DNA of 64,000 bases, taken from contig JANSWW010000011.1 in assembly GCA_024743275.1 (NCBI GenBank), forward strand, positions 1-64,000. The letters are read 5' to 3'. The position numbers and the translations under genes are program-made. Below the pieces are notes generated by a model. That model was not told where the DNA came from and searched no databases. It was given only the letters and a program-made list of their open reading frames with translations. Each line of letters starts with the position of its first letter. Position 1 is the stretch's first letter. Source of the stretch: Alphaproteobacteria bacterium (GTDB taxonomy: Bacteria > Pseudomonadota > Alphaproteobacteria > JANSWW01). Below, piece by piece: positions 1 through 64,000 of the stretch.

Positions 1-1
1 G

Positions 2-184
2 ACCACGGACGTGACCGGTGTGGTGACGCTGCCGGAAGGCACCGAGATGGTGATGCCGGGCGATAACGTCGCGATGAATGTCGAGCTGATCGCCCCGATC
101 GCCATGGACGAGGGCCTGCGCTTCGCCATCCGCGAAGGCGGCCGCACCGTCGGCGCCGGCGTCGTCGCCGGTATCACCGAGTAA
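2..184 (+). CDS. tuf: Elongation factor Tu, C-terminal fragment
   Basis: This is the last 60 residues of EF-Tu, the GTPase that carries aminoacyl-tRNA to the ribosome. The gene begins before the window. The visible part is the end of the C-terminal beta-barrel domain, with the family stretch [19 protein letters not shown] and the ending [12 protein letters not shown]. The TAA stop is at 182-184. Its place just before rpsJ is the usual str-S10 junction. Identity is secure; only length and N-terminus are unseen. Confidence 0.96.
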
Positions 185-249
185 GAGGGTTTAAGGCCCT
201 ATCGATCGGGTCGGATTTTGTCCCTTCGGGGATGTGAGGTTAAGAGAAG

Positions 250-558
250 ATGGACGCACAAAACATCCGTATTCGGCTTAAGGCCTTCGATCACCGTCTC
301 CTGGACGTTTCGACCAAGGAGATTGTGAACACGGCCAAGCGCACCGGCGCCAATGTGCGCGGTCCGGTTCCGCTGCCGACCCGTATCGAGCGGTTCACCG
401 TTTTGCGGTCGCCGCACATCGATAAGAAGTCCCGTGAGCAGTTCGAAATTCGGACGCACAAGCGGCTTCTAGACATTGTTGACCCGACTCCGCAGACCGT
501 GGACGCGCTCATGAAGCTCGACCTGGCCGCCGGCGTCGACGTCGAAATCAAGCTCTAA
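250..558 (+). CDS. rpsJ: 30S ribosomal protein S10
   Basis: S10 sits in the head of the small subunit and also acts as NusE in transcription antitermination. The 102-residue product has the usual length and N-terminus ([19 protein letters not shown]) and the family stretch [19 protein letters not shown]. It is the first gene of the S10 operon, 65 bases after the tuf stop. A GAAG-type ribosome site lies just before the ATG. Confidence 0.98.
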
Positions 559-577
559 GGCGCGGGGGACGTTCAAC

Positions 578-1357
578 ATGCGTACCGGTCTCATTGCGCA
601 GAAAATGGGCATGTCCCGGGTTTACACCGAGGCGGGCGACCATGTTCCGGTCACCGTTCTGAAGGTGGACAACTGCCAGGTCGTCGCCGTCCGGACCGAA
701 GAGTCCAACGGCTACTCGGCGGTCCAGCTCGGTGTCGGGGCGGCCAAGGTCAAGCGCACGACCAAACCGATGCGGGGCCACTTCGCCAAGGCGGAAGTGG
801 AGCCGAAGAAGAAGCTCGCCGAGTTCCGAGTCACCCCGGATGCGGTTCTTGAAGTCGGCAAGCAGCTTTCCGCGAAGCACTTCGTGGCCGGGCAGTTCGT
901 CGATGTGACGGGGACGTCCATCGGTAAGGGCTTCGCGGGTGCCATGAAGCGGCACAACTTCTCCGGTCTGCGGGCGACGCACGGTGTGTCGGTTTCCCAC
1001 CGTTCCCACGGTTCCACGGGTAACAACCAGGATCCGGGCAAGGTCTTCAAGGGCAAGAAGATGGCGGGTCACCTCGGTGACAAGCGGTCGACCACCCAGA
1101 ACCTCGAGGTCGTCGGCACCGACGAGGACGCCGGTCTGATCTGGGTCAAGGGTGCGGTCCCGGGCTCCAAGGGCGGCTTCGTCCTGATCCAGGACGCCGT
1201 GAAGCGGAAGCTTCCGGACGGCGTTCCGTTCCCGGCCGCCTTCATCGAGGCCGCTGTGGAAGAGGCTCCGGTGGAAGAAGCGCCCGCCGAAGCGGCTCAG
1301 GTGGAGGAAGCTCAGGTCGACACGACCGAGGCCACCGACAGCGAGAACAAGGAATAA
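578..1357 (+). CDS. rplC: 50S ribosomal protein L3 with acidic C-terminal tail
   Basis: L3 is an early-assembling 23S rRNA binder whose loop reaches toward the peptidyl transferase centre. The core is normal (start [36 protein letters not shown] is the conserved loop and holds the glutamine that is methylated in other bacteria). At 259 residues it is about 45-50 longer than E. coli L3. The excess is a C-terminal tail from about residue 220, rich in Glu and Ala with repeated [20 protein letters not shown]. Similar Ala/Glu tails occur on other alphaproteobacterial L3 proteins. Confidence 0.98.
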
Positions 1358-1361
1358 GGCC

Positions 1362-1982
1362 ATGAAGGTCAGTGTCATCAATCTGAACGCCGAGAGCGTT
1401 GGCGACATCGAGCTGGACGACAGCGTCTTCGGCGTCGATGTCCGCTCCGATCTGCTCGCCCGCATGGTGAACTGGCAGCTCGCCAAGCGGCGTGCCGGGA
1501 CCCATAAGGTCAAAGGGCGCAGCGAAGTGAGCGCGACGACCAAAAAGCCGTTCCGGCAGAAGGGCACCGGCCGTGCCCGTGCCGGTTCGCTGGTCGGGAC
1601 CCAGTATCGCGGCGGCGGTATCGCCCACGGGCCGACTCCGCGCAGCCACGCTCACGATCTTCCCAAGAAGGTCCGCAAGCTTGGTCTGAAGACGGCGCTC
1701 GCGGCCAAGGCGAAGGAAGCTAAGCTGGTTGTCCTCGACGACGCGAAGCTCGCCGAGCCGAAGACCAAGGTGCTGCGGGACCATCTCGGCAAGCTGGGTT
1801 GGGGCTCCGCCCTGGTGATCGACGGCAACGAGGTCGACGTCAACTTCCAGCTCGCCGCGCGCAACATCATCGGGATCGATGTGCTGCCGCAGGTCGGGGC
1901 CAATGTTTACGACATTCTGCGCAAGGACACGCTGGTCCTGACGAAGAATGCCGTCAGCGCACTTGAGGAGCGCCTGAAATGA
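1362..1982 (+). CDS. rplD: 50S ribosomal protein L4
   Basis: L4 binds 23S rRNA and lines the peptide exit tunnel with a long basic loop. That loop is visible as [15 protein letters not shown] at about residues 65-80. The 206-residue length is standard. It starts 4 bases after the rplC stop, and its TGA stop overlaps the ATG of rplW. In enterobacteria L4 also represses its own operon, but no equivalent leader is evident before rpsJ here. Confidence 0.98.
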
Positions 1983-2308
1983 GCATGAAGCCGCGCAACA
2001 CGAAGGACGTGAGGCTGTCCAAGGACGCGATGTACGACATCGTCCGGGCGCCGGTCGTCACCGAGAAATCGACCCGTGGGGCCGAGTTCAATCAGGTCAC
2101 CTTCCGGGTGCCGCTGACCGCCACCAAGCCGGAAATCAAGGTCGCCATCGAGACGATCTTCGACGTGAAGGTGAAGGCGGTGAACACGCTCCGTCAAAAG
2201 GGCAAGAAGAAGATGTGGCGTGGCCGTCCGGGTCAGCGCTCCGACGTTAAGAAGGCCGTTATCACGCTGGAAGAGGGTCACACCATCGACGTGACCACCG
2301 GCGTCTAA
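1979..2308 (+). CDS. rplW: 50S ribosomal protein L23
   Basis: L23 sits at the tunnel exit and docks trigger factor and the signal recognition particle. The protein has the family stretch APVVTEKST and the C-terminal part [19 protein letters not shown]. The ATG at 1979 overlaps the rplD stop as ATGA. It gives a short extra N-terminus ([15 protein letters not shown]) before the conserved fold, so a start at 1985 (second Met) or 2030 is also possible. Length is 109 residues from 1979. Confidence 0.96.
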
Positions 2309-2326
2309 GGGCGAGGTTGGGATAAA

Positions 2327-3160
2327 ATGGCACTCAAGACTTTCAATCCGACGTCGCCGTCCCGCCGTGAGCTGGTGATCGTCGACCGCAGCGATTTGTG
2401 GAAGGGCAAGCCGGTCAAGAAATTGACCGAGGGCCTGACCAAGTCGGGCGGCCGCAACCACCACGGCCGGATCACGGCCAATCACCGGGGGGGCGGTAAC
2501 AAGCGCGCCTACCGGAAGATCGACTTCAAGCGTCGGAAGTTCGATCAGCCGGCGACCGTCGAGCGGCTCGAATACGATCCGAACCGGACCGCGTTCATCG
2601 CGCTGATCACCTATGCCGATGGTGAGCAGGCCTACATTTTGGCGCCCCAGCGTCTCGCCGTCGGCGACGTCGTGGTGTCCGGCGAGAAGGCCGACATCAA
2701 GCCGGGCAACGCGATGCAGCTGCGCAACATGCCGGTCGGCACGATCGTCCACAATATCGAGCTGAAGCCGGGTGCCGGGGCGAAGATGATCCGCTCCGCC
2801 GGGACCTTCGCCCAGGTTGTCGGCCGCGACGGCGCCTACACGATCCTGCGTTTGACCTCCGGCGAGATGCGCCTGGTCCGCGGCGAGTGCATGGCCTCCG
2901 TCGGTGCGGTGTCCAACCCGGACAACCAGAACACCAACATGGGTAAGGCCGGTCGCAACCGCTGGAAGGGCGTCCGCCCGACCACCCGCGGCGTCGCCAT
3001 GAACCCGGTCGACCACCCGCATGGTGGTGGTGAGGGCCGCACCTCGGGTGGCCGCCATCCGGTTACCCCCTGGGGCAAGCCGACCAAGGGTGCCCGCACC
3101 CGCAAGAACAAGAAGACGGATGGGCTCGTGCTGCGCAGCCGTCATCAGCGTAAGAAGTAA
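2327..3160 (+). CDS. rplB: 50S ribosomal protein L2
   Basis: L2 joins the subunits and supports peptidyl transferase activity. The 277-residue protein is full length. The key segment [15 protein letters not shown], with the histidine important for peptide bond formation, is present near residue 225-240. The C-terminus is very basic ([20 protein letters not shown]). It lies 18 bases after rplW in the normal S10 order. Confidence 0.99.
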
Positions 3161-3175
3161 GAGGAGGGCTCTCGC

Positions 3176-3451
3176 ATGGCTCGTTCAGTTTGGAAGGGTC
3201 CGTTTGTCGACGGCTACCTTCTGAAGAAGGCCGAGAAGGCAGCGTCCTCCGGTCGTAATGAAGTGATCAAGATCTGGTCCCGTCGCTCGACGATCCTGCC
3301 GCAGTTTGTCGGCCTGACGTTCGGCGTGCACAACGGTCAGAAATTCATCCCGGTTCTCGTCAATGAGAACATGGTGGGTCACAAATTCGGTGAGTTCGCG
3401 CCGACCCGGACCTACTGGGGTCACACGGCCGACAAGAAGTCGAAGAGGTAA
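3176..3451 (+). CDS. rpsS: 30S ribosomal protein S19
   Basis: S19 binds 16S rRNA in the head of the small subunit near the A site. The product has the hallmark start [16 protein letters not shown] and the later motif [13 protein letters not shown]. Length (91) is standard. A strong ribosome site, AAGAGGAGG, lies at 3159-3167, right after the rplB stop. Confidence 0.98.
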
Positions 3452-3457
3452 GGGACG

Positions 3458-3838
3458 ATGGGTAAGCAATCCCGCGAACGCGTACTGGACGATTCGGAAG
3501 CGAAGTGCGTTCTGCGCAATCTCCGGGTCAGCCCGCAAAAGCTGAACCTGGTGGCGGCGCAGATCCGCGGCCTGAACTGCGATAAGGCGTTGGCCGAACT
3601 GACCTTTTCGAAGAAGCGTATTTCCAACGACGTCAAAAAGGCGTTGGAAAGCGCCATCGCGAACGCCGAGAACAACCATCAGCTGGATGTCGACCGGCTG
3701 TTCGTGAAGGAAGCGTATGTTGGCAAGTCGCTCGTGATGAAGCGGTTTCGTCCGCGGGCCCGGGGTCGGGTCGGCCGCATCGTTAAGCCGTTCTCTCATC
3801 TGACGATTGTTGTGCGCGAGCGCGAGGAGCACGCCTAA
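3458..3838 (+). CDS. rplV: 50S ribosomal protein L22
   Basis: L22 contacts all domains of 23S rRNA and its hairpin narrows the exit tunnel. The protein shows the family stretch [18 protein letters not shown] and the C-terminal hairpin basic run [14 protein letters not shown]. Length is 126 residues. It starts 6 bases after rpsS and its last base is the first base of the rpsC start codon, so the two genes are tightly coupled. Confidence 0.98.
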
Positions 3839-4518
3839 TGGGTCATAAAGTCAATCCGATCGGCCTTCGTGTCGGCATCAACCGTACCTGGGACAGCCGC
3901 TGGTATGCGGACCAGGGCTATGCCGACAAGCTTCACGAAGACCTGGAGCTGCGCAAGTATCTGATGAAGAAGCTGTCCCAGGCCGGGGTGGCGAAGATCG
4001 TCATTGAGCGCGCGGCGAAGAAAGTCCGGATCACCATCCATTCGGCCCGTCCAGGCGTCGTCATCGGCAAGAAGGGCGCGGACATCGACAAGCTGCGTCT
4101 CGAGCTGCAGAAGATGACCGGCAAGGATGTTCACCTGAACATCATGGAAATCCGTAAGCCGGAAATCGAAGCCAAACTGGTCGCCGATTCGATCGCCCAG
4201 CAGCTCGAGCGCCGGGTGGCCTTCCGCCGGGCCCTGAAGCGGTCGGTCCAGAACGCCATGCGCCTCGGCGCCGAGGGCATCCGGATCAACGCCGCCGGCC
4301 GTCTTGGCGGTGCGGAGATCGCGCGGACGGAATGGTATCGCGAAGGCCGGGTGCCGCTGCACACGCTGCGCGCCGATGTCGACTACGGCACGGCCGAGGC
4401 GCACACGACCTACGGGGTTTGCGGGATCAAGTGCTGGGTCTTCAAAGGTGAGATCATGGCGCACGATCCGTTGGCGCAGGACAAGCGCCTGGAAGAGCAG
4501 CAGCCGTCCAAGCGCTAA
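3838..4518 (+). CDS. rpsC: 30S ribosomal protein S3
   Basis: S3 helps form the mRNA entry tunnel. It begins [16 protein letters not shown], and the KH RNA-binding motif [12 protein letters not shown] is at about residues 75-86. At 226 residues it is standard. The start codon overlaps the rplV stop (TAATG). A 50-base gap without obvious signals separates it from rplP. Confidence 0.98.
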
Positions 4519-4568
4519 GCGCGGACCGGTTGCTTTACGATAACGATTGGTTTTGAGGGTCTCGAACG

Positions 4569-4988
4569 ATGCTGTCACCGAAGCGGACAAAATTCCGCAA
4601 GGCGCATAAGGGCCGCATCCATGGCGTTGCGAAGGGCGGCTACACGCTGAACTTCGGCTCCTATGGTCTGAAGGCGCAAGAGCCCGCGCGGATTACGGCG
4701 CGCCAGATCGAGGCGGCACGTCGGGCGGTCACCCGTCACATCCGCCGTGCCGGCCGGGTCTGGATCCGGATCTTCCCGGATGTTCCTGTCTCGCAGAAAC
4801 CCGCCGAAGTCCGTCAGGGCAAGGGTAAGGGTTCGCCGGAATACTGGGCCTGCCGCGTCAAGCCGGGCCGGATCATGTTCGAATTGGACGGCGTCGACCA
4901 GGACCTGGCCGAACGCGCCTTCGAACTCGCCGCGGCCAAGCTGCCGGTGAAATGCAAATTCGTCGTCCGTTGGGGCGAGGGGAGCTGA
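4569..4988 (+). CDS. rplP: 50S ribosomal protein L16
   Basis: L16 organises the A-site tRNA pocket of the large subunit. The N-terminus [19 protein letters not shown] and the inner [20 protein letters not shown] are diagnostic, and 139 residues is the usual length. The rpmC start lies 5 bases downstream, with a GGGGAGC stretch at the end of rplP serving as its ribosome site. Confidence 0.98.
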
Positions 4989-4993
4989 TCGCC

Positions 4994-5197
4994 ATGAAGA
5001 TCGAAGACTTTCGGCAGAAGACCGACGACGAACTGAAAACGTCGCTGGAAGAGCTGAAAAAGGAACAGTTTAACCTGCGGTTCCAGCAGGCGAGCGGTCA
5101 GTTGGAAAACACCGCCCGGATGCAAGTGATCCGCCGGGACGTGGCCCGGATCAAGACCGTGCAGAACGAGCGTCGCGCTCAGGCGCAAGCCTCCTAA
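4994..5197 (+). CDS. rpmC: 50S ribosomal protein L29
   Basis: L29 is a small helical-hairpin protein at the tunnel exit beside L23. The 67-residue product starts [15 protein letters not shown] and carries the family core [17 protein letters not shown]. An in-frame ATG at 4952 inside rplP would add 14 residues, but 4994 fits the family start and has GAGGGGAGC just upstream. The ending AQAQAS is slightly longer than in E. coli L29. Confidence 0.97.
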
Positions 5198-5230
5198 AGC
5201 GCGCGTATCGGTCAGGAAGAGGAAAGAACG

Positions 5231-5473
5231 ATGCCAAAGCGAATTCTGCAAGGGACGGTCGTAAGCGACAAGAATGACAAGACCATCGTGGTCTCCGTCG
5301 AACGTCGTTTCATGCACCCGGTCTACAAGAAGTTCATTTTGCGGACGAAGAAATACCACGCCCACGACGAAGACAATCGCTGCAAGGTCGGCGAGACGGT
5401 GCGGATCGAGGAATGCGCGCCGATCTCCAAGAACAAGCGGTGGCGTGTGCTGGTTGAAGAGGCCCAGGGCTGA
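5231..5473 (+). CDS. rpsQ: 30S ribosomal protein S17
   Basis: S17 is a primary 16S rRNA binder with an OB fold. The protein has the family pattern [20 protein letters not shown] and [10 protein letters not shown], and its length of 80 is normal. A good ribosome site, GGAAGAGGAAAG, lies at 5215-5226. It is followed by a 44-base gap before rplN. Confidence 0.98.
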
Positions 5474-5517
5474 GTTTCTCGGTCCTGAAACCCGGTTATT
5501 AGGAAAGGCGTCAAGCG

Positions 5518-5886
5518 ATGATCCAGATGCAAACCAACCTCGACGTGGCGGATAATTCCGGCGCGCGTCGGGTGCAGTGCATCAAGGTGCTGGGCGGCTC
5601 GAAGCGGAAAACGGCTTCGGTGGGCGACGTGATCGTCGTCTCCGTGAAGGAAGCCATTCCGCGGGGCCGTGTGAAAAAGGGCGACGTGCATCGTGCGGTG
5701 ATCGTGCGGACCTCCAAGGACATCAAACGTCCGGATGGTTCGGTGATCCGTTTCGACAACAACGCCGCGGTGTTGATTAACAAGAATGGCGAGCCGATCG
5801 GCACGCGTATCTTCGGCCCGGTGACCCGGGAACTGCGCGCCAAGCGCTATATGAAGATCGTGTCGTTGGCGCCGGAGGTGATCTGA
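5518..5886 (+). CDS. rplN: 50S ribosomal protein L14
   Basis: L14 forms an intersubunit bridge and is the docking point of the silencing factor RsfS. It begins [18 protein letters not shown] and contains [14 protein letters not shown] and [10 protein letters not shown], all typical. At 122 residues it is full length. It is the first gene of the classical spc segment, and its stop shares a base with the rplX start (TGATGG at 5884). Confidence 0.98.
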
Positions 5887-6209
5887 TGGCCGACAAGTTC
5901 AAGCTGAAGTCCGGCGACAAGGTCGTGGTGACGACCGGCCGGGACAAGGGCAAGACCGGTGAGATCACCAAGGTCCTGCGGAAGGAAAACCGGGTCGTCG
6001 TCCAGGGTGTGAACATGGTCAAGCGCCACCAGCGCCAGAGCCAGACCAGCCAGGGCGGCATCATCGAAAAGGAAGCCCCGATCGCGATCTCCAATGTCGC
6101 GATCGCGGATCCGAAGGACGGCCAGCCGACTCGTGTCGGCTACAAGATCAACGAAGACGGCTCCAAGGTGCGCTTTGCCAAGCGCTCCGGCGAAGTCATC
6201 GACAGCTGA
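5886..6209 (+). CDS. rplX: 50S ribosomal protein L24
   Basis: L24 starts large-subunit assembly. A KOW motif is seen near the N-terminus ([19 protein letters not shown]), followed by [20 protein letters not shown]. The length of 107 residues is typical. The ATG overlaps the rplN stop, so translation is probably coupled. Confidence 0.98.
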
Positions 6210-6219
6210 GGAGGGTGAC

Positions 6220-6765
6220 ATGGAAACGCGTATGAGCCGCGAATACCAAGATACCGTGAAGCCTGCCATGCAGTCGGAGTTCAACTATGCGAACCCGATG
6301 ATGGTGCCGAAGCTGGAAAAAGTCGTGATCAACATGGGCCTCGGCGAAGCGGTCAGCGATTCCAAGCGGATCAAGGTCGCCGTTGAGGAACTCGGTCTGA
6401 TCGCCGGTCAGAAGCCTGTGGTGACCAAGGCCAAGAAGTCCATCGCCGGCTTCAAGCTGCGCGAAGAGATGCCGATCGGTGCCAAGGTGACCCTGCGTCG
6501 TGAGCGGATGTACGAATTCCTCGATCGTCTCATCAACGTGGCGCTGCCGCGGGTGCGGGACTTCCGGGGCGTTTCGGACAAGAGCTTCGACGGTCGTGGC
6601 AACTATGCCATGGGCCTCAAGGAACAGATCGTCTTCCCGGAAATCGACTACGACAAGGTCGATAACATCCGCGGCATGGACATCATCATCTGCACGACGG
6701 CGAAGACCGACGATGAGGCGCGCGCGCTTCTGCGTCACTTCAACATGCCGTTCCGCAAGGCTTAA
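6220..6765 (+). CDS. rplE: 50S ribosomal protein L5
   Basis: L5 binds 5S rRNA in the central protuberance. The product shows [34 protein letters not shown] and the C-terminal [18 protein letters not shown] chose the ATG at 6220 (181 residues) because GAGGAGGGTG directly precedes it and it lies just after the rplX stop. A longer in-frame reading from 6094 would overlap rplX and is unlikely. An ATG at 6232 (MSREYQ) is a possible alternative. Confidence 0.97.
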
Positions 6766-6779
6766 GGAGGGATCAAACC

Positions 6780-7085
6780 ATGGCTAAAAAGGGTATGATC
6801 GAAACCAACAATCGCCGCGAGCGGATGATTAAGAAGTATGAAGGCCGTCGGGCCCGCCTCAAGGCGATCGCTTCTGACAAGTCCCTCCCGATGGAAGAGC
6901 AGTTCTCCGCCCGCCTTAAGTTGGCGCAGCTGCCGCGGAATTCCGCGAAGGTTCGCTATGTGAACCGCTGCCAGCTCACCGGCCGGCCGCATTCCGTCTA
7001 TCGTAAGTTTAGACTCTCGCGCATCGCTATCCGCGACCTGGCCTCGATCGGTCAGATCCCGGGTATGACGAAGTCGAGCTGGTAA
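6780..7085 (+). CDS. rpsN: 30S ribosomal protein S14, zinc-free type
   Basis: S14 is a late-assembling protein of the small-subunit head. The 101-residue protein is the long form that lacks the CxxC pairs of the zinc-binding version; only one cysteine ([16 protein letters not shown]) is present. The strong ribosome site TAAGGAGGG (6763-6771) overlaps the rplE stop. Confidence 0.98.
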
Positions 7086-7101
7086 GAAGGATTCTCGAGC
7101 G

Positions 7102-7500
7102 ATGGCAATGACCGATCCTCTCGGGGATATGCTGACCCGGATCCGCAACGGCCAACAGGCCCGTAAGTCGAAGGTTTCGAGCCCCTATTCGAAGCTTCGT
7201 CTGAACGTCCTGGAAGTTCTGAAGCGCGAGGGTTATATCCGCGGCTATGTCGATACCGAGGTGCGTTCCGGCATCCGGGAAATCGAGGTCGAACTCAAAT
7301 ATCACGACGGTGCCCCGGTGATTTCCGAGGTAAAGCGGGTTTCCAAGCCCGGCCGCCGTGTCTACCGCAAAATCAAGGACCTCACGCCGGTCTATAACGG
7401 TCTCGGGATTTCCATCCTGTCGACCCCGCGCGGCGTGCTGTCCGACAACGAGGCCCGTGCCCAGAATGTGGGTGGCGAGGTTCTCTGTCAGATCTTCTAA
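7102..7500 (+). CDS. rpsH: 30S ribosomal protein S8
   Basis: S8 is a primary binder of the central 16S domain. In E. coli it also represses the spc operon by binding near rplE. The start [18 protein letters not shown] and the C-terminal [19 protein letters not shown] identify it. Length is 132 residues. An alternative start two codons later (MTDPLG) is equally common in the family. Confidence 0.98.
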
Positions 7501-7514
7501 GGGGAGACGGTTCA

Positions 7515-8051
7515 ATGTCCCGCGTAGGCAAATACCCGGTGACGATCCCCGCTGGCGTCGAAGTCGCGGTGGTGAACGACATCCTGACGGCGAAGGGCAA
7601 GCATGGTTCGCTTGCTCTTCCGATCCTGTCGGATGAAGTCACCGTCGCGATCGAAGACGGCACGGTGACCGTCAACCCGGTCAAGGAAACCAAGAAGGCC
7701 CGCATGCTGTGGGGCACCACCCGGGCGAACATCGCCAATATGGTCAAGGGTGTCTCCGAGAAATGGGAAAAGACGCTCGACATTGTCGGCGTCGGTTACC
7801 GGGCGGCCCTGAAGGGTAAAGATCTGGAACTGAGCCTCGGCTTCAGTCATCCGGTCAACTACACGGCGCCGGAAGGCATCGAGTTCAAAGTCCCGCAGCC
7901 GACGCAGGTCGTCATCAGCGGTGTGGACAAGCAGGTCGTCGGTCAGGTCGCGAGCGAAATTCGCGGCTATCGTCCGCCGGAGCCCTATAAGGGCAAGGGT
8001 GTGAAGTACGCCGACGAGACAATCCTGCGCAAGGAAGGCAAGAAGAAGTAA
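7515..8051 (+). CDS. rplF: 50S ribosomal protein L6
   Basis: L6 lies near the factor-binding site of the large subunit. It starts [17 protein letters not shown] and ends with the diagnostic [19 protein letters not shown]. Its 178 residues match the family. The spacer after rpsH is 14 bases and contains AGGGGAGA as ribosome site. Confidence 0.98.
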
Positions 8052-8064
8052 GGCGGATCGAACG

Positions 8065-8430
8065 ATGCTCAGCTCTAGAGAACTTTATAAGCGGCGCACG
8101 CTTCGCAATCGCGCCAAGCTGCGCAAGACCGGGGGCACGAGCCGTCCGCGTCTCAGCGTTCACCGGTCTTCCAAGCAGATCTATGCCCAGATCATCGACG
8201 ATGTGGCCGGCCGGACCCTGGTGTCGGCTTCCAGCGTCGAGAAGGACCTGAAAGGCGCTCTCAAGACCGGTGCGGATAAGTCGGCGGCCGAGGCCGTTGG
8301 CAAACTCGTCGCCGAGCGCGCCAAAGAGGCCGGGGTGACCGAAGTTGTTTTTGACCGTGGCGGGTTCCGCTTCCACGGCCGCGTCAAGGCCCTTGCCGAC
8401 GCTGCCCGTGAAGCGGGCCTCCAGTTCTAA
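8065..8430 (+). CDS. rplR: 50S ribosomal protein L18
   Basis: L18 recruits 5S rRNA together with L5. The family features [20 protein letters not shown] and the ending [19 protein letters not shown] are present in the 121-residue product. It lies 13 bases after rplF in the expected spc order. Confidence 0.98.
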
Positions 8431-8458
8431 GCCCGGCCAGTAGGAAGGACGACCAGAT

Positions 8459-9064
8459 ATGGCACGTAGTCCCCGTGAAGACCGCCGCGAGCGGGATCGC
8501 GAAGATAGCGAATTCACCGAAAAGCTTGTCGGCATCAACCGTGTCGCCAAGGTGGTGAAGGGTGGTCGGCGTTTTGGTTTCGCGGCTCTCGTCGTGGTCG
8601 GCGACGGCCGTGGCCGGGTCGGCTTCGGCACCGGCAAGGCCCGGGAAGTTCCGGAGGCGATCCGCAAGGCGACCGACGAAGCGAAAAAGACCATGATCCG
8701 GGTGCCGCTCCGCGAGGGTCGGACCCTGCATCACGACATCCGGGGCCACTACGGCGCCGGCCGGGTCATTCTCCGCGCGGCCCCTCCGGGCACCGGTGTG
8801 ATCGCTGGCGGTCCGATGCGGGCGATCTTCGAGACCCTGGGCATCCAGGACATCGTCGCGAAGTCGACCGGTACCTCCAACCCGCACAACATGGTGCGCG
8901 CGACCTTCGAAGCCCTCAAGGGCATGAACTCGCCGCGTCAGGTCGCCGCCAAGCGCGGTAAGCGGGTGGCCGAGATCTTCGGGCGCGACCAGAAGGACGA
9001 GCAGGGCGCGGCCCCGGCCGAGGCGGTCGAGGCGGCGCCGGTTGAGGAGACCGCAAATGGCTAA
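8459..9064 (+). CDS. rpsE: 30S ribosomal protein S5
   Basis: S5 contributes to decoding accuracy and mRNA unwinding at the entry tunnel. The N-terminal double-stranded RNA-binding-like domain has [19 protein letters not shown] (about residues 34-52), and the C-terminal domain follows. At 201 residues it is longer than E. coli S5 (167) because of an N-terminal charged stretch and a C-terminal Ala/Glu tail ([15 protein letters not shown]), similar in make-up to the L3 tail. Its end overlaps rpmD by 8 bases. Confidence 0.98.
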
Positions 9065-9254
9065 GGCTAAGAATGCGACCATTCGGGTCAAGCAGGTCGG
9101 TTCGCCGATCGGCCGGCCGAAGGATCAGCTCGCGACCCTCAAAGGGCTTGGGCTGAACAAGATGCACCGGGTCCGCGAGCTGGAAGACACGCCCGCGGTG
9201 CGGGGTATGGTGAATAAGATCTCGCATCTGGTCGAGATCGTCGAGGATGCCTAA
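9057..9254 (+). CDS. rpmD: 50S ribosomal protein L30
   Basis: L30 is a small large-subunit protein. The 65-residue product has the core [20 protein letters not shown] and [19 protein letters not shown] place the start at ATG 9057 ([13 protein letters not shown]), which overlaps the rpsE end in another frame. A longer in-frame start at 9042 adds five unlikely residues. A terminator-like hairpin follows at 9263. Confidence 0.97.
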
Positions 9255-9262
9255 ATAAGCAA

Positions 9263-9293
9263 GGGCCCGGTTCCGCCGGGTCCTTCGGCTTTT
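9263..9293 (+). terminator. Terminator-like hairpin between rpmD and rplO
   Basis: An 8-bp stem GGGCCCGG / CCGGGTCC (one G-U pair) with loop TTCCG spans 9263-9283, and a T-rich run TTCGGCTTTT follows. It lies in a 66-base gap inside what should be one transcription unit. It may act as a partial terminator, an attenuator, or an RNA-stability element. Structure is seen directly; function is inferred. Confidence 0.55.
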
Positions 9294-9320
9294 GGGTTCG
9301 TGAACCTGAGGATAAGAACA

Positions 9321-9806
9321 ATGAAGCTCAATGAAATCCGCGATAACGAAGGCGCGCGGAAGTCTCGCAAACGGGTTGGCCGCGGTATCGGTTCGGGGAT
9401 GGGTAAGACCTCCACGTCCGGTCACAAGGGTCAGAAGGCCCGTTCGGGCGTCGCCATCAAGGGCTTTGAAGGTGGGCAGATGCCCCTCTACCGGCGTCTG
9501 CCGAAGCGGGGCTTCAACAACATCTTCCGGAAGCACTTCGAGATCGTGAATGTCGGCCGTCTGCAGCAGGCGATCGACGAGAACAAGATCGACGCCAAGA
9601 AGCCCATCGATGCCGCGGCGCTCCAGGCCGCCGGCCTCGTCCGGGGCAACAAGGATGGCGTCCGCCTGCTTGGCAAGGGCGAGATCAAGGCGAAGGTCGA
9701 GATCACCGTCGATGGGGCCTCCAACGGCGCCCTCGAAGCGGTGAAGGCTGCCGGCGGCACGGTTACCGTGACACGCCCCAAGGCCGAAGAAGCGGCAGCC
9801 GAATAA
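9321..9806 (+). CDS. rplO: 50S ribosomal protein L15
   Basis: L15 is a late-assembly large-subunit protein. The N-terminus [20 protein letters not shown] and the Gly-rich [20 protein letters not shown] are diagnostic, and the [18 protein letters not shown] stretch follows. I use the ATG at 9321 (161 residues), preceded by GAGGATAAG. An in-frame GTG at 9300 would add seven residues and lies within the hairpin trailer, so it is less likely. Confidence 0.97.
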
Positions 9807-9886
9807 CGATCTATCCGTAGGATCGGTTCCGGGAAGGGGCGGCGGACCGGTTGCCGCCCAGACCGGGTCGAAGGAGACTGACGGGG

Positions 9887-11242
9887 ATGGCATCCTCTGC
9901 TGAACAACTCGCCTCTCAGATGAGTTTCGGGGCCTTCGCCAAGGCGAAGGATCTTCACGCGCGCCTCTGGTTCACCTTGGGCGCGCTCGTCGTCTATCGG
10001 CTCGGGACCTATATCCCGATTCCGGGGATCGATCCCCTGGCGCTCGAAGAGGTGTTCCAGCAGCAGGCCGGCGGCATCCTCGGCATGTTCAATATGTTCG
10101 CCGGTGGCGCGCTCGGTCGGATGACGATCTTCGCTCTGGCGATTTTCCCCTATATCTCCGCCGCGATCATCATGCAGCTCATGGCGGCGATCTCGCCGAC
10201 CATGAACGCCATCAAGAAAGAGGGCGAGAGCGGACGGAAAAAGATCAACCAGTATACCCGCTACCTGACGGTGGTGCTGGCCACGGTGCAGGCCTACGGT
10301 ATGGCGACCGGCCTCGAAGGCTTCCAGGCCTCGGTCGGCCCGCTGGTGCCGGATCCCGGCATGTTCTTCCGCCTGTCCGCCGTGATCACCCTGGTCGCCG
10401 GGACCATCTTCCTGATGTGGCTGGGCGAACAGATCACCGCCCGGGGCATCGGCAACGGGATTTCGCTGATCATCTTCGCCGGCATCGTCGCTGAACTGCC
10501 GGGTGCGTTGGCCGGGACCTTCGAACTCGGCCGGACCGGTGCGCTATCGGCCGGCGTCATCATCGGGGTGACCATTCTCGCCGTCGCGACCATCGCCTTC
10601 GTCGTGTTCATGGAGCGGGCGCAGCGCCGGATCCCGATCCAGTATCCGAAGCGTCAGGTCGGCAACAAGATGTTCGGCGGGGAGTCGTCCCATCTGCCGC
10701 TCAAGATCAACACCGCCGGTGTGATCCCGCCGATCTTCGCGTCGTCGCTGCTTCTGCTACCGGTTACCGTGGCCCAGGTCTCGGCGACGTCCGGTGCCGC
10801 GGACACGCCCGAGTGGCTGACCTTCATCACCACCGCGTTCGGGCCGGGGCAGCCGCTCTATCTCGCCTTCTTCATCTCTATGATCGTGTTTTTCGCCTTC
10901 TTCTATACGGCGGTTGTGTTCAACCCCGAGGAGACGGCCGACAATCTCAAGAAGTATGGCGGCTTTGTCCCGGGGATTCGGCCGGGCAAGAACACGGCCG
11001 ACTATATCGATCACGTGCTGACGCGCCTGACCTGTGTGGGGGCGGCCTATCTTTCGGTTGTGTGCGCGTTGCCTGAACTCTTGCGTTCTTCCCTCGCAGT
11101 GCCGTTTTATTTCGGTGGGACCAGCTTGTTGATTGTGGTCACGGTGACCATGGATACGGTCGGCCAGATCCAGTCTCATTTGCTGGCTCACCAATATGAG
11201 GGACTCATCAAGAAGTCCAAATTGAGGGGGAAACGCGGATGA
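9887..11242 (+). CDS. secY: Protein translocase subunit SecY
   Basis: SecY is the channel of the Sec translocon in the inner membrane. The 451-residue product has the plug-region sequence [21 protein letters not shown], and the loop [19 protein letters not shown] type motifs (here [19 protein letters not shown]), with about ten membrane segments. Start at ATG 9887 is supported by AAGGAG at 9871. An in-frame upstream start at 9851 gives a proline/arginine-rich extension unlike the family. The stop overlaps adk as ATGA. Context and length are typical. Confidence 0.98.
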
Positions 11243-11883
11243 ATTTGATTCTTTTGGGGCCTCCGGGCGCGGGTAAGGGTACCCAGGCGCGGCGGCTGCA
11301 GGACAACCATGGCCTGATCCAGCTCTCGACCGGCGATATGCTGAGAGCCGCGGTGGCCGAGGGCACCGAGATCGGCAAACAGGCAAAAGCGGTTATGGAC
11401 CGTGGCGATTTGGTGTCCGACGATATCCTGATCGGGATGATCTCGGAGCGGATCGACCAGGACGATTGCAAGAACGGTTTTATTCTCGACGGTTTTCCGC
11501 GCACCACAGCCCAGGCCGAGGCACTGGATGGGATGCTGCGGGACAAGGGGCTACACCTTGCCAAGGTCGTCGAACTGGCGGTGGACGAGGAGGCTCTGGT
11601 CGACCGGATCACCGGTCGATACACCTGCGCGAATTGCGGTCAGGGCTATCACGACAGCTTCCAGAAGCCGTCGGTCGACGGGGTCTGCGACAATTGCGGG
11701 GCGACCGAGTTCAAGCGGCGGGCCGACGACAACGAGGAAGCGGTGCGGACCCGGATGCAGGCTTATCGCGCGCAGACGGCGCCGATTCTGCCCTATTACC
11801 GGGACAAGGGTATTCTGTCGGAAGTTGACGGAATGGCCGATATCGACGAGGTGACGAAACAGATCGAGGCGGTGATCTCTTAA
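11239..11883 (+). CDS. adk: Adenylate kinase, zinc-LID type
   Basis: Adk interconverts ATP + AMP and 2 ADP in the cytoplasm. The P-loop GPPGAGKGT is at residues 7-15, and the AMP-binding region [13 protein letters not shown] is at about 81-93. The LID domain carries four cysteines (130, 133, 150, 153) in a CxxC-x16-CxxC pattern, so this is the metal-binding long form; E. coli Adk lacks these. Its 214 residues are full length. It is co-transcribed with secY, with a 4-base overlap. This placement between secY and rpsM is common in alphaproteobacteria. Confidence 0.98.
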
Positions 11884-11933
11884 CCGGGATCGCCCTCGAT
11901 GGAACGGCGCTGACAGGGTGCCGGAATAAAGGC

Positions 11934-11973
11934 TTGACAGATTGCTTGACAGCGTATCCGCCACGCCTATACT
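11934..11973 (+). promoter_or_regulatory. Sigma-70 promoter for the rpsM-rpsK-rpoA-rplQ operon
   Basis: A perfect -35 TTGACA at 11946-11951 and a TATACT -10 at 11968-11973 are separated by 16 bases. A second TTGACA lies 12 bases upstream at 11934-11939, giving a tandem CTTGACAG. Transcription would start near 11980, about 90 bases before the rpsM start. This is the best promoter match in the ribosomal cluster. Confidence 0.85.
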
Positions 11974-12013
11974 CCGCGCCCTTGGCAGTGCAGCAGGTTG
12001 AATGAACGATCGT

Positions 12014-12054
12014 AAAAGCCGCGTCGAGCAGGCTTGAGCGGCGCTTTTTGTTTT
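12014..12054 (+). terminator. Terminator-like leader hairpin upstream of rpsM
   Basis: GCCGC-G-TCGAG (12018-12028) pairs with CTTGA-GCGGC (12033-12042) around the four-base loop CAGG, and GCTTTTTGTTTT follows. The stem can be extended by AAAAG pairing with CTTTT. It has the form of an intrinsic terminator, yet it lies between the promoter at 11946-11973 and the rpsM start at 12071, so it would end transcription before the operon unless it is regulated. Confidence 0.7.
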
Positions 12055-12070
12055 GTGAGGAGAGATCGAC

Positions 12071-12448
12071 GTGGCGCGTATTGCTGGTGTCAACATTCCG
12101 ACGGGGAAGCGGGTTCATATCGCGCTGACCTATATCCACGGCATTGGGAACACCAAGGCCAAGGAAATCTGTTCCAAGGTTGGCGTCGCCGAAGAGCGGC
12201 GGGTCAACGAACTGTCCGACGACGAGGTCGGTCGGATCCGTGAAGTGATCGACGGCGATTACATCGTCGAGGGCGATCTGCGCCGCGAAGTGGCGATGAA
12301 CATCAAGCGTCTCATGGATCTGGGTTGCTATCGCGGCCTGCGGCACCGGAAGGGTCTGCCGGTCCGGGGTCAGCGGACCCACACCAACGCCCGGACCCGC
12401 AAGGGCCCGGCGAAGGCGATCGCCGGTAAGAAGAAGGCGACCCGCTAA
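12071..12448 (+). CDS. rpsM: 30S ribosomal protein S13
   Basis: S13 lies in the head of the small subunit and contacts the P-site tRNA and the large subunit. The product starts [14 protein letters not shown] and contains [14 protein letters not shown] and [18 protein letters not shown]. The start is GTG at 12071, with GAGGAGAG at 12057-12064 as ribosome site. Its 125 residues fit the family. It is the first gene of the alpha operon, behind its own promoter. Confidence 0.98.
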
Positions 12449-12474
12449 GGTCTCCATCGCGTGAGGAATATCGG

Positions 12475-12499
12475 GGCCGGCGTGCGCGCCGGCCTTTTT
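12475..12499 (+). terminator. Perfect terminator-like hairpin between rpsM and rpsK
   Basis: The 8-bp perfect stem GGCCGGCG / CGCCGGCC (12475-12482, 12487-12494) with loop TGCG is followed at once by TTTTT at 12495. It sits in the 92-base gap between two genes normally on one transcript. It may set the ratio of S13 to the downstream S11, RpoA and L17, or stabilise a processed end. Confidence 0.65.
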
Positions 12500-12540
12500 G
12501 GCCAGGGCTGGCCAACTAGGACGAGAAGAGGAAGCAAGAT

Positions 12541-12927
12541 ATGGCGAAGGCTCCGGTGCGCCGCCGCAAGGAACGGAAAAACATCACCTCCGGTGTCGCG
12601 CATGTGAATGCGTCGTTCAACAACACCATGGTGACGATCACCGATGCCCAGGGCAACGCGATCTCCTGGTCGTCGGCCGGCATGATGGGCTTCAAAGGGT
12701 CCCGGAAGTCGACCCCGTATGCCGCCCAGGTTGCCGCGGAAGACGCCGGCCGGAAGGCCATGGAGCACGGCATGCGCACCCTTGAGGTCGAAGTCAAAGG
12801 GCCGGGTTCGGGTCGTGAGAGCGCCCTGCGCGCGCTGCAGTCCATCGGGTTCACGATCATGTCCATCCGTGATGTGACGTCGATCCCGCACAATGGCTGC
12901 CGCCCGCCGAAGCGCCGCCGGGTTTAA
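12541..12927 (+). CDS. rpsK: 30S ribosomal protein S11
   Basis: S11 forms the platform of the small subunit near the mRNA exit. The protein has [34 protein letters not shown], and the family C-terminus [15 protein letters not shown]. Length is 128. The ribosome site GAAGAGGAAG lies at 12524-12533. A 113-base gap separates it from rpoA. Confidence 0.98.
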
Positions 12928-13040
12928 ACCTTCTCCTCCGCCGGCCCCTTGGAGCGTGATCCGGGGGCTGGAACGTCGGCCGGAACGGCCCGGATTTCCG
13001 ACCGTTCCGTTGTGAGAATTAGCTCGAAAGGAGCGAGTTC

Positions 13041-14057
13041 GTGTTGCAGAAAAACTGGCAGTCCCTCATCAAACCGCAAAAGCTCGACGTCAAGCCGGGC
13101 GCGGACGAAGCCCGCATCGCTACCATCGTCGCAGAGCCGCTTGAGCGGGGTTTCGGTCTGACGCTTGGTAACGCGCTGCGCCGGGTGCTTCTCTCCTCCC
13201 TTCAGGGGGCCGCGGTGACCGCCATCCACATCGACGGCGTGCTGCATGAATTCTCCTCGATCCCCGGCGTGCGGGAAGACGTGACGGACATCGTCCTCAA
13301 CGTCAAAGGCCTGGCGATTCAGATGGACGCGGATCAGGCGAAGCGCATGCGCCTGAAGGCGACCGGTCCCTGCGAAGTGACCGCCGGCATGATCGAGAGC
13401 GGCCATGATATTCAGATCATGAACCCGGATCTGGTGATCTGCACGCTGGATGACGGGGCCGTGCTTTCCATGGAACTGACCGTGGAAAACGGCAAGGGCT
13501 ACGTGCCCGGTTCCGCCAACCGCCCGGAAGACGCCCCGATCGGGCTGATCCCGGTCGACGCGATCTTCTCACCGGTGCGCAAATGCGCGTACAAGGTCGA
13601 GAACACCCGTGTCGGTCAGGTCACCGATTACGACAAGCTTTCCATGTCGGTGGAAACCGACGGTTCGCTGACGCCGGAAGACGCCGTGGCCTATGCCGCC
13701 CGGATCCTTCAGGACCAGTTGCAGCTCTTCATCAATTTCGAGGAGCCGAGCCAGCGGGCCGAGCAGGAAGAGGCCGGCGATCTGCCGTTCAACAAGAACC
13801 TGCTGCGCAAGGTCGACGAACTCGAGCTCTCCGTCCGCTCCGCCAACTGCCTCAAGAACGACAATATCGTCTATATCGGTGATCTCGTTCAAAAGACCGA
13901 GGCGGAAATGCTGCGGACGCCGAATTTCGGTCGGAAGTCGCTCAACGAGATCAAGGACGTGCTCAATCAGATGGGCCTCCAACTCGGTATGGAAATCGCG
14001 AACTGGCCGCCGGAAAACATCGAGGAGCTCGCCAAGCGCCTCGAAGAACCCTATTAA
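13041..14057 (+). CDS. rpoA: RNA polymerase alpha subunit
   Basis: RpoA forms the dimeric scaffold for core RNA polymerase assembly. The N-terminal domain (about 1-235) has [20 protein letters not shown] and the dimerisation elements. The C-terminal domain (about 255-325), which contacts UP-element DNA and activators, has [15 protein letters not shown] and [14 protein letters not shown]. The start is GTG at 13041, chosen for AAAGGAG at 13027-13033. At 338 residues it is the normal alphaproteobacterial length. Confidence 0.98.
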
Positions 14058-14090
14058 GCGACCGTTTTGTAAAGAAAAAGGAACGGAACA

Positions 14091-14519
14091 ATGCGTCACC
14101 GCACCTCGGGCCGGAAACTCAACCGCACCTCCACCCACCGCAAGGCCCTGTTCAAGAACATGGCTCAGGCGCTGATCAAGCACGAGCAGATCAAGACGAC
14201 CCTGCCGAAGGCCAAAGAACTGCGCCCGGTCGTGGAAAAGCTCATTACCCTTGGCAAAAAGGGCGATCTCGCCTCTCGCCGTCTTGCCTTCGCCCGTCTG
14301 CGCGACGATGCGGCCGTGAAGAAGCTCTTCGACACGCTGGCCCCGCGCTATGAAGAGCGCAATGGCGGTTATACCCGCGTCCTGAAGGCCGGTTTCCGTT
14401 ATGGCGACTCCGCCCCGATGGCCGTGATCGAGTTCGTCGACCGCGACGTCGACGCCCGTGGCCAGGACTCCGGCCCGACCCAGGAGGTCGAGGAGGAACT
14501 GGAGACGGCGGCCGCCTAA
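14091..14519 (+). CDS. rplQ: 50S ribosomal protein L17
   Basis: L17 lies at the tunnel exit of the large subunit. It begins [20 protein letters not shown] and contains [19 protein letters not shown], both diagnostic. At 142 residues it ends with a short acidic tail (EEELETAAA). It is the last gene of the alpha operon and is followed by a strong terminator. Confidence 0.98.
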
Positions 14520-14547
14520 TCCGCGTTTCATCGGTGACGGTTTTATA

Positions 14548-14577
14548 GGGGCGTCCTTCGGGGCGCCCCTTTTGTTT
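14548..14577 (+). terminator. Intrinsic terminator of the ribosomal supercluster
   Basis: A 9-bp stem GGGGCGTCC / GGGCGCCCC (one T-G pair) with the stable loop TTCG spans 14548-14569 and is followed by TTTTGTTTTT. It lies 28 bases after the rplQ stop, where the plus-strand ribosomal transcript should end. Confidence 0.9.
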
Positions 14578-14693
14578 TTGTCGCCGGGGGCGACGGCCGC
14601 CGGGTCGAAGCGTCCGAATTCTCATCGACCCGCGACTTTTCCGTCGGCCTCTCCTTCCTATACTCTTAAGAGGAGAAATAGGAGGAGAGAGTC

Positions 14694-15371
14694 ATGGGGA
14701 ACCCGTTCGTTGAAGTCGAATACTCCGATCACGTGCTGTTGGCCCGGTTCAAGGAAGGCGATCCCCATGGCGATGGAGACAATTATGTGGTCCTTCGGGA
14801 CTACACCGTTCGCTATCGACGGGCGGATGATCCGGACAAATGGCACAAGGTGACGGTGCCGGCCGGTTTCCTGACCGATCTCGCGAGCGTTCCCTGGTTC
14901 GCCCGGTGGCTCGTGTCGAAGACCGGCCACCACACGGAGGCGGCCGTGGTCCACGACTATTGCTATGCCTATCAACCCGGTGACCGCCGCCCCCATTCCG
15001 GGCTGAGCCGACAGGATGCGGACTATCTCTTTGCCGCATTGATGCAGCGGGCCTTGGTGATCCCGCTGGTGAATTGGGCGGCCCACGCGGCCGTCGCTTC
15101 TTTCGGCGGCGATCCCTATGAAAACCGCTTCGAGATCCGCAATGTGCGCGAACCGATCAAGGGCGAGGAGCGTCTGGAACGGAGCCGGCGGATCCTGTAC
15201 CGGCAATGGGCGGAGCTGATGGACCAACTCGGCGGCGAGTGGCTGAAGCTCAAGGAGGAAACGCCGCCCTTCGATCCCCATGCGCGGATGGAAAAGGCGA
15301 AGAAGGCCGCCCTCAAGAAGAAGGCAGAGGCCGAGGAGGACCCGGACTGGTTCGTCGGCGCGGTGCGTTAG
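14694..15371 (+). CDS. DUF1353 family protein
   Basis: A 225-residue protein of the DUF1353 family, which is frequent in phage genomes and in some bacterial chromosomes and has no assigned reaction. The family signature is clear: VPAGFLTDLASVPWFAR at residues 55-71, then VVHDYCYAY at 85-93, then the acidic site SRQDADYLF. These Asp/His residues look like a hydrolase-type active site, but this is an inference. The C-terminal third is charged, with a Lys/Glu-rich helix near 200-217. A strong GGAGGAGAG ribosome site precedes the ATG. It stands alone after the ribosomal terminator, and no phage genes flank it. Confidence 0.82.
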   Translation: MGNPFVEVEYSDHVLLARFKEGDPHGDGDNYVVLRDYTVRYRRADDPDKWHKVTVPAGFLTDLASVPWFARWLVSKTGHHTEAAVVHDYCYAYQPGDRRPHSGLSRQDADYLFAALMQRALVIPLVNWAAHAAVASFGGDPYENRFEIRNVREPIKGEERLERSRRILYRQWAELMDQLGGEWLKLKEETPPFDPHARMEKAKKAALKKKAEAEEDPDWFVGAVR

Positions 15372-15394
15372 GGGGGCTGTTTGTCTGAGAGCCG

Positions 15395-16729
15395 TTAGGA
15401 CGCCGGTGCCGCGGGTGCGGGAACGGTAATGGCGACCGTGATCTCCTCGCCGGTTCGCGGAAGGCTGGTGACCCTGAGTTCGTATGTACCGGGCGTGACG
15501 GCCGATTTGGCCACCAGCACGATACGGTTTCCGGTCGAATACACAATCTCGATGCCTTCGCCCGGGGATTTTCCGGGCACGAATTCGACCTTATAGGGCG
15601 CCTTGCCACCGGCGATGGTGAGTTCGGCGGTTTGCTCGGCGGCAAGTGTCAGGGCCTTTGGTTGTACGGCCAGCTTCCCGGGAGAGGGTTCGGACAGGAC
15701 GCAGTTCGTTCCGACCTCGTTGACGGCATTCGTTATGCCGGACAGCTCCGCATTGATCCCGGCGGCGGCGGTCGTCAGTTCGGCGATGAGGTTCTCCACC
15801 TGGGCGATCTCGGCGTCGGTGGCCTTGCGGGGCGTCTGGGTGCTGCCCCCAGCCTGCGGGACGAGGGCTTTCTGTCGTCCCGTATTGCCCATTTGCCTTT
15901 GTTCCTGGGCCGACAATGTCTGTTGGCGGCTCATGGCCATGCCCGCCGAGCCGATATTCTTGGCGGTCGCCAGGATCGCTTCGATATTGGCGCGACTGTC
16001 GTCGATCCGTTTGTTCATCGCCGTTTGGGTGATGGAGATGGCGTTGGTGACCGTTTGGGCGAAGACCACATCGCTTCCGATGAAGCGCATGAGGTTTACC
16101 GCCGCGCCGTCATATTGGGCGATCGCGGCCAATGCCCGGTTTTCCAGGTCTTCATCATGGGCCACTTCCGGCGAACTGATCGCCATGAACAGCGCGGTGC
16201 GGATACCGTCATACCCGGCATACCCGTTCGAACCCGTCTTCATCTTGGTGAGTCGGATTTCGGCCGAAACGGCCCCCAGAGCGGTCTGCGCGATGCACCC
16301 GAAGACCGTGTCCGCGTCGGAGTAGATGCTGACCAGGGTCGGGCTCGCGAACAGCGATTCCGCGGCGAAGGCGCTGGCGCCGCCAAGGCCGAGGCCGAGC
16401 ACCAAATCCGAATGCGCTCCGTAGAGCGCGGCGACACCACCGGCCGCCGCGGCCCCGAAGGTGGCGTATTGCAGAACCGACTGGCCGACGACCAGTTGAT
16501 CACGGTTCTCCGTCGCGGCGTCCCGAAGGGCCTCCGCGTTCTGGGCCGCCTGGAGCAGGGTCGGCATCCGTGACTCCCTGGGGGTCTCCACCGTGATCAG
16601 CGACCCGGGGCGGTCGATATAGGGATTGAAGAACACGCATCCCGACAGGCCGAGGGCGGTGCCCAGCAACAGGGTCGCCCGGCCCACGCACGTGATCGCT
16701 GTGAGGCCTCGTTCTCGGATCATGGCCAT
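15395..16729 (-). CDS. Predicted outer-membrane lipoprotein with Ig-like C-terminal domain, function unknown
   Basis: A signal sequence ends in a lipobox (LGLSGC), so the mature protein should be lipid-anchored with cysteine first. I prefer the ATG at 16729 (444 residues, signal of about 30) because GGGGGGA lies four bases upstream; an in-frame ATG at 16774 would give an overlong signal. After the lipobox comes a Gly/Ala-rich hydrophobic stretch (FGAAAAGGVAALYGAHSDL), then a helical middle part. The last ~85 residues, from KLAVQPKALTLAAEQTAE, look like a beta-sandwich of the Ig/BACON type. No enzyme motif is seen. It is the nearest gene downstream of the PuuB-like gene, 184 bases away. Confidence 0.7.
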   Translation of the reverse strand: MAMIRERGLTAITCVGRATLLLGTALGLSGCVFFNPYIDRPGSLITVETPRESRMPTLLQAAQNAEALRDAATENRDQLVVGQSVLQYATFGAAAAGGVAALYGAHSDLVLGLGLGGASAFAAESLFASPTLVSIYSDADTVFGCIAQTALGAVSAEIRLTKMKTGSNGYAGYDGIRTALFMAISSPEVAHDEDLENRALAAIAQYDGAAVNLMRFIGSDVVFAQTVTNAISITQTAMNKRIDDSRANIEAILATAKNIGSAGMAMSRQQTLSAQEQRQMGNTGRQKALVPQAGGSTQTPRKATDAEIAQVENLIAELTTAAAGINAELSGITNAVNEVGTNCVLSEPSPGKLAVQPKALTLAAEQTAELTIAGGKAPYKVEFVPGKSPGEGIEIVYSTGNRIVLVAKSAVTPGTYELRVTSLPRTGEEITVAITVPAPAAPAS

Positions 16730-16913
16730 ATCGTCCCCCCAGATATTCCGCCGCGTTCTGATCGCCTGACGCATCGAGTCGGACCTCAGGCTTCAGAACC
16801 GAATAAAACTCTAGGGGAAAAACGTCGAAAGCATCAACCTATAAGTAGATTTCATGCCGGCTTACTAATGATTTGATTGCTGTTTTTTGTATTTCAGTCG
16901 GGTCAGTTTAGCA

Positions 16914-18233
16914 TCAGGATCCCAGCCGGTCCCGAAGCGCGTACCATAGCATTCCCGCGACCAGGGCGGGATAACGCAGAAGCGTGCCGCCCGGGAAACT
17001 CGGTTGCGGGATTGTCGCGAAGACGTCGAAGGTCTCGGCCGTGCCGGCGATCGCGTCCGCCATCGCGCGGCCCACGACACCCGTGATGGCGACGCCGTTG
17101 CCTGAAAAGCCCTGGGCGTAGAACACGCCTTCCGGCGTGCGCCCGACCATGGGCAGCCTGTTCAAGGAGATGGCGAGCGTCCCGCCCCAGGCATAGTCGA
17201 TCTCGATCCCGCTCAACTGCGGGAAGGCCCGGGCGAGCGGCTTGCGGACGAAGTCGGCGATGTTATCTGGAAAACGCGGAGAATAGCTCTCGCCGCCGCC
17301 GAACAGCAGCCGGCGGTCGGCCGACAGGCGATAATAGTCGATGACGAACTTCGTGTCCGACACACAGACATCGTTTGGGATCAGCCTGCGCCACTCGGTC
17401 TCGCTCAAGGGCCTTGTCGCCGCGATATAATTGTTTATCGGCATGATCTTCGGCGCGATGGCGCCGGGCAGGCCAAGCATGTCGCCGGTATCGGGATGGC
17501 CCAGATAGCCGTTGCAGGCGACCACCACATGATCCGCTGTCACGCTGCCGTCGGCCGTGGCGACCCGATGTCCGGATGCGGTCTTCTCAAGGCGGGTGAC
17601 CGGGCTTCCCTCATGGAGCACCGCCCCCTCCGCGACGGCCCCCCGGGCCAGACCGAGGCAGTAGTTCAGGGGGTGGAGGTGATAGGTCCCCATGTCCAAG
17701 ACCCCGCCGTGGTAGACCGGGCTGTCGACATGCTGACGGATCTCGGACTTCGGGACGAACCGCATATGCGGATAGCCGTGACGGTCGGCGATCGCCTCGG
17801 CATAGCCCTCCATCCAATGGAGCTCCTTCTTTTTCCAGGCGACCCCGAGATGGCCCGGCTTGAGCTCGCACTCGATGTCGTAGGCGGCGATCCGCTCCCG
17901 GATCAGGGTCTTGGCGTCTTCGGCCAGGTCCCATAGGCGGTTCGACATCTCCCTCCCCACGATGGAGTCCAGATCGAAGCTGTCCTTGCGCTGTCCGGTG
18001 CCGACCTGACCGCCATTGCGTCCGCTCGCCCCCCAGCCGATGCGATGCGCCTCCAACAACCGCACCGCAAAGCCTTTCTTCGCCAGTTCAAGGGCCGTGC
18101 TCACTCCGGTGAAGCCGCCGCCGATCACGCAGACGTCCGCCCTTTGGTCGCCGCCGAGCGGAGGGCGGGGCGGTGCTCGGTGGCCGGTCGCGGCGTAGTG
18201 GCTCTCCGGGTGGGGGCGGGGCGGGCGGTTCAT
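16914..18233 (-). CDS. puuB: FAD-dependent oxidoreductase, PuuB-like gamma-glutamylputrescine oxidase
   Basis: Related to PuuB, which oxidises gamma-glutamylputrescine to the aldehyde with release of ammonia and peroxide. The FAD dinucleotide site VIGGGFTGVSTALELAKKG begins near residue 36, and the family motif GWGASGRNGGQVGTG follows at about 67-81. The C-terminal FAD contact GFSGNGVAITGVVGRAMADA is present. The 439-residue length from ATG 18233 is right for the family; a longer upstream reading runs into the neighbouring gene. It starts 7 bases after the stop of the glutamine-synthetase-like gene, so the two form an operon. The substrate could be another amine or amino acid of the DAO family. 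Confidence 0.85.
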   Translation of the reverse strand: MNRPPRPHPESHYAATGHRAPPRPPLGGDQRADVCVIGGGFTGVSTALELAKKGFAVRLLEAHRIGWGASGRNGGQVGTGQRKDSFDLDSIVGREMSNRLWDLAEDAKTLIRERIAAYDIECELKPGHLGVAWKKKELHWMEGYAEAIADRHGYPHMRFVPKSEIRQHVDSPVYHGGVLDMGTYHLHPLNYCLGLARGAVAEGAVLHEGSPVTRLEKTASGHRVATADGSVTADHVVVACNGYLGHPDTGDMLGLPGAIAPKIMPINNYIAATRPLSETEWRRLIPNDVCVSDTKFVIDYYRLSADRRLLFGGGESYSPRFPDNIADFVRKPLARAFPQLSGIEIDYAWGGTLAISLNRLPMVGRTPEGVFYAQGFSGNGVAITGVVGRAMADAIAGTAETFDVFATIPQPSFPGGTLLRYPALVAGMLWYALRDRLGS

Positions 18234-18240
18234 GACGCGG

Positions 18241-19641
18241 TCAGGACAGTCTGAGATACCATTGCCATTCCAGCGGGGTGACCACCGCCTCGAACGCGCG
18301 GCGCTCATGTTCGCGGCAGGTGTAGTAGAGGTCGACGAAACGGTCGCCGAAATAGCGGCGGGCGGCATGCGATTCCCGGAACGCCTCCAGCGCCACATTC
18401 CATTCCAGGGGGAGGGAGGGATCATGCGCCTCATAGCCGTTGCCGGTGGTCGGCGGCGGCGGGTCTATCTTGTCGGTCAGACCCTTATGCATACCGGCGA
18501 GGATCGCGCCCAGGGTGAGATAGACATTGGCATCGCCGCCGGCGACCCGGTGCTCGATCCGTCGGGCCGCCGGCGAACTCGACGGGATGCGCAGCGCCAG
18601 CGTCCGGTTGTTGACTCCCCAGCAGGGCGAGACCGGGGCATAGCTGCCCGGCTGCATCCGGCGATAGGCGTTGGCGTGGGGGGCGAAGAGGGCGGTGAAC
18701 TCCGCCATGGTGTCGGCGAGACCCTGTATCGCATGGCGGAGGGCGGGGCTGCCATGGGGGTCTTCGTCGGCGAAGATGTTCCGCTCCCGCCCGTCGATCA
18801 GGCTGATATGGGCATGGAGGCCGTTGCCGGAGAGGTCGTGGAACGGCTTCGACATGAAGGTGGCGTCCATGCCGTGCAGGTTGGCCACGCCTTTGACCAC
18901 CTGCTTGAACCGGACACCGAGATCGGCGGCGTGGACCGCGCCGGGCACGTGATGAAGGTTGATCTCGAACTGGCCCGGGGCGGCCTCGGTCGTCGCCGCC
19001 GCCGCCGGGATTCCGACATCCCGGCAGGCCTCCGCGATGTCGCTCAGCACCGCATCGAAATCGCGTAGGTCGTCGAGGGCATAGACCGCCGTTGTCTGGG
19101 GCGGTTCGCTGCGGCCGGGCGCGCGGGCGAGCAGCGGAGCTCCCCGCTCGTCCCGTGTCTTGGAAAGCAGATAGAACTCGAACTCCAGCGCCACCACGGG
19201 AGTGAGGCCGAGATCGGCGAGCCGTGCCTCGATCGCGATCAGCCTCTCCCGCGGACAGGCATAAAAGGGCGTGCCGTCATGATCGCGCATGGCCAGCTGC
19301 ACCATGGCCGCCCCCCGCATGTCCCAGCTTTGACGCAGGAGGGACCCGGGGATGGGATGGCAGACCCGGTCGGCGTCGCCGTCCTCCCAGAGCAGACCCG
19401 AGGCCTCGACCGTCTCGCCCGTCGCGTCCAGGGCCAGGACCGAGCCGGGCAACCGGAAGCCGTCGCGATAGGCGCCGCGGGCTTCCTCGACCGGGATCCG
19501 TTTGCCCCGTGCCGCCCCCAACTGGTCGATCATCACCATGTCGACGACCCGAATGTCGGGATGCGCCTCGAGAAAGGCGTCGAGTTCCTGTTCGGGCCGG
19601 GTTGTTGGGGGGGTGTCGGCGGGTGGCATGGCGGGGGGCAT
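18241..19641 (-). CDS. puuA: Glutamine-synthetase-like gamma-glutamylpolyamine synthetase (PuuA type)
   Basis: The glutamine synthetase fold uses ATP to join glutamate to an amine; homologs in polyamine operons make gamma-glutamylputrescine. Seen are the metal-site segment VALEFEFYLLS (about residue 155), GQFEINLHH, the catalytic region GLHAHISL, and the ATP-side motif NNRTLALRIP / ARRIEHRVAGGDANVYL. At 466 residues it is longer than E. coli GlnA-type N-terminal cores would predict only by a Pro-rich N-terminus (MPPAMPPADTPP); an alternative start is ATG 19629. It is the middle gene of a minus-strand operon with the hydroxyacid dehydrogenase upstream (6-base gap) and the PuuB-like oxidase downstream. 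Regulatory loops of true GlnA (adenylylation site) are not evident. Confidence 0.85.
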   Translation of the reverse strand: MPPAMPPADTPPTTRPEQELDAFLEAHPDIRVVDMVMIDQLGAARGKRIPVEEARGAYRDGFRLPGSVLALDATGETVEASGLLWEDGDADRVCHPIPGSLLRQSWDMRGAAMVQLAMRDHDGTPFYACPRERLIAIEARLADLGLTPVVALEFEFYLLSKTRDERGAPLLARAPGRSEPPQTTAVYALDDLRDFDAVLSDIAEACRDVGIPAAAATTEAAPGQFEINLHHVPGAVHAADLGVRFKQVVKGVANLHGMDATFMSKPFHDLSGNGLHAHISLIDGRERNIFADEDPHGSPALRHAIQGLADTMAEFTALFAPHANAYRRMQPGSYAPVSPCWGVNNRTLALRIPSSSPAARRIEHRVAGGDANVYLTLGAILAGMHKGLTDKIDPPPPTTGNGYEAHDPSLPLEWNVALEAFRESHAARRYFGDRFVDLYYTCREHERRAFEAVVTPLEWQWYLRLS

Positions 19642-19647
19642 GGCGCG

Positions 19648-20607
19648 TCAGGCGTCCTTCGTCTCTGGCACTTCGGTCAGCAGCGGTTTGCCGGCGAAGA
19701 ACGCCTCCACATTGGCGATCATGACATTGGCCATGCCGGTCCGGGTCGCCTCGGTCGCGGACCCGATATGGGGGGCAAGGACCACCCGGTCGGTCATGTG
19801 CTTCAGCGCTTCCGGCACGAAGGGCTCCTTGTCGAAGACGTCGAGGGCGGCACCCCAGATCTCGCCTTCCTCCAAGGCGGCGGCCAGGGCCGGCTCGTCG
19901 ACCACGCTGCCGCGGGCGATGTTGACCAGAAGTCCTTTCGGCCCAAGCGCCCGCAGGACCTCGCGGGTGACCAGATTTCGGGTCTCCTCGCCGCCCTTGC
20001 AGGCCACGACCAGGATATCGGACCGGCTGGCGAGATCTTCGAGATCGGCCACAAAGCCGTAGGTCGGGAAACCGGCCTTCTCGGCACGGCCCGTATAGGC
20101 GATGAGGGCGCCCGAGGCGACGCAGCGTTTCGCGATCGCTGCTCCGATCCTGCCGAGGCCCAGGATGCCGACGGTGGCGCCGACCAGGGTCACGGGGAGC
20201 AGCGGATAGGGACCCTCCCGCTCCCAGCGTCCGTCCCGGACATAGCGGTCGACCTGGGGGATCTGACGCAGGCCCGCCAGCAGTAGGGCCATGGTGGTGT
20301 CGGCGACCTCCTCGGTCAGGACATCGGGGGTGTTGGTCACCCGCACGCCGTTGGCCTTGGCGCCGGCGATGTCGACCCCGTCATAGCCGACGCCGAAATT
20401 GGCGTAGAGCGCCAGGTCCGGCAGCGAGGCCATCGTCTCGGCCGTGATCTTGTTGCCGATGGCCGCCCGCACGCCGGGGCCGTTGGCCGCGAGGAACCCG
20501 TCCTTGTCGGCGGCCTGATCGAGCCGGAGGACGGTGTAGCGCTCGTAGATATGGTCCATCGGCGCCACGATCGGGGAAGTTTGCATCACGACGGGCTTTT
20601 CGGTCAT
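19648..20607 (-). CDS. D-2-hydroxyacid dehydrogenase (glyoxylate/hydroxypyruvate reductase family)
   Basis: An NAD(P)H-dependent dehydrogenase acting on 2-keto or D-2-hydroxy acids. The nucleotide site GATVGILGLGRIGAAIAKR is at about residues 142-160. The catalytic Arg lies in VNIARGSVVDEPAL, the Glu in the AALEEGEIWGAALDVFDKEP stretch, and the His in VVLAPHIGSATEATR. From ATG 20607 it has 319 residues, a full-length GhrB-like protein; a longer reading from 20874 would cross the divergent gene and is rejected. It heads the operon with the PuuA- and PuuB-like genes, possibly to process keto acids from the same pathway. The exact substrate is not decidable from sequence. Confidence 0.85.
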   Translation of the reverse strand: MTEKPVVMQTSPIVAPMDHIYERYTVLRLDQAADKDGFLAANGPGVRAAIGNKITAETMASLPDLALYANFGVGYDGVDIAGAKANGVRVTNTPDVLTEEVADTTMALLLAGLRQIPQVDRYVRDGRWEREGPYPLLPVTLVGATVGILGLGRIGAAIAKRCVASGALIAYTGRAEKAGFPTYGFVADLEDLASRSDILVVACKGGEETRNLVTREVLRALGPKGLLVNIARGSVVDEPALAAALEEGEIWGAALDVFDKEPFVPEALKHMTDRVVLAPHIGSATEATRTGMANVMIANVEAFFAGKPLLTEVPETKDA

Positions 20608-20653
20608 GTGAGGGCGGCCTTTGAAGCGGTAGGAACGGGGCGAATGTCCCCCG

Positions 20654-20668
20654 TCGCATTGAATGCGA
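20654..20668. promoter_or_regulatory. 15-bp perfect palindrome in a divergent promoter region
   Basis: TCGCATTGAATGCGA is a perfect inverted repeat with 7-base arms around a central G. It lies 47 bases upstream of the hydroxyacid dehydrogenase start (minus) and 118 bases upstream of the lipoprotein start (plus). Its position suits an operator for the dehydrogenase-PuuA-PuuB operon. No regulator gene is adjacent. Confidence 0.4.
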
Positions 20669-20785
20669 TGATCGGCCACAAAGGCAATCGGTCTCTCGCC
20701 TGTGATGATCCGCCATTGGCAAATTCCCGTCGGATCGCCTATGTGCAGGGCGAAGGGGCGACCATTCTTGTGAAGGAGGAACCAG

Positions 20786-21379
20786 ATGGTTCTGAGGAAT
20801 TTGGCGACGCGCGGGGTCCTGGTGTCCGGTCTTGTCGCCGGTCTTTCCGCCTGTGCCGGCGATGTGCTCGTCACCCAGGGCGGTTTCGCGCCGCTCGGCC
20901 AGGAATATCTCCGGGAACAGCTTCAGGCCGCGAACGCCAGAGGACCCGTCCTCGTCGAGGTGACAGGTCCGGCCCTGGGCGAGAGCGCGGAGGCGCTGGC
21001 GACCCGGATCGCGGCGAGCATCAAGGGCATTCCGCCCGGGATCAACCCGGAGTTCACGAGCGATCCGGCGAAGGCCGGTTCCACGTCCTACCGGGTCGTC
21101 TATGGCTTCGATGTTCCCAACCAGGTTGGCGCCTATCAGGTGTGCGAGAAGGGGAGCTATACGCCCGTCGTCGACCCGAACGGCCCCGACAGGCTCAAGC
21201 TCGTCGTCGCATTCTGTTACAAGGATGGCTCCGAGAACCACTTGATCGCGCGGCGTGGCGCCATCGCCAGCGCCGATGCCCCGGATTTCACCGAAACCGT
21301 CAACCAGGCCACCTTCGAACTCTTCCGCCCCGGCTTCGACGATCGCCGAGGATCGAACGACCAGTTCGAAAGCCTCTGA
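20786..21379 (+). CDS. Predicted lipoprotein, function unknown
   Basis: A 197-residue protein with a short basic N-terminus, a hydrophobic stretch and a lipobox (AGLSAC) at about residues 18-23. This predicts cleavage before Cys 23 and lipid anchoring. The mature part is soluble, with two further cysteines (YQVCEKGSY, VVAFCYKDGS) that could form a disulfide, and ends in an acidic/polar tail. No family is recognised. AAGGAGGAA precedes the ATG. It is divergent from the dehydrogenase operon, 178 bases away, and stands alone before the chemoreceptor gene. Confidence 0.75.
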   Translation: MVLRNLATRGVLVSGLVAGLSACAGDVLVTQGGFAPLGQEYLREQLQAANARGPVLVEVTGPALGESAEALATRIAASIKGIPPGINPEFTSDPAKAGSTSYRVVYGFDVPNQVGAYQVCEKGSYTPVVDPNGPDRLKLVVAFCYKDGSENHLIARRGAIASADAPDFTETVNQATFELFRPGFDDRRGSNDQFESL

Positions 21380-21579
21380 CCCAATTCGGTTGAATTGAGT
21401 GGATGAGGGGGGCAGTGAGCGACCTGCTCTTAACCTTTTGCGCGCTTCACTCTGCCCCTAAAACGCTTGTCCGATGGCGTCTCTGGCCCTTTGGTAATCT
21501 TTTATTTACTTCTTTCGGTCACAACGACATACCGATAGGCGTTTGAAAAAAAGACGCGGCATAAGGGTGGAGCGAAACG

Positions 21580-24138
21580 ATGACGACCAAGGATCGCGTC
21601 GAAACCGGCGATTCCGAGAAGAATTCCGTGGTGACCAAGGCCGCTGCGAAGAAGTCCGGCGTCATGCCGTCCAGTATCGCCGCCCGACTGGTCCTGTCCT
21701 TTGTTGTGGTTCTGCTGCTGACGCTTGCCGTCGGCGCTGTCTCCCTGTTTGCCTTCCAGGGGGCCAATCGCGCGCTGGTTGACGTTGTCGACCGACAGTT
21801 GCCGGCGATGACCGGTGCCAGCCGTCTGCTTGCGACCGGCGCCAGTCTTGCCTCCCAGGCGCCCTTGCTCGCCTCGGCGCGCAGCGACGCCGAGCGCGGT
21901 CAGAAGCGCGCCGACCTGGATCGGTTGCTCGCGGATTTCGCTGCCCAGGACGGGCGCATGGGCGGCCGAATGACCGACGTCTTCGAGCAGCTTTCCGATA
22001 AGATCGCCGCCTTGGACGTTGCGGTTGCGGAGAAGATCGTGCTGCGCGGCGCCATCGACAGGCAGCTTGTTGCGATTTCCGAGGCGCAGGACGGCTTCAA
22101 GGCGGTTCTGGATCCGATGGAATCGGCGGTCCGGCTCACCTCCTTGGAACTGGGCGACAATGTTGCCGAGGAGAGCGAACAGGCCCTGGTCGATCTCACC
22201 GCCGGGACCCTGGCCGACGCCTTCCTGCTTGCCAGTATTTCGAGCCAGATCAATACCCTCGCCGTCGAGGTGCTCGCCGCCGCGTCGACCGGATCGGAGT
22301 GGGCCTCGGTGCCGCCGACCTGGAAACCCCGGTTGGAGAAGGCGGGCGAGCAGATCGAGCAGCTGAGCGACGGTCCCGTCAAGCAGACCGGGCGCAGCGC
22401 CATCAAGTCGCTCGGCGACACGGTGGACGATACCGGCCGGGTCAACCGCATGATGCTGGCCATGGCCCGCCGTGATCTCGGCGTATTCGGAAACCTGCGC
22501 AACAGCGCCTTCGAAGAGTCCCGTAAGCTCACTGACACGACAACGACCAAACTGGTCGAACAGACCAATGAGCGGGTCGATCTCATTATGTCCGATGGGC
22601 TGGAGCCGGTCCGCGCCATCGGGGCGCTCCGGGCGCTTGTGAACTATTCGACCGGCCTTCTCTATCGGGCGGCCTATGAGACCGACCCCGCCAATCTCGC
22701 GGCGAAGCGCTTCCTCGCGCTCGAGAACTTCAGCCAGACCAAGGGGGATCTCGCCGTGATCCAGGGCTTGGAAGGGGCTGACAAGGCCGATCAGGCGCTC
22801 AAAGGTTTGGTCCAGTTCGCCACCGGCAAGACAAGCATCTTCGCGAACCAGGCCGCCTATCTCGAAGCGGTTGCCAAGGTTGATGCCCTGTTGTTGGAAA
22901 GCCGTGCGCTGACCCAGCAATTGAGCGAGGACCTGCAAACCCTGGTGGCCGGGTCGGAACAGGCCGCCAATCTGGAGGCCCAGTCCACTCTGGGCGAGAT
23001 CGCCGACAGCCGGGCGTTGGTGATCGCGGCGATCGCCATCAACATTTTGGCCGCCGCCCTGATCTGCTACTTCTACGTCTTCCGCAATGTCGGCAAGCGG
23101 CTAAAGTCGCTGACCGGCCTGATGGGCCGGGTCGCCGGCGGCGATCTCTCCGTCACCATTCCCACCAAGGACACGGACGAGCTGGGCGACATGGCCCGGG
23201 CGCTGGCGATCTTCAAGGATCGCACGGCGGAGGCCGAACAGGCGAGCCGTCAGCGTCAGATCGACCGGGAGAAGGCGGCCGAGGAGAAGAAGGCCGCCAT
23301 GGCGGATCTGGCCAGCCGCTTCGAGCGGTCGGTCAAGTCGATCGTCGACGAGACCGCCCAGGATGCCCAGCGGCTGAGTCAGGTCGCCAGCAACATGTCC
23401 GACTATGCCGACGATACGGTCACCCAGAGCTCGGCGGCGGCCAGCGCCACCGAGCAGGCGACCGGCAATGTCCAGCTCGCGGCGAGCGCGGCGGAGGAGA
23501 TGGCCGCGAGCATCCAGGAGATCGAAGAACAGACCCGCCGGTCGACCGATCTCGCCCAGGGTGCGGTCGAGGCCTCCAATCATAGCCGCGAAACCCTGGA
23601 GGGGCTTGTAGAGGCGACCAAGAAAATCGGCAATGTGATCGCCTTCATCACGGAGATCGCCGAACAGACCAACCTCCTGGCGCTCAACGCCACCATCGAG
23701 GCGGCCCGCGCCGGCGAGGCGGGCAAGGGCTTCGCGGTCGTCGCCGACGAGGTGAAATCGCTGGCCGGCCAGACCGCCAACGCGACCCAGGAAATCTCCG
23801 AGATCATCCAGGCGGTCGACAAGGGCGCCAGCGAATCGCGGGTCGCGGTCGAGAGCATCAACGACCGGATTTCCGAGATCAACACGATCGTCACCCACAT
23901 CGCCCAGTCCATCGAGGCCCAGGGGGTCGCGACCCGCGAGATCGCCGACAATGTCAGCCAGGCGGCGAGCGGGACCCAGGAGGCGTCGCACAATGTCGGT
24001 CAGGTCAGCCAGGTGGCGAACGACACCGGCAACGCCGCCCGCGAGGTCAAGTCGGCGATGGACGAACTGGACGGCCGCTTCAAGGCGCTGGGTCAGGAGG
24101 TGCAGAACTTCCTCACCGAGGTCCGCCAATCGGGCTGA
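21580..24138 (+). CDS. Methyl-accepting chemotaxis protein with large helical sensor region
   Basis: A transmembrane chemoreceptor that would control CheA. Membrane segments are at about residues 37-59 and 478-498, so the periplasmic sensor region is about 420 residues, unusually large and predicted mostly helical. A HAMP domain follows ([20 protein letters not shown], about 508-527). The conserved signalling tip, with [20 protein letters not shown], lies at about 690-710. The C-terminus (EVRQSG) has no CheR/CheB-binding pentapeptide, so adaptation may need other receptors. A basic cytoplasmic N-terminus of about 35 residues precedes the first segment. No chemotaxis genes flank it, and the ligand is unknown. 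Confidence 0.95.
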
Positions 24139-24578
24139 CCCCTCCACCGGGTTGACACAAAAGGCAGGTTGGGCGGCGATATCCCCTAACTCTGTCCCCC
24201 CTAACCTTGTCCCCCTTCACCCTGTCCCCCCTCACCCTGTCCCTCTCCCCGCTGGGGAGAGGGGACGCGCTTCTTAAACCTCTCCCCTTGGGGAGAGGTC
24301 CGAGCGAATGCGAGGGGTGAGGGGGACAGGGTGTGGGGGGCAGGGTGTGGGGAGCCCCCCCCGTCTCGGAACCGGGGTCGGGGCTCACACACCTCGCCTG
24401 ATAGGAGGAGGTTTGAAGGGGATGGCCGGGTTGAGCGCGATGCCTCCGATATCCCGTCCGTCCTGCCTTGTCAGGGGAGCAGGCTCGGCAACTTCCTTCC
24501 CCGTTGCCAGGGGGCGGGAAGGGGAGTAGGCCTGTGGCGTCCCCATCCAATTCAGACGCAACGATCGCAGGGTGCCCC
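24139..24578. repeat. 440-base gap with 15-bp tandem repeats and GC-rich palindromes
   Basis: No gene is supported here. From 24186 to 24245 there are four 15-base units of the form CTAACCTTGTCCCCC / CTCACCCTGTCCCTC. Next come two perfect 10-bp palindromes: CCCTCTCCCC-GCT-GGGGAGAGGG (24241-24263) and ACCTCTCCCC-TT-GGGGAGAGGT (24278-24299). At about 24310-24350 the sequence GGGTGAGGGGGACAGGGTG runs as the inverse of the tandem units, so the whole block could fold into one long hairpin. A related element lies upstream of mobA. Confidence 0.8.
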
Positions 24579-25943
24579 ATGACCGTCCCGACCTCCGACG
24601 CCCGGGATTATCTCGAAAACTGGCTAAAGGAACGCCGGATCACCGAAGTGGAATGCCAGGTTCCCGATCTGGCCGGCATCAGCCGCGGCAAGATCCTGCC
24701 GGCCAACAAGTTCATCACCACCCTGCGCGATCGCGGCCTACGGATTCCGGAATCGATCTTCATCCAGACGGTGACCGGCGGGTTCCCGGACAATAGCGAC
24801 GTCAACCCGGCGGACAGCGACGTCTACCTCACGCCGGATGTGGCGACCTTGCGCGTCGTGCCCTGGCACCGTGAGCCGACCGCCCAGATCATCAACGACT
24901 GCACCTACGCCGATGGGAGCGTCGTCGACATCTCCCCGCGCCAGGTCCTGAAGCGGGTCGTCGATCTCTACCGGGCCAAGGGGCTCTCGGCCGTGGTCGC
25001 GCCGGAGCTGGAATTCTATCTCGTCGCCAAGAATGTCGACCCGGATCTTCCTCTGGAGCCACCTGTGGGCCGGTCGGGCCGACCGGAGACCGGGCGGCAG
25101 GCCTTCGGCATCGACGCCACCAACGAGTTCGATCCCCTGTTCGAGGACGTCTACGACTATTGCGAGGTTCAGGAACTCGACATCGATACCCTGACTCATG
25201 AGGGCGGACCGGCCCAGATGGAGATCAATTTCAACCATGGCGACCCGCTGTCGCTGGCCGATCAGGCCTTCATGTTCAAGCGGACGGTCCGGGAATGCGC
25301 GCTGCGCCACAATGTTTTCGCCACCTTCATGGCGAAACCGCTGCAGAGCGAGCCAGGCAGCTCGATGCACATACACACCTCGGTCATCGAGACCGCCGAC
25401 GGTCGCAACATCTTCGCCCGGGACGACGGGGAAAACTCCGAAGAGTTGCTCTGGTTCATCGGTGGGTTGCAGAAATATCTGCCCCGGGTGATGCCGCTGC
25501 TCGCCCCCTATGTGAACAGCTATCGGCGCTATGTCGCTTATTCCTCGGCGCCGCAGAACGTTCATTGGGGCGTCGACAACCGCACCACCGGCCTGCGCAT
25601 GCCGCTTTCCACGCCCCAGGCGCGGCGGATCGAGAACCGGGTCGCGGGCGCCGACGCCAACCCCTATCTCGCCATGGCCGCGACGCTGGCCTGTGGCTGG
25701 CTCGGGCTGGAGGAGAAGGTCGAGCCCGCGGCCGCCGTCGAGGGCAATGCCTATGGCATGAGCCGGGCGCTGCCCCGCCATCTGGAGGACGCGCTCGGCC
25801 GGCTGGAGCGCTGCAAGGAACTCCAGGACGTACTGGGCGAGCGCTTCGTCGACGTATTGGTGGATGTGAAGGAGGCGGAGTACGACGCCTATCAGAACGT
25901 CATCAGCCCGTGGGAGCGGGAAAACCTGCTGCTGAACGTTTAG
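24579..25943 (+). CDS. Second glutamine-synthetase-like gamma-glutamylpolyamine synthetase
   Basis: A second member of the glutamine synthetase family, 454 residues from ATG 24579, which follows the repeat block. The N-terminal part has VECQVPDLAGISRGKILPAN, the pattern seen in PuuA-type enzymes. The core holds VVAPELEFYLV (about 140), AQMEINFNHGDP (about 212), GSSMHIHTSV, and the ATP-side NRTTGLRMPLSTPQARRIEN. It likely ligates glutamate to an amine such as putrescine, spermidine or ethanolamine. It differs strongly from the homolog at 18241, so the two probably serve different amines. A longer reading from 24468 runs through the repeats and is rejected. Confidence 0.87.
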   Translation: MTVPTSDARDYLENWLKERRITEVECQVPDLAGISRGKILPANKFITTLRDRGLRIPESIFIQTVTGGFPDNSDVNPADSDVYLTPDVATLRVVPWHREPTAQIINDCTYADGSVVDISPRQVLKRVVDLYRAKGLSAVVAPELEFYLVAKNVDPDLPLEPPVGRSGRPETGRQAFGIDATNEFDPLFEDVYDYCEVQELDIDTLTHEGGPAQMEINFNHGDPLSLADQAFMFKRTVRECALRHNVFATFMAKPLQSEPGSSMHIHTSVIETADGRNIFARDDGENSEELLWFIGGLQKYLPRVMPLLAPYVNSYRRYVAYSSAPQNVHWGVDNRTTGLRMPLSTPQARRIENRVAGADANPYLAMAATLACGWLGLEEKVEPAAAVEGNAYGMSRALPRHLEDALGRLERCKELQDVLGERFVDVLVDVKEAEYDAYQNVISPWERENLLLNV

Positions 25944-25975
25944 GGTCGATCAGCTCTCCAGTCTAGCTCGCCAGT

Positions 25976-26947
25976 CTAACTCGCGAGGGCCTCGTCGACA
26001 TCCCGGCGGAACAGCAGATCGTCGATGAAGCCCTGCAGGTGATAGAGATCGGTGTCGAGGTTCTTGAGCCGGATGCAGACATTCCGGTGCAGCAGCTCCA
26101 ACTCCTTGGGCCGCGGCGTGTCGGTCTCCTCCATCGCCTCCGCCCAGAGGGTCAACAGCGGCTCGGTATCCATCCACCAGGCGCGCAACACCGAGATCTC
26201 GGGCCAGATCTGTGTCTCAATGGGGGCCGGTGACTTCACCAGGGATATGAGATTGCCGGTGGCCGCGCGCAGTATCTTCTGCCGCTCATGGGCCCAGCAG
26301 GTGGATTTGTGCAGATGGACGGCGGTTTCCTTCAGGATGTCGTTGCGAATTCCGGCGGCCTTTTCGGCGGCCAACTGGGCCATCTCGGCCACCCGGTTGC
26401 GCCGTTGCTCGATCACGCCGCCGAGGCAGCTAACACATTCGATGGCGTGCAGGGCCTTTTCGATGACGGCAATGGTCTCCTCGACGTCGATCTCCCGGGT
26501 CTCTCGGATCTCCTGGACGATGGTGCCGGCTATTTGGGCGCTGTGGTCGACGGCGGTGCTGTTCTCGGCCTTGGGGATGTGGAGCTTTTCCATCAGGCCG
26601 GACAGCACCCGGCCGCGCAGGTCCTCGGGCGCGGACCAGGACGGGGCGCCGGTGGTCAGTTCCGTGGGGACCGGGTCGCCCTGGGCGAGTCGCGGCTGAT
26701 AGGATAGTCCGACCTCGACAATCCCGAACATGTCGAGTTCCTTGGCGGAGCGACGCACTTCGCTGGCGTTGACGAGGTTTTCGACCGGAATCGAGGCGGT
26801 CTGCTCGCCATGGGCGATTCGCAGCAACGTCTCCCGGTCGACGTCGCGCTCGAACCAGGTGCCCGGCTGACGCGGCGTAGCGGTTTCGAACGAAATCCGC
26901 TCCCGGTTCGTCAGCGGCAGTCCCTCGAAGGAAAGAAAAGAAATCAT
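25976..26947 (-). CDS. Hypothetical protein, helical, between polyamine genes
   Basis: A 323-residue soluble protein that I do not recognise. It has no signal peptide or membrane segment. The N-terminal third has the pattern WFERDVDRETLLRIAHGEQT. The middle is strongly helical and charged, with ECVSCLGGVIEQRRNRVAEM holding two closely spaced cysteines (CVSC), a possible metal or redox site. The C-terminal part has several Trp/Leu-rich helices (RAWWMDTEPLLTLWAEAMEE). It converges on the glutamine-synthetase-like gene (32-base gap) and is divergent from the aminotransferase gene. Codon use looks like its neighbours. Confidence 0.7.
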   Translation of the reverse strand: MISFLSFEGLPLTNRERISFETATPRQPGTWFERDVDRETLLRIAHGEQTASIPVENLVNASEVRRSAKELDMFGIVEVGLSYQPRLAQGDPVPTELTTGAPSWSAPEDLRGRVLSGLMEKLHIPKAENSTAVDHSAQIAGTIVQEIRETREIDVEETIAVIEKALHAIECVSCLGGVIEQRRNRVAEMAQLAAEKAAGIRNDILKETAVHLHKSTCWAHERQKILRAATGNLISLVKSPAPIETQIWPEISVLRAWWMDTEPLLTLWAEAMEETDTPRPKELELLHRNVCIRLKNLDTDLYHLQGFIDDLLFRRDVDEALAS

Positions 26948-27157
26948 TGTCCCAGATACCCTCAGCCCAAATCCCTTTGGTGTTTCGCTACGCTAATAAC
27001 CAAAAGGCTAAATTTCCGTTAACCGACGGGATGGGTGGGCAGATTCGTATGGCGTTGGGTAGCGGTTGCCGAAACCGTCCCGACCATGCTGTAGTCGGCC
27101 ATCATGTTCACGCGAGACCTCTACAGGGACCTGATGATCCTTTGCGCGCGGATCGGC

Positions 27158-27163
27158 TATAAT
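27158..27163 (+). promoter_or_regulatory. Consensus -10 element upstream of the aminotransferase gene
   Basis: A perfect TATAAT lies 67 bases before the aminotransferase start. No good -35 is present at 17 bases (TGATCC), so the promoter may need an activator. The 282-base divergent gap holds no other clear signal. Confidence 0.5.
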
Positions 27164-27229
27164 CCGTGACACTACGGTTGTGTGTTCCCCCTTGCCACCG
27201 ACCGCTCCTCTCAGGAAAGAACAGCTCCC

Positions 27230-28615
27230 ATGACCGAGGTTAAGACCCCCAACTACGACCCGATCGACACGGTCGAGTTCCAGGCCCGCGATGCCGCCCA
27301 CCATCTCCATCCCTTCACCGATTACGCCGGGTTGGCCGAGGAGGGGACACGGATCGTCACCCGGGCCGAGGGGTCGGTGATCCATGACAGCACCGGCAAG
27401 CGCCTCTTGGACGGGATGGCCGGTCTGTGGTGCGTCAACATCGGCTACGGCCGGCGCGAGCTGGCCGACGTCGCTTACCGGCAGATGCTCGATCTGCCCT
27501 ATTACAACACCTTCTTCAAATCCACGACGCCACCGGCGACGCGCCTCGCGGAGAAGCTCGCCGAGCTGGCCCCGACCGGTCTCACCAAGGTGTTCTTCAA
27601 CAATTCCGGCTCCGAGGCGAACGACACCCTGGTCCGCCTCATCCGCCACTACTGGAACGTGATGGAGCGGCCGGCGAAGAAGCACATCATCAGCCGGCAT
27701 ATGGCCTATCACGGTTCGACCGTGGCGGCGGCCAGCATCGGTGGGATGGCGGCGATGCACGGGCAGGCCGACCTGCCGCTGCCGGGCTTTCATCATATCG
27801 ACCCGCCCTATCACTACCGGGACGGCCAGGGCATGACCGAGGCGGTTTTCGCCAAGCACGCGGCGGATCTCCTCGAGGCGAAGATCCAGGCATTGGGACC
27901 GGACAATGTCGCGGCCTTTTTCGGCGAACCGGTGATGGGGGCGGGCGGCGTCATCGTCGCGCCCGAAGGTTATTGGGAGCGGATCCAGGAGATCTGCCGG
28001 AAACACGAGGTGCTGCTGGTCGCCGACGAGGTGATCTGCGGCTTCGGCCGGACAGGACGCTGGTTCGGCAGCCAGACCCTCGGGATCGAGCCGGACATGA
28101 TGCCGATCGCCAAGGGTCTATCCTCGGGATATCAGCCGATTTCCGCCTGTCTCGTGCACGAACGCATCGCCAATGCGGTGGGCGAGCACGGCGAGTTCTT
28201 CCACGGCTACACCTATTCCGGCCATCCGGTCGCCTGCGCCGTCGCCCTGGAGAACATCCGCATCATCGAGGAGGAGGGGCTGGTCGAGCGGGTGCGCGGC
28301 GATATCGGACCCTATTTCCAAAAGAAGCTCCACGAGATGGCCGACCATCGGTTGGTCGGCCAGGTTCAAGGCCTCGGCCTGTTGGGCGCCATGGAACTGG
28401 TGGCCGACAAGAAGACGGCGACCCCGTTCCGCAATGTCGGCACCGTGGGCACCATGGCCCGGGACCACAGCCTCGATATCGGCCTGGTGATGCGGGCGGT
28501 CGGGGACCGGCTGGTCCTCTCGCCGCCTTTGGTGATCACCCGGGCCGAGGTGGACGAGTTGTTCGAGAAGGCCCGCATGGCGATCGACCGGACCGCGGCG
28601 GATCTCGGCCGATGA
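27230..28615 (+). CDS. spuC: Class III aminotransferase, putrescine/spermidine-pyruvate type
   Basis: A PLP-dependent omega-aminotransferase, most like SpuC-type enzymes that move the amino group of putrescine or a related amine to pyruvate. Seen are FFNNSGSEANDT (phosphate-binding), the AYHGST motif, VLLVADEVICGFGRTG with the PLP-ring Asp, and the Schiff-base lysine in MPIAKGLSSGYQP (Lys 295). From ATG 27230 it has 461 residues. It starts an apparent operon with a lipase (25-base gap) and a small cupin. Together with the two synthetase-like genes it points to polyamine catabolism. Other omega-amino acid substrates are possible. Confidence 0.85.
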   Translation: MTEVKTPNYDPIDTVEFQARDAAHHLHPFTDYAGLAEEGTRIVTRAEGSVIHDSTGKRLLDGMAGLWCVNIGYGRRELADVAYRQMLDLPYYNTFFKSTTPPATRLAEKLAELAPTGLTKVFFNNSGSEANDTLVRLIRHYWNVMERPAKKHIISRHMAYHGSTVAAASIGGMAAMHGQADLPLPGFHHIDPPYHYRDGQGMTEAVFAKHAADLLEAKIQALGPDNVAAFFGEPVMGAGGVIVAPEGYWERIQEICRKHEVLLVADEVICGFGRTGRWFGSQTLGIEPDMMPIAKGLSSGYQPISACLVHERIANAVGEHGEFFHGYTYSGHPVACAVALENIRIIEEEGLVERVRGDIGPYFQKKLHEMADHRLVGQVQGLGLLGAMELVADKKTATPFRNVGTVGTMARDHSLDIGLVMRAVGDRLVLSPPLVITRAEVDELFEKARMAIDRTAADLGR

Positions 28616-28640
28616 CGCCGTCCCGCCAATCGGAGCGTTT

Positions 28641-29573
28641 ATGAGCGCGACGTTGGACGCCCTGGGGGCCGAGACCTTCTGGGTCGAGCGGCCGAGCCGG
28701 CTGGTCGGCCAGGTGCGCCTGCGCGTCTGCCGGATCCCGGCCAAAGGGGACGGCCCGAGAAACACGCTGCTGATGCTCCATGGCTACACCGAATTCCTCG
28801 AGAAATACGCGATCGAGGTCTTCGGGCGGATGCAGGCCATGGGCTATACGGTCTGGTCCTTCGACTGGCGCGGGCAGGGCCTGTCGACCCGGTTGACCGG
28901 CGATCCGATGCGCGGCCATGTGTTGAGCCTCGACGATCATCTCGACGACGCCAAGGCCATCGTCCACATGATGGCGGAGCGAGACGGCGGCGATGTCGTG
29001 CTGGTCGGACATTCCATGGGGGGTCATCTCGCCCTCAGACTGCTGGCGGAAAAGCCCGAGCCGTTCCGCCATGGCGTGATCCTTTCGCCGATGATCGGCA
29101 TTCGGACCAACGGCCTGCCGGTGGCGGTGGCGCGCGGCCTGCTCGCCCTGTTCTCCGGCATGGGCCTGGCGAAACGCTATCCCCCGGGGGTGCCGCCGAC
29201 GGACCCGCTCGACCGGAAATTCGAGAACAATATCCTGACCACGGACCAGCGGCGTTTCCACGCGGTTCGCGACACGATGCGGGATAATCCGAAGCTGCGG
29301 ATCGGGGCGCCGACCATCGGATGGGCGGCGGCGGCCTTTCGCAGCATCGCCACCCTGTCCCGGCCCGACTATCTCGCCCGGATCGAAACCCCGATGCGGA
29401 TGTTCCTGTCCGGCAACGACCGGGTGGTCGACAACGAGGCCGCCCGCCGGCTGGTAAATTTCATCCCCAATGCCGACCTGATCGAGGTCGCGGGGGCCGA
29501 GCATGAGTTGTTGATGGAAACCGACGACCGTCAGGTTCCGGTTTGGACCTATCTGGAGGAGCTGACCAAATGA
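28641..29573 (+). CDS. Alpha/beta hydrolase, monoacylglycerol lipase/lysophospholipase type
   Basis: A serine hydrolase of the serine-aminopeptidase S33 / PldB-like group, 310 residues. The oxyanion region LMLHGYTEF is at about 44-52, the nucleophile elbow GHSMGG puts Ser at 125, the acid is probably in LSGNDRVVDNEA, and the His in AGAEHELLMETD. FDWRGQGLSTR is typical of lysophospholipase-like members. It has no signal peptide, so it is cytoplasmic. Its stop overlaps the next start as ATGA. The likely substrate is a monoacyl lipid or a small ester, not resolvable here. Confidence 0.85.
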   Translation: MSATLDALGAETFWVERPSRLVGQVRLRVCRIPAKGDGPRNTLLMLHGYTEFLEKYAIEVFGRMQAMGYTVWSFDWRGQGLSTRLTGDPMRGHVLSLDDHLDDAKAIVHMMAERDGGDVVLVGHSMGGHLALRLLAEKPEPFRHGVILSPMIGIRTNGLPVAVARGLLALFSGMGLAKRYPPGVPPTDPLDRKFENNILTTDQRRFHAVRDTMRDNPKLRIGAPTIGWAAAAFRSIATLSRPDYLARIETPMRMFLSGNDRVVDNEAARRLVNFIPNADLIEVAGAEHELLMETDDRQVPVWTYLEELTK

Positions 29574-29869
29574 CCGCACCCGCACGCAAACCCGCCATCG
29601 CCACCAAGCAGGTGGAAAACGACGAGGTGATCGTCACCCAATGGCGCTTTCCACCCCATAGCGAGACCGGCCACCACACCCATGCCTACGACTATGTCGT
29701 GGTGCCGACGGTGCCCGGCGTGCTGACCATCGAGGACGTCTCCGGCGCCGTGACGGAGAGCCCGCTGACCCTGGGTGGGAGCTATGCCCGCAAAGCCGGA
29801 GTCAGCCACAATGTGGCCAATGACAGCGAGGCCGAAATCGTCTTTGTCGAGATCGAGCTGAAGCGGTGA
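29570..29869 (+). CDS. Small cupin-domain protein
   Basis: A 99-residue single-domain cupin. It shows FPPHSETGHHTHAYDY, where the His residues match the first cupin motif that binds a metal, and the second motif is around GVSHNVANDSEAE. Such small cupins are often metal-dependent dioxygenases, isomerases or sensory proteins. The ATG at 29570 overlaps the lipase stop (ATGA), so it is translationally coupled to the aminotransferase-lipase operon. Substrate is unknown. Confidence 0.82.
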   Translation: MTAPARKPAIATKQVENDEVIVTQWRFPPHSETGHHTHAYDYVVVPTVPGVLTIEDVSGAVTESPLTLGGSYARKAGVSHNVANDSEAEIVFVEIELKR

Positions 29870-29904
29870 GGTAGGAGTGCCTATGCCAGGACTTTCCCCC
29901 TCAT

Positions 29905-29980
29905 CCCAACCCTCTCCCCCAGGGGCGAAGGAATTGTATCGAGCGCGCGTTTTCACCCTCTCCCCTCGGGGTGAGGGCCG
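29905..29980. repeat. GC-rich palindromic element upstream of mobA
   Basis: Between the cupin and mobA genes lies CCCTCTCCCC-TC-GGGGTGAGGG (29956-29977, one mismatch), preceded by a weaker CCCTCTCCCCCAGGGG near 29920. It resembles the palindromes at 24241-24299, so it looks like a dispersed repeat family. It may also work as a terminator or a transcript-stabilising element for the upstream operon. Confidence 0.65.
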
Positions 29981-30001
29981 GGGCGATTGGGGTGTAACCG
30001 G

Positions 30002-30667
30002 ATGGTGACCCAACGGATCGCGGCGATGCTGCTGGCCGGCGGGCTGGCCCGCCGCATGGGCGGGGGCGACAAGGGTCTGAAGGAGCTCGCGGGACGGCCG
30101 CTGATGGACCATGTTCTCGACCGTCTCAAGGGTCAGGACGGGGCCGTCGTCGATCCGGTCTTCATCAACGCCAATGGCGATCCCGGGCGCTTCGCACCCT
30201 GGGGACTGCCCGTCGTGCCGGATGTGGTCGAGGGCGCGCAGGGACCGCTGGCCGGCATTCTGACGGGTCTGCTCTGGCTTCGGGAGCATCGTCCGGATGT
30301 GCCCTGGCTCCTGACCGCGCCGGTGGATGGGCCCTTTCTACCGCTCGATCTGGCGGCCCGGCTGTTCGAGGCGGTGGCGGGGGACAACGGGGCGGAGGAC
30401 AACGGGGCGGACGATCGGGCGGATCTCGCCTGTGTCGCGTCCGGCGGGCGGGCGACGCCGGTGGTCGGCCTGTGGCCGGTCGCCCTGGCCGACGATCTGA
30501 AGGCCGCCGTCATCGGTGAGGAGATCCGCAAGGTCGACATCTGGACCGCGCGGCACCGGCTGAGCGTCGTGGAGTTTTCCGACGACCCGGTCGATCCCTT
30601 CTTTAACGCCAACCGGCCGGACGATCTTGCCGAAGCCGAAAGACTGCTCGGATTGTTGGAGAGCTGA
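30002..30667 (+). CDS. mobA: Molybdenum cofactor guanylyltransferase
   Basis: MobA attaches GMP to molybdopterin to form the bis-MGD cofactor used by many reductases. The nucleotide-binding start AAMLLAGGLARRMGGGDKG (residues 7-25) with GGxxxRMGxxDK is diagnostic. The segment GPLAGILTGLLWLRE and the catalytic-site PVDGPFLP follow, and DDPVDPFFNANRPDDL is the typical C-terminus. From ATG 30002 it has 221 residues. A repeated GAEDNGADDRAD insertion sits near residue 130. It stands alone, with no other moco gene nearby. Confidence 0.93.
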   Translation: MVTQRIAAMLLAGGLARRMGGGDKGLKELAGRPLMDHVLDRLKGQDGAVVDPVFINANGDPGRFAPWGLPVVPDVVEGAQGPLAGILTGLLWLREHRPDVPWLLTAPVDGPFLPLDLAARLFEAVAGDNGAEDNGADDRADLACVASGGRATPVVGLWPVALADDLKAAVIGEEIRKVDIWTARHRLSVVEFSDDPVDPFFNANRPDDLAEAERLLGLLES

Positions 30668-30684
30668 GCGGCTACAGTCCCGCT

Positions 30685-31551
30685 CTACATCCGGTGCCGG
30701 GCGACCCGGTTGATCAGGCGCATCCCGACCAGCGGGTCGATCGGAATGCCGAGGGTCAGGCGATCGTCGCCATAGATCGTCTCGTCACCCGGACATAGCG
30801 TGACACAGCCCTTGATCGCCGGGGTCTCACAGAAGGTTGTGTCGCAATGCCGGTCGATGAGTATTTCGAGGCCCCGCCGCAGGCCCGGGTCGAACCCTTC
30901 GAGGTGGAGTTTTACCGGTGGCGGGATCTGGAGGGCCGCCATGGCCAGCCGGATCGCCATGCCAGGATCCCCCTCGCTGATCACGATGTCGTAGCTGAGC
31001 GTGCTCAGGTCGCGCGGCCGGGGTGTCGAGAGCACGACGATCGGGTTGGGGATGCTCTCCGCATCCTCCAAGGGCGCCCCGGTCGCGATCAGCCCGTCCG
31101 GCGATCGGGCCCGGAAATCGTCTAGATCCTGTCTGTCCTCACCGATTTCGGGGAGCAGGTCTCCGGTCTCGAGCGCGTCCAGGAGGTCGTGGGCCAGTTC
31201 CGGGGCGAGCCCGAAGAAGATCAGCGATCGGGCGTCGACCGCCGCGGTGATCTTCAGCCGTCCGATTTCATCGATCAGATGATCGAGTTGCCGGCGCTCC
31301 AGGACGGACAGCGACCCGTTCGCGGCGACGGTTCCGGCGGCGATCTGGTCGATCATCGAGGCGATAAGCGATAGACGCCTGAGGCCCAACTGGCCGGACC
31401 CGCCCGCGAGCCGGTGGGCCTTGTCGCCGAGATCGGCCAGATCCAGCGGGGTTTGTCCGAAAACCTCCACGATCTCCGCGATTTGGTCTTCAAGCCTGGC
31501 GCGAAACCGATCGACGAGACTGTTGGGTTCGAAATCCGATGGCATCGACAT
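30685..31551 (-). CDS. Orphan histidine phosphotransfer (Hpt) protein with unknown C-terminal domain
   Basis: The N-terminal ~105 residues form an Hpt domain. The motif GDKAHRLAGGSGQLGLRRLS, with phospho-accepting His near residue 46, matches the family pattern HxLxGxxxxxG. The C-terminal part (about 165-288) has an alternating strand/helix pattern ending GIPIDPLVGMRLINRV. This resembles the last part of a receiver domain but lacks a clear Asp pocket; a degenerate receiver is my inference. No histidine kinase or regulator lies nearby, so its partners are elsewhere. It converges with mobA (17-base gap). Start ATG 31551 has GGGGAA upstream; ATG 31545 is an alternative. Confidence 0.72.
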   Translation of the reverse strand: MSMPSDFEPNSLVDRFRARLEDQIAEIVEVFGQTPLDLADLGDKAHRLAGGSGQLGLRRLSLIASMIDQIAAGTVAANGSLSVLERRQLDHLIDEIGRLKITAAVDARSLIFFGLAPELAHDLLDALETGDLLPEIGEDRQDLDDFRARSPDGLIATGAPLEDAESIPNPIVVLSTPRPRDLSTLSYDIVISEGDPGMAIRLAMAALQIPPPVKLHLEGFDPGLRRGLEILIDRHCDTTFCETPAIKGCVTLCPGDETIYGDDRLTLGIPIDPLVGMRLINRVARHRM

Positions 31552-31692
31552 TCGGTTTTCCCCGCCGCTGGACCGCCTTTGCTGAAATCAAAGGCGTGCA
31601 CATCAAAGGCATGCAGGGGGAAATCTACTCCGGGTGTTGCCCAAGGTCACCGCAAAAATCCGACGGCGCCGTCGCGACGATGGGGCCTTCTG

Positions 31693-31706
31693 TTGACGCA
31701 GGTCAA
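31693..31706 (+). promoter_or_regulatory. FNR/FixK-type operator upstream of the universal stress gene
   Basis: TTGACGCAGGTCAA is a perfect TTGAC-N4-GTCAA dyad of the Fnr/FixK/Crp family. Its centre is 78 bases before the start codon. If it activates from -41.5, transcription starts near 31741, leaving a 37-base leader with a strong AAGGAGGGAGAG ribosome site. Low-oxygen control of the downstream gene is the likely meaning. Confidence 0.7.
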
Positions 31707-31777
31707 TTCGCAGAAATCAACCGCATGCCATCGTTGTCCAAGATGCCGCAGCCACGGCACAAAAGAAGGAGGGAGAG

Positions 31778-32293
31778 ATGTTCAAAAAGATCCTGTGCCC
31801 GCTAGACGGGTCGGACCATGCCCGTAAGGCTTTCGGAATTGCCTGCGATCTGGCCAAGGCCGGGGACGGCGCGCTCGTGTTGTTCCATTCCCTGCTTGTG
31901 ACGGCGAATTCCGACGAGCTTCAGCAATTCGCCAAGATCGAGGGACTGGACGCGACCTTGGAGCCGCAAATCAAGAGCCTCTCGGCGATCGAAGCGCGCA
32001 TCGAGTATGAATTCGAAGAGCATCCGATCTCGGCCCGCGTGCTCACGGAGATCGGCCAGAAGATCCTGGACGACGCGAAGATGGATGCGAAGACGGCTGG
32101 TGTGAAGGACGTCGAGACGGTGCTGACCGGCGGCGACACCGCGTCCCAAATTCTACGGACGATCGAGGAGAAGGGGTGCGATTGCGTGGTCATGGGCTCG
32201 CGCGGCCTGAGCGATGTCCGTGCGCTGTTCCTCGGCAGCGTTTCCCACAAGGTGACCAATCAGGCGCCCTGTACCGTGATCGCGGTCAAATAG
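31778..32293 (+). CDS. Universal stress protein, UspA family
   Basis: A single-domain cytoplasmic stress protein of 171 residues. The start MFKKILCPLDGSDHARKA gives the first strand and the conserved Asp. The ATP-binding motif G-x2-G-x9-G-S is clear in GSRGLSDVRALFLGSVSHKV, so it belongs to the ATP-binding class. It contains an extra helical segment around 55-75 (EQ-rich FAKIEGLDATLEPQIKSL). The FNR-like box upstream predicts induction at low oxygen, as for several related genes in alphaproteobacteria. Confidence 0.92.
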   Translation: MFKKILCPLDGSDHARKAFGIACDLAKAGDGALVLFHSLLVTANSDELQQFAKIEGLDATLEPQIKSLSAIEARIEYEFEEHPISARVLTEIGQKILDDAKMDAKTAGVKDVETVLTGGDTASQILRTIEEKGCDCVVMGSRGLSDVRALFLGSVSHKVTNQAPCTVIAVK

Positions 32294-32420
32294 TCCCCAA
32301 ACTGATCCGACCCGACCGCCAGACAGGGGAAACGTGCTCCGGCGGTTCACCCCTTGACCATGAGGCCGGGACCGCCGACGCTGGAGTTGTGGTCCCGGTT
32401 GTGAACCAGGGGAGTCCGGA

Positions 32421-33080
32421 TTGGAACGCGCGCGCTATACCCGGATCGAGATCGCCGTCGACAGCTTCGTCCATGGCATCGGCTTCGCGCTGGCGGTCGT
32501 TGGATCGACCTTCCTGATTCTGGAGGCCGCCAACGGCCAGTCCAAACATGTGGCGGCGGCGTTGATCTATATGAGCGGGCTCATCGCCATGCTCACCGCG
32601 TCCGCGCTCTACAACATGAGCGGCAATGGCTGGTTCAAGCGCTTCGCCCGGCGCATGGACCATGCGGCGATCTTCGTGATGATCGCCGGCTCCTATACCC
32701 CCTTCGCGCTGCTGTCCATCGGCGGCAGCCTGGGCATCGGCCTTCTCGCCGCCGTCTGGACCGGCGCCCTTGCCGGGGCGGTCTGGAAGATCGCCTGGCC
32801 CCATCGCGGCGAACGCTTCGCCCCGCTGCTCTATCTCGCGCTCGGCTGGGTCGTGGTGCTGTTCTTCGACGAGCTCTACGCCGCCATGTCGGGGCTCGGG
32901 CTGGTCCTGCTGGTGGGTGGTGGCATCGCCTATTCGATCGGGGTGATCTTCTACCGCTGGCAGCATCTCCCCTTCCACAATGTGATCTGGCACGTCTTCG
33001 TCCTGATTGGCGCCGGCGCCCATTATGCCGTCGTGATCGCCGAGGTGATGCGCCCCGTCCCGCTGATGGCGGGAAGTTAG
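32421..33080 (+). CDS. Hemolysin III family membrane protein (PAQR-like)
   Basis: A 219-residue inner-membrane protein with seven predicted segments, of the YqfA / hemolysin III family. The conserved elements are present: DSFVHGIGFALAVVG at the N-terminus with an early His, SALYNMS, RRMDHAAIFVMIAGSYTPFA, and the C-terminal FHNVIWHVFVLIGAGAHYA. These His residues form a metal site in PAQR relatives. Despite the name, haemolysis is not established for most members. The start is TTG at 32421, with GGGGAG upstream. Its stop overlaps the convergent repeat-protein stop by four bases. Confidence 0.87.
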   Translation: MERARYTRIEIAVDSFVHGIGFALAVVGSTFLILEAANGQSKHVAAALIYMSGLIAMLTASALYNMSGNGWFKRFARRMDHAAIFVMIAGSYTPFALLSIGGSLGIGLLAAVWTGALAGAVWKIAWPHRGERFAPLLYLALGWVVVLFFDELYAAMSGLGLVLLVGGGIAYSIGVIFYRWQHLPFHNVIWHVFVLIGAGAHYAVVIAEVMRPVPLMAGS

Positions 33081-34849
33081 ATCAGGCTGGTGTCCTCAAC
33101 GGTCAGGCCCAGCACTTGGAAGTCGGGGCGCAGGCCAAGCCGCTCCAGATTGTCCGGCGCGCCGTCCCACCACACCGTGGTGAGGCCTGTCTCGACATTG
33201 CGCATGACCACCTCGTCGGTCCCGTCGCCGTTGTAGTCGGCGATCGCCAGTACCTCGCAGGTATCCATATTGAAGATCTGCCGGACATCGGTGACGTCGC
33301 CGTTCATCACGAAGTCGAAGGTAAGGGGACGGCCCTCGGAACGATCCTGGAAGATCACATCGTCCTGGCCGTTGCCGTCGAAATCGCCGATGCCCACGAG
33401 CTCGAAGTCCTTCCGGCCACCGAGCCGGATCAGCTCTCCCGGGTTCGCGGCGGAGAAGGCATAGGTCCATCCGTTGTCCTGGCGCTGCAGAATGACGTCG
33501 TCCTTGCCGTCGCCGTCGAGATCCGCAACCGCCAGGAAGTCCCGACCCGACTGATTGCCCATGCCGACTGCCGCCGCGGGATTGTCGCCGTCGGTGCGGT
33601 AGGTCCAGCCGTTGCCGCTGTTGCGCCAGAGCAGCTCCTGGGCACCGTCGCCGTCGAAGTCTCCGGTCGCGACCAGTTCCCGCCCGGCCATCCGGCCATG
33701 GCCGGCGATGTCGGTCGGGCTGGCCCCCTTGGACAGGAAGATCCAGTCCTTGCCGCTGTCATACATCAACACATCGTCGCTGCCGTCACCGTCGAAATCG
33801 GCGATCTCCAGAACCTCGCGTCCGGCCTGACCGCCCATGCCGCGCTTCTGAGCCGGATCGCCGTCCTCCATGACATAGCTCCAGCCGGTCATCATATTGC
33901 GGAACAGGATGTCCTGGGTCCCGTTGCCGTCGAAGTCGCCGGTGCCGAGCACCTCCTCACCGCAATGCTTGCCGAGGCCGCGCGCGGCGGAGAGGTCGGC
34001 GCCCGGGGCCAGGAACATGTACCCATTGGCGTCCCGCATCACCACGTCGCTGAGGCCGTCGCCGTCGAAGTCGCCGGTGGCGATCACCTGGCGCCCCGGC
34101 ACGCTGCCGAGCCCGACGCTGTCGCGGTACATTCCGCCCAGGGTGACGTGATAATGGCCGGTGGCCGGGTCGAACCAGACCACGTCCGCGCGCCCGTCGC
34201 CGTCGAAGTCGTCCGCCTCCGTCAAGTCGACCGGTCCCCGCCCGGCCGTGCCGTCGGAGACATAGCGGATCTCCTCGATGCCGGTGACCTCGCCGATAGT
34301 GGCCAGGTCGGCGGGGCGGTTGAGGATCAGGATGTCATAGCCGTCGCCGCCCGAGACGACGCGGTCGCCCGGACCCGCCTCGAGGATATCGTCTCCGCCG
34401 CCGCCATAGAGCACGTCGGCCCCGGTGCCGCCGATCAGCGTGTCGGCGCCCATGCCGCCTTCCAGCGTATCGCTGCCGCCGAAGCCCATGATGCTGTCGG
34501 CGCCGTCGCCGGCCGCGACGATCTCGTCGGCGTTGAAGCCCAGATGGGCGTGGTGGCCCGCGTCCTGTTCAGTCCGCAGCACGGTGAGGGTGATGTCGAG
34601 GCTTTCCACCGCGGTACCGCCGCCATCGCGCAGGATCAGGCTCGCCGGACTGCTCAGGGTCGTGAAGTTCGCGGGTGGGATGTAGGTGAGCCCTTCGGCG
34701 GTCAGCGCGAAGCTGCCGCCGGTGGAGTCCGACAGGGTATCCAGGGTCAACCCCTGCAACGACGAAAGCCCCGCTGCCGTCATCAGGGCATCGGGGCTTA
34801 AAACGGTCGTCTTTTGCGACGACGCACGAAGATTGAGCGCAACAGGCAT
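33077..34849 (-). CDS. Secreted RTX / FG-GAP repeat protein
   Basis: A 590-residue protein without a Sec signal. A run of RTX nonapeptides (GGMGADTLIGGTGADVLYGG, about residues 120-165) predicts calcium binding and type I secretion. After it come eight FG-GAP/VCBS repeats, each about 45-50 residues with a core such as GDFDGDGLSDVVMRD, which would form a calcium-bound beta-propeller. The C-terminus LTVEDTSLI fits a type I signal ending in hydrophobic residues. The N-terminal ~100 residues look like a cadherin-like module. I use ATG 34849; a TTG at 34900 would extend it by 17. No secretion genes are adjacent. It may act in adhesion or surface binding. Confidence 0.85.
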   Translation of the reverse strand: MPVALNLRASSQKTTVLSPDALMTAAGLSSLQGLTLDTLSDSTGGSFALTAEGLTYIPPANFTTLSSPASLILRDGGGTAVESLDITLTVLRTEQDAGHHAHLGFNADEIVAAGDGADSIMGFGGSDTLEGGMGADTLIGGTGADVLYGGGGDDILEAGPGDRVVSGGDGYDILILNRPADLATIGEVTGIEEIRYVSDGTAGRGPVDLTEADDFDGDGRADVVWFDPATGHYHVTLGGMYRDSVGLGSVPGRQVIATGDFDGDGLSDVVMRDANGYMFLAPGADLSAARGLGKHCGEEVLGTGDFDGNGTQDILFRNMMTGWSYVMEDGDPAQKRGMGGQAGREVLEIADFDGDGSDDVLMYDSGKDWIFLSKGASPTDIAGHGRMAGRELVATGDFDGDGAQELLWRNSGNGWTYRTDGDNPAAAVGMGNQSGRDFLAVADLDGDGKDDVILQRQDNGWTYAFSAANPGELIRLGGRKDFELVGIGDFDGNGQDDVIFQDRSEGRPLTFDFVMNGDVTDVRQIFNMDTCEVLAIADYNGDGTDEVVMRNVETGLTTVWWDGAPDNLERLGLRPDFQVLGLTVEDTSLI

Positions 34850-35027
34850 CGTTCGGCCACTCCCAATTCTAGGTAAGGCGTAAACACTCGGGCGGAACAA
34901 CCACCTTCTGCGGTCGAAAACCCTATGGTATTTGAGGGTACCCGTTTTGGTGGCATTGAGCGAGCGAAAAATTCACCCTCGCTTAAAACTCCTTAGAATG
35001 CCTGTTGCGCGATTTACACGTCAGAGA

Positions 35028-35648
35028 TTATTGGCGACGCAGTTCCGTTTCGATGATGATCTTCACCTCGTCACCGACATTGGGGACGAGATAGGTCATG
35101 CCGAAATCGCTCCGCTTGACGACGGTCTCCGCGGAGACGGCGAGGTAATGCGCGTCCTTGTAATAGGGCAGCACGCCGGACAGCGGATGGGTGCCGTTGA
35201 AGTTCATCGTGGCGTCGAGGGTGACCGGTTTGGTGACGCCGAGCATGGTCAGTTCGCCGACGATTTCGCCGGTGGTTTCGCCGGTCCGCCGGATCTCAGT
35301 GGTCTTGAAGGTGATTTCCGGGAACTGGGCGACGTTGAAGAAGTCTTCGTTCCGCAGATGCTCGTCCAGGGCCGCGACGTCGGTGTCGACGCTGGTCGCC
35401 TGGATGGTGACGTCCATGGCACTTTTCGTCGGGTCCGCCGGGTCGAAGGTGACCGTGCCGTCGAAGTCCTGGAACTGGCCGTAGAACTCGGAGAGGCCCA
35501 GGTGATTGATGGCGAATAGGATGTTCGTGTGGGCCTTGTCGAAGGCATAGGTCTCGACCGCCTTGGCCGGGGCCGCGACGAGCAGAGCGGCGCTGGCGAC
35601 GAGGGCGGTGGAAAGAAGGCTCTTGAGGGAGAAGTGCTTCGGAGTCAT
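35028..35648 (-). CDS. YceI-family periplasmic lipid-binding-like protein
   Basis: A 206-residue secreted protein of the YceI family, a lipocalin-like barrel that binds isoprenoid-type lipids in solved members. The signal peptide is clear (MTPKHFSLKSLLSTALVASA..., cleavage after AKA at about residue 30). Family patterns follow: YAFDKAHTNILFAINHLGLS, FQDFDGTVTFDPADP, and FNVAQFPEITFKTTEI. From ATG 35648 it has the usual length. It stands alone between the repeat-protein gene and gntR, and no cytochrome b561 neighbour is present. Confidence 0.9.
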   Translation of the reverse strand: MTPKHFSLKSLLSTALVASAALLVAAPAKAVETYAFDKAHTNILFAINHLGLSEFYGQFQDFDGTVTFDPADPTKSAMDVTIQATSVDTDVAALDEHLRNEDFFNVAQFPEITFKTTEIRRTGETTGEIVGELTMLGVTKPVTLDATMNFNGTHPLSGVLPYYKDAHYLAVSAETVVKRSDFGMTYLVPNVGDEVKIIIETELRRQ

Positions 35649-35718
35649 GGCGCGTCCTTTATCGATCTGGGGAGGTCTCATGCGGCGGGGGCTCCGCCTT
35701 CCGCTCTCCTAGATGGCC

Positions 35719-36411
35719 TCAGACGGGCCGCTGCCCATCGCCCGCGCCCGCAAAACCTTCTTGCAAGGCTGCAAGCACGGTCTCCCGTTTCGTCTCCAGA
35801 TGCCGCTGCAGCACGGCCCCGAGGGCCGGTCCGTTCCGTGCCTCCAAAGCCTTCAGCATGTCCTCGTGTTCGCCCATCGCCCGGTCCCAGAGGGCGCCGT
35901 CCATCTCCGCCTCGAAGCGGATGCCGGCGACCCGGGCGTCGAGGGCGCCGTGCAGGCGGGTAAGGGTCGGGCTGTCGGCCAGACGCAGTAGATGGTCGTG
36001 GATTTCCCGGTTGAGCCGGTGATAGGTCGCCCGGTCGCGCCGCCGCCAGGCCGCCGCCATCTGGTAGTGGAGCGCCCGGACATCGTCGATGTCGGCATCG
36101 GTCGCCTTGGCCGCGGCCCGTGTTCCGGCGAGACCTTCCAGCGCGCCCATGACCGGGAAGAGATCGTCGATCTCCGACTCGCTGACCAGCGGCACCCGCG
36201 CGCCGCGGTTCGGCAGCACCTCGATCAGGCCTTCCTGGGCCAGAAGCTTCAGCGCCTCCCGCAATGGCGTGCGGGAAACGCCGATCTCGGTGCTGAGCTC
36301 CTGCTCCTTCAGCCGTTCGCCCGGACGCAGGCGCCCGCTGCCGAGCAGGCGGCGCAGATGGGTGACCGCCTTGTCGGTGGCGGAGACGGGAAAGGCCTCG
36401 ACCTCAGCCAT
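35719..36411 (-). CDS. GntR-family transcriptional regulator (FadR/FCD subfamily)
   Basis: A 230-residue repressor/activator. The N-terminal winged helix has LKEQELSTEIGVSRTPLREALKLLAQEGL, here broken as ELSTEIGVSRTPLREAL (about 38-55). The C-terminal FCD ligand domain (about 80-215) holds likely metal/ligand His residues in NREIHDHLLRL and MGEHEDMLKAL. It overlaps the upstream dehydrogenase gene by 8 bases, so it is co-transcribed and probably autoregulates. The twin TTGCATGCAA palindromes before the dehydrogenase are its most likely operators. The effector may be a 2-hydroxy acid. Confidence 0.92.
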   Translation of the reverse strand: MAEVEAFPVSATDKAVTHLRRLLGSGRLRPGERLKEQELSTEIGVSRTPLREALKLLAQEGLIEVLPNRGARVPLVSESEIDDLFPVMGALEGLAGTRAAAKATDADIDDVRALHYQMAAAWRRRDRATYHRLNREIHDHLLRLADSPTLTRLHGALDARVAGIRFEAEMDGALWDRAMGEHEDMLKALEARNGPALGAVLQRHLETKRETVLAALQEGFAGAGDGQRPV

Positions 36412-39322
36412 CGATCGCTTCCGCCAGAATGCTGACGGCGTGCTTCGCGCCGCGTTTGGTCAGATCGGCGATCTGATGGCGGCAGGACGTACCGTCGGCG
36501 ACCAGGATCGTGTCCTTGTCCGCCTCCCGGATCGCCGGGGCCAGGGACAACTCGCCCATCCTGCGGGAGACGTCGGCGGTTTCGGCCTGATAGCCGAAAG
36601 CGCCGGCCATGCCGCAGCAGGAGCTGTCGATCATCTTGACCTCGGAGCCCGGGATGCGGGAGAGCAGCGGCACCAGCTTCTTGGCCGGGCCATAGGACTT
36701 CTCGTGGCAGTGGCCGTGGATCAGGATCGGTTTGCCGAGGGACTTGAGGGACAGGCTGAGGCGGCCAGCCTCCAACTCATCGGCCAGATACTCGATCACC
36801 AGCTTGGACGACGTGGCCAGCTTGGCCGAGAGATCGTTGCGCACCAGGCCCGGGATCTCGTCGCGATAGCCGAGATGGCAGGACGGCTCAAGGCCGAGGA
36901 TCGGCATATCCTGATCCAGATAGGGCTTGAGCACATCGAGGGTGCGTTCCGCCTCCGCCTTGGCCCGATCCGGCAGGCCCGCGGCGAGATAGGTCCGCCC
37001 ACAGCAAACCGGGCGGCCGTCCCGGGGCAGGGCGGGGAGGTGTACCCGGCAGCCGGCGGCCGACAGCAAGCGGATCGCGTCGGCCGTCTGGTCGGCGTCG
37101 AAATAGCGGCTGAAGGTGTCGACCAGCAGCACCACCGGCGTGCCGGTCTCCGGGCCGATCACCTCGCCGTCTTGGGCGAAGGGCTTGGCGGCCCAATCCG
37201 GCGGCAGGCGGTCGGCGGCGAGCCCGAACATCTTCTCCCGCACCATCCCGGCGCCGGGCATCCGGTTGAGCGCGTTCAGCACGCCGCCCATCTTGGATGC
37301 GGTCTTGGCCATCCTGGGCAGGTCGGCGACCAGCCTTTCGCGGCGCGAGAGCCCATATTTCTCGGCGCGCTTGGCAAGCACCTCGAGCTTCATCTTGGCC
37401 ATGTCGACCCCGGTCGGGCATTCCGACCGGCAGGCCTTGCACGAGACGCAGAGCTTCAGGGTGTCGGCCATGGAGTCGCTGGTCACGGCATCCGGGCCGA
37501 GCTGGCCCGACAGCGCCAGGCGCAGGCTGTTGGCCCGGCCGCGCACCACGTCCTTCTCGTCCCCGGTCGCCCGGTAGCTGGGGCACATGACCCCGGCGTC
37601 CCGTTTCCGACAGGCGCCGTTGTTGTTGCACATCTCGACCGCGCCGGGGAAACCGCCCCAGGCGGACCAGTCGAAGACCGTTTCGGATTTCTCCGTCTCG
37701 TACCCCGGCTTGAAGCGCATCAGGGTGCGGTCGTCCATCTTCGGCGGGTTGACGATCTTGCCGGGATTGAGCCGGCCTTCCGGGTCCATCAGGGTCTTGA
37801 CGTCCCCGAAGCTGTCGACGACCCGCTTGCCGTACATCTCCTCATGGAATTCGGAGCGGACGAGGCCGTCGCCATGCTCGCCGGAATGGGCGCCCTTGTA
37901 CTCCTTGACCATCTCGAAGGCTTCCTCGGCGATGGCCCGCATCTTCTTGGCGCCGTCCTCGGTCTTCATGTTGAGGATCGGTCGGACATGCAGCGTGCCC
38001 ACGGCGGCATGGGCGTACCAGGTGCCGGTGGTGCCGTGTTTCTCGAACACCTTGGTCAGGCGGTCGGTGTAGTCGGCGAGATGTTCGAGCCGGACGGCGC
38101 AGTCCTCGACGAAGGAGACCGGTTTGCCGTCGCCCTTCATCGACATCATGATGTTGAGGCCCTGCTTCCGGACCTCCCAGACGGCGGACTGGAAAGCCTT
38201 GTCCTCGGCCCGGACAACCCCGCCCTCGAAACCGAGATCCGCCATGACACCTTCCAGCGCATCGAGCAGCCGGAGGTTCTCCTGCGGATCGTCGTCCGCG
38301 AATTCGACGAGCAGCAGCGCGTCCGGTTCGCCCTTCACGAAGCGGTTCACCGTCTCGCGGAACATCGGGATCTCGCGGGCGAGATCGATCATGGTCCGAT
38401 CTACCAGCTCCGCTGTGGTCGGGTTCAGCTTCACCAGATGCTGGGTCGCGTCCATCGCCTGGTAGAAGGTCGGGAAATGGCAGATGCCAAGCACCTTCTC
38501 CTTGGGCTGCGGGCTGAGCTTCAAGTGGACCCGGTCGGTGACGGCGAGCGTGCCCTCGGAGCCGATCAGGATATGGGCAAGGTTGATCCGGTCGGCGGGC
38601 ATCAGGGCGTCGATGTTGTAGCCGCCGACCCGGCGCATGACGTCCGGAAAGCGGGTGCGGATTTCGTCGGCCTCGCGCTCGCCGATCCGCAGCAATTCGC
38701 GGAAGATCCGGCTTTCCGGCCCATCGTCGTTGCGGGTGAGCAGGCCGGCGGTGTTCTCCTCGCCGAAGCGCACGGCGCTGCCGTCCGCCAGAAAGGCGTC
38801 GATGGCGGCGACATTGTCCCGCATGATCCCGTATTTGAAGGAGCGCGAGCCACAGGAATTGTTGGCGGTCATTCCGCCGAGGGTCGCCCGGCTGCCGGTC
38901 GAGATGTCCACCGGATACCAGAGCCCGGTCGATTTCAGCTGTTTGTTGAGCCCGTCCAGAGTGATGCCCGGCTCGACCACGGCGGTCCCGGCCTCGGCGT
39001 CGACCGACACGACCCTGTTCAGATATTTCGAGCAGTCGATAACGATCGCCTCGCCGACGGTCTGGCCGCACTGGCTGGTCCCGCCGCCGCGGGGCAGAAC
39101 CGGCACGCCGGCGTCGCGGGCGATTTCAAGGGTGCGGACGATGTCCTGCCGGGTCTTCGGAATGACCACGCCCAGGGGCTCGATCTGATAGATCGACGCG
39201 TCGGTGGCATAGCGCCCCCGGCTGAAGGCGTCGAACAGAACCTCGCCTTCGATCTCTTTCGCGAGACGGCGCGCCAGGGCCGGGTCGCCCGGCCTCACCG
39301 GGAACATATGGGGTGCGTTCAT
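36404..39322 (-). CDS. ydiJ: FAD-linked D-2-hydroxyacid dehydrogenase with Fe-S and CCG domains (YdiJ/D-2-hydroxyglutarate type)
   Basis: A 972-residue two-part enzyme. The N-terminal half is a PCMH-type FAD oxidase (VLPRGGGTSQCGQTVGEA, about residues 80-97, and STGSRATLGGMTANNSCG). The middle has a cysteine cluster (CNNNGACRKRDAGVMCPSY) and a second ferredoxin-like site (CVSCKACRSECPTGVDM). The C-terminal part has two CCG-type motifs (CCGRTYLAAGL, SSCCGMAGAFGY). This is the layout of YdiJ, which oxidises D-2-hydroxyglutarate or related D-lactate-like acids. Start ATG 39322 follows twin palindromes; gntR overlaps its end. Confidence 0.92.
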   Translation of the reverse strand: MNAPHMFPVRPGDPALARRLAKEIEGEVLFDAFSRGRYATDASIYQIEPLGVVIPKTRQDIVRTLEIARDAGVPVLPRGGGTSQCGQTVGEAIVIDCSKYLNRVVSVDAEAGTAVVEPGITLDGLNKQLKSTGLWYPVDISTGSRATLGGMTANNSCGSRSFKYGIMRDNVAAIDAFLADGSAVRFGEENTAGLLTRNDDGPESRIFRELLRIGEREADEIRTRFPDVMRRVGGYNIDALMPADRINLAHILIGSEGTLAVTDRVHLKLSPQPKEKVLGICHFPTFYQAMDATQHLVKLNPTTAELVDRTMIDLAREIPMFRETVNRFVKGEPDALLLVEFADDDPQENLRLLDALEGVMADLGFEGGVVRAEDKAFQSAVWEVRKQGLNIMMSMKGDGKPVSFVEDCAVRLEHLADYTDRLTKVFEKHGTTGTWYAHAAVGTLHVRPILNMKTEDGAKKMRAIAEEAFEMVKEYKGAHSGEHGDGLVRSEFHEEMYGKRVVDSFGDVKTLMDPEGRLNPGKIVNPPKMDDRTLMRFKPGYETEKSETVFDWSAWGGFPGAVEMCNNNGACRKRDAGVMCPSYRATGDEKDVVRGRANSLRLALSGQLGPDAVTSDSMADTLKLCVSCKACRSECPTGVDMAKMKLEVLAKRAEKYGLSRRERLVADLPRMAKTASKMGGVLNALNRMPGAGMVREKMFGLAADRLPPDWAAKPFAQDGEVIGPETGTPVVLLVDTFSRYFDADQTADAIRLLSAAGCRVHLPALPRDGRPVCCGRTYLAAGLPDRAKAEAERTLDVLKPYLDQDMPILGLEPSCHLGYRDEIPGLVRNDLSAKLATSSKLVIEYLADELEAGRLSLSLKSLGKPILIHGHCHEKSYGPAKKLVPLLSRIPGSEVKMIDSSCCGMAGAFGYQAETADVSRRMGELSLAPAIREADKDTILVADGTSCRHQIADLTKRGAKHAVSILAEAIDG

Positions 39323-39348
39323 GGTCTCAAATCCGACGGTTTCAGGAA

Positions 39349-39422
39349 TTGCATGCAAAAATATCGGGCGCTATTCCCTTTCGCAAGGGCGAAAACCGGA
39401 TTGTTTTCAGAATTGCATGCAA
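39349..39422. promoter_or_regulatory. Twin palindromic operators and promoter of the ydiJ-gntR operon
   Basis: TTGCATGCAA occurs twice as a perfect 10-bp palindrome, at 39349-39358 and 39413-39422, with 13 shared bases (GAATTGCATGCAA) and centres 64 bases apart. Between them, reading on the minus strand, TTGCGA (39386-39381) and TATTTT (39363-39358) form a sigma-70 promoter with a 17-base spacer. The near palindrome overlaps the -10, and the far one lies upstream. This suits repression by the GntR protein, possibly with looping. Confidence 0.7.
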
Positions 39423-39435
39423 TAATCGCCAGACG

Positions 39436-40968
39436 TCACTCCGCCCAGGTGCGGTAGGTCCGGGCCGCCAGATCGAATTCGAGAACACGGTGATTGTTGC
39501 TGTCGCTGACCAGGAGCCGGTCCGGCCCGTCGGCCCAGAGGCCGGCTGGTTCGGCGAGCGGCAGGCAGAGATCGTCCTGACAGGAAAACCCGTCATCGAG
39601 ATCGTCGACATGGGAGCGGTCGAGGTCGATCACCCGGACGGCGTTGTTATAGCTGTCGGCGACCAGAAGGCGGCCGACCTCGCCGACGCCGGGCCACCAG
39701 GCAACGCCCAGGGGATGCTGGAATCGGGCCTTGTCGATCCGGGCGTTGACATGGCCGAAATCGAAAAGACCGGCGCCGACCAGGGTCTTGACCGAGGGGG
39801 CGTCGCCGAGCGAAAGCGCGCGGATTGAGGAGGTCTCGCTGTCGGCGAAGAACAGAAGGCCGGTGGAGGGATGTAGGGCGAGGCCGCTCGGCTGGGCCAA
39901 TGTCGCCTCCTTGATTTCGCCGTCGGTGATCGCCTCGGCCCCGGTGCCGGCGAGTACGGCCACGCTTTCGTCCTCAAGGCGCAGACTCAGAAGCTGATGG
40001 GTCCCGGCATTGGCGATGTAGATCTCACCGGTCTTCGGGTTGAGCTCCAGATCCCAGGGGCTGGCCAGCGCGGTCTCGCCGCCGTCGGACCGCACCTTGT
40101 GGGGCAGGCCGCGCCGGCCGGTGCCGGCCAGGGTGGTGACGGCGCCGGTGGCGAGTCCGATGCGACGGACGGCATGGTTGCCGGTGTCGGCGACATAGAT
40201 CGCGTCCTCGGCGGCGATCAGTCCCTGGGGCGCGTTGAAACCGGCCTCGTTGGCGGCGCCGTCGCGGAACCCGGCCTGGCCGTCGCCATAGCGGGCGATC
40301 TCGGTGCCGTCATCCTCCAGCAGGACGATCTGATGATGGCCCGGATCGGCCAGCGCCCAGCGCTTCTCCGACCCCGGAACCGGCTTGATTTTGCCCGGGA
40401 AGGAGAAACGGGTCTCCGGCGCGGTTTCCACCGGGATCTCCAGCGGTCGCGGCATCATCCGGCCCTCGTCGTGGAACTCCTTGATCACCGCCTCGACGAG
40501 GGTCATGAGTGTGTCCGCATCGGGCTCGCCCGGCTGCTGGCCGAGCACATAGGCCTCGGGCGAGACGAAGACGAGCGTCGGCCAGGCCTTCACCGCATAT
40601 TGCCGCCACAGCTCCATCTTCGGGTCCTGGACCACCGGATGGGTGATGCCGTAGCGCCGGATCGCCTGCTTCAGATTGTCGAGGTCCTTCTCCGCCTCGA
40701 ATTTCGGGGAATGCACCCCGATGACCAGCACGTCGTCGGGGAAGGTCTCCTCGACCCGCTTCAGAGTCGGCAGCACGTGATAGCAATTGACGCAGCAATA
40801 GGTCCAAAAATCGAGGATCAGCAGCTTGCCGTCCGCGTCCGCGAGGGAGAGGGGGCGGTCGGTGTTGAGCCAGGTCAGGCCCTCCCGGTCGATCTCCGGC
40901 GCCCGCACGATTGGCTGCCCGTGGGGCTGCCCGTGGGGCTGATAGGCCGAATTGTCGTTATCGCTCAC
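39436..40968 (-). CDS. Thioredoxin-like / NHL-repeat protein (NHLRC2-like)
   Basis: A 510-residue fusion. The N-terminal ~150 residues are a thioredoxin fold with FWTYCCVNCYHVLPTL; the active pair is CVNC at about residues 59-62, the variant seen in NHLRC2-type proteins. The remainder is a six-bladed NHL beta-propeller, with blades marked by IYVADTGNHAVRRI, IYIANAGTHQLLSL and LLVADSYNNAVRVI. No signal peptide is seen, so it should be cytoplasmic. The start is GTG at 40968, 3 bases after the amidase stop. It is the last gene of the minus-strand peptidase operon. The N-terminus repeats PHGQPHGQ. Its partner is unknown. Confidence 0.9.
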   Translation of the reverse strand: MSDNDNSAYQPHGQPHGQPIVRAPEIDREGLTWLNTDRPLSLADADGKLLILDFWTYCCVNCYHVLPTLKRVEETFPDDVLVIGVHSPKFEAEKDLDNLKQAIRRYGITHPVVQDPKMELWRQYAVKAWPTLVFVSPEAYVLGQQPGEPDADTLMTLVEAVIKEFHDEGRMMPRPLEIPVETAPETRFSFPGKIKPVPGSEKRWALADPGHHQIVLLEDDGTEIARYGDGQAGFRDGAANEAGFNAPQGLIAAEDAIYVADTGNHAVRRIGLATGAVTTLAGTGRRGLPHKVRSDGGETALASPWDLELNPKTGEIYIANAGTHQLLSLRLEDESVAVLAGTGAEAITDGEIKEATLAQPSGLALHPSTGLLFFADSETSSIRALSLGDAPSVKTLVGAGLFDFGHVNARIDKARFQHPLGVAWWPGVGEVGRLLVADSYNNAVRVIDLDRSHVDDLDDGFSCQDDLCLPLAEPAGLWADGPDRLLVSDSNNHRVLEFDLAARTYRTWAE

Positions 40969-40971
40969 GGT

Positions 40972-42324
40972 TCAACCGTCCACGCGGATCACGGGCTCGA
41001 TCGCCCGTGCGACATCGATCAGGTGGGCGTCGCCGCCGGTCTCGCCCATCAGGAGGAAGCCCACCGGGGCCTCGCCGGGCGCGGTCGACGGGATGGTGAT
41101 CCCGCAGCGATCGAGGAAATTGCCGACGATCGTGTTGCGCAGGGCGAGGAAGTTGCGGTCGGTGAACCGTTCGGCGTCGTGGGCGACCTCGGCGATCGGC
41201 GGGGCGATCAGGGCGTTGCCCGGCATCACCACCGAATCGAAGATCCGGGTCTCGCGCCTGGACTGCGCGACGCAGGCGTTCCGCAGCCGCAGGGTCTCGA
41301 TATAGTCGGCGGCATTGCCCCAGCGTCCCGCCTCGATCCGGCTCAGGACCAGCTGGTCGAACTCGCCGGGCCGCGTATCGACCAGGTCGCGGAGGGTGGC
41401 GAAGCATTCGACGGCGGCGAGGCTGATCTTGTTACCGAGCTGGGGGATCTGTTTCAGCGTCTCGAAATCGAACTCGACGATCTCCGCGCCGGCGGCGGAT
41501 AGCCGGGAGAGGGCGGCCTCGAAGGCCACGGAGACCTCCGGGTCGAGATCGTCCAGGACATAGCCGCCACGCGGCACGCCGAGCCGCAGCCGGTTGACGG
41601 AGAGCGGCCTGGGCTCGCGGTCTTCGCCGGAGATCACCTGGTCGATCCGGTCGGCGCAGTCGACCCGGTGGGTCAGCGGGCCGAGGCTGTCGAGGGTGTG
41701 GGACAATGGGAAGGCGCCCTCGATCGGCACACGGCGCTGGGTCGGCTTGAGCCCGGTGATCCCGCAGAACGCCGCGGGCAGGCGGATCGATCCGCCGGTG
41801 TCCGAGCCGATGGCGGCGGCGGCCATGCCGTCGGTGACCGAGACCGCGGCCCCGGAGCTGCTGCCCCCCGGGATTCGGCCGGTTGCCCGGTCATAGGGAT
41901 TGCGCGGGGTGCCGTAATGGGGGTTGTAGCCGATCCCGGAGAACGCGAACTCGGTCATGTTGGTCCGCCCGACGATGACCGCCCCCGCCGCCCGCAGTCG
42001 GGCCACAACCGGCGCGTCCTCGCGCGCCGCGGGCTGATCCTTGCGGACCACCGATCCGGCGGTGGTGACGAAGCCCTTCTCGTCCAGGAGATCCTTTACC
42101 GAGATCGGGATGCCGCCGAGCGGACCGACCGGGATGCCGGCCTGACGCTGGGCGTCGATCGCCCGCGCGGTCGCGAGCGCCTTGTCGCGGTGGACAGTGA
42201 TGAAGGCCTTCCCGCCCTCGCCGGCGGGGTCCTCGATCCGGGCCAGGCAGGCTTCGGTCAGCGCTTCGGAGGTGGTGGCGCCGCTGTCGAGGTCGGCGAT
42301 GAGATCTGCGATCGGTTTGGTCAT
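40972..42324 (-). CDS. Amidase signature family protein
   Basis: A 450-residue amidase of the GatA/AtzF group, which hydrolyses amide bonds with a Ser-cisSer-Lys triad. Seen are the lysine in PISVKDLLDEKG (about residue 72), the Gly/Ser-rich PGGSSSGAAVSVTDG (about 145-160), and GSDTGGSIRLPAAFCGI with the nucleophile region. It is not the tRNA amidotransferase subunit by context, since no gatB/gatC is near. It lies between an M14-type peptidase gene (16-base gap) and the thioredoxin/NHL gene, in an operon that looks built for breaking down peptides or amides. Confidence 0.9.
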   Translation of the reverse strand: MTKPIADLIADLDSGATTSEALTEACLARIEDPAGEGGKAFITVHRDKALATARAIDAQRQAGIPVGPLGGIPISVKDLLDEKGFVTTAGSVVRKDQPAAREDAPVVARLRAAGAVIVGRTNMTEFAFSGIGYNPHYGTPRNPYDRATGRIPGGSSSGAAVSVTDGMAAAAIGSDTGGSIRLPAAFCGITGLKPTQRRVPIEGAFPLSHTLDSLGPLTHRVDCADRIDQVISGEDREPRPLSVNRLRLGVPRGGYVLDDLDPEVSVAFEAALSRLSAAGAEIVEFDFETLKQIPQLGNKISLAAVECFATLRDLVDTRPGEFDQLVLSRIEAGRWGNAADYIETLRLRNACVAQSRRETRIFDSVVMPGNALIAPPIAEVAHDAERFTDRNFLALRNTIVGNFLDRCGITIPSTAPGEAPVGFLLMGETGGDAHLIDVARAIEPVIRVDG

Positions 42325-42340
42325 GTCTATCCGGGAAAGG

Positions 42341-43429
42341 TTATGCGTTGGCGAGGCCGTCGATGGCCCGGCGGATGATTTGGAAAGAGCGCAGGGAGAT
42401 CATCTCCATCCAGTCGCGCTCGTCCGGGAAGAAGGTCTGTCGCATCCGGGCCTTCATCTCCGTCCATTGGGGCGAGCCCGGCTCGCTTTTGAGATGGAGC
42501 CAGTTGTCGCCGATCAAGGAGGTCAGAACATAGGGCACCGGATAGGTGCCGTATTCCGCCGTCATCGACGTGATCTGTGCAGTGCCGGCCTCACTGGCCA
42601 GACCGTCGTGGATCGTGCCGGTTAGCGCCGCCGAGGTCGAGTTGCCGGCCTCCGGCGAGCTGACACCCTCGCCATACCAAGCCCTGACCCGCTCGAAATC
42701 CGGATCGCCCGGGGCGCCGTGGGTGATCAGGTCGCAGGCGCCATAGGGGCCGAGGCCGGTGTGATAGTCGATGAAGCCGACATGGCCGGCGCCGCGCACG
42801 AAGTCGCGCACGATCCGCCGGAAGGTCTCGTTGGACCAGGTCGGCTTACGGCCGCCGAAGAAAATGCCGTCCTCGTGGGCGTATTGACCCCGGCTGAGCG
42901 CCGACTGAAGGGAAAAGACCCCGTGCTCGGCCGCATACCGTTCGAACGTCTCGCCCAGCCCCATCTGGGCGTCCGCGTCCCAGCGCCCGGGAATGAGATG
43001 AGGGTGCAGGTCCCCATAGTTCTCGTTCTCCGGCAGGGCCTGAGCGAAATCCATGAAGTTCCGGTTGAGGTCCACATTGTCCTCGGTGACCCGGCGGATC
43101 CAGGCGAACCCGTGCGGATTGATCGCGTGAACCAGCACGATCTTGAGGCCTTCGGGCAGGGTCCGGTAGCGGCCGGAGCGTAGCCAGCCGACCAGGGCCC
43201 CGGAGCCGCAGAAACCCTCCCCGCCGTGGACCCCGGAGTTCAACAGCAGCACCCGGTCCGCCTTGGCGTCGCCGAGAACCGCGACGTCGGTCTGAAGGAT
43301 TTCGCCCTCGGGTCCTTCCTTCGGGTTGGTGAAAGTGGTGATGGCCGCGTTCGCCGTCCGGGCCGCCTCGCGGAACTTGTCGCGGGCATGGGCGTAGTCG
43401 CTGGCGAAATAGTGGGTCCAGTCTTCCAC
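42341..43429 (-). CDS. M14-type zinc carboxypeptidase-like protein (DUF2817)
   Basis: A 362-residue protein of the DUF2817 group in the M14 metallopeptidase superfamily. The zinc-binding HxxE motif is in LNSGVHGGEGFCGS (about residues 65-78), the NVDLNRNFMDF segment matches the substrate Arg region, and the third zinc ligand is probably the His of FIDYHTGLGPYG. The catalytic Glu is likely in SMTAEYGTYPVP. The start is GTG at 43429, with GGAGAGG upstream; no signal peptide is seen. It is next to the M24 gene and the amidase, so cytoplasmic peptide or amino-acid-conjugate cleavage is likely. Confidence 0.87.
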   Translation of the reverse strand: MEDWTHYFASDYAHARDKFREAARTANAAITTFTNPKEGPEGEILQTDVAVLGDAKADRVLLLNSGVHGGEGFCGSGALVGWLRSGRYRTLPEGLKIVLVHAINPHGFAWIRRVTEDNVDLNRNFMDFAQALPENENYGDLHPHLIPGRWDADAQMGLGETFERYAAEHGVFSLQSALSRGQYAHEDGIFFGGRKPTWSNETFRRIVRDFVRGAGHVGFIDYHTGLGPYGACDLITHGAPGDPDFERVRAWYGEGVSSPEAGNSTSAALTGTIHDGLASEAGTAQITSMTAEYGTYPVPYVLTSLIGDNWLHLKSEPGSPQWTEMKARMRQTFFPDERDWMEMISLRSFQIIRRAIDGLANA

Positions 43430-43448
43430 GGTTGTTTTCCTCTCCGGA

Positions 43449-44636
43449 TCAGTGAACGGTGACGGAGGCGAGGTCTTTCTTGGCCCTGGTCAGCACCTCG
43501 GGTGTGTCGCCGACGACCACCGTGTCGTCAATCCGGAACCCGCCGATGCCGAACAGATAGATCCCGGGTTCGGCGGAGTACACCTCGTTCTCCATCAGCG
43601 GACGGTGACAGAAGGCCATGTCGTCCGGATGTTCGTGGCCCGCCATGCCGACGCCGTGGCCGGTTCGGTGGAGGATGTTCTCTCCGAAGCCGGCCTTCTC
43701 GATCACCGACTGGGCCGCCGCGTCGATACCGGAGACGGGCTTGCCCGTGACCATCGCCTCGATGGCGGCCTCGTTGGCGCCGAGAGCGGCGTGGAAGGCC
43801 CGCGCCTGCTCCGGGCTCGGTTTGCCGCAGAACATGGTCCTTTCGTTCTCGATCACCATGCCGTTCAAGCGCGGAATGACGATGTTGACGAGGCCGTGGC
43901 CTGCTTCGATGCGGGCGCCGGTCGGCGCGCCGTTGCCGTGGGGCGATGCGGACGCGGGGCCGGAAAGGGTCCAGGTCCGGAGCATTTCGAGATGGCTGCC
44001 GGGGAAGCGCTTGGCCGCCTCCTCATAGGCGAGCGCGGCCATCGACGCGTCGAGTTCCTGCACCACCCGGCCCGGGCGGATATTCTCGAGATAGCGGTCC
44101 TGGATCCAGTCCGAGAAGTCCGCCGCTTGGCGCATCAGGCCCAATTCCTCCGGGTGCTTCACCAGCCGCATCTCGCGCATCGGCTTGAGGGCCGTCTCGA
44201 CGGTGAGGCCGGGCAACAGGCCGGCGGGCTTCGCCATCGGACCGATCACATCGCAGCCGATCCGGGTCCGGTGCAGGCCCTTGTCCTTCAGGACGGAGGC
44301 GGCCATGTCGGCCCATTGGCCGACCAACCAGGTCCGGTTGGTGACCCGCGGATGCTCGGCGTAGAAGGTGATGTCGGAACACCAGAGTTGCTGGCGTTCC
44401 GCGGCGAAGCGCAGATGGCTGGTGGAGAGTTCGCACATCAGCATGAAGGGCTCGCCATGGCGCGGCACGATGGCCGCCACCGGCCGTTCCCAACCCTGGA
44501 CGTCGAGATGGAAGTTGGTCGCGAACTGGAAGAAATAGGGCGAGGTGAAGGCCAGCGCCTCATACCCCTCCCGGTCCATCAGGGCGTCCATCATACCCTT
44601 GCGGTAGTCGAAAACGGCACGGGAGAGAAAGCTCAT
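43449..44636 (-). CDS. M24-family metallopeptidase (Xaa-Pro dipeptidase / ectoine hydrolase-like)
   Basis: A 395-residue protein with the two-domain creatinase/prolidase layout. The N-terminal domain is about 1-160. The pita-bread catalytic domain has LHRTGHGVGMAGHEHPDD (His ligand), VYSAEPGIYLFG (Glu ligand) and IDDTVVV. Some expected metal-binding Asp residues are not obvious in the stretch GHGLVNIVIPRLNGMV, so it may be a variant such as ectoine hydrolase or a non-peptidase creatinase homolog. The ATG at 44636 overlaps the toxin stop (TGATG), giving direct translational coupling to the upstream toxin-antitoxin pair. A GTG at 44639 is possible. Confidence 0.87.
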   Translation of the reverse strand: MSFLSRAVFDYRKGMMDALMDREGYEALAFTSPYFFQFATNFHLDVQGWERPVAAIVPRHGEPFMLMCELSTSHLRFAAERQQLWCSDITFYAEHPRVTNRTWLVGQWADMAASVLKDKGLHRTRIGCDVIGPMAKPAGLLPGLTVETALKPMREMRLVKHPEELGLMRQAADFSDWIQDRYLENIRPGRVVQELDASMAALAYEEAAKRFPGSHLEMLRTWTLSGPASASPHGNGAPTGARIEAGHGLVNIVIPRLNGMVIENERTMFCGKPSPEQARAFHAALGANEAAIEAMVTGKPVSGIDAAAQSVIEKAGFGENILHRTGHGVGMAGHEHPDDMAFCHRPLMENEVYSAEPGIYLFGIGGFRIDDTVVVGDTPEVLTRAKKDLASVTVH

Positions 44637-44935
44637 CACTGGGGTCCTTCTTCTTGTTTCGGATCGTGATTTCGGGCGCCGTGGAGGACGCGGAGGATTT
44701 CTACCGCCTCGGAGCGTGGCCGGTATACAAGGATGTAGGGCAACCCAGCCACGACCCGCTCGCGAGTCCCGGCTATCGTGCCTTCGCGGCCGATGTCAGG
44801 GAAGTCTCTCAGACGATTGGCCGACTCCAGGATGCGGCGCGCGACCATTCGTGCGGCGTTTGGGTTGTCGCTTCGGATGAAACTGCGGATCTCGGTCAAG
44901 TCATCAGCGGCGGACCGTGACCAGATCAGTCGCAT
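44636..44935 (-). CDS. parE: ParE/RelE-superfamily toxin
   Basis: A 99-residue toxin-like protein. It shows the typical RIWSRSAADDLTEIRSFI-type N-terminus (here LIWSRSAADDLTEIRSF), a middle RILESANRLRDFPDIGREG and the C-terminal strand ERVVAGLPYILVYRP with EILRVLHGARN. This is the ParE pattern (gyrase poison) more than the RelE ribonuclease pattern, but the two cannot be separated safely by eye. It overlaps the antitoxin gene by 10 bases, and its stop overlaps the next peptidase start. Confidence 0.87.
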   Translation of the reverse strand: MRLIWSRSAADDLTEIRSFIRSDNPNAARMVARRILESANRLRDFPDIGREGTIAGTRERVVAGLPYILVYRPRSEAVEILRVLHGARNHDPKQEEGPQ

Positions 44936-45162
44936 GTCGGTGGTGGGCGTTCATCATCCTTGCCCCAACTCTGCAGCCAAACGGCGATTTGCTGTTCCGA
45001 GAAAACGCGTTCGGCCTCGACATCGGCGATACCTCGACGGACGCCCTCCTCCGCCGCGATCCGGCGGGCCTGTTCTTCGACAATGGCCGCCAATTCGGAC
45101 TGTCCAGCCTCGGACAGCTGCGGGGCAACGCGCTCGACAGTTTCTTTCAGAACGTTGGACAT
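44926..45162 (-). CDS. parD: Antitoxin of a type II toxin-antitoxin pair (ParD-like)
   Basis: A 78-residue acidic protein directly upstream of the ParE-like toxin. The N-terminal part is helical and charged (LKETVERVAPQLSEAGQSEL), and the C-terminal RVFSEQQIAVWLQSWG would wrap the toxin. The gene has no ribosome site. Its only promoter signal is TATACT on the minus strand (45175-45170), 7 bases before the ATG, so the mRNA may be leaderless. The ParD name rests on position; sequence similarity to canonical ParD is weak. Confidence 0.75.
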   Translation of the reverse strand: MSNVLKETVERVAPQLSEAGQSELAAIVEEQARRIAAEEGVRRGIADVEAERVFSEQQIAVWLQSWGKDDERPPPTCD

Positions 45163-45231
45163 ACCGCGAGTATAGCAGACCCCCGGCTCGAGTCAGGGCG
45201 TAAAGGGATGGTGGCGTAAAGGGGCGCTCGT

Positions 45232-45828
45232 TCAGCCGCGCCACAGATAGCGCAGGCCGTGCCATCCGGGATCGAAACCGAAATCGTCCGGATCTAGGGT
45301 GAAATGTCGTGCGGCGGGACGCCCGGCCTTCCCGGCAATAGTTTCCGCATGCCGGAAACCCAGTTTCCGATGGATCTTCAGCGAGGCCCCGTTGGTCTCC
45401 AGAACCTGAGACCGGATCCGCTCCACACCGCGACGGGCGAAATGGACATGAATCATCGCGCCGACCGCCTCGGTGGCGACGCCGCGACCCCAACTAGGAC
45501 GGCCCACCCAAAAACCGAGAACGGGAATTTCGTCATCACAATTCCGTGTCCCCGCCGAAAGATCGACGATGCCGATGAGCTCATTTTCGCTTTCGACGGC
45601 CAATGGCCCGGCCGGGCCGGACGTTCCGGGATGTATCCTTTCGGATATAAATTGCTCCGCGTTTTCAAGGTGGTAGGGATGCGGAATGGTTGCGGTCATC
45701 GCACTGATCTCGGGCGTTTGCAGTAGCGCCGTCATTCGTGCCGCATCCGACATTTTCAACGGACGCAGGCAAAGGTTGTCGGTGGCCAGGAACGGGCCTT
45801 CGGAGGTCTGCATTGCGATCATGTCCAC
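45232..45828 (-). CDS. GNAT acetyltransferase, RimJ/RimL type
   Basis: A 198-residue N-acetyltransferase of the GNAT superfamily. It begins with the family pattern LCLRPLKMSDAARM. The acetyl-CoA pyrophosphate loop is in WVGRPSWGRGVATEAVGAMI (about 110-130), and the C-terminal FETNGASLKIHRKLGFRH-like stretch (here LETNGASLKIHRKLGF) is typical of ribosomal-protein acetyltransferase relatives. Start may be at 45828 or at the Met codons 45822 and 45813. It is the same direction as the toxin-antitoxin pair but separated from it by 69 bases. Confidence 0.88.
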   Translation of the reverse strand: MDMIAMQTSEGPFLATDNLCLRPLKMSDAARMTALLQTPEISAMTATIPHPYHLENAEQFISERIHPGTSGPAGPLAVESENELIGIVDLSAGTRNCDDEIPVLGFWVGRPSWGRGVATEAVGAMIHVHFARRGVERIRSQVLETNGASLKIHRKLGFRHAETIAGKAGRPAARHFTLDPDDFGFDPGWHGLRYLWRG

Positions 45829-45939
45829 GCTCTTATTGACGGGTTTTATGCAACCCGGCTATCACGAGGAGGGTAACCCATATGCACAGAATGCATGGGT
45901 CTGAAAAACCAAGCGAACAGCTTTTGGAGAGGTTTCACA

Positions 45940-45974
45940 ATGCGTAAATCAAGTGGGCGCAAACTGTTTTGGGG
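45940..45974 (+). other. Apparent frameshift in the signal peptide of the ABC binding protein
   Basis: The best start by signals is ATG 45940: GGAGAGG at 45926-45932 is seven bases upstream, and it encodes MRKSSGRKL, an ideal signal-peptide N-terminus. That frame is then lost at CTGTTTTGGGGCC (45964-45976). Removing one T from TTTT (45967-45970) joins it to FGAAFIAAVLAVGTGVADA and the rest of the binding protein. As written, the downstream frame can only start at GTG 45953, which lacks the basic N-region and a ribosome site. Confidence 0.8.
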
Positions 45975-47542
45975 CCGCGTTCATCGCCGCGGTTCTGGCG
46001 GTCGGGACGGGCGTTGCCGACGCCAAGACCTTCCGCTATTCGACGACGGGGGACATCCTTGGTCTCGACCCCTACACCAACAATGAGGGTCCGACCAACA
46101 CGATGAAGTCCAACATCTACGAAGGGCTCATCCACCGGTCCTACGACCTCTCGCTGTCGCCCGGTCTGGCGACCGAGTGGACGCAGGTCGATCCCCTGAC
46201 CTGGGAATTCACCCTGCGTCAAGGCGTTAAGTTCCATAACGGGAACGACTTCACGGCCGACGACGTGCTCGTCTCCTATGAGCGGATCAAGCAACCGGCC
46301 TCCAACATGACCTTCGTCGTCGCCTCGATCGACAAGGTCGAGAAGGTCGACGACTACAAGGTTCGGATCGTCACGAAGTATCCGGATCCGACCCTACTCC
46401 TCAACATGCCGAACTTCTGGATCATGGATAAGGAGTGGCTCGAGGCGAACAACGCGATGGATATCGCCGAGGGCGCTTCGGTGTCGACCTACGCCAACCT
46501 CAACACCAATGGCACCGGCCCCTTCAAGGTCGTCGAATGGCAGCCGGACACCCAGGTGGTCCTGGAGCCGAACGCCGATTGGTGGGGCGAGCCGCAGCAC
46601 AACCTGACCCAGGCGATCTTCAAGCCGATCGGCAACGACGCTACCCGTGTCGCGGCTCTGCTGTCCGGCGAAATCGACCTGATGTATCCGGTGCCGCTGC
46701 AGGATATTCCGCGGGTCAACGACGATCCCACCTCGACCGTCATGGAAGGCCCGGAACTCCGGACCATCTTCCTCGGCTTCGACCAGCATCGCGACGAGCT
46801 GATGGACATGCCGGGCTCCGGCAAGAACCCGTTCAAGGACGTCCGTGTCCGGAAGGCCTTCTATCAGGCGATCGATATCAACCTGATCCAGAAGCGCGTG
46901 ATGCGCGGCGCCTCCCGTCCGGCCGGTCTGATGATCGCCCCGGGCATCAACGGCTATCCGAAGGACCTCGACGTTCGCTTCCCCTATGATCCGGAAGCGT
47001 CCAAGCAGCTCCTCGCCGAAGCCGGTTATCCGGACGGTTTCCCGGTCACGCTGGACTGCCCGAACGATCGCTACGTGAACGACGAAGAGATCTGCAAGGC
47101 CGTCGTCCCGATGCTCAAGCGCGTCGGCATCGACATCAAGCTCAACGCTCAGACCAAGTCGCTGCACTTCCAAAAGATCGGCCGCTCCGGCACGCCGTGG
47201 GAAACCAGCTTCTTCATGCTGGGCTGGACCCCGGGGTCCTATGACGCGCACAATCCGCTCATGCAGCTCATGACCGTCGACGGTGAGGGCCAGGGCACCT
47301 GGAACTCCGGCCGCTTCTCGCACCCGCGGGTCGAGGAACTCACCGACATGATCGCCGGTGAAACCGACGTCGATAAGCGGAACGCGATGATCGCGGAAGC
47401 GATGGAGATCCATCGCGACCAGGTCGGCCACATCACGCTGCACCAGCAGGCCCTGGCCTGGGGTGTCCGCTCCGACACGGTCGCCGACGTCAAGCAGCGC
47501 CCGCAGAACGATGTGGACCTGCGCTACGTCACCATGAAGTAA
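45953..47542 (+). CDS. ABC transporter periplasmic binding protein, peptide/dipeptide type (family 5)
   Basis: A 529-residue solute-binding protein of the DppA/OppA family, the capture component of the importer encoded just downstream. After a hydrophobic signal (AAFIAAVLAVGTGVADA) the mature part begins KTFRYSTTGDILGLDPYTNN. The family patterns LTWEFTLRQGVKFHNGNDF and RKAFYQAIDINLIQKRVM are present. The coordinates follow the open frame from GTG 45953, but the true start is probably ATG 45940 with a one-base frameshift between (see separate entry). A double hairpin follows the stop, which can let this gene be expressed above the permeases. Confidence 0.92.
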   Translation: MGANCFGAAFIAAVLAVGTGVADAKTFRYSTTGDILGLDPYTNNEGPTNTMKSNIYEGLIHRSYDLSLSPGLATEWTQVDPLTWEFTLRQGVKFHNGNDFTADDVLVSYERIKQPASNMTFVVASIDKVEKVDDYKVRIVTKYPDPTLLLNMPNFWIMDKEWLEANNAMDIAEGASVSTYANLNTNGTGPFKVVEWQPDTQVVLEPNADWWGEPQHNLTQAIFKPIGNDATRVAALLSGEIDLMYPVPLQDIPRVNDDPTSTVMEGPELRTIFLGFDQHRDELMDMPGSGKNPFKDVRVRKAFYQAIDINLIQKRVMRGASRPAGLMIAPGINGYPKDLDVRFPYDPEASKQLLAEAGYPDGFPVTLDCPNDRYVNDEEICKAVVPMLKRVGIDIKLNAQTKSLHFQKIGRSGTPWETSFFMLGWTPGSYDAHNPLMQLMTVDGEGQGTWNSGRFSHPRVEELTDMIAGETDVDKRNAMIAEAMEIHRDQVGHITLHQQALAWGVRSDTVADVKQRPQNDVDLRYVTMK

Positions 47543-47555
47543 GATATCCAAGTAT

Positions 47556-47628
47556 GGCGGCAGGGGGTTTATTTCCCCTGCCGCCGATGCTAAGGCAGCC
47601 CGTGCCGAGCGCACGGGCTGCGCTTTTT
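47556..47628 (+). terminator. Two hairpins after the binding-protein gene, second with U-run
   Basis: Hairpin one pairs GGCGGCAGGGG (47556-47566) with CCCCTGCCGCC (47575-47585). Hairpin two pairs GCAGCCCGTGC (47595-47605) with GCACGGGCTGC (47611-47621) over a CGAGC loop and is followed by GCTTTTT. The second is a good intrinsic terminator. Placed between the binding protein and its permeases, the pair should lower readthrough and protect the upstream mRNA, a common way to keep binding protein in excess. Confidence 0.85.
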
Positions 47629-47815
47629 CAAACCGGGCGGAACAGTCCGGATCCATAACATGGCGGGGAAGAAGCGGCCGTATTTCTGGTCAAGGCCTTG
47701 CTTTGCCTTACATCACCGAAATGGCCTCCGCATCATCCACAAAGGCCCTGTTGCCGAGGCTGCTCACCGGACGAGTTTCCGAGCGTCCGACCGTAGATAG
47801 AGAGAACTCAGGGGC

Positions 47816-48796
47816 ATGATCGCGTTCATCATCCGACGGTTGTTGCAGTCCCTTCTGGTCATGGGGACCGTTGCCTTTATCGCCTTCTCGCTGTTCAACT
47901 TCGTGGGCGATCCGGTCAACAACATGGTCGGTCAGGAAGCCACTGAAGCCGAGCGGGAGTACATCCGCCAGCTTCTCGGCCTCGACCAACCCTTCTACAT
48001 TCAATTCATGCGCTTCGTCGGCAATGTGCTGCAGGGCGATTTCGGCCAGTCCTACAGGCTCGGTCAGCCGGTCCTGAACGTGCTTGGCGACCGGGTTCCC
48101 GCCACGCTGGAGCTCGTCTTCGTCGCCGCCGTGATGGCCTTGGTGATCGGCGTTCCGATGGGGGTCTACACCGGCCTCAAGCGGTATGCGATCTCCTCCA
48201 AGCTGATGCTGACGATCTCGCTGATCGGCGTTTCGCTGCCGACCTTCGTCATCGGCATCATGCTGATCCTGGTGTTCTCGGTCTGGCTCAATTGGCTGCC
48301 AAGTTTCGGCAGGGGGCAGACCGTCAATGTGGGCTGGGACAGCAACCTCTTCTCGCTTGAGGGCTGGAAGTCGATGATCATGCCGGCGATCACGCTGTGC
48401 CTGTTCCAGCTCACCCTTGTGATGCGCCTGGTCCGGGCCGAGATGCTCGAGGTGCTGCGGACGGACTATGTGAAGTTCGCCCGCGCCCGCGGCCTGTCCA
48501 ACCGGGCGGTCCATTTCGGCCATGCGCTGAAGAACACGCTGATGCCGGTGATCACCATCACCGGCCTTCAGGTCGGCGGCCTGATCGCGTTCGCGATCAT
48601 CACCGAGACGGTGTTCCAGTGGCCGGGCATGGGGCTTCTGTTCCTCCAGGCCATCCAGTTCGTCGATATTCCGGTGATGGCGACCTATCTGCTGCTGGTC
48701 GCGCTCGTCTTCGTGATCATCAACCTGATCGTTGACATGACCTATTACTTCGTTGATCCGCGCCTTCGCACCGAAGGCAAGGGCGGCGGTCACTAG
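47816..48796 (+). CDS. ABC transporter permease, DppB type
   Basis: A 326-residue inner-membrane permease with about six segments. It begins MIAFIIRRLLQSLLVMGTVA, the typical DppB start. The loop that docks on the ATPases, the EAA motif, is seen as KFARARGLSNRAVHFGHALKN, broken here into RARGLSNRAVHFGHALKNTL at about 222-241. The 273-base gap before it holds the two hairpins and no clear promoter, so it is read through from the binding-protein gene. Confidence 0.93.
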   Translation: MIAFIIRRLLQSLLVMGTVAFIAFSLFNFVGDPVNNMVGQEATEAEREYIRQLLGLDQPFYIQFMRFVGNVLQGDFGQSYRLGQPVLNVLGDRVPATLELVFVAAVMALVIGVPMGVYTGLKRYAISSKLMLTISLIGVSLPTFVIGIMLILVFSVWLNWLPSFGRGQTVNVGWDSNLFSLEGWKSMIMPAITLCLFQLTLVMRLVRAEMLEVLRTDYVKFARARGLSNRAVHFGHALKNTLMPVITITGLQVGGLIAFAIITETVFQWPGMGLLFLQAIQFVDIPVMATYLLLVALVFVIINLIVDMTYYFVDPRLRTEGKGGGH

Positions 48797-48816
48797 GGCG
48801 AAGTGAGAGACTGAAA

Positions 48817-49821
48817 ATGGCTGATTCGAAAACCATCGAGAAACCCATCGTCGAAGAGCATATGGGTCTGTTCGCCCGAATAGGCGACAGCTTCCGCCGC
48901 TTCCTCGACGGGGATATCTTCTACTCCTTCATCCACTCGCCGATCACGGTGATCGCCTTCGTGGTTACGGTGATCTGCTTCGTGCTGGCGGCGTTCGCGC
49001 CCTGGCTGGCGCCGCACAACACCAACGACATCGCGACGCTGCTGCTTGACAACGCCGAACTGCCGCCGTTCTGGAGTTCCTATACCGCCTCCTGGGGTGA
49101 GGAACTGCACGGCCGGACCGAGTTTCTGCTCGGCACCGATCCGGACGGCCGGGACGTGCTTTCGGGCATCATCTTCGGCATGCAGGTCAGCCTGATCGTC
49201 GGCTTCGGCTCGGTGATCCTGGCCATGGCGATCGGCATTACGCTGGGCCTGATCTCCGGCTATATCGGGGGCAAGACCGATTCCGTCATCATGCGGATCG
49301 CCGACATCCAGCTCTCCTTCCCGGCCATCCTGGTCGCCCTCCTGCTGTTCGGCGGCATCAAGTCGGTCCTTCCGCCGGCCGAGCGTCAGGACCTGGCCAT
49401 CTGGGTGCTGATCCTGGCGATCGGCGTGTCCAACTGGGTTCAGTTCGCCCGGACCGTGCGGGGCTCGACCATGGTCGAGAAGTCCAAGGAATACGTGCAG
49501 GCGGCCCGGGTCATCGGTCTGCATCCGATCCTGATCATGATCCGCCATGTGCTCCCGAATGTGATGGGGCCGGTACTGGTCATCGCGACCATCAACCTGG
49601 CGCTCGCCATCATCACGGAGGCGACGCTGTCCTTCCTCGGCGTCGGCGTTCCGCCGACCGAGCCGTCGCTTGGCACTCTGATCCGGGTCGGGCAGCAGTA
49701 CCTGTTCTCCGGGTTCTGGTGGATGACGATCTTCCCGGCGCTGGCCCTCGTCGTGCTGGCGCTGTCTGTGAACCTGTTGGGGGACTGGCTGCGCGACGCC
49801 CTCAACCCGAAACTCCGTTAA
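48817..49821 (+). CDS. ABC transporter permease, DppC type
   Basis: The second permease, 334 residues. It has a long cytoplasmic N-terminus (about 45 residues), then hydrophobic segments, the LGTDPDGRDVLSGIIFG pattern of DppC proteins, and the EAA docking loop EYVQAARVIGLHPILIMIRH at about 227-246. It lies 20 bases after the DppB-type gene and 20 bases before the first ATPase gene, in one operon. Confidence 0.94.
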   Translation: MADSKTIEKPIVEEHMGLFARIGDSFRRFLDGDIFYSFIHSPITVIAFVVTVICFVLAAFAPWLAPHNTNDIATLLLDNAELPPFWSSYTASWGEELHGRTEFLLGTDPDGRDVLSGIIFGMQVSLIVGFGSVILAMAIGITLGLISGYIGGKTDSVIMRIADIQLSFPAILVALLLFGGIKSVLPPAERQDLAIWVLILAIGVSNWVQFARTVRGSTMVEKSKEYVQAARVIGLHPILIMIRHVLPNVMGPVLVIATINLALAIITEATLSFLGVGVPPTEPSLGTLIRVGQQYLFSGFWWMTIFPALALVVLALSVNLLGDWLRDALNPKLR

Positions 49822-49841
49822 GGTAGAAGGACGCACTTCCG

Positions 49842-50852
49842 ATGGCAGATCCTCTGCTGAAGGTCGAAAACCTTCGTATCGAGTTCCCGACCCGGCGTGG
49901 CACGCTGGTCGCGGTGGACGATATCTCGCTTCACATCAATAAGGGCGAAGTGCTGGGCGTGGTCGGTGAATCCGGCGCTGGCAAGTCGCTGACCGGGGCG
50001 TCGATCATCGGGCTTCTGGAGCCCCCCGGTCGCATCGCGGCGGGACAGATCCTGCTCGATGGCAAGCGGATCGACAATCTTCCCTATGAGAAGATGCGCC
50101 AGATCCGCGGCCGTGAGATCGGGGCCATCTTCCAGGACCCGCTGACCAGCCTCAACCCGCTCTATTCGGTCGGCTTCCAGCTGATCGAGACGATCCAGAC
50201 GCACCTGCCGATGGACAAGCAGCAGGCCCGCCAACGGGCCATCGACCTGCTTGCGGAGGTCGGCATCCCGGCCCCGGAACGGCGGATCGACCATTACCCG
50301 CACCAGTTCTCGGGCGGCATGCGGCAGCGGGTGGTGATCGCGTTGGCGCTCTGTGCCAACCCGAAGCTGATCATCGCCGACGAGCCGACCACGGCGCTCG
50401 ACGTGTCGATCCAGGCTCAGATCATCGCGCTGTTGAAGCGGTTGTGCCGCGATCACGGAACGGCGGTGATGCTGGTGACCCACGACATGGGCGTGATCGC
50501 CGAGACCGCCGACCGGGTCGCCGTGATGTATGCGGGGCGCATCGCCGAAATCGGTCCGGTGAAGGAGGTGATCAAGGACGGCAAGCATCCCTATACCCAC
50601 GGCCTGATGGGCTCGATCCCGATCCTCGGCCACGATACGGAGAAACTGACCCAGATCGAGGGCGCCATGCCGCGCCTGACCGACATCCCGACGGGATGCG
50701 CTTATAACCCGCGCTGTCCGAAGGTGTTCGACCGATGCTATCGCGACCGGCCCGACTTGTTGGACGCCGGAACCACGCGGGCGGCCTGCTGGCTCTACGA
50801 CGACGACGCTAAGGCCGCCGCGGCCGTTACCGGGGAGACCGCCCATGTCTGA
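49842..50852 (+). CDS. ABC transporter ATP-binding protein, DppD type
   Basis: A 336-residue ATPase powering the importer. Walker A GESGAGKS is at residues 42-49, the signature FSGGMRQR near 157, Walker [14 protein letters not shown] near 175, and the switch His in LVTHDMGV. The C-terminal oligopeptide-type extension has a Cys-rich patch ([15 protein letters not shown], about 286-300) that binds an Fe-S cluster in characterised relatives. Its stop overlaps the DppF-type gene by 8 bases. Confidence 0.95.
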
Positions 50853-51930
50853 GGTCGCCGAAAAGATGTCCCCGGATCCGACCAAGATCGGCGCCGATGC
50901 CGAAACCGTTCTGGACGTGCAGGGGCTCAAGCGTTACTTCGACGTCTCGCCGCCCTTCCTCAACCGCCTGATCGAGCGCACCGACAAGGCCTTTCTGAAG
51001 GCCGTCGACGGGATCGATTTCCGGATCGAACGGGGGGAGACCTTCTCCCTGGTGGGTGAATCCGGCTGCGGTAAGTCCACCGTCGCGCGCCTGGTGGTCG
51101 GGCTTTATTCCCCGACCGGCGGGAGCGTGACCTTCGAGGGCCAGGAAATCGGCGGTCTCTCGCGCAAGGAACTGGTGCCGGTGCGCCGCCGGATGCAGAT
51201 GATCTTCCAGGATCCCTATGCCAGCCTCAATCCGCGTTGGCGGGTCGAGGACATCATCGCCGAGCCGATCCGCTTCTTCGGTCTGACGAACAACAACAAC
51301 GAGACCCTGCAGCGGGTGGGCGAGCTGCTCCAACTCGTCAATCTGTCGCCCAAGGACATGGAGAAATATCCCCACGAGTTCTCCGGCGGTCAGCGGCAGC
51401 GGATCTCGATCGCGCGGGCGCTCGCCAGCGAGCCCGACTTCCTGGTCTGTGACGAGCCCACCTCGGCCCTCGACGTGTCGGTTCAGGCCCAGATCCTCAA
51501 CCTGATGAAGGATCTGCAGAAGCGGCTCAACCTGACCTATCTGTTCATCAGCCACAATCTGGCGGTCGTCTATCACATGTCCGATCACATCGGGGTCATG
51601 TATCTCGGCCGCTTGGCGGAGGTGGCGCCGGCCAAGACTCTGTTCGAGAAGCCGCGGCACCCCTATACCAAGCTTCTGCTGGACACGATCCCGGACCTGG
51701 ACATGACTGGGCGCGAGCGGGTTCCGGTGGCCGGCGAGGTGCCCAACCCGATCAATCCTCCCAGCGGATGTGCCTTCCACCCGCGCTGTCCCTTCGCCAA
51801 TGATCGCTGCAAGGCCGAACGGCCGGAGCCGATCAAGATGCCGGACGGGGCGGCGGTCGCCTGCCACGGCGTCGAGGAAGGGCGCATCCCGGAAGGGCCG
51901 ATCAGCGGGATTGCCTCCCAGGATATCTAA
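50845..51930 (+). CDS. ABC transporter ATP-binding protein, DppF type
   Basis: The second ATPase, 361 residues. Walker A GESGCGKS is at 71-78, the signature [16 protein letters not shown] near 178, and Walker [14 protein letters not shown] near 200. A Cys-containing C-terminus ([15 protein letters not shown]) matches that of DppD. An insert ([13 protein letters not shown], about 38-50) before Walker A is typical of DppF members. It completes a self-sufficient importer with the genes at 45953-50852. Confidence 0.95.
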
Positions 51931-51954
51931 GGCCCGCAAGCAAATGGGTATCCC

Positions 51955-52866
51955 ATGATCCTGGTGTTCGGGTCGGCCATCGTCGACATCGGTTTCGAGG
52001 CGGACCATCTGCCTCGTGCCGGTGAGACGGTGCTCTGCCCGGACGTCAGCCTGAGGCCCGGCGGGAAGGGGGCCAATCAGGCCGTCGCCGCCGCTCGCGC
52101 GGGGGCGGATGTCGTTTTCGTCGGCGCCGTGGGGAAGGACCCCCTTGGCGATCTTCTCCTCGACAGTCTGGCGGCGGAGAATATTGATTTAAACGATGTT
52201 CTTCGGGCCGATGCGCTGACCGGTGTGGCCGCGGTGGCTGTGGATAAGGTTGGGGAAAATCAGATCCTTGTGGGGGGCGGTGCCAATACCACCCTCCGTG
52301 CCGATCAAGTGCCGGATCGCCATTTGACGCCGGCCACCACGGTCGTCATGCAGCTTGAGGTTCCGGTTCCGGAAATCACGGCACTTGCTGCGCGAGCGAA
52401 AGCCAATGGCGCGAAAGTGGTTCTAAATCTCGCCCCCGCACAGCGGGTTTCTCCGGTATTGCTGGAGACGGTCGACGTTCTGATCATGAACGAGGTCGAA
52501 GCGGGTACGCTGAGTGGCGAGGCTGGCCAACCCCTTGCTTTGGCACGAAATCTTTCGAATCGGCATCACCTGGTGGCCGTCGTCACCCTCGGCGGGGATG
52601 GGGCGATCGCGGTCGCCAAGGAGCAGATCTGGAGCGTCGGAGCGCTGCCAGTGCGTGTGGTCGATACGGTCGGCGCGGGAGATGCCTTTGTCGGCGTCAT
52701 GGCCGCCATGTTGGACCGGAAGGCCCCCTTGCCAACCGCTCTGCACCGGGCGAGTGTCGCGGCGGGGATGGCCTGTGAGGCAGGTGGGGCACAGGCCGCT
52801 TTGCCCATCGACCTGGATGTGGATGGACGGCTCGGCGATCTGCCACCGCCCCGCCTTGTGACCTGA
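51955..52866 (+). CDS. rbsK: PfkB-family sugar kinase, ribokinase-like
   Basis: A 303-residue cytoplasmic kinase. The sugar-binding signature LRPGGKGANQAVAAARAG is at about residues 36-53, and the ATP/anion-hole signature with the catalytic Asp is in VVDTVGAGDAFVGVM near 236-250. Both match ribokinase. It starts 24 bases after the ATPase gene, so it may share the importer transcript. Third-position G/C is lower here than around it (for example 52180-52210 with AATATTGATTTAAACG), which hints at acquisition from elsewhere or weaker expression. Ribose transport genes are absent. Confidence 0.87.
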   Translation: MILVFGSAIVDIGFEADHLPRAGETVLCPDVSLRPGGKGANQAVAAARAGADVVFVGAVGKDPLGDLLLDSLAAENIDLNDVLRADALTGVAAVAVDKVGENQILVGGGANTTLRADQVPDRHLTPATTVVMQLEVPVPEITALAARAKANGAKVVLNLAPAQRVSPVLLETVDVLIMNEVEAGTLSGEAGQPLALARNLSNRHHLVAVVTLGGDGAIAVAKEQIWSVGALPVRVVDTVGAGDAFVGVMAAMLDRKAPLPTALHRASVAAGMACEAGGAQAALPIDLDVDGRLGDLPPPRLVT

Positions 52867-52906
52867 AATCGTTAACCTAGCTTCTGAAATGTAAGGGAAA
52901 TTCAAA

Positions 52907-54088
52907 ATGACCATGTTGTTTTCCGGCGGCGCGGTGATCGATGGCGACGGCAACCGGCTCGACGGGTATGCGGTCCTGGTCGCGGAGGAGCGGATCGAGC
53001 GGGTCGCACCCCTGGCCGAGTTCGAAGGCTTCGCCGGCAAGGTTGTCGACACGACCGGACAGACGCTGTTGCCGGGGCTGGTCGATTGCCATGTCCATCT
53101 CATGCTGGGCGGGGAGGGCGATCCGGGCTCGGCGGCGGACAAGATGACGCCCTCCGCCCTGGTCATGCGGGCGCTGCGCTTCGCCCAGACCTCTCTCAAG
53201 GCCGGGGTGACCGGGCTGCGCGATTGCGGCGGCCGGGACCATCTCGAATTCGGTGTCCGGGACGCCTGTAATCGGGGCGAACAGCTTGGCCCGACCATCC
53301 GGGCGGCCGGTCGGATGATCTGCATGACCGGCGGTCACGGCAACCGCTACGGTCGGGTTGCGGACGGTGTCGACGACGTGGTGAAGGCGGTCCGCGAGCA
53401 GGTTCATGCCGGCTGCGACCTCATCAAGATCATGGCCACGGGCGGCGTGATGACCCCGGGCGTCAATCCGGAGGATGCCCACTATTCGCCGGAGGAGATC
53501 GCCGCCGGCATCAAGGAGGGCCACCGCTTCCACAAGCATTCCGCCAGCCATGCACAGGGCACGGCCGGTATCCTGAACGCGGTCCGGGGCGGCGTCGATT
53601 CCATCGAACACGGCATCTTCATGGACGATGCCTGTATCGAGGAGATGATCGCGGCGGGCACCACCCTGGTCCCGACCCTGGCGGCGGTCGACAACATCGT
53701 CCGGATGAAGGATCACGGCATTCCGCCCCACGCGGTGGAAAAGGCCGTGCGCTGTCATATCGCTCACAAGGCGTCGGTGAAGGCGTTCTACGAGGCCGGC
53801 GGCAAGATCGCCATGGGGACCGACGCCGGCACCCCGTATAACAAGCACGGCGAGAATCCGCGTGAGCTTTCTCTGATGGCCGATCTCGGCATGGATCCGA
53901 TGGACATCATCACCTTCTCGACCCGAAACGGCCATCAGCTGATGCGCAATGAGGCCCGAGGCCTCGTGAAGCAGGGCTACTTCGCCGATTTGCTGCTCGT
54001 CGACGGCGATCCGCTGGCCGATATCCAAAAGGTCGCCGACACGGCCAACCACCGCATGGTGGTCAAGAACGGGATCGTGGTGCATTAG
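52907..54088 (+). CDS. Metal-dependent amidohydrolase (imidazolonepropionase / prolidase-like)
   Basis: A 393-residue amidohydrolase-superfamily enzyme. The metal-binding HxH is in LVDCHVHLMLGG (His 62 and 64). The lysine bridge is in DLIKIMATGGVM (about 180), further His ligands in SASHAQGTAG and DSIEHGIFMDD, and the Asp in MGTDAGTPYNKHG (about 304). This subgroup includes carboxypeptidases that cleave Xaa-Arg or Xaa-Pro dipeptides, fitting the peptide importer upstream. It is 40 bases after the sugar kinase and closes the operon. Confidence 0.9.
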   Translation: MTMLFSGGAVIDGDGNRLDGYAVLVAEERIERVAPLAEFEGFAGKVVDTTGQTLLPGLVDCHVHLMLGGEGDPGSAADKMTPSALVMRALRFAQTSLKAGVTGLRDCGGRDHLEFGVRDACNRGEQLGPTIRAAGRMICMTGGHGNRYGRVADGVDDVVKAVREQVHAGCDLIKIMATGGVMTPGVNPEDAHYSPEEIAAGIKEGHRFHKHSASHAQGTAGILNAVRGGVDSIEHGIFMDDACIEEMIAAGTTLVPTLAAVDNIVRMKDHGIPPHAVEKAVRCHIAHKASVKAFYEAGGKIAMGTDAGTPYNKHGENPRELSLMADLGMDPMDIITFSTRNGHQLMRNEARGLVKQGYFADLLLVDGDPLADIQKVADTANHRMVVKNGIVVH

Positions 54089-54217
54089 GGAAGGAGCTCG
54101 CGCCCTGATATGGGCAAATGATCCTTCGCGAAGCGCGCCCGCGCATACCACAAAGACCCTCGCTTTCGTTCCATCGACCAGTTCGTGGGGGCGAAGGTTG
54201 GGCGAAGGGGGCAAGGC

Positions 54218-54445
54218 CTAAACGAAAAAGTCGATCAGGCTGCCGTTGCCGAACACCTTGGGCGGCGGCTGCGCGACGCCGGCGCCGGGCGGCGAGCCAT
54301 CCGGCGGGCGTGGCGTATTCTGCTGGATGATCTGCTTCGCGCCGGTGATCGCGCCCGGGGCGACATTCTCGGTCAGGCCCGCGCTGCGGCCCTGGGGCAC
54401 CGACAGCGGCGCCAGTCCCTGCTGAACTCCGTAGAGGCTCGTCAT
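54218..54445 (-). CDS. Small hypothetical Pro-rich protein
   Basis: A 75-residue product starting MTSLYGVQQGLAPLSVPQG. It is rich in Pro, Gly and Gln, and the tail has RPPDGSPPGAGVAQPPPKVF then GNGSLIDFFV. No domain, signal or membrane segment is seen. I prefer ATG 54445, with GGAAGGGACAAGG upstream. The ordered ribosome site and stop support a real gene, but it could still be chance in GC-rich DNA. It lies downstream of the secreted protein gene on the same strand. Confidence 0.45.
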   Translation of the reverse strand: MTSLYGVQQGLAPLSVPQGRSAGLTENVAPGAITGAKQIIQQNTPRPPDGSPPGAGVAQPPPKVFGNGSLIDFFV

Positions 54446-54487
54446 CGACCTTGTCCCTTCCAAAACGATCTTAGCAAAAGACGCCCG

Positions 54488-54883
54488 TTATTCGCAAACC
54501 GCCGTATAGATCCAGGCGTCGCCCTTGCGGAAAGCGTTGAGCTCGATGTTGTGGAAGGTGGTGGTCCAGCAGTTGAACAGCGGGATGCCGAGGAAATTGG
54601 AGATCACCAGGGAGATCCGGTTGCCGCCATAGGTGGTGCCGACGAAACAGTCCTCCAGAATGTCCCTGGAGTTGATCCGAAAGGTGTACTGCTCCCGGCT
54701 TTTCATCCTGAGCCGGCCGTAGAGTTGGACGCTGCTCTTGTTGACGAGCCGGAAACAGACCCGGCCGGTCTCGCCCACACCTGGCGGCGGACTCATCGTC
54801 ACCGGTGGGTTCTGGGCATGGGAGGACGCCGTCCAGGTCAGCAACGGCAGAAGGAAAGCGGCGACGACGGCAAGTCTCAGCAT
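54488..54883 (-). CDS. Small secreted protein, function unknown
   Basis: A 131-residue protein with a clean Sec signal (MLRLAVVAAFLLPLLTWTASSHA, here cleavage after SHA at about residue 23). The mature ~108 residues contain four cysteines (GRVCFRLVN, EDCFVGTTY, FNCWTTTF and the final TAVCE), which suggests two disulfides in the periplasm. It shows a beta-rich pattern. Its start is 7 bases after the DppC-type permease stop, so it is the last gene of the pyrE operon and may work with the importer. No family is recognised. Confidence 0.75.
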   Translation of the reverse strand: MLRLAVVAAFLLPLLTWTASSHAQNPPVTMSPPPGVGETGRVCFRLVNKSSVQLYGRLRMKSREQYTFRINSRDILEDCFVGTTYGGNRISLVISNFLGIPLFNCWTTTFHNIELNAFRKGDAWIYTAVCE

Positions 54884-54890
54884 GGCAGGT

Positions 54891-55772
54891 TTAGACCCCG
54901 ACAATGCGATCCCGAAGGGAATCGCCCAGAAGGTTGATGGCCAGAACGGTAACAAACACCAGGAGGCCCGGCCAGATGGCGAGGTGCGGCGCTTCCCAGA
55001 CGATGGTTTGGGCGTTGGTGAGCATCGCCCCCCAACTCGGGGTCGGCGGCTGGATGCCGAGGCCGAGAAAGCTCAGAACGCTCTCCAGCAGGATGACATT
55101 GCCGATGGATAGCGTGACCGCCACCAGGATCGGCCCGGAGACATTGGGCAGGACATGGCGCCACAGGATCCGGAAGGTCGAGGCTCCGCTCGCCACCGCC
55201 GCCTCCACATAGGTGCGGCTCCGCACCGACAGGGTCGCCGCCCGCACGAGCCGCGCGGTCGTCGTCCACCCGGCCATCGCCACGATCACGACGATCTTCC
55301 AGAGGCTGGCGTTCTCCGAGGTCGCGAGCCCCTCCGGCAGGCCGAGTTTGCCGAGGTCGAGTGCCGCCAGCACGATCAGCAGCGGCAGGATCGGCAGGGC
55401 GATCACCGTATCCGTCATCCGCATCAGAACCGCGTCGAGCCGTCCGCCCAGATAGCCGGCGAGCAGCCCGATCACCGTGCCGATGACCGCCGCCAGGCCG
55501 GCCCCGAGGAATCCGACCAGCAGGCTGACCTGGCCGCCCCGGAGCAAGCGGGCCAGCATGTCCCGGCCGAGCTCGTCCTGGCCCAGGAGATGCTTTTCCG
55601 ACGGCGGCTGAAAACGCCCGAACAGATCGACGGTCACCGCGTCGACGCCCAGCAGCCTTTCGATCGCCGGGGTCAGCAGGGCGGCGAGGACCATGGTGCC
55701 GAGGAGGGCGAGGCAGATCATCGGCACCGGGTCGCGCCATAGCGGGCGGTCTGAAGCAACGGCGATGCTCAT
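54891..55772 (-). CDS. ABC transporter permease, DppC type (second system)
   Basis: A 293-residue permease. It has the DppC signature LLGQDELGRDMLARLLRGG (about 70-88) and the EAA docking loop VEAAVASGASTFRILWRHVL at about 187-206, with about five to six membrane segments. The ATG at 55772 overlaps the DppB-type stop by four bases. A longer reading from 56528 lies antisense-like over the neighbour in another frame and is rejected. The system has no ATPase genes nearby on this strand. Confidence 0.92.
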   Translation of the reverse strand: MSIAVASDRPLWRDPVPMICLALLGTMVLAALLTPAIERLLGVDAVTVDLFGRFQPPSEKHLLGQDELGRDMLARLLRGGQVSLLVGFLGAGLAAVIGTVIGLLAGYLGGRLDAVLMRMTDTVIALPILPLLIVLAALDLGKLGLPEGLATSENASLWKIVVIVAMAGWTTTARLVRAATLSVRSRTYVEAAVASGASTFRILWRHVLPNVSGPILVAVTLSIGNVILLESVLSFLGLGIQPPTPSWGAMLTNAQTIVWEAPHLAIWPGLLVFVTVLAINLLGDSLRDRIVGV

Positions 55773-56740
55773 AGCCCCGACCCTCCGCCGGTGCGCACCC
55801 TTGGGTCGAGCCGGCCATAGAGCGCGTCGGCGCCGAGATTGGCCGCCAGGGTGACCGCCGTGGCCAGCGTCAGGCCGATCATCGCGAGATTGTAGTCGTT
55901 GCCGAGAATGGCGTCGTAGATCAGCTTTCCCATGCCGGGTCGGGCGAACACGGTCTCGACGATGAGGGCGCCGGAGAACAGGGTCCCGATATCCAGGGCG
56001 ACCAGGGTGGTCACCGGCAGCAGCGCGTTGCGCAGGCCGTGCCGCCACAGCACCCGCGCCCTGGACGCGCCTTTCGCCCGGGCGGTCCTGACCCAGTCCT
56101 CGGTCATCGCCTCGATCATCGCCGACCGGACATGGCGGGCGTAGCTCGCGACCGCCGACACGCTCAGCGCGGCGACCGGCATCACGAGATAAAGGAGATG
56201 GTCGCCGAACCCGGTATCCCGACCCGCCGGCGGAGCGCCCGAAGCGGGAAGCCAGCCGAGGCCGACGGCGAAGACCAGGATCAGCAGCAGGGCGAGCCAG
56301 AAGGGCGGGATCGACACCCCGGCGAAGCAGGCGAGGTTGATCGCCCGGTCGGTCACGCCGCGGGGCTTGGCCGCGGCGAGCACGCCGGCGGGAATGGCGA
56401 CCGCCAACGCCAGGACCATGGCGAGCCCGAGCAGCAGAAGAGTGCTGCCCAGGCGCGGCACCAATACGTCGGCGACCGGCACCTTGTAGAGCCGCGACTG
56501 TCCGAAATCGCCCTGCAGGGCGTTCCAAAGCCAGTCCGCATACCGCTCCGGCAGCGGTCGGTCCAATCCCTCCAGCGCCTTGAGCCGGGCGGCGTCCTCC
56601 GGGGTGAGGCGGGGGTCGGCCTGGATCATCAGGTCGATCGGGTCGCCGGGCATCAGGCCGATCAGGCCGTAGCTGCCGGCCGAGACCAGCAATAGGATCA
56701 CCAGGGACTGGCCGATCCGGGACAGCAGCCTTTTAGACAA
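55769..56740 (-). CDS. ABC transporter permease, DppB type (second system)
   Basis: A 323-residue permease starting MSKRLLSRIGQSLVILLLVS, as in DppB/OppB proteins. The docking loop is WVRTARAKGASRARVLWRHG (about 214-233). GTLFSGALIVETVFARPGMG is the conserved segment before the last membrane region. It lies 9 bases after the binding-protein stop and overlaps the DppC-type gene, so the order is binding protein, DppB, DppC. Confidence 0.93.
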   Translation of the reverse strand: MSKRLLSRIGQSLVILLLVSAGSYGLIGLMPGDPIDLMIQADPRLTPEDAARLKALEGLDRPLPERYADWLWNALQGDFGQSRLYKVPVADVLVPRLGSTLLLLGLAMVLALAVAIPAGVLAAAKPRGVTDRAINLACFAGVSIPPFWLALLLILVFAVGLGWLPASGAPPAGRDTGFGDHLLYLVMPVAALSVSAVASYARHVRSAMIEAMTEDWVRTARAKGASRARVLWRHGLRNALLPVTTLVALDIGTLFSGALIVETVFARPGMGKLIYDAILGNDYNLAMIGLTLATAVTLAANLGADALYGRLDPRVRTGGGSGL

Positions 56741-56749
56741 GGCGGGCGC

Positions 56750-58405
56750 TCATCTGGCGTCGGTCCATTCCTCGACCCACAGGGTCGACGGGGCGAGATG
56801 GCCGGTCGGCCGATAGCCGCCGAGCCAGGGCGGCAGGATATGGGGATTGGCCCGGAAATAGAGCGGCAGGGCCGGCAGGGTCTCGGCGTAGAGGTTCTGA
56901 TAGTCGGTCCACAGCAGCTTGCGCGCCGCCGGGTCGAGTTCGCGTTCGATCCGGTCGAGAAGCGCGTCCATCTCCGGGTTCGCATAGCCCGCCACATTCT
57001 GGCCGTTCCAGTTGTTCTCCTGGGTCGGGATCTGGTCGGAATGCAGGATGGTGCGGGGCACGTTCTCCGGTGCCGAGATCCAGGCGAACATGACGAGATC
57101 GTCGAAGGCCCGCTTGCGGACCGTCTCGCCGAACAGCACCCGCGGTGGTTCGTTGCGGATGCGGATGTCGATGCCGACCTGACGGAGCTGCGCCTGGATC
57201 ACCTGCTGGACCAGTTCGCGGCTCTGATTGCCGGCCGTGGTCATCAGGGTGAGGGCGAGCTTGTCGCCGGCCGCGTTCCGCCGGATGCCCCCCGGTCCCG
57301 GCGTCCAGCCGGCCGCCTCCAGCAGACGGGCGGCCTCGGCGGGATCGTAGGGGTAGGTCCGCTCGACCTGGACATGGATGGCGTCCAGCGGATTGATGTT
57401 TGTGTCCGCCGCCGGCTGGCGGCCGCCGAAAAGCCGCTCGTTGATCGCCTGGCGGTCGATGCCGTGGAGGATCGCCTGCCGAACCAGGAGATCGGCCAAC
57501 ACCGGATTGTCGAGATTGGCCTCCATATGCTCGTAGATCAGGCCCGGTTGATAGGTGATGACCGCCCGGTCGCCGATCCGCTTTTCCAGCGACAGCGCCT
57601 GATCGATCGGGATGCCCAGTTCGCCGGCGATCATGTCGACCTCGCCGGACAGAAGATTGGCCTCCAGGGCCGCCGTGTTCTCGACCACCTTGAGAACGAT
57701 CCGGTCGAAGGCGGGGGCGGCCCCGTACCAGGTCGGATTGCGCTCCACCGTGATGGCCCGGCCGGGATCGACCGAGGCGATCCGGTAGGGGCCGAACCAG
57801 AGGCCCGGATGGGTCGGCTCCTTCTGATAGAGCGTATCGGCGGCATAGGCGTCGATGTTCGCGTCCGCGATCGGCGCTTCGAGATGGGCGGGCAGCAGGG
57901 TGAACGCGCCCTGCTGGGAATAGCGGTAGGTGATCCGGTCGCCGGTCACCGTGAAGGTCTTCCCGTCGACGATTTCCAGATCGAGGATCCGGTCATAGGC
58001 CTCGGTGCTGACGAAGCCGGAGCGCGGGTTCTTGCCCATTTCGAGCGTGAAGGCGACATCGGCGGTGGTGACCGGCGTGCCATCGCCCCAGGTCGCCTCC
58101 GGATGGATCGTATAGGTCGTCTTCACCCCCTCGGTCCCATCCGCCAGGGTCACCCTTTCGGCGAGCCCGTTCTCGAAGGTCGGGATTTCGGTGCAGAGCA
58201 GGCATTCCGGCTCCCAGTCCCGGTTTTCGATAATCATCGGCCGGTGGACGAGGCCCAGGACATAGGACTTCGCCAGCATCGAATCGATGGTCGGATGCAG
58301 CGTCGAAGGATACTGCGAAAGACCGATCGTCAGCGATTTCGCCAGGGCTCCCGTCGGATTGAGCAACAGGAACAGGGCGAGCAGGAGGGCGATCGGTCTT
58401 GTCAT
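56750..58405 (-). CDS. ABC transporter periplasmic binding protein, peptide type (family 5, second system)
   Basis: A 551-residue solute-binding protein. The Sec signal MTRPIALLLALFLLLNPTGA ends near residue 22 (ALA-KS), and mature sequence starts SLTIGLSQYPSTLHPTIDSM. The family patterns YTIHPEATWGDGTPVTTADV and AILHGIDRQAINERLFGG are present. From ATG 58405 it begins 4 bases after the pyrE stop. It differs clearly from the first binding protein at 45953, so another peptide or amine-containing ligand is likely. Confidence 0.92.
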   Translation of the reverse strand: MTRPIALLLALFLLLNPTGALAKSLTIGLSQYPSTLHPTIDSMLAKSYVLGLVHRPMIIENRDWEPECLLCTEIPTFENGLAERVTLADGTEGVKTTYTIHPEATWGDGTPVTTADVAFTLEMGKNPRSGFVSTEAYDRILDLEIVDGKTFTVTGDRITYRYSQQGAFTLLPAHLEAPIADANIDAYAADTLYQKEPTHPGLWFGPYRIASVDPGRAITVERNPTWYGAAPAFDRIVLKVVENTAALEANLLSGEVDMIAGELGIPIDQALSLEKRIGDRAVITYQPGLIYEHMEANLDNPVLADLLVRQAILHGIDRQAINERLFGGRQPAADTNINPLDAIHVQVERTYPYDPAEAARLLEAAGWTPGPGGIRRNAAGDKLALTLMTTAGNQSRELVQQVIQAQLRQVGIDIRIRNEPPRVLFGETVRKRAFDDLVMFAWISAPENVPRTILHSDQIPTQENNWNGQNVAGYANPEMDALLDRIERELDPAARKLLWTDYQNLYAETLPALPLYFRANPHILPPWLGGYRPTGHLAPSTLWVEEWTDAR

Positions 58406-58409
58406 ACGG

Positions 58410-59060
58410 TCATTCCCCTTTCGGCGTCCAGTCGTCCGGCGCGTCGAGGAAGCGCCGCACCTCCGCCAGATGCGCGTCCGGCACGCCGCGGCGGGCGGCG
58501 GCCTCCAGCACATCGGCCCAGGTCGCCAATGCATGTAGGGTCACGCCATGCTGCTTCAACTTGGCGATGCCCTCCGGGAAAATCCCATAATGGAAGATGA
58601 CGAAGCAGTGGGCGCATTCCGCGCCGGCCTCGCGTAGGCCGTCGACGAAGGAGATCTTGCTGCCGCCGTCGGTGGCGAGATCCTCGACCAGCAGGACCCG
58701 CTGGCCTTCGCGCAGATCGCCCTCGATCCGGGCGTTGCGGCCGAACCCCTTCGGCTTCTTGCGGACGTAGAGCATGGGCAGCGCCATCAGGTCCGACAGG
58801 AAGGCGGCATAGGGGATGCCCGCCGTCTCACCGCCGGCGACCGCGTCGAAGGCTTCCGGTCCCGCCTCCCGCGCCATAAGGTCGGTGGCCATGGCCATCA
58901 GTTTCGCCCGGGCGCGGGGGAAGCCGATGATCTTGCGGCAGTCGACATAGACCGGGCTTTTGCGGCCGGAGGTGAAGGTGAACGGCTCGTCCGGGCGGAT
59001 GTGGATCGCTTCGATGTCGAGCAGGATGTCGGCGGTGAGCTGGGCGTCGGTCTTGGTCAT
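58410..59060 (-). CDS. pyrE: Orotate phosphoribosyltransferase
   Basis: PyrE joins orotate to PRPP to form OMP in pyrimidine synthesis. The 216-residue protein has FTFTSGRKSPVYVDCRKIIG (orotate side, about 27-46), FDAVAGGETAGIPYAAFLS, VRKKPKGFG, and the PRPP motif VLLVEDLATDGGS at about 121-133. All are standard. It heads a minus-strand operon in which an ABC binding protein gene follows after only 4 bases, which is an unusual neighbour. The region upstream is divergent from the gene at 59135. Confidence 0.95.
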   Translation of the reverse strand: MTKTDAQLTADILLDIEAIHIRPDEPFTFTSGRKSPVYVDCRKIIGFPRARAKLMAMATDLMAREAGPEAFDAVAGGETAGIPYAAFLSDLMALPMLYVRKKPKGFGRNARIEGDLREGQRVLLVEDLATDGGSKISFVDGLREAGAECAHCFVIFHYGIFPEGIAKLKQHGVTLHALATWADVLEAAARRGVPDAHLAEVRRFLDAPDDWTPKGE

Positions 59061-59134
59061 GATGTCTTTTGCGCTGGGAAGGAACGAGCCCTGTTGTAGG
59101 GCCTAAACAGGGGCGATCACAAGGTGGCGAGAGG

Positions 59135-59956
59135 ATGATTCGCGAGGCGATCGAATGGCTGCTTTTTCCGAACCGGAGCGGGGAGGGCGTTCCGGCCCGG
59201 CGAATGGGGTATGTCGCCGAGCAGATCGGTCTGATCGCGCGTCACCGACGGCATGGCGGTGCGTGGGCCGACCATCTCGAACACAGCCGGCGCGCGATCG
59301 CCGACGTCGCCGCCGAGATGGGCGGTGGCGAGCGATGCGTCGTGCTCGGTTCCGGCGCCCTGTTCGATGTGCCGCTGGACGATCTGGCGAGCCGTTTCCG
59401 GGAGGTTGTGCTCGTCGATATCGCCCACCCCTGGCGGGCGGTGCGCGCGGCGCGGGGTCATCCAGGCGTCAGGCTGGCCGGCGCGGATCTGACCGGCATC
59501 GCCGCCGCCCTGCGCCGTATAAGGGCAAGTGATGCGCTGCCGGAGCCCGAACCCTTCGATCTCGACCGTCTCGGGATCGCCGGACCGGTCGACCTCGTCG
59601 TCTCGGTCAATCTCGTCTCGCAATTGCCGATCGTGCCGCTTGGGGTGGCGCGGGCCAAACGGCTCGCCGAGGAGGAGGCGCTGGAAGCCTTCGGTCATCG
59701 TCTGGTCGAGGCCCATCTGGCCGGTTTGCGGGCGGTCGAGGGGCGGCGGGTGCTGATCGGCGATATCGAACGGCTGGTCTACGATCCGGGGGCCGAGAAG
59801 CCGGAGACCGGCACGGGTGTGGGCCGGGTCAGCGCCCTGTTCGATGTGGACCTGCCGGAGCCTGACCGGGCCTGGTGGTGGGATATCGCGCCCCGGGGGG
59901 AAATGGACCGGCGCTATGCCGTCGCCAACAGGGTCGGCGCCTGGCTCGATTTCTGA
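59135..59956 (+). CDS. Hypothetical Rossmann-fold protein, methyltransferase-like
   Basis: A 273-residue protein that I cannot place with confidence. The segment RCVVLGSGALFDVPLDDL (about 66-83) followed by REVVLVDIAHPWRAVRAA looks like the glycine loop and acidic second strand of a SAM-dependent methyltransferase. VDLVVSVNLVSQLP would be the fourth strand. No target-binding motif is recognised. It is divergent from pyrE and 111 bases upstream of imuA on the same strand. GAGAGG is next to the ATG but is too close for an ideal site; AAGGTGG lies further up. Confidence 0.6.
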   Translation: MIREAIEWLLFPNRSGEGVPARRMGYVAEQIGLIARHRRHGGAWADHLEHSRRAIADVAAEMGGGERCVVLGSGALFDVPLDDLASRFREVVLVDIAHPWRAVRAARGHPGVRLAGADLTGIAAALRRIRASDALPEPEPFDLDRLGIAGPVDLVVSVNLVSQLPIVPLGVARAKRLAEEEALEAFGHRLVEAHLAGLRAVEGRRVLIGDIERLVYDPGAEKPETGTGVGRVSALFDVDLPEPDRAWWWDIAPRGEMDRRYAVANRVGAWLDF

Positions 59957-60007
59957 GATGCGGTTGCCTTCCTTTTTAGGCCGCTTTTTAAGGCCCCTTT
60001 TTAGCCA

Positions 60008-60043
60008 TTGACTCTCTGTTTGAATTGAGAACAATAAGAGAAC
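60008..60043 (+). promoter_or_regulatory. SOS promoter with LexA box upstream of imuA
   Basis: GAACAATAAGAGAAC (60029-60043) is a perfect GAAC-N7-GAAC direct repeat, the LexA target of alphaproteobacteria. A -35 TTGACT (60008-60013) and a -10 AACAAT (60030-60035) are 16 bases apart, and the LexA box covers the -10. LexA would thus block RNA polymerase until DNA damage. It predicts SOS induction of imuA-imuB-dnaE2. Confidence 0.85.
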
Positions 60044-60067
60044 AAATAGTTGGTTCGGGAGAGCCTC

Positions 60068-60934
60068 ATGCGGGACGCACTCTGCTCTGAAAAAGAACAA
60101 AACATGAATACTCTGCCGGAAACCTCCGGGAAGGCGCCGGTCGATCTCGTGGCCCTGCGGCGTACCGTGCGGCGGCTCGAACGGGGCGGTGGGACCGCGC
60201 CCGAGCGCGTGCTCGCGACCGGTCACGCATCGCTCGATGGATTGCTGCCGGCGGGCGGACTGCTCAAGGGGCGGATTCACGAAATCCTCGGCGCCGAGCG
60301 CACCCTGGAGGGCGCCGCCTTCGGGTTCACCGCCGCGCTGGCCGCCCTGCTGCAGCGGGATGCCGCGGAGGCTGCGGGGCAGATCCTGTGGGTCCGCCAG
60401 CAGTCCGGTTCCGTGAGGGGCGCCGATATCAGCGGCCGGGGGTTCGAGGCCTTCGGGATCGATCCGGGCCGGGTGATCGCGGTCGCCGCCCGTGATGCGG
60501 CCGAACTGCTCTGGGGCGCGGAGGAGGGGTTGCGCTGTGCCGGGCTGGCCGCCGTCGTGGCCGAGGTCCGGACGGTCGATCTCACCGCCGGCCGGCGTCT
60601 GCAACTGGCCGCCGAGGCGGGGGGTGTGACCGGTCTCATGGTCGCCACCGGCTATCGCGCGGGCAAGGCCGTGGCGAGCGCCGCCGAGACCCGCTGGCGG
60701 GTGCGCCCGGCCCCGTCCGCCGATCCGTTCCGCCGGGCCGTCTGGGCGCTCGATCTGGAGCGCAGCCGGGGCGGGCTGCCGGCATCGCTCACCGTCGGCT
60801 GGTCGCTTGCCGAGCAGCGTTTCGTCGCCGCCGATCCGATATCCATTCCCCATCCCGGCACCCGTCCCAAAACCCGCGTTCCGGCGCTTCAGCCGAACCT
60901 GTTCCCCAAGATCGCAGAGGAGATCGCCGCATGA
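60068..60934 (+). CDS. imuA: ImuA, SOS mutagenesis accessory protein
   Basis: A 288-residue RecA-like/SulA-like protein that works with ImuB and DnaE2 in damage-induced mutagenesis. The family stretch GLLPAGGLLKGRIHEILG (about 59-76) is present, with a degenerate nucleotide loop, and the ending has VPALQPNLFPKI. Start ATG 60068 is chosen for GGGAGAG a few bases upstream; ATG 60104 is weaker. The stop overlaps imuB as ATGA. The LexA box upstream supports SOS control. Confidence 0.9.
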   Translation: MRDALCSEKEQNMNTLPETSGKAPVDLVALRRTVRRLERGGGTAPERVLATGHASLDGLLPAGGLLKGRIHEILGAERTLEGAAFGFTAALAALLQRDAAEAAGQILWVRQQSGSVRGADISGRGFEAFGIDPGRVIAVAARDAAELLWGAEEGLRCAGLAAVVAEVRTVDLTAGRRLQLAAEAGGVTGLMVATGYRAGKAVASAAETRWRVRPAPSADPFRRAVWALDLERSRGGLPASLTVGWSLAEQRFVAADPISIPHPGTRPKTRVPALQPNLFPKIAEEIAA

Positions 60935-62628
60935 CCATCCATCGTCCTCAAGACCTGCCGGGACCCCAAGAACTCCCTGGGATCATCGACCGCTTTCCCG
61001 TTTCCCCCCATAAGGCGCGACCGCTCCAGCGCCGCAAAGGCCGGGCCGTCGGTCGGGGTATGGCGGGCCAGACCCTCGGGGTCGGCGGCGAAGCGGCCCA
61101 ATTCGAGATCCTCGCCCGGCGCTATCTCGCGATCGCCCTGCCGCGTTTCGCCCTGGAACGGCTCGCTCCCTATCATCCGGACGTGGCCTCGACGCCCTAT
61201 GCCCTGACCACGGATCAGAACGGAAGGCGCATCGTCCACGCCGTCAACGCCGCCGCCGAGGCTCTCGGCGTGCGGGCCGGCCAGCCGCTCACCGACGCGC
61301 GGGCGGTGGCCCCCATGCTCAAGCTTCGGGCCTATGATCCGGCGGGCGAGGGCAAGGCGCTCGACAAGCTCGCCCAATGGGCCGAGCGCTATACGCCGAA
61401 GGTCGCCGTGCTCGCCCCCGACACGCTGCTGCTCGATCTCACCGGCTGCGCCCATCTGATGGGCGGGGAACGTCCGCTCCTGCGGGATCTCGCCGCCCGA
61501 CTGGACGGCTTCGGGCTCAGCCACCGGCTGGCGGCCGCCGACACGCCGGGGGCGGCCCTCGCCGTCTCCCGCTATGCCGTCGAGCCCGTGACGCTGGTCG
61601 AGTCCGGCCGGCAGCGGGAGGCGGTGGGCGATTTGCCGGTCGCCGGCCTGCGCCTGCCCCCCGCGACGGTGGACGGTCTCGCCCGGGTCGGCCTCACCCG
61701 TATCGGCCAACTCTATCCGGTGGCCCGTGCGCCGCTGGCCGCCCGGTTCGGCGCCGCCGTGGGGACGCGTCTCGATCAGGTGTTGGGTAAGATCGACGAC
61801 CCGCTGACCCCGCGGCGGCGGCCGCCCCGCCACCGGGTCCGCCTCGCCTTCGCCGAGCCGATCCTGACCCTGGAGAGTATCCAGGAAGGCGTGCGGCGCC
61901 TGTTGGGCCGGCTCTGCGAAAGGCTCGCCGCCGATGGGCGCGGTGTGCGGCGGCTCGTGCTGACGGCGCACCGGGTCGACGGCGCGGTGCTGCCGCTCGC
62001 CATCGGGACGAGCACGGCGGCGCGGGAATCGGACCGGCTCTACCGGCTGTTCCACGAGCATCTCGACAAGCTCGATCCGGGCTTCGGCATCGAGGTCATG
62101 ACCCTGGAGGCGCCGGCGACCGACGGCATGCTCCCGGATCAGGCGACCCTCGACGCCGCCGACGCCGACCGGGCGGAGACGGAGACCGGACCGTTGGCGG
62201 ACCGGCTCGTCAACCGGCTCGGGTCGGAGCGGGTGACCCGTCCGGAGGCCCGCGACCGTCATATTCCCGAACAGGCCGAGGCCATGGTGCCGCTGGATCG
62301 GAGTTCCACCGGGTCGGTGGTCCCCTGGGCGGTCGGCAAGGGCAAGGTGCGGCCGCTGCGCCTGTTCAAGAGCCCGGAGCCGGTCGAGGTGGTGGCCATG
62401 GTTCCGGACAGCCCGCCGGTGATGCTGTTCTGGCGCGGGACCACCCATCGCATCACCGCGGCGGAAGGCCCGGAGCGGATCGCGTCGGAATGGTGGATCG
62501 AGAAGGCGCCCCCGCGCGACTATTACCGGGTGCAGGACGCCGAGGGGCGCCGTCTGTGGATCTATCGCGATCGCCCCTATGGCGGCGAGAGCGAGCCGCG
62601 CTGGTATATCCACGGGGTCTTCGCCTGA
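60931..62628 (+). CDS. imuB: ImuB, inactive Y-family polymerase homolog
   Basis: ImuB is the hub that joins DnaE2 to the sliding clamp. The 565-residue protein keeps the Y-family fold, but the catalytic acids are missing: the first motif reads LAIALPRFALERL and the second APDTLLLDLTG, where active enzymes have Asp and Asp-Glu. A clamp-binding-like motif RPLRLFKSP is near residue 473-481, and the C-terminal tail WYIHGVFA is typical. An N-terminal extension of about 60 residues precedes the usual start region, so a later start is possible. Confidence 0.92.
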   Translation: MTIHRPQDLPGPQELPGIIDRFPVSPHKARPLQRRKGRAVGRGMAGQTLGVGGEAAQFEILARRYLAIALPRFALERLAPYHPDVASTPYALTTDQNGRRIVHAVNAAAEALGVRAGQPLTDARAVAPMLKLRAYDPAGEGKALDKLAQWAERYTPKVAVLAPDTLLLDLTGCAHLMGGERPLLRDLAARLDGFGLSHRLAAADTPGAALAVSRYAVEPVTLVESGRQREAVGDLPVAGLRLPPATVDGLARVGLTRIGQLYPVARAPLAARFGAAVGTRLDQVLGKIDDPLTPRRRPPRHRVRLAFAEPILTLESIQEGVRRLLGRLCERLAADGRGVRRLVLTAHRVDGAVLPLAIGTSTAARESDRLYRLFHEHLDKLDPGFGIEVMTLEAPATDGMLPDQATLDAADADRAETETGPLADRLVNRLGSERVTRPEARDRHIPEQAEAMVPLDRSSTGSVVPWAVGKGKVRPLRLFKSPEPVEVVAMVPDSPPVMLFWRGTTHRITAAEGPERIASEWWIEKAPPRDYYRVQDAEGRRLWIYRDRPYGGESEPRWYIHGVFA

Positions 62629-62656
62629 GGGCGGAGGCCCGAAGGAGGATGCGGCG

Positions 62657-64000
62657 ATGGCCGGGGGACCGCTCGCCTATGCCGAGTTGCAGGCGACCAG
62701 CAATTTCTCCTTTCTCGAAGGGGCCTCCCATCCGGAGGAACTGGTCACCGAGGCCGCGGCCCTTGGTCTCTCGGCGATCGCGGTCACCGACCGGAACTCG
62801 CTGGCGGGCGTGGTCCGCGCCCATCTCGCCACCCGGGATCTGCCGATCCGGCTGGTGATCGGGGCGCGGCTCGATCTTCGGGACGCGCCGGCGATCCTCG
62901 CCTATCCGCAGGACCGGACCGCCTATGAGGATCTTTCCCAGACGATCACGCTCGGCCGGCGGCGGGTCGAAAAGGGCGAATTCGATCTCTGGCTTTCGGA
63001 TCTCGCGGATCGTGTGGCTGGCTGGCAGATCGTGATCGTCCCCCCCGCCGACCCGGCCCGCATGGATCGAAACTTCGTCGATGATGTGCGGCGGATCTCC
63101 GCCCTCGGCCCGTCGGGATGCCATCTGGCGCTGACCCGCTATCAGGATGGCGAGGACGAGCGGCGGACGGCGCGGCTTCGGGCGGTCTCGTCGGAAACCG
63201 GCGTTGCGCTCGCTGTAACCGGGGACGTGCGTCAGCATGTCCCGGAACGGCGCCCATTGGCCGATGTGCTCGCCTGTATCCGGGAGGGGACGACCCTCGA
63301 GCGGGCCGGGACGCGGCTGTCGCTCAACGCGGACCGGCATGTGAAGCCGCCCCAGGAGATGCTGCGCCTGCATGCCGATCTGCCGGAGGCGGTTACGGCC
63401 GGGGCGCGGATCGCGGGGGCCTGCCGGTTTTCCCTCGACGATTTGCGGTACAGCTATCCCGACGAGGCGACGGAGGAGGGGCGGTCGGCGGACGAGGAAC
63501 TCGCCTATCGCGCCTGGCAGGGGGCGGAACGCCGGTATCCGGATGGTGTTCCCATGGGCGTGAAGGCGCAGGTCGAGCATGAATTGGGGCTGATCGCGGA
63601 GCTCGGTTACGCCCCCTATTTCCTTACCGTATGGGACATCGTGCGCTTCGCGCGGTCGCGGAACATCCTCTGCCAGGGGCGGGGTTCGGCGGCGAATTCG
63701 GCTGTCTGTTACTGCCTCGGCGTGACGGCGGTGGACCCGGCCCACACCGAGCTTCTGTTCGAGCGGTTCGTTTCCGCCGCGCGCAACGAACCGCCGGACA
63801 TCGACGTCGATTTCGAACATGAGCGGCGCGAGGAGGTGATCCAGTATATCTACGAGAAATACGGCCGCGACCGGGCCGGGTTGGCCGCCACCGTTATCAG
63901 CTATCGCCGACGCAGTGCGATTCGCGATGTCGGTAAGGCGATGGGGCTGTCGGAGGACGCGGTCTCGGCCCTGGCGACGACCATCTGGGGCATGCATGGC
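62657..64000 (+). CDS. dnaE2: Error-prone DNA polymerase DnaE2, N-terminal part
   Basis: A C-family polymerase that makes mutagenic bypass products with ImuA and ImuB. Only the first 448 codons are in the window; the gene runs off the edge with no stop. The PHP domain opens with YAELQATSNFSFLEGASHPE and VTDRNSLAGVVRAH. The palm motif QGRGSAANSAVCYCLGVTAV (about 338-357) and the catalytic PPDIDVDFEHERREE (near 378-392) mark it as intact so far. Start ATG 62657 has GAAGGAGG eight bases upstream and lies 28 bases after imuB. Confidence 0.95.
   Translation, partial: MAGGPLAYAELQATSNFSFLEGASHPEELVTEAAALGLSAIAVTDRNSLAGVVRAHLATRDLPIRLVIGARLDLRDAPAILAYPQDRTAYEDLSQTITLGRRRVEKGEFDLWLSDLADRVAGWQIVIVPPADPARMDRNFVDDVRRISALGPSGCHLALTRYQDGEDERRTARLRAVSSETGVALAVTGDVRQHVPERRPLADVLACIREGTTLERAGTRLSLNADRHVKPPQEMLRLHADLPEAVTAGARIAGACRFSLDDLRYSYPDEATEEGRSADEELAYRAWQGAERRYPDGVPMGVKAQVEHELGLIAELGYAPYFLTVWDIVRFARSRNILCQGRGSAANSAVCYCLGVTAVDPAHTELLFERFVSAARNEPPDIDVDFEHERREEVIQYIYEKYGRDRAGLAATVISYRRRSAIRDVGKAMGLSEDAVSALATTIWGMHG

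What the first reader, a model, noticed from the sequence alone, without database searches (positions are those of the whole stretch)
39436..45162. Toxin-antitoxin pair translationally fused to a peptidase/amidase/thioredoxin operon
The order antitoxin, ParE-like toxin, M24, M14-type peptidase, amidase, thioredoxin/NHL is packed on one strand, with start-stop overlaps or short gaps throughout. Toxin and M24 share TGATG. TA pairs are usually free-standing; here the TA promoter would drive four metabolic enzymes, or the enzymes may be cargo stabilised by it. It could also be a degradative pathway with an addiction lock.
Basis: partly seen in the sequence, partly recalled or inferred. Interest (0 to 1): 0.62.

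Follow-up and report, generated by a model that had tools for sequence, protein, structure and literature searches.

The report
Toxin-antitoxin pair inserted into peptide operon
A toxin-antitoxin gene pair really does sit at the head of a set of peptide-digesting enzyme genes, overlapping the first of them, but related bacteria carry the core transporter and enzyme genes without it, so it looks like a passenger that dropped into the control region of an older gene cluster, which is a known habit of such pairs.

Summary
On the minus strand run antitoxin (44926-45162), ParE-family toxin (44636-44935), M24-like protein (43449-44636), DUF2817 M14-like hydrolase, amidase and thioredoxin-NHL. Toxin and M24 share TGATG; the other gaps are 3-19 nt. 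"Translationally fused" is too strong: M24 has its own Shine-Dalgarno sequence, inside the last toxin codons.

The TA pair is not a conserved part of the pathway. In four genomes of one genus the orthologous locus is SBP5 transporter <-> DUF2817 (thioredoxin-NHL next in two), with no GNAT, TA, M24 or amidase gene. None of 26 M24 relatives elsewhere has the TA pair or the other enzymes nearby. GNAT, antitoxin and toxin have low GC3 (0.65-0.69; enzymes 0.85-0.91). The GNAT start lies 7 nt from the conserved SBP5 -35 box, so the old divergent promoter of the enzyme genes was displaced. The only promoter-like site seen for the run is at the antitoxin start.

Best reading: a GNAT-TA segment landed in the divergent control region of a peptide uptake and digestion cluster, whose enzymes now lie downstream of a TA promoter. 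This matches relA-mazEF-mazG, dinB-yafNO-yafP and higBA-higX: ordinary in kind, new in place.

The parts
45232..45828 (-). GNAT acetyltransferase gene (PF13302), upstream co-directional neighbour, probably arrived with or beside the TA pair
   Evidence: Pfam 7e-26; GC3 0.658 against 0.85-0.91 in the enzyme genes; no ortholog at this place in relatives
45169..45196 (-). promoter-like site, CTGACT-16-TATACT with TG before the -10, ending 6 nt before the antitoxin ATG
   Evidence: consensus scan; no Shine-Dalgarno sequence before the antitoxin, so a leaderless or near-leaderless antitoxin mRNA is inferred
45197..45223 (-). two exact direct repeats CCCTTTACGCC, 16 nt apart, just upstream of the -35: candidate operator (inferred)
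   Evidence: the only two copies in the window
44926..45162 (-). antitoxin, 78 aa; C-terminal half like ParD/CopG-type antitoxins, N-terminal part not recognisably ribbon-helix-helix
44636..44935 (-). ParE/RelE-superfamily toxin, 99 aa, full length
   Evidence: PF05016 2.5e-19; closest solved structures are mostly ParE or plasmid-stabilisation proteins
43449..44636 (-). M24-family protein with its own Shine-Dalgarno AAGAAGGA lying in the toxin's last codons
42341..43429 (-). DUF2817 (M14/AstE-like putative zinc hydrolase), core gene of the ancestral cluster
   Evidence: PF10994 3e-115; 57% identical orthologs divergent from SBP5 in four genomes
40972..42324 (-). amidase (amidase-signature family), not at this place in orthologous loci
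39436..40968 (-). thioredoxin-like plus NHL-repeat protein, directly after DUF2817 in two orthologous loci
45836..45864 (+). conserved SBP5 promoter TTGACG-17-CTATCA; its -35 is 7 nt from the GNAT start codon and marks the edge of the replaced sequence
   Evidence: same hexamers and spacing at a similar place in three orthologous loci
45953..54088 (+). divergent peptide ABC transporter (SBP5, two permeases, two ATPases), ribokinase-like gene, Xaa-Pro-dipeptidase-like amidohydrolase

Best explanation
The core is a peptide uptake and digestion cluster: a divergent peptide ABC transporter with an amidohydrolase on one side, DUF2817 and thioredoxin-NHL on the other. M24 and amidase were added to the enzyme side. 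A low-GC3 segment carrying GNAT and a ParE-type TA pair landed between the SBP5 promoter and M24 and displaced the divergent promoter. With no terminator seen after the toxin gene, the TA operon runs into M24, so the enzymes are now distal genes of a TA-headed transcript. The toxin is expected to be held by its antitoxin, and enzyme output would follow TA autoregulation plus any read-through from GNAT. Shown: gene order, overlap, absence of the TA pair in relatives, composition contrast, conserved SBP5 promoter edge. Inferred: order of events, co-transcription, toxin activity, autoregulation.
For: Orthologous loci in four genomes of one genus have SBP5 (70-73%) divergent from DUF2817 (57%), with thioredoxin-NHL (about 60%) next in two, and no GNAT, TA, M24 or amidase there. 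26 M24 relatives (25 at 56-64% identity, one distant) lack the TA pair, DUF2817, amidase and thioredoxin-NHL nearby, as does a further one in G028; by coordinates no PF05016 hit is adjacent to M24 in the 21 such genomes searched. GC3 is 0.658/0.646/0.690 for GNAT/antitoxin/toxin against 0.851-0.905 for the four enzymes. Within 7.2 kb, one of only two promoter-like sites lies exactly at the antitoxin. The literature describes TA pairs as terminator-less insertions with co-transcribed downstream genes (PMC5120126; PMC7167474; PMC13384398).
Against: No genome of the same family is held, so the empty site is seen only at 57-80% protein identity and the insertion cannot be dated. Low GC3 alone is weak for small genes: 24% of called genes of 60-120 aa in this genome are at or below 0.69. 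No target-site duplication or mobile-element gene was found. Promoter matches are only consensus matches. M24 could have arrived after or with the TA pair.
Confidence: 0.75

Rival explanations
1. The TA pair and the enzymes form a selected functional unit: antitoxin loss under starvation derepresses the shared promoter, slows growth and raises peptide-scavenging enzymes together.
For: Exact toxin/M24 overlap, no M24 promoter seen, only promoter-like site at the antitoxin, direct repeats upstream of its -35; the neighbourhood is a peptide transport and hydrolysis cluster.
Against: Arrangement found in a single genome; absent from all M24 relatives and four orthologous loci. No recognisable DNA-binding domain in the antitoxin.
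Confidence: 0.1
2. The TA pair works as an addiction lock that protects the catabolic genes from loss.
For: An apparently intact toxin and antitoxin pair is physically linked to the genes.
Against: Relatives keep the core cluster without it. The genome holds two further PF05016 genes elsewhere, so such pairs are not peculiar to the cluster. No sign that the cluster is mobile or unstable.
Confidence: 0.04
3. The TA pair is a remnant with no activity; the enzymes are transcribed from a promoter overlapping the SBP5 promoter, through GNAT and the TA genes.
For: The same strand runs from GNAT through thioredoxin-NHL, with no minus-strand terminator-like site found between GNAT and the antitoxin; chromosomal TA pairs often decay (PMC7167474).
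Against: Toxin is full length over the Pfam model (1-88 of 89) and the antitoxin frame is open; a promoter-like site lies at the antitoxin start.
Confidence: 0.11

Closest known systems
higBA-higX of Caulobacter crescentus (PMC13384398)
   Same: TA pair of foreign composition inserted upstream of a conserved gene; empty site in relatives; the TA promoter now influences the downstream gene
   Different: HigBA is toxin-first and LexA-controlled, with a 42-bp gap to higX; here a ParE pair overlaps the first of four enzyme genes
dinB-yafNO-yafP and relA-mazEF-mazG of Escherichia coli (PMC7167474, PMC5120126)
   Same: type II TA inserted between genes of an existing operon, downstream gene co-transcribed, TA absent in other strains
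   Different: Spacers of 9 bp or more there, a 1-nt overlap (TGATG) here; the GNAT gene is upstream here, downstream (yafP) there
ParDE / ParE-family TA systems
   Same: canonical order antitoxin then toxin, ParE domain, antitoxin C-terminal half like partners of homologous toxins
   Different: Antitoxin N-terminus has no detectable ribbon-helix-helix domain; M24 gene directly downstream and overlapping

Membership tests
Type II ParE-family toxin-antitoxin system | toxin with ParE/RelE-superfamily domain | tested here: met
   PF05016 2.5e-19 over 1-88 of 89; PDB ParE relatives
Type II ParE-family toxin-antitoxin system | small antitoxin gene directly upstream, homologous to partners of related toxins | tested here: met
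   10-nt overlap; C-terminal half matches antitoxins beside homologous toxins in G296, G089 and others
Type II ParE-family toxin-antitoxin system | ribbon-helix-helix DNA-binding domain in the antitoxin (typical ParD) | tested here: inconclusive
   no Pfam or solved-structure match for the N-terminal part; no structure predicted
Type II ParE-family toxin-antitoxin system | toxicity, neutralisation, gyrase as target | not testable with these tools
   needs expression tests
TA insertion into an existing gene cluster | empty site in relatives with conserved flanking genes | tested here: met
   four orthologous loci without TA, flanking SBP5 and DUF2817 conserved; relatives are of another family, so the site is not base-exact
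TA insertion into an existing gene cluster | composition differs from flanking genes | tested here: met
   GC3 0.65-0.69 against 0.85-0.91; modest for genes this short
TA insertion into an existing gene cluster | downstream genes co-transcribed from the TA promoter | not testable with these tools
   only promoter-like site for the run is at the antitoxin; needs RNA data
M24 metallopeptidase (catalytic) | five metal ligands Asp-Asp-His-Glu-Glu | tested here: not met
   aligned with prolidase the first Asp is missing, the second is Glu263, the last Glu is Asp370; His327 and Glu356 kept; nearly invariant in 27 sequences

The most novel reading that the evidence does not exclude
The insertion rewired the enzyme genes: TA autoregulation now sets expression of a peptide-scavenging operon, so antitoxin breakdown in starvation both slows growth and turns on peptide digestion.
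Probability: 0.1. Interest if true: 0.55.

Novelty: new member of a known kind. Interest (0 to 1): 0.27.

Why it matters
It is a clean further example of a TA pair settling in the control region of a conserved metabolic cluster, at an unusually tight junction, in a lineage with no close relative held. It warns against reading gene adjacency to a TA pair as shared function, and gives a testable case of promoter replacement by a TA module.

Tried and rejected
A first genome-contig scan with the M24 protein found no relatives; an alignment of two sequences found 26. No RNA family, tRNA or defence-system model matched. Flanking repeats as insertion scars: only short chance-like repeats. GNAT as the toxin of a TacAT-type pair: considered and not favoured, because the antitoxin lies next to a ParE gene and the GNAT hit is PF13302; not tested further. 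ParE-M24 adjacency among the class-wide toxin hits: none in the 29 toxin loci examined. An ORF heuristic on those loci suggested that a coding-like gene starting within about 20 nt of the toxin stop is rare, but it is crude and carries no weight here. One Pfam call failed on a bad frame and was not repeated.

Full report
Observation. The six genes lie as described on the minus strand. Antitoxin 44926-45162 and toxin 44636-44935 overlap by 10 nt. Toxin and M24 share TGATG; the M24 start is ATG 44636, because the alignment with relatives begins at that methionine. M24 to DUF2817 is 19 nt, DUF2817 to amidase 16 nt, amidase to thioredoxin-NHL 3 nt. M24 has its own Shine-Dalgarno sequence AAGAAGGA eight bases before the ATG, inside the toxin's last codons, so coupling is possible but fusion is not shown.

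The TA pair. The toxin is a full-length ParE-family protein, with ParE and plasmid-stabilisation proteins among its nearest solved structures. The 78-aa antitoxin has no Pfam match. Its C-terminal half matches antitoxins adjacent to homologous toxins and CopG-type plasmid proteins. Its N-terminal part has no recognised DNA-binding domain. A promoter-like site with TATACT ends 6 nt before the antitoxin ATG, and two copies of CCCTTTACGCC lie just upstream of its -35. The genome holds two other PF05016 genes elsewhere.

The enzyme side and its transporter. Divergent from the run lies a peptide ABC transporter with SBP5, two permeases and two ATPases, followed by a ribokinase-like gene and an amidohydrolase close to Xaa-Pro dipeptidases. 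This makes a peptide uptake and digestion cluster the likely context; the substrate is not known.

Comparative test. The closest DUF2817 relatives, in four genomes of one genus, stand divergent from an SBP5 gene 70-73% identical to the window's, with the permeases, ATPases and amidohydrolase following in the same order. Thioredoxin-NHL follows DUF2817 in two of the four (L090, L093). None has GNAT, TA, M24 or amidase there. M24 relatives elsewhere (26 loci, 25 of them 56-64% identical, and one more in G028) have no TA pair, DUF2817, amidase or thioredoxin-NHL within the fetched flanks, some of which are cut short by contig ends. In two Rhodospirillales MAGs (L012, L015) M24 itself is divergent from a more distant SBP5 (31-34%). 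A PF05016 search of 25 genomes, 21 of them carrying M24 relatives, gave hits in 19 but, judged by coordinates, none adjacent to M24; one relative (L023) could not be searched and five others were not asked for.

Edge of the insertion. The SBP5 promoter TTGACG-17-CTA is shared with three orthologous loci at a similar distance from SBP5, and in the window its -35 lies 7 nt from the GNAT start codon. Sequence beyond it, which in relatives leads to DUF2817, is replaced by GNAT, TA and M24. GNAT, antitoxin and toxin have GC3 0.646-0.690, the enzymes 0.851-0.905. In 400 kb of this genome the median GC3 is 0.829, but 24% of called genes of 60-120 aa fall at or below 0.69, so composition supports the case only jointly with synteny.

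Interpretation. The simplest account is insertion of a GNAT-TA segment into a divergent control region, leaving the enzymes downstream of the TA promoter. Reviews state that transferred TA pairs carry a promoter but no terminator, that downstream genes are co-transcribed, and that insertions such as mazEF and yafNO lie in operons that are undisturbed bicistrons in other strains (PMC5120126; PMC7167474). In Caulobacter higBA is a likely foreign insertion upstream of the conserved gene higX (PMC13384398). The window is a new instance of this. Whether expression of the enzymes now follows TA regulation is untested.

Limits. No genome of the same family is held. Promoter, operator and order of events are inferences.

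Noticed in passing
43449-44636: The M24 protein and its relatives lack the canonical metal-ligand set (first Asp missing, second Glu, last Asp), with the replacements nearly invariant in 27 sequences; possibly a creatinase-like, non-peptidase M24 subfamily.
   Followed up: partly
45938-45990: An ATG at about 45938 (MRKSSGRKLF...) is in a different frame from SBP5, while orthologs begin MRKLFGA in frame; one extra T near CTGTTTTGGGG would explain it. Frameshift, assembly error, or a GTG start at 45953.
   Followed up: partly
51955-52866: Ribokinase-like gene between the ATPase and amidohydrolase genes, absent there in four orthologous loci, with GC3 0.704: perhaps another insertion.
   Followed up: partly
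39349-39358 and 39413-39422: Two perfect palindromes TTGCATGCAA, the only ones in the window (0.04 expected), before the FAD-linked oxidase gene and near a GntR/FCD regulator gene (35719-36411): candidate operators.
   Followed up: no
45197-45223: Two direct repeats CCCTTTACGCC upstream of the antitoxin promoter-like site, candidate operator.
   Followed up: no
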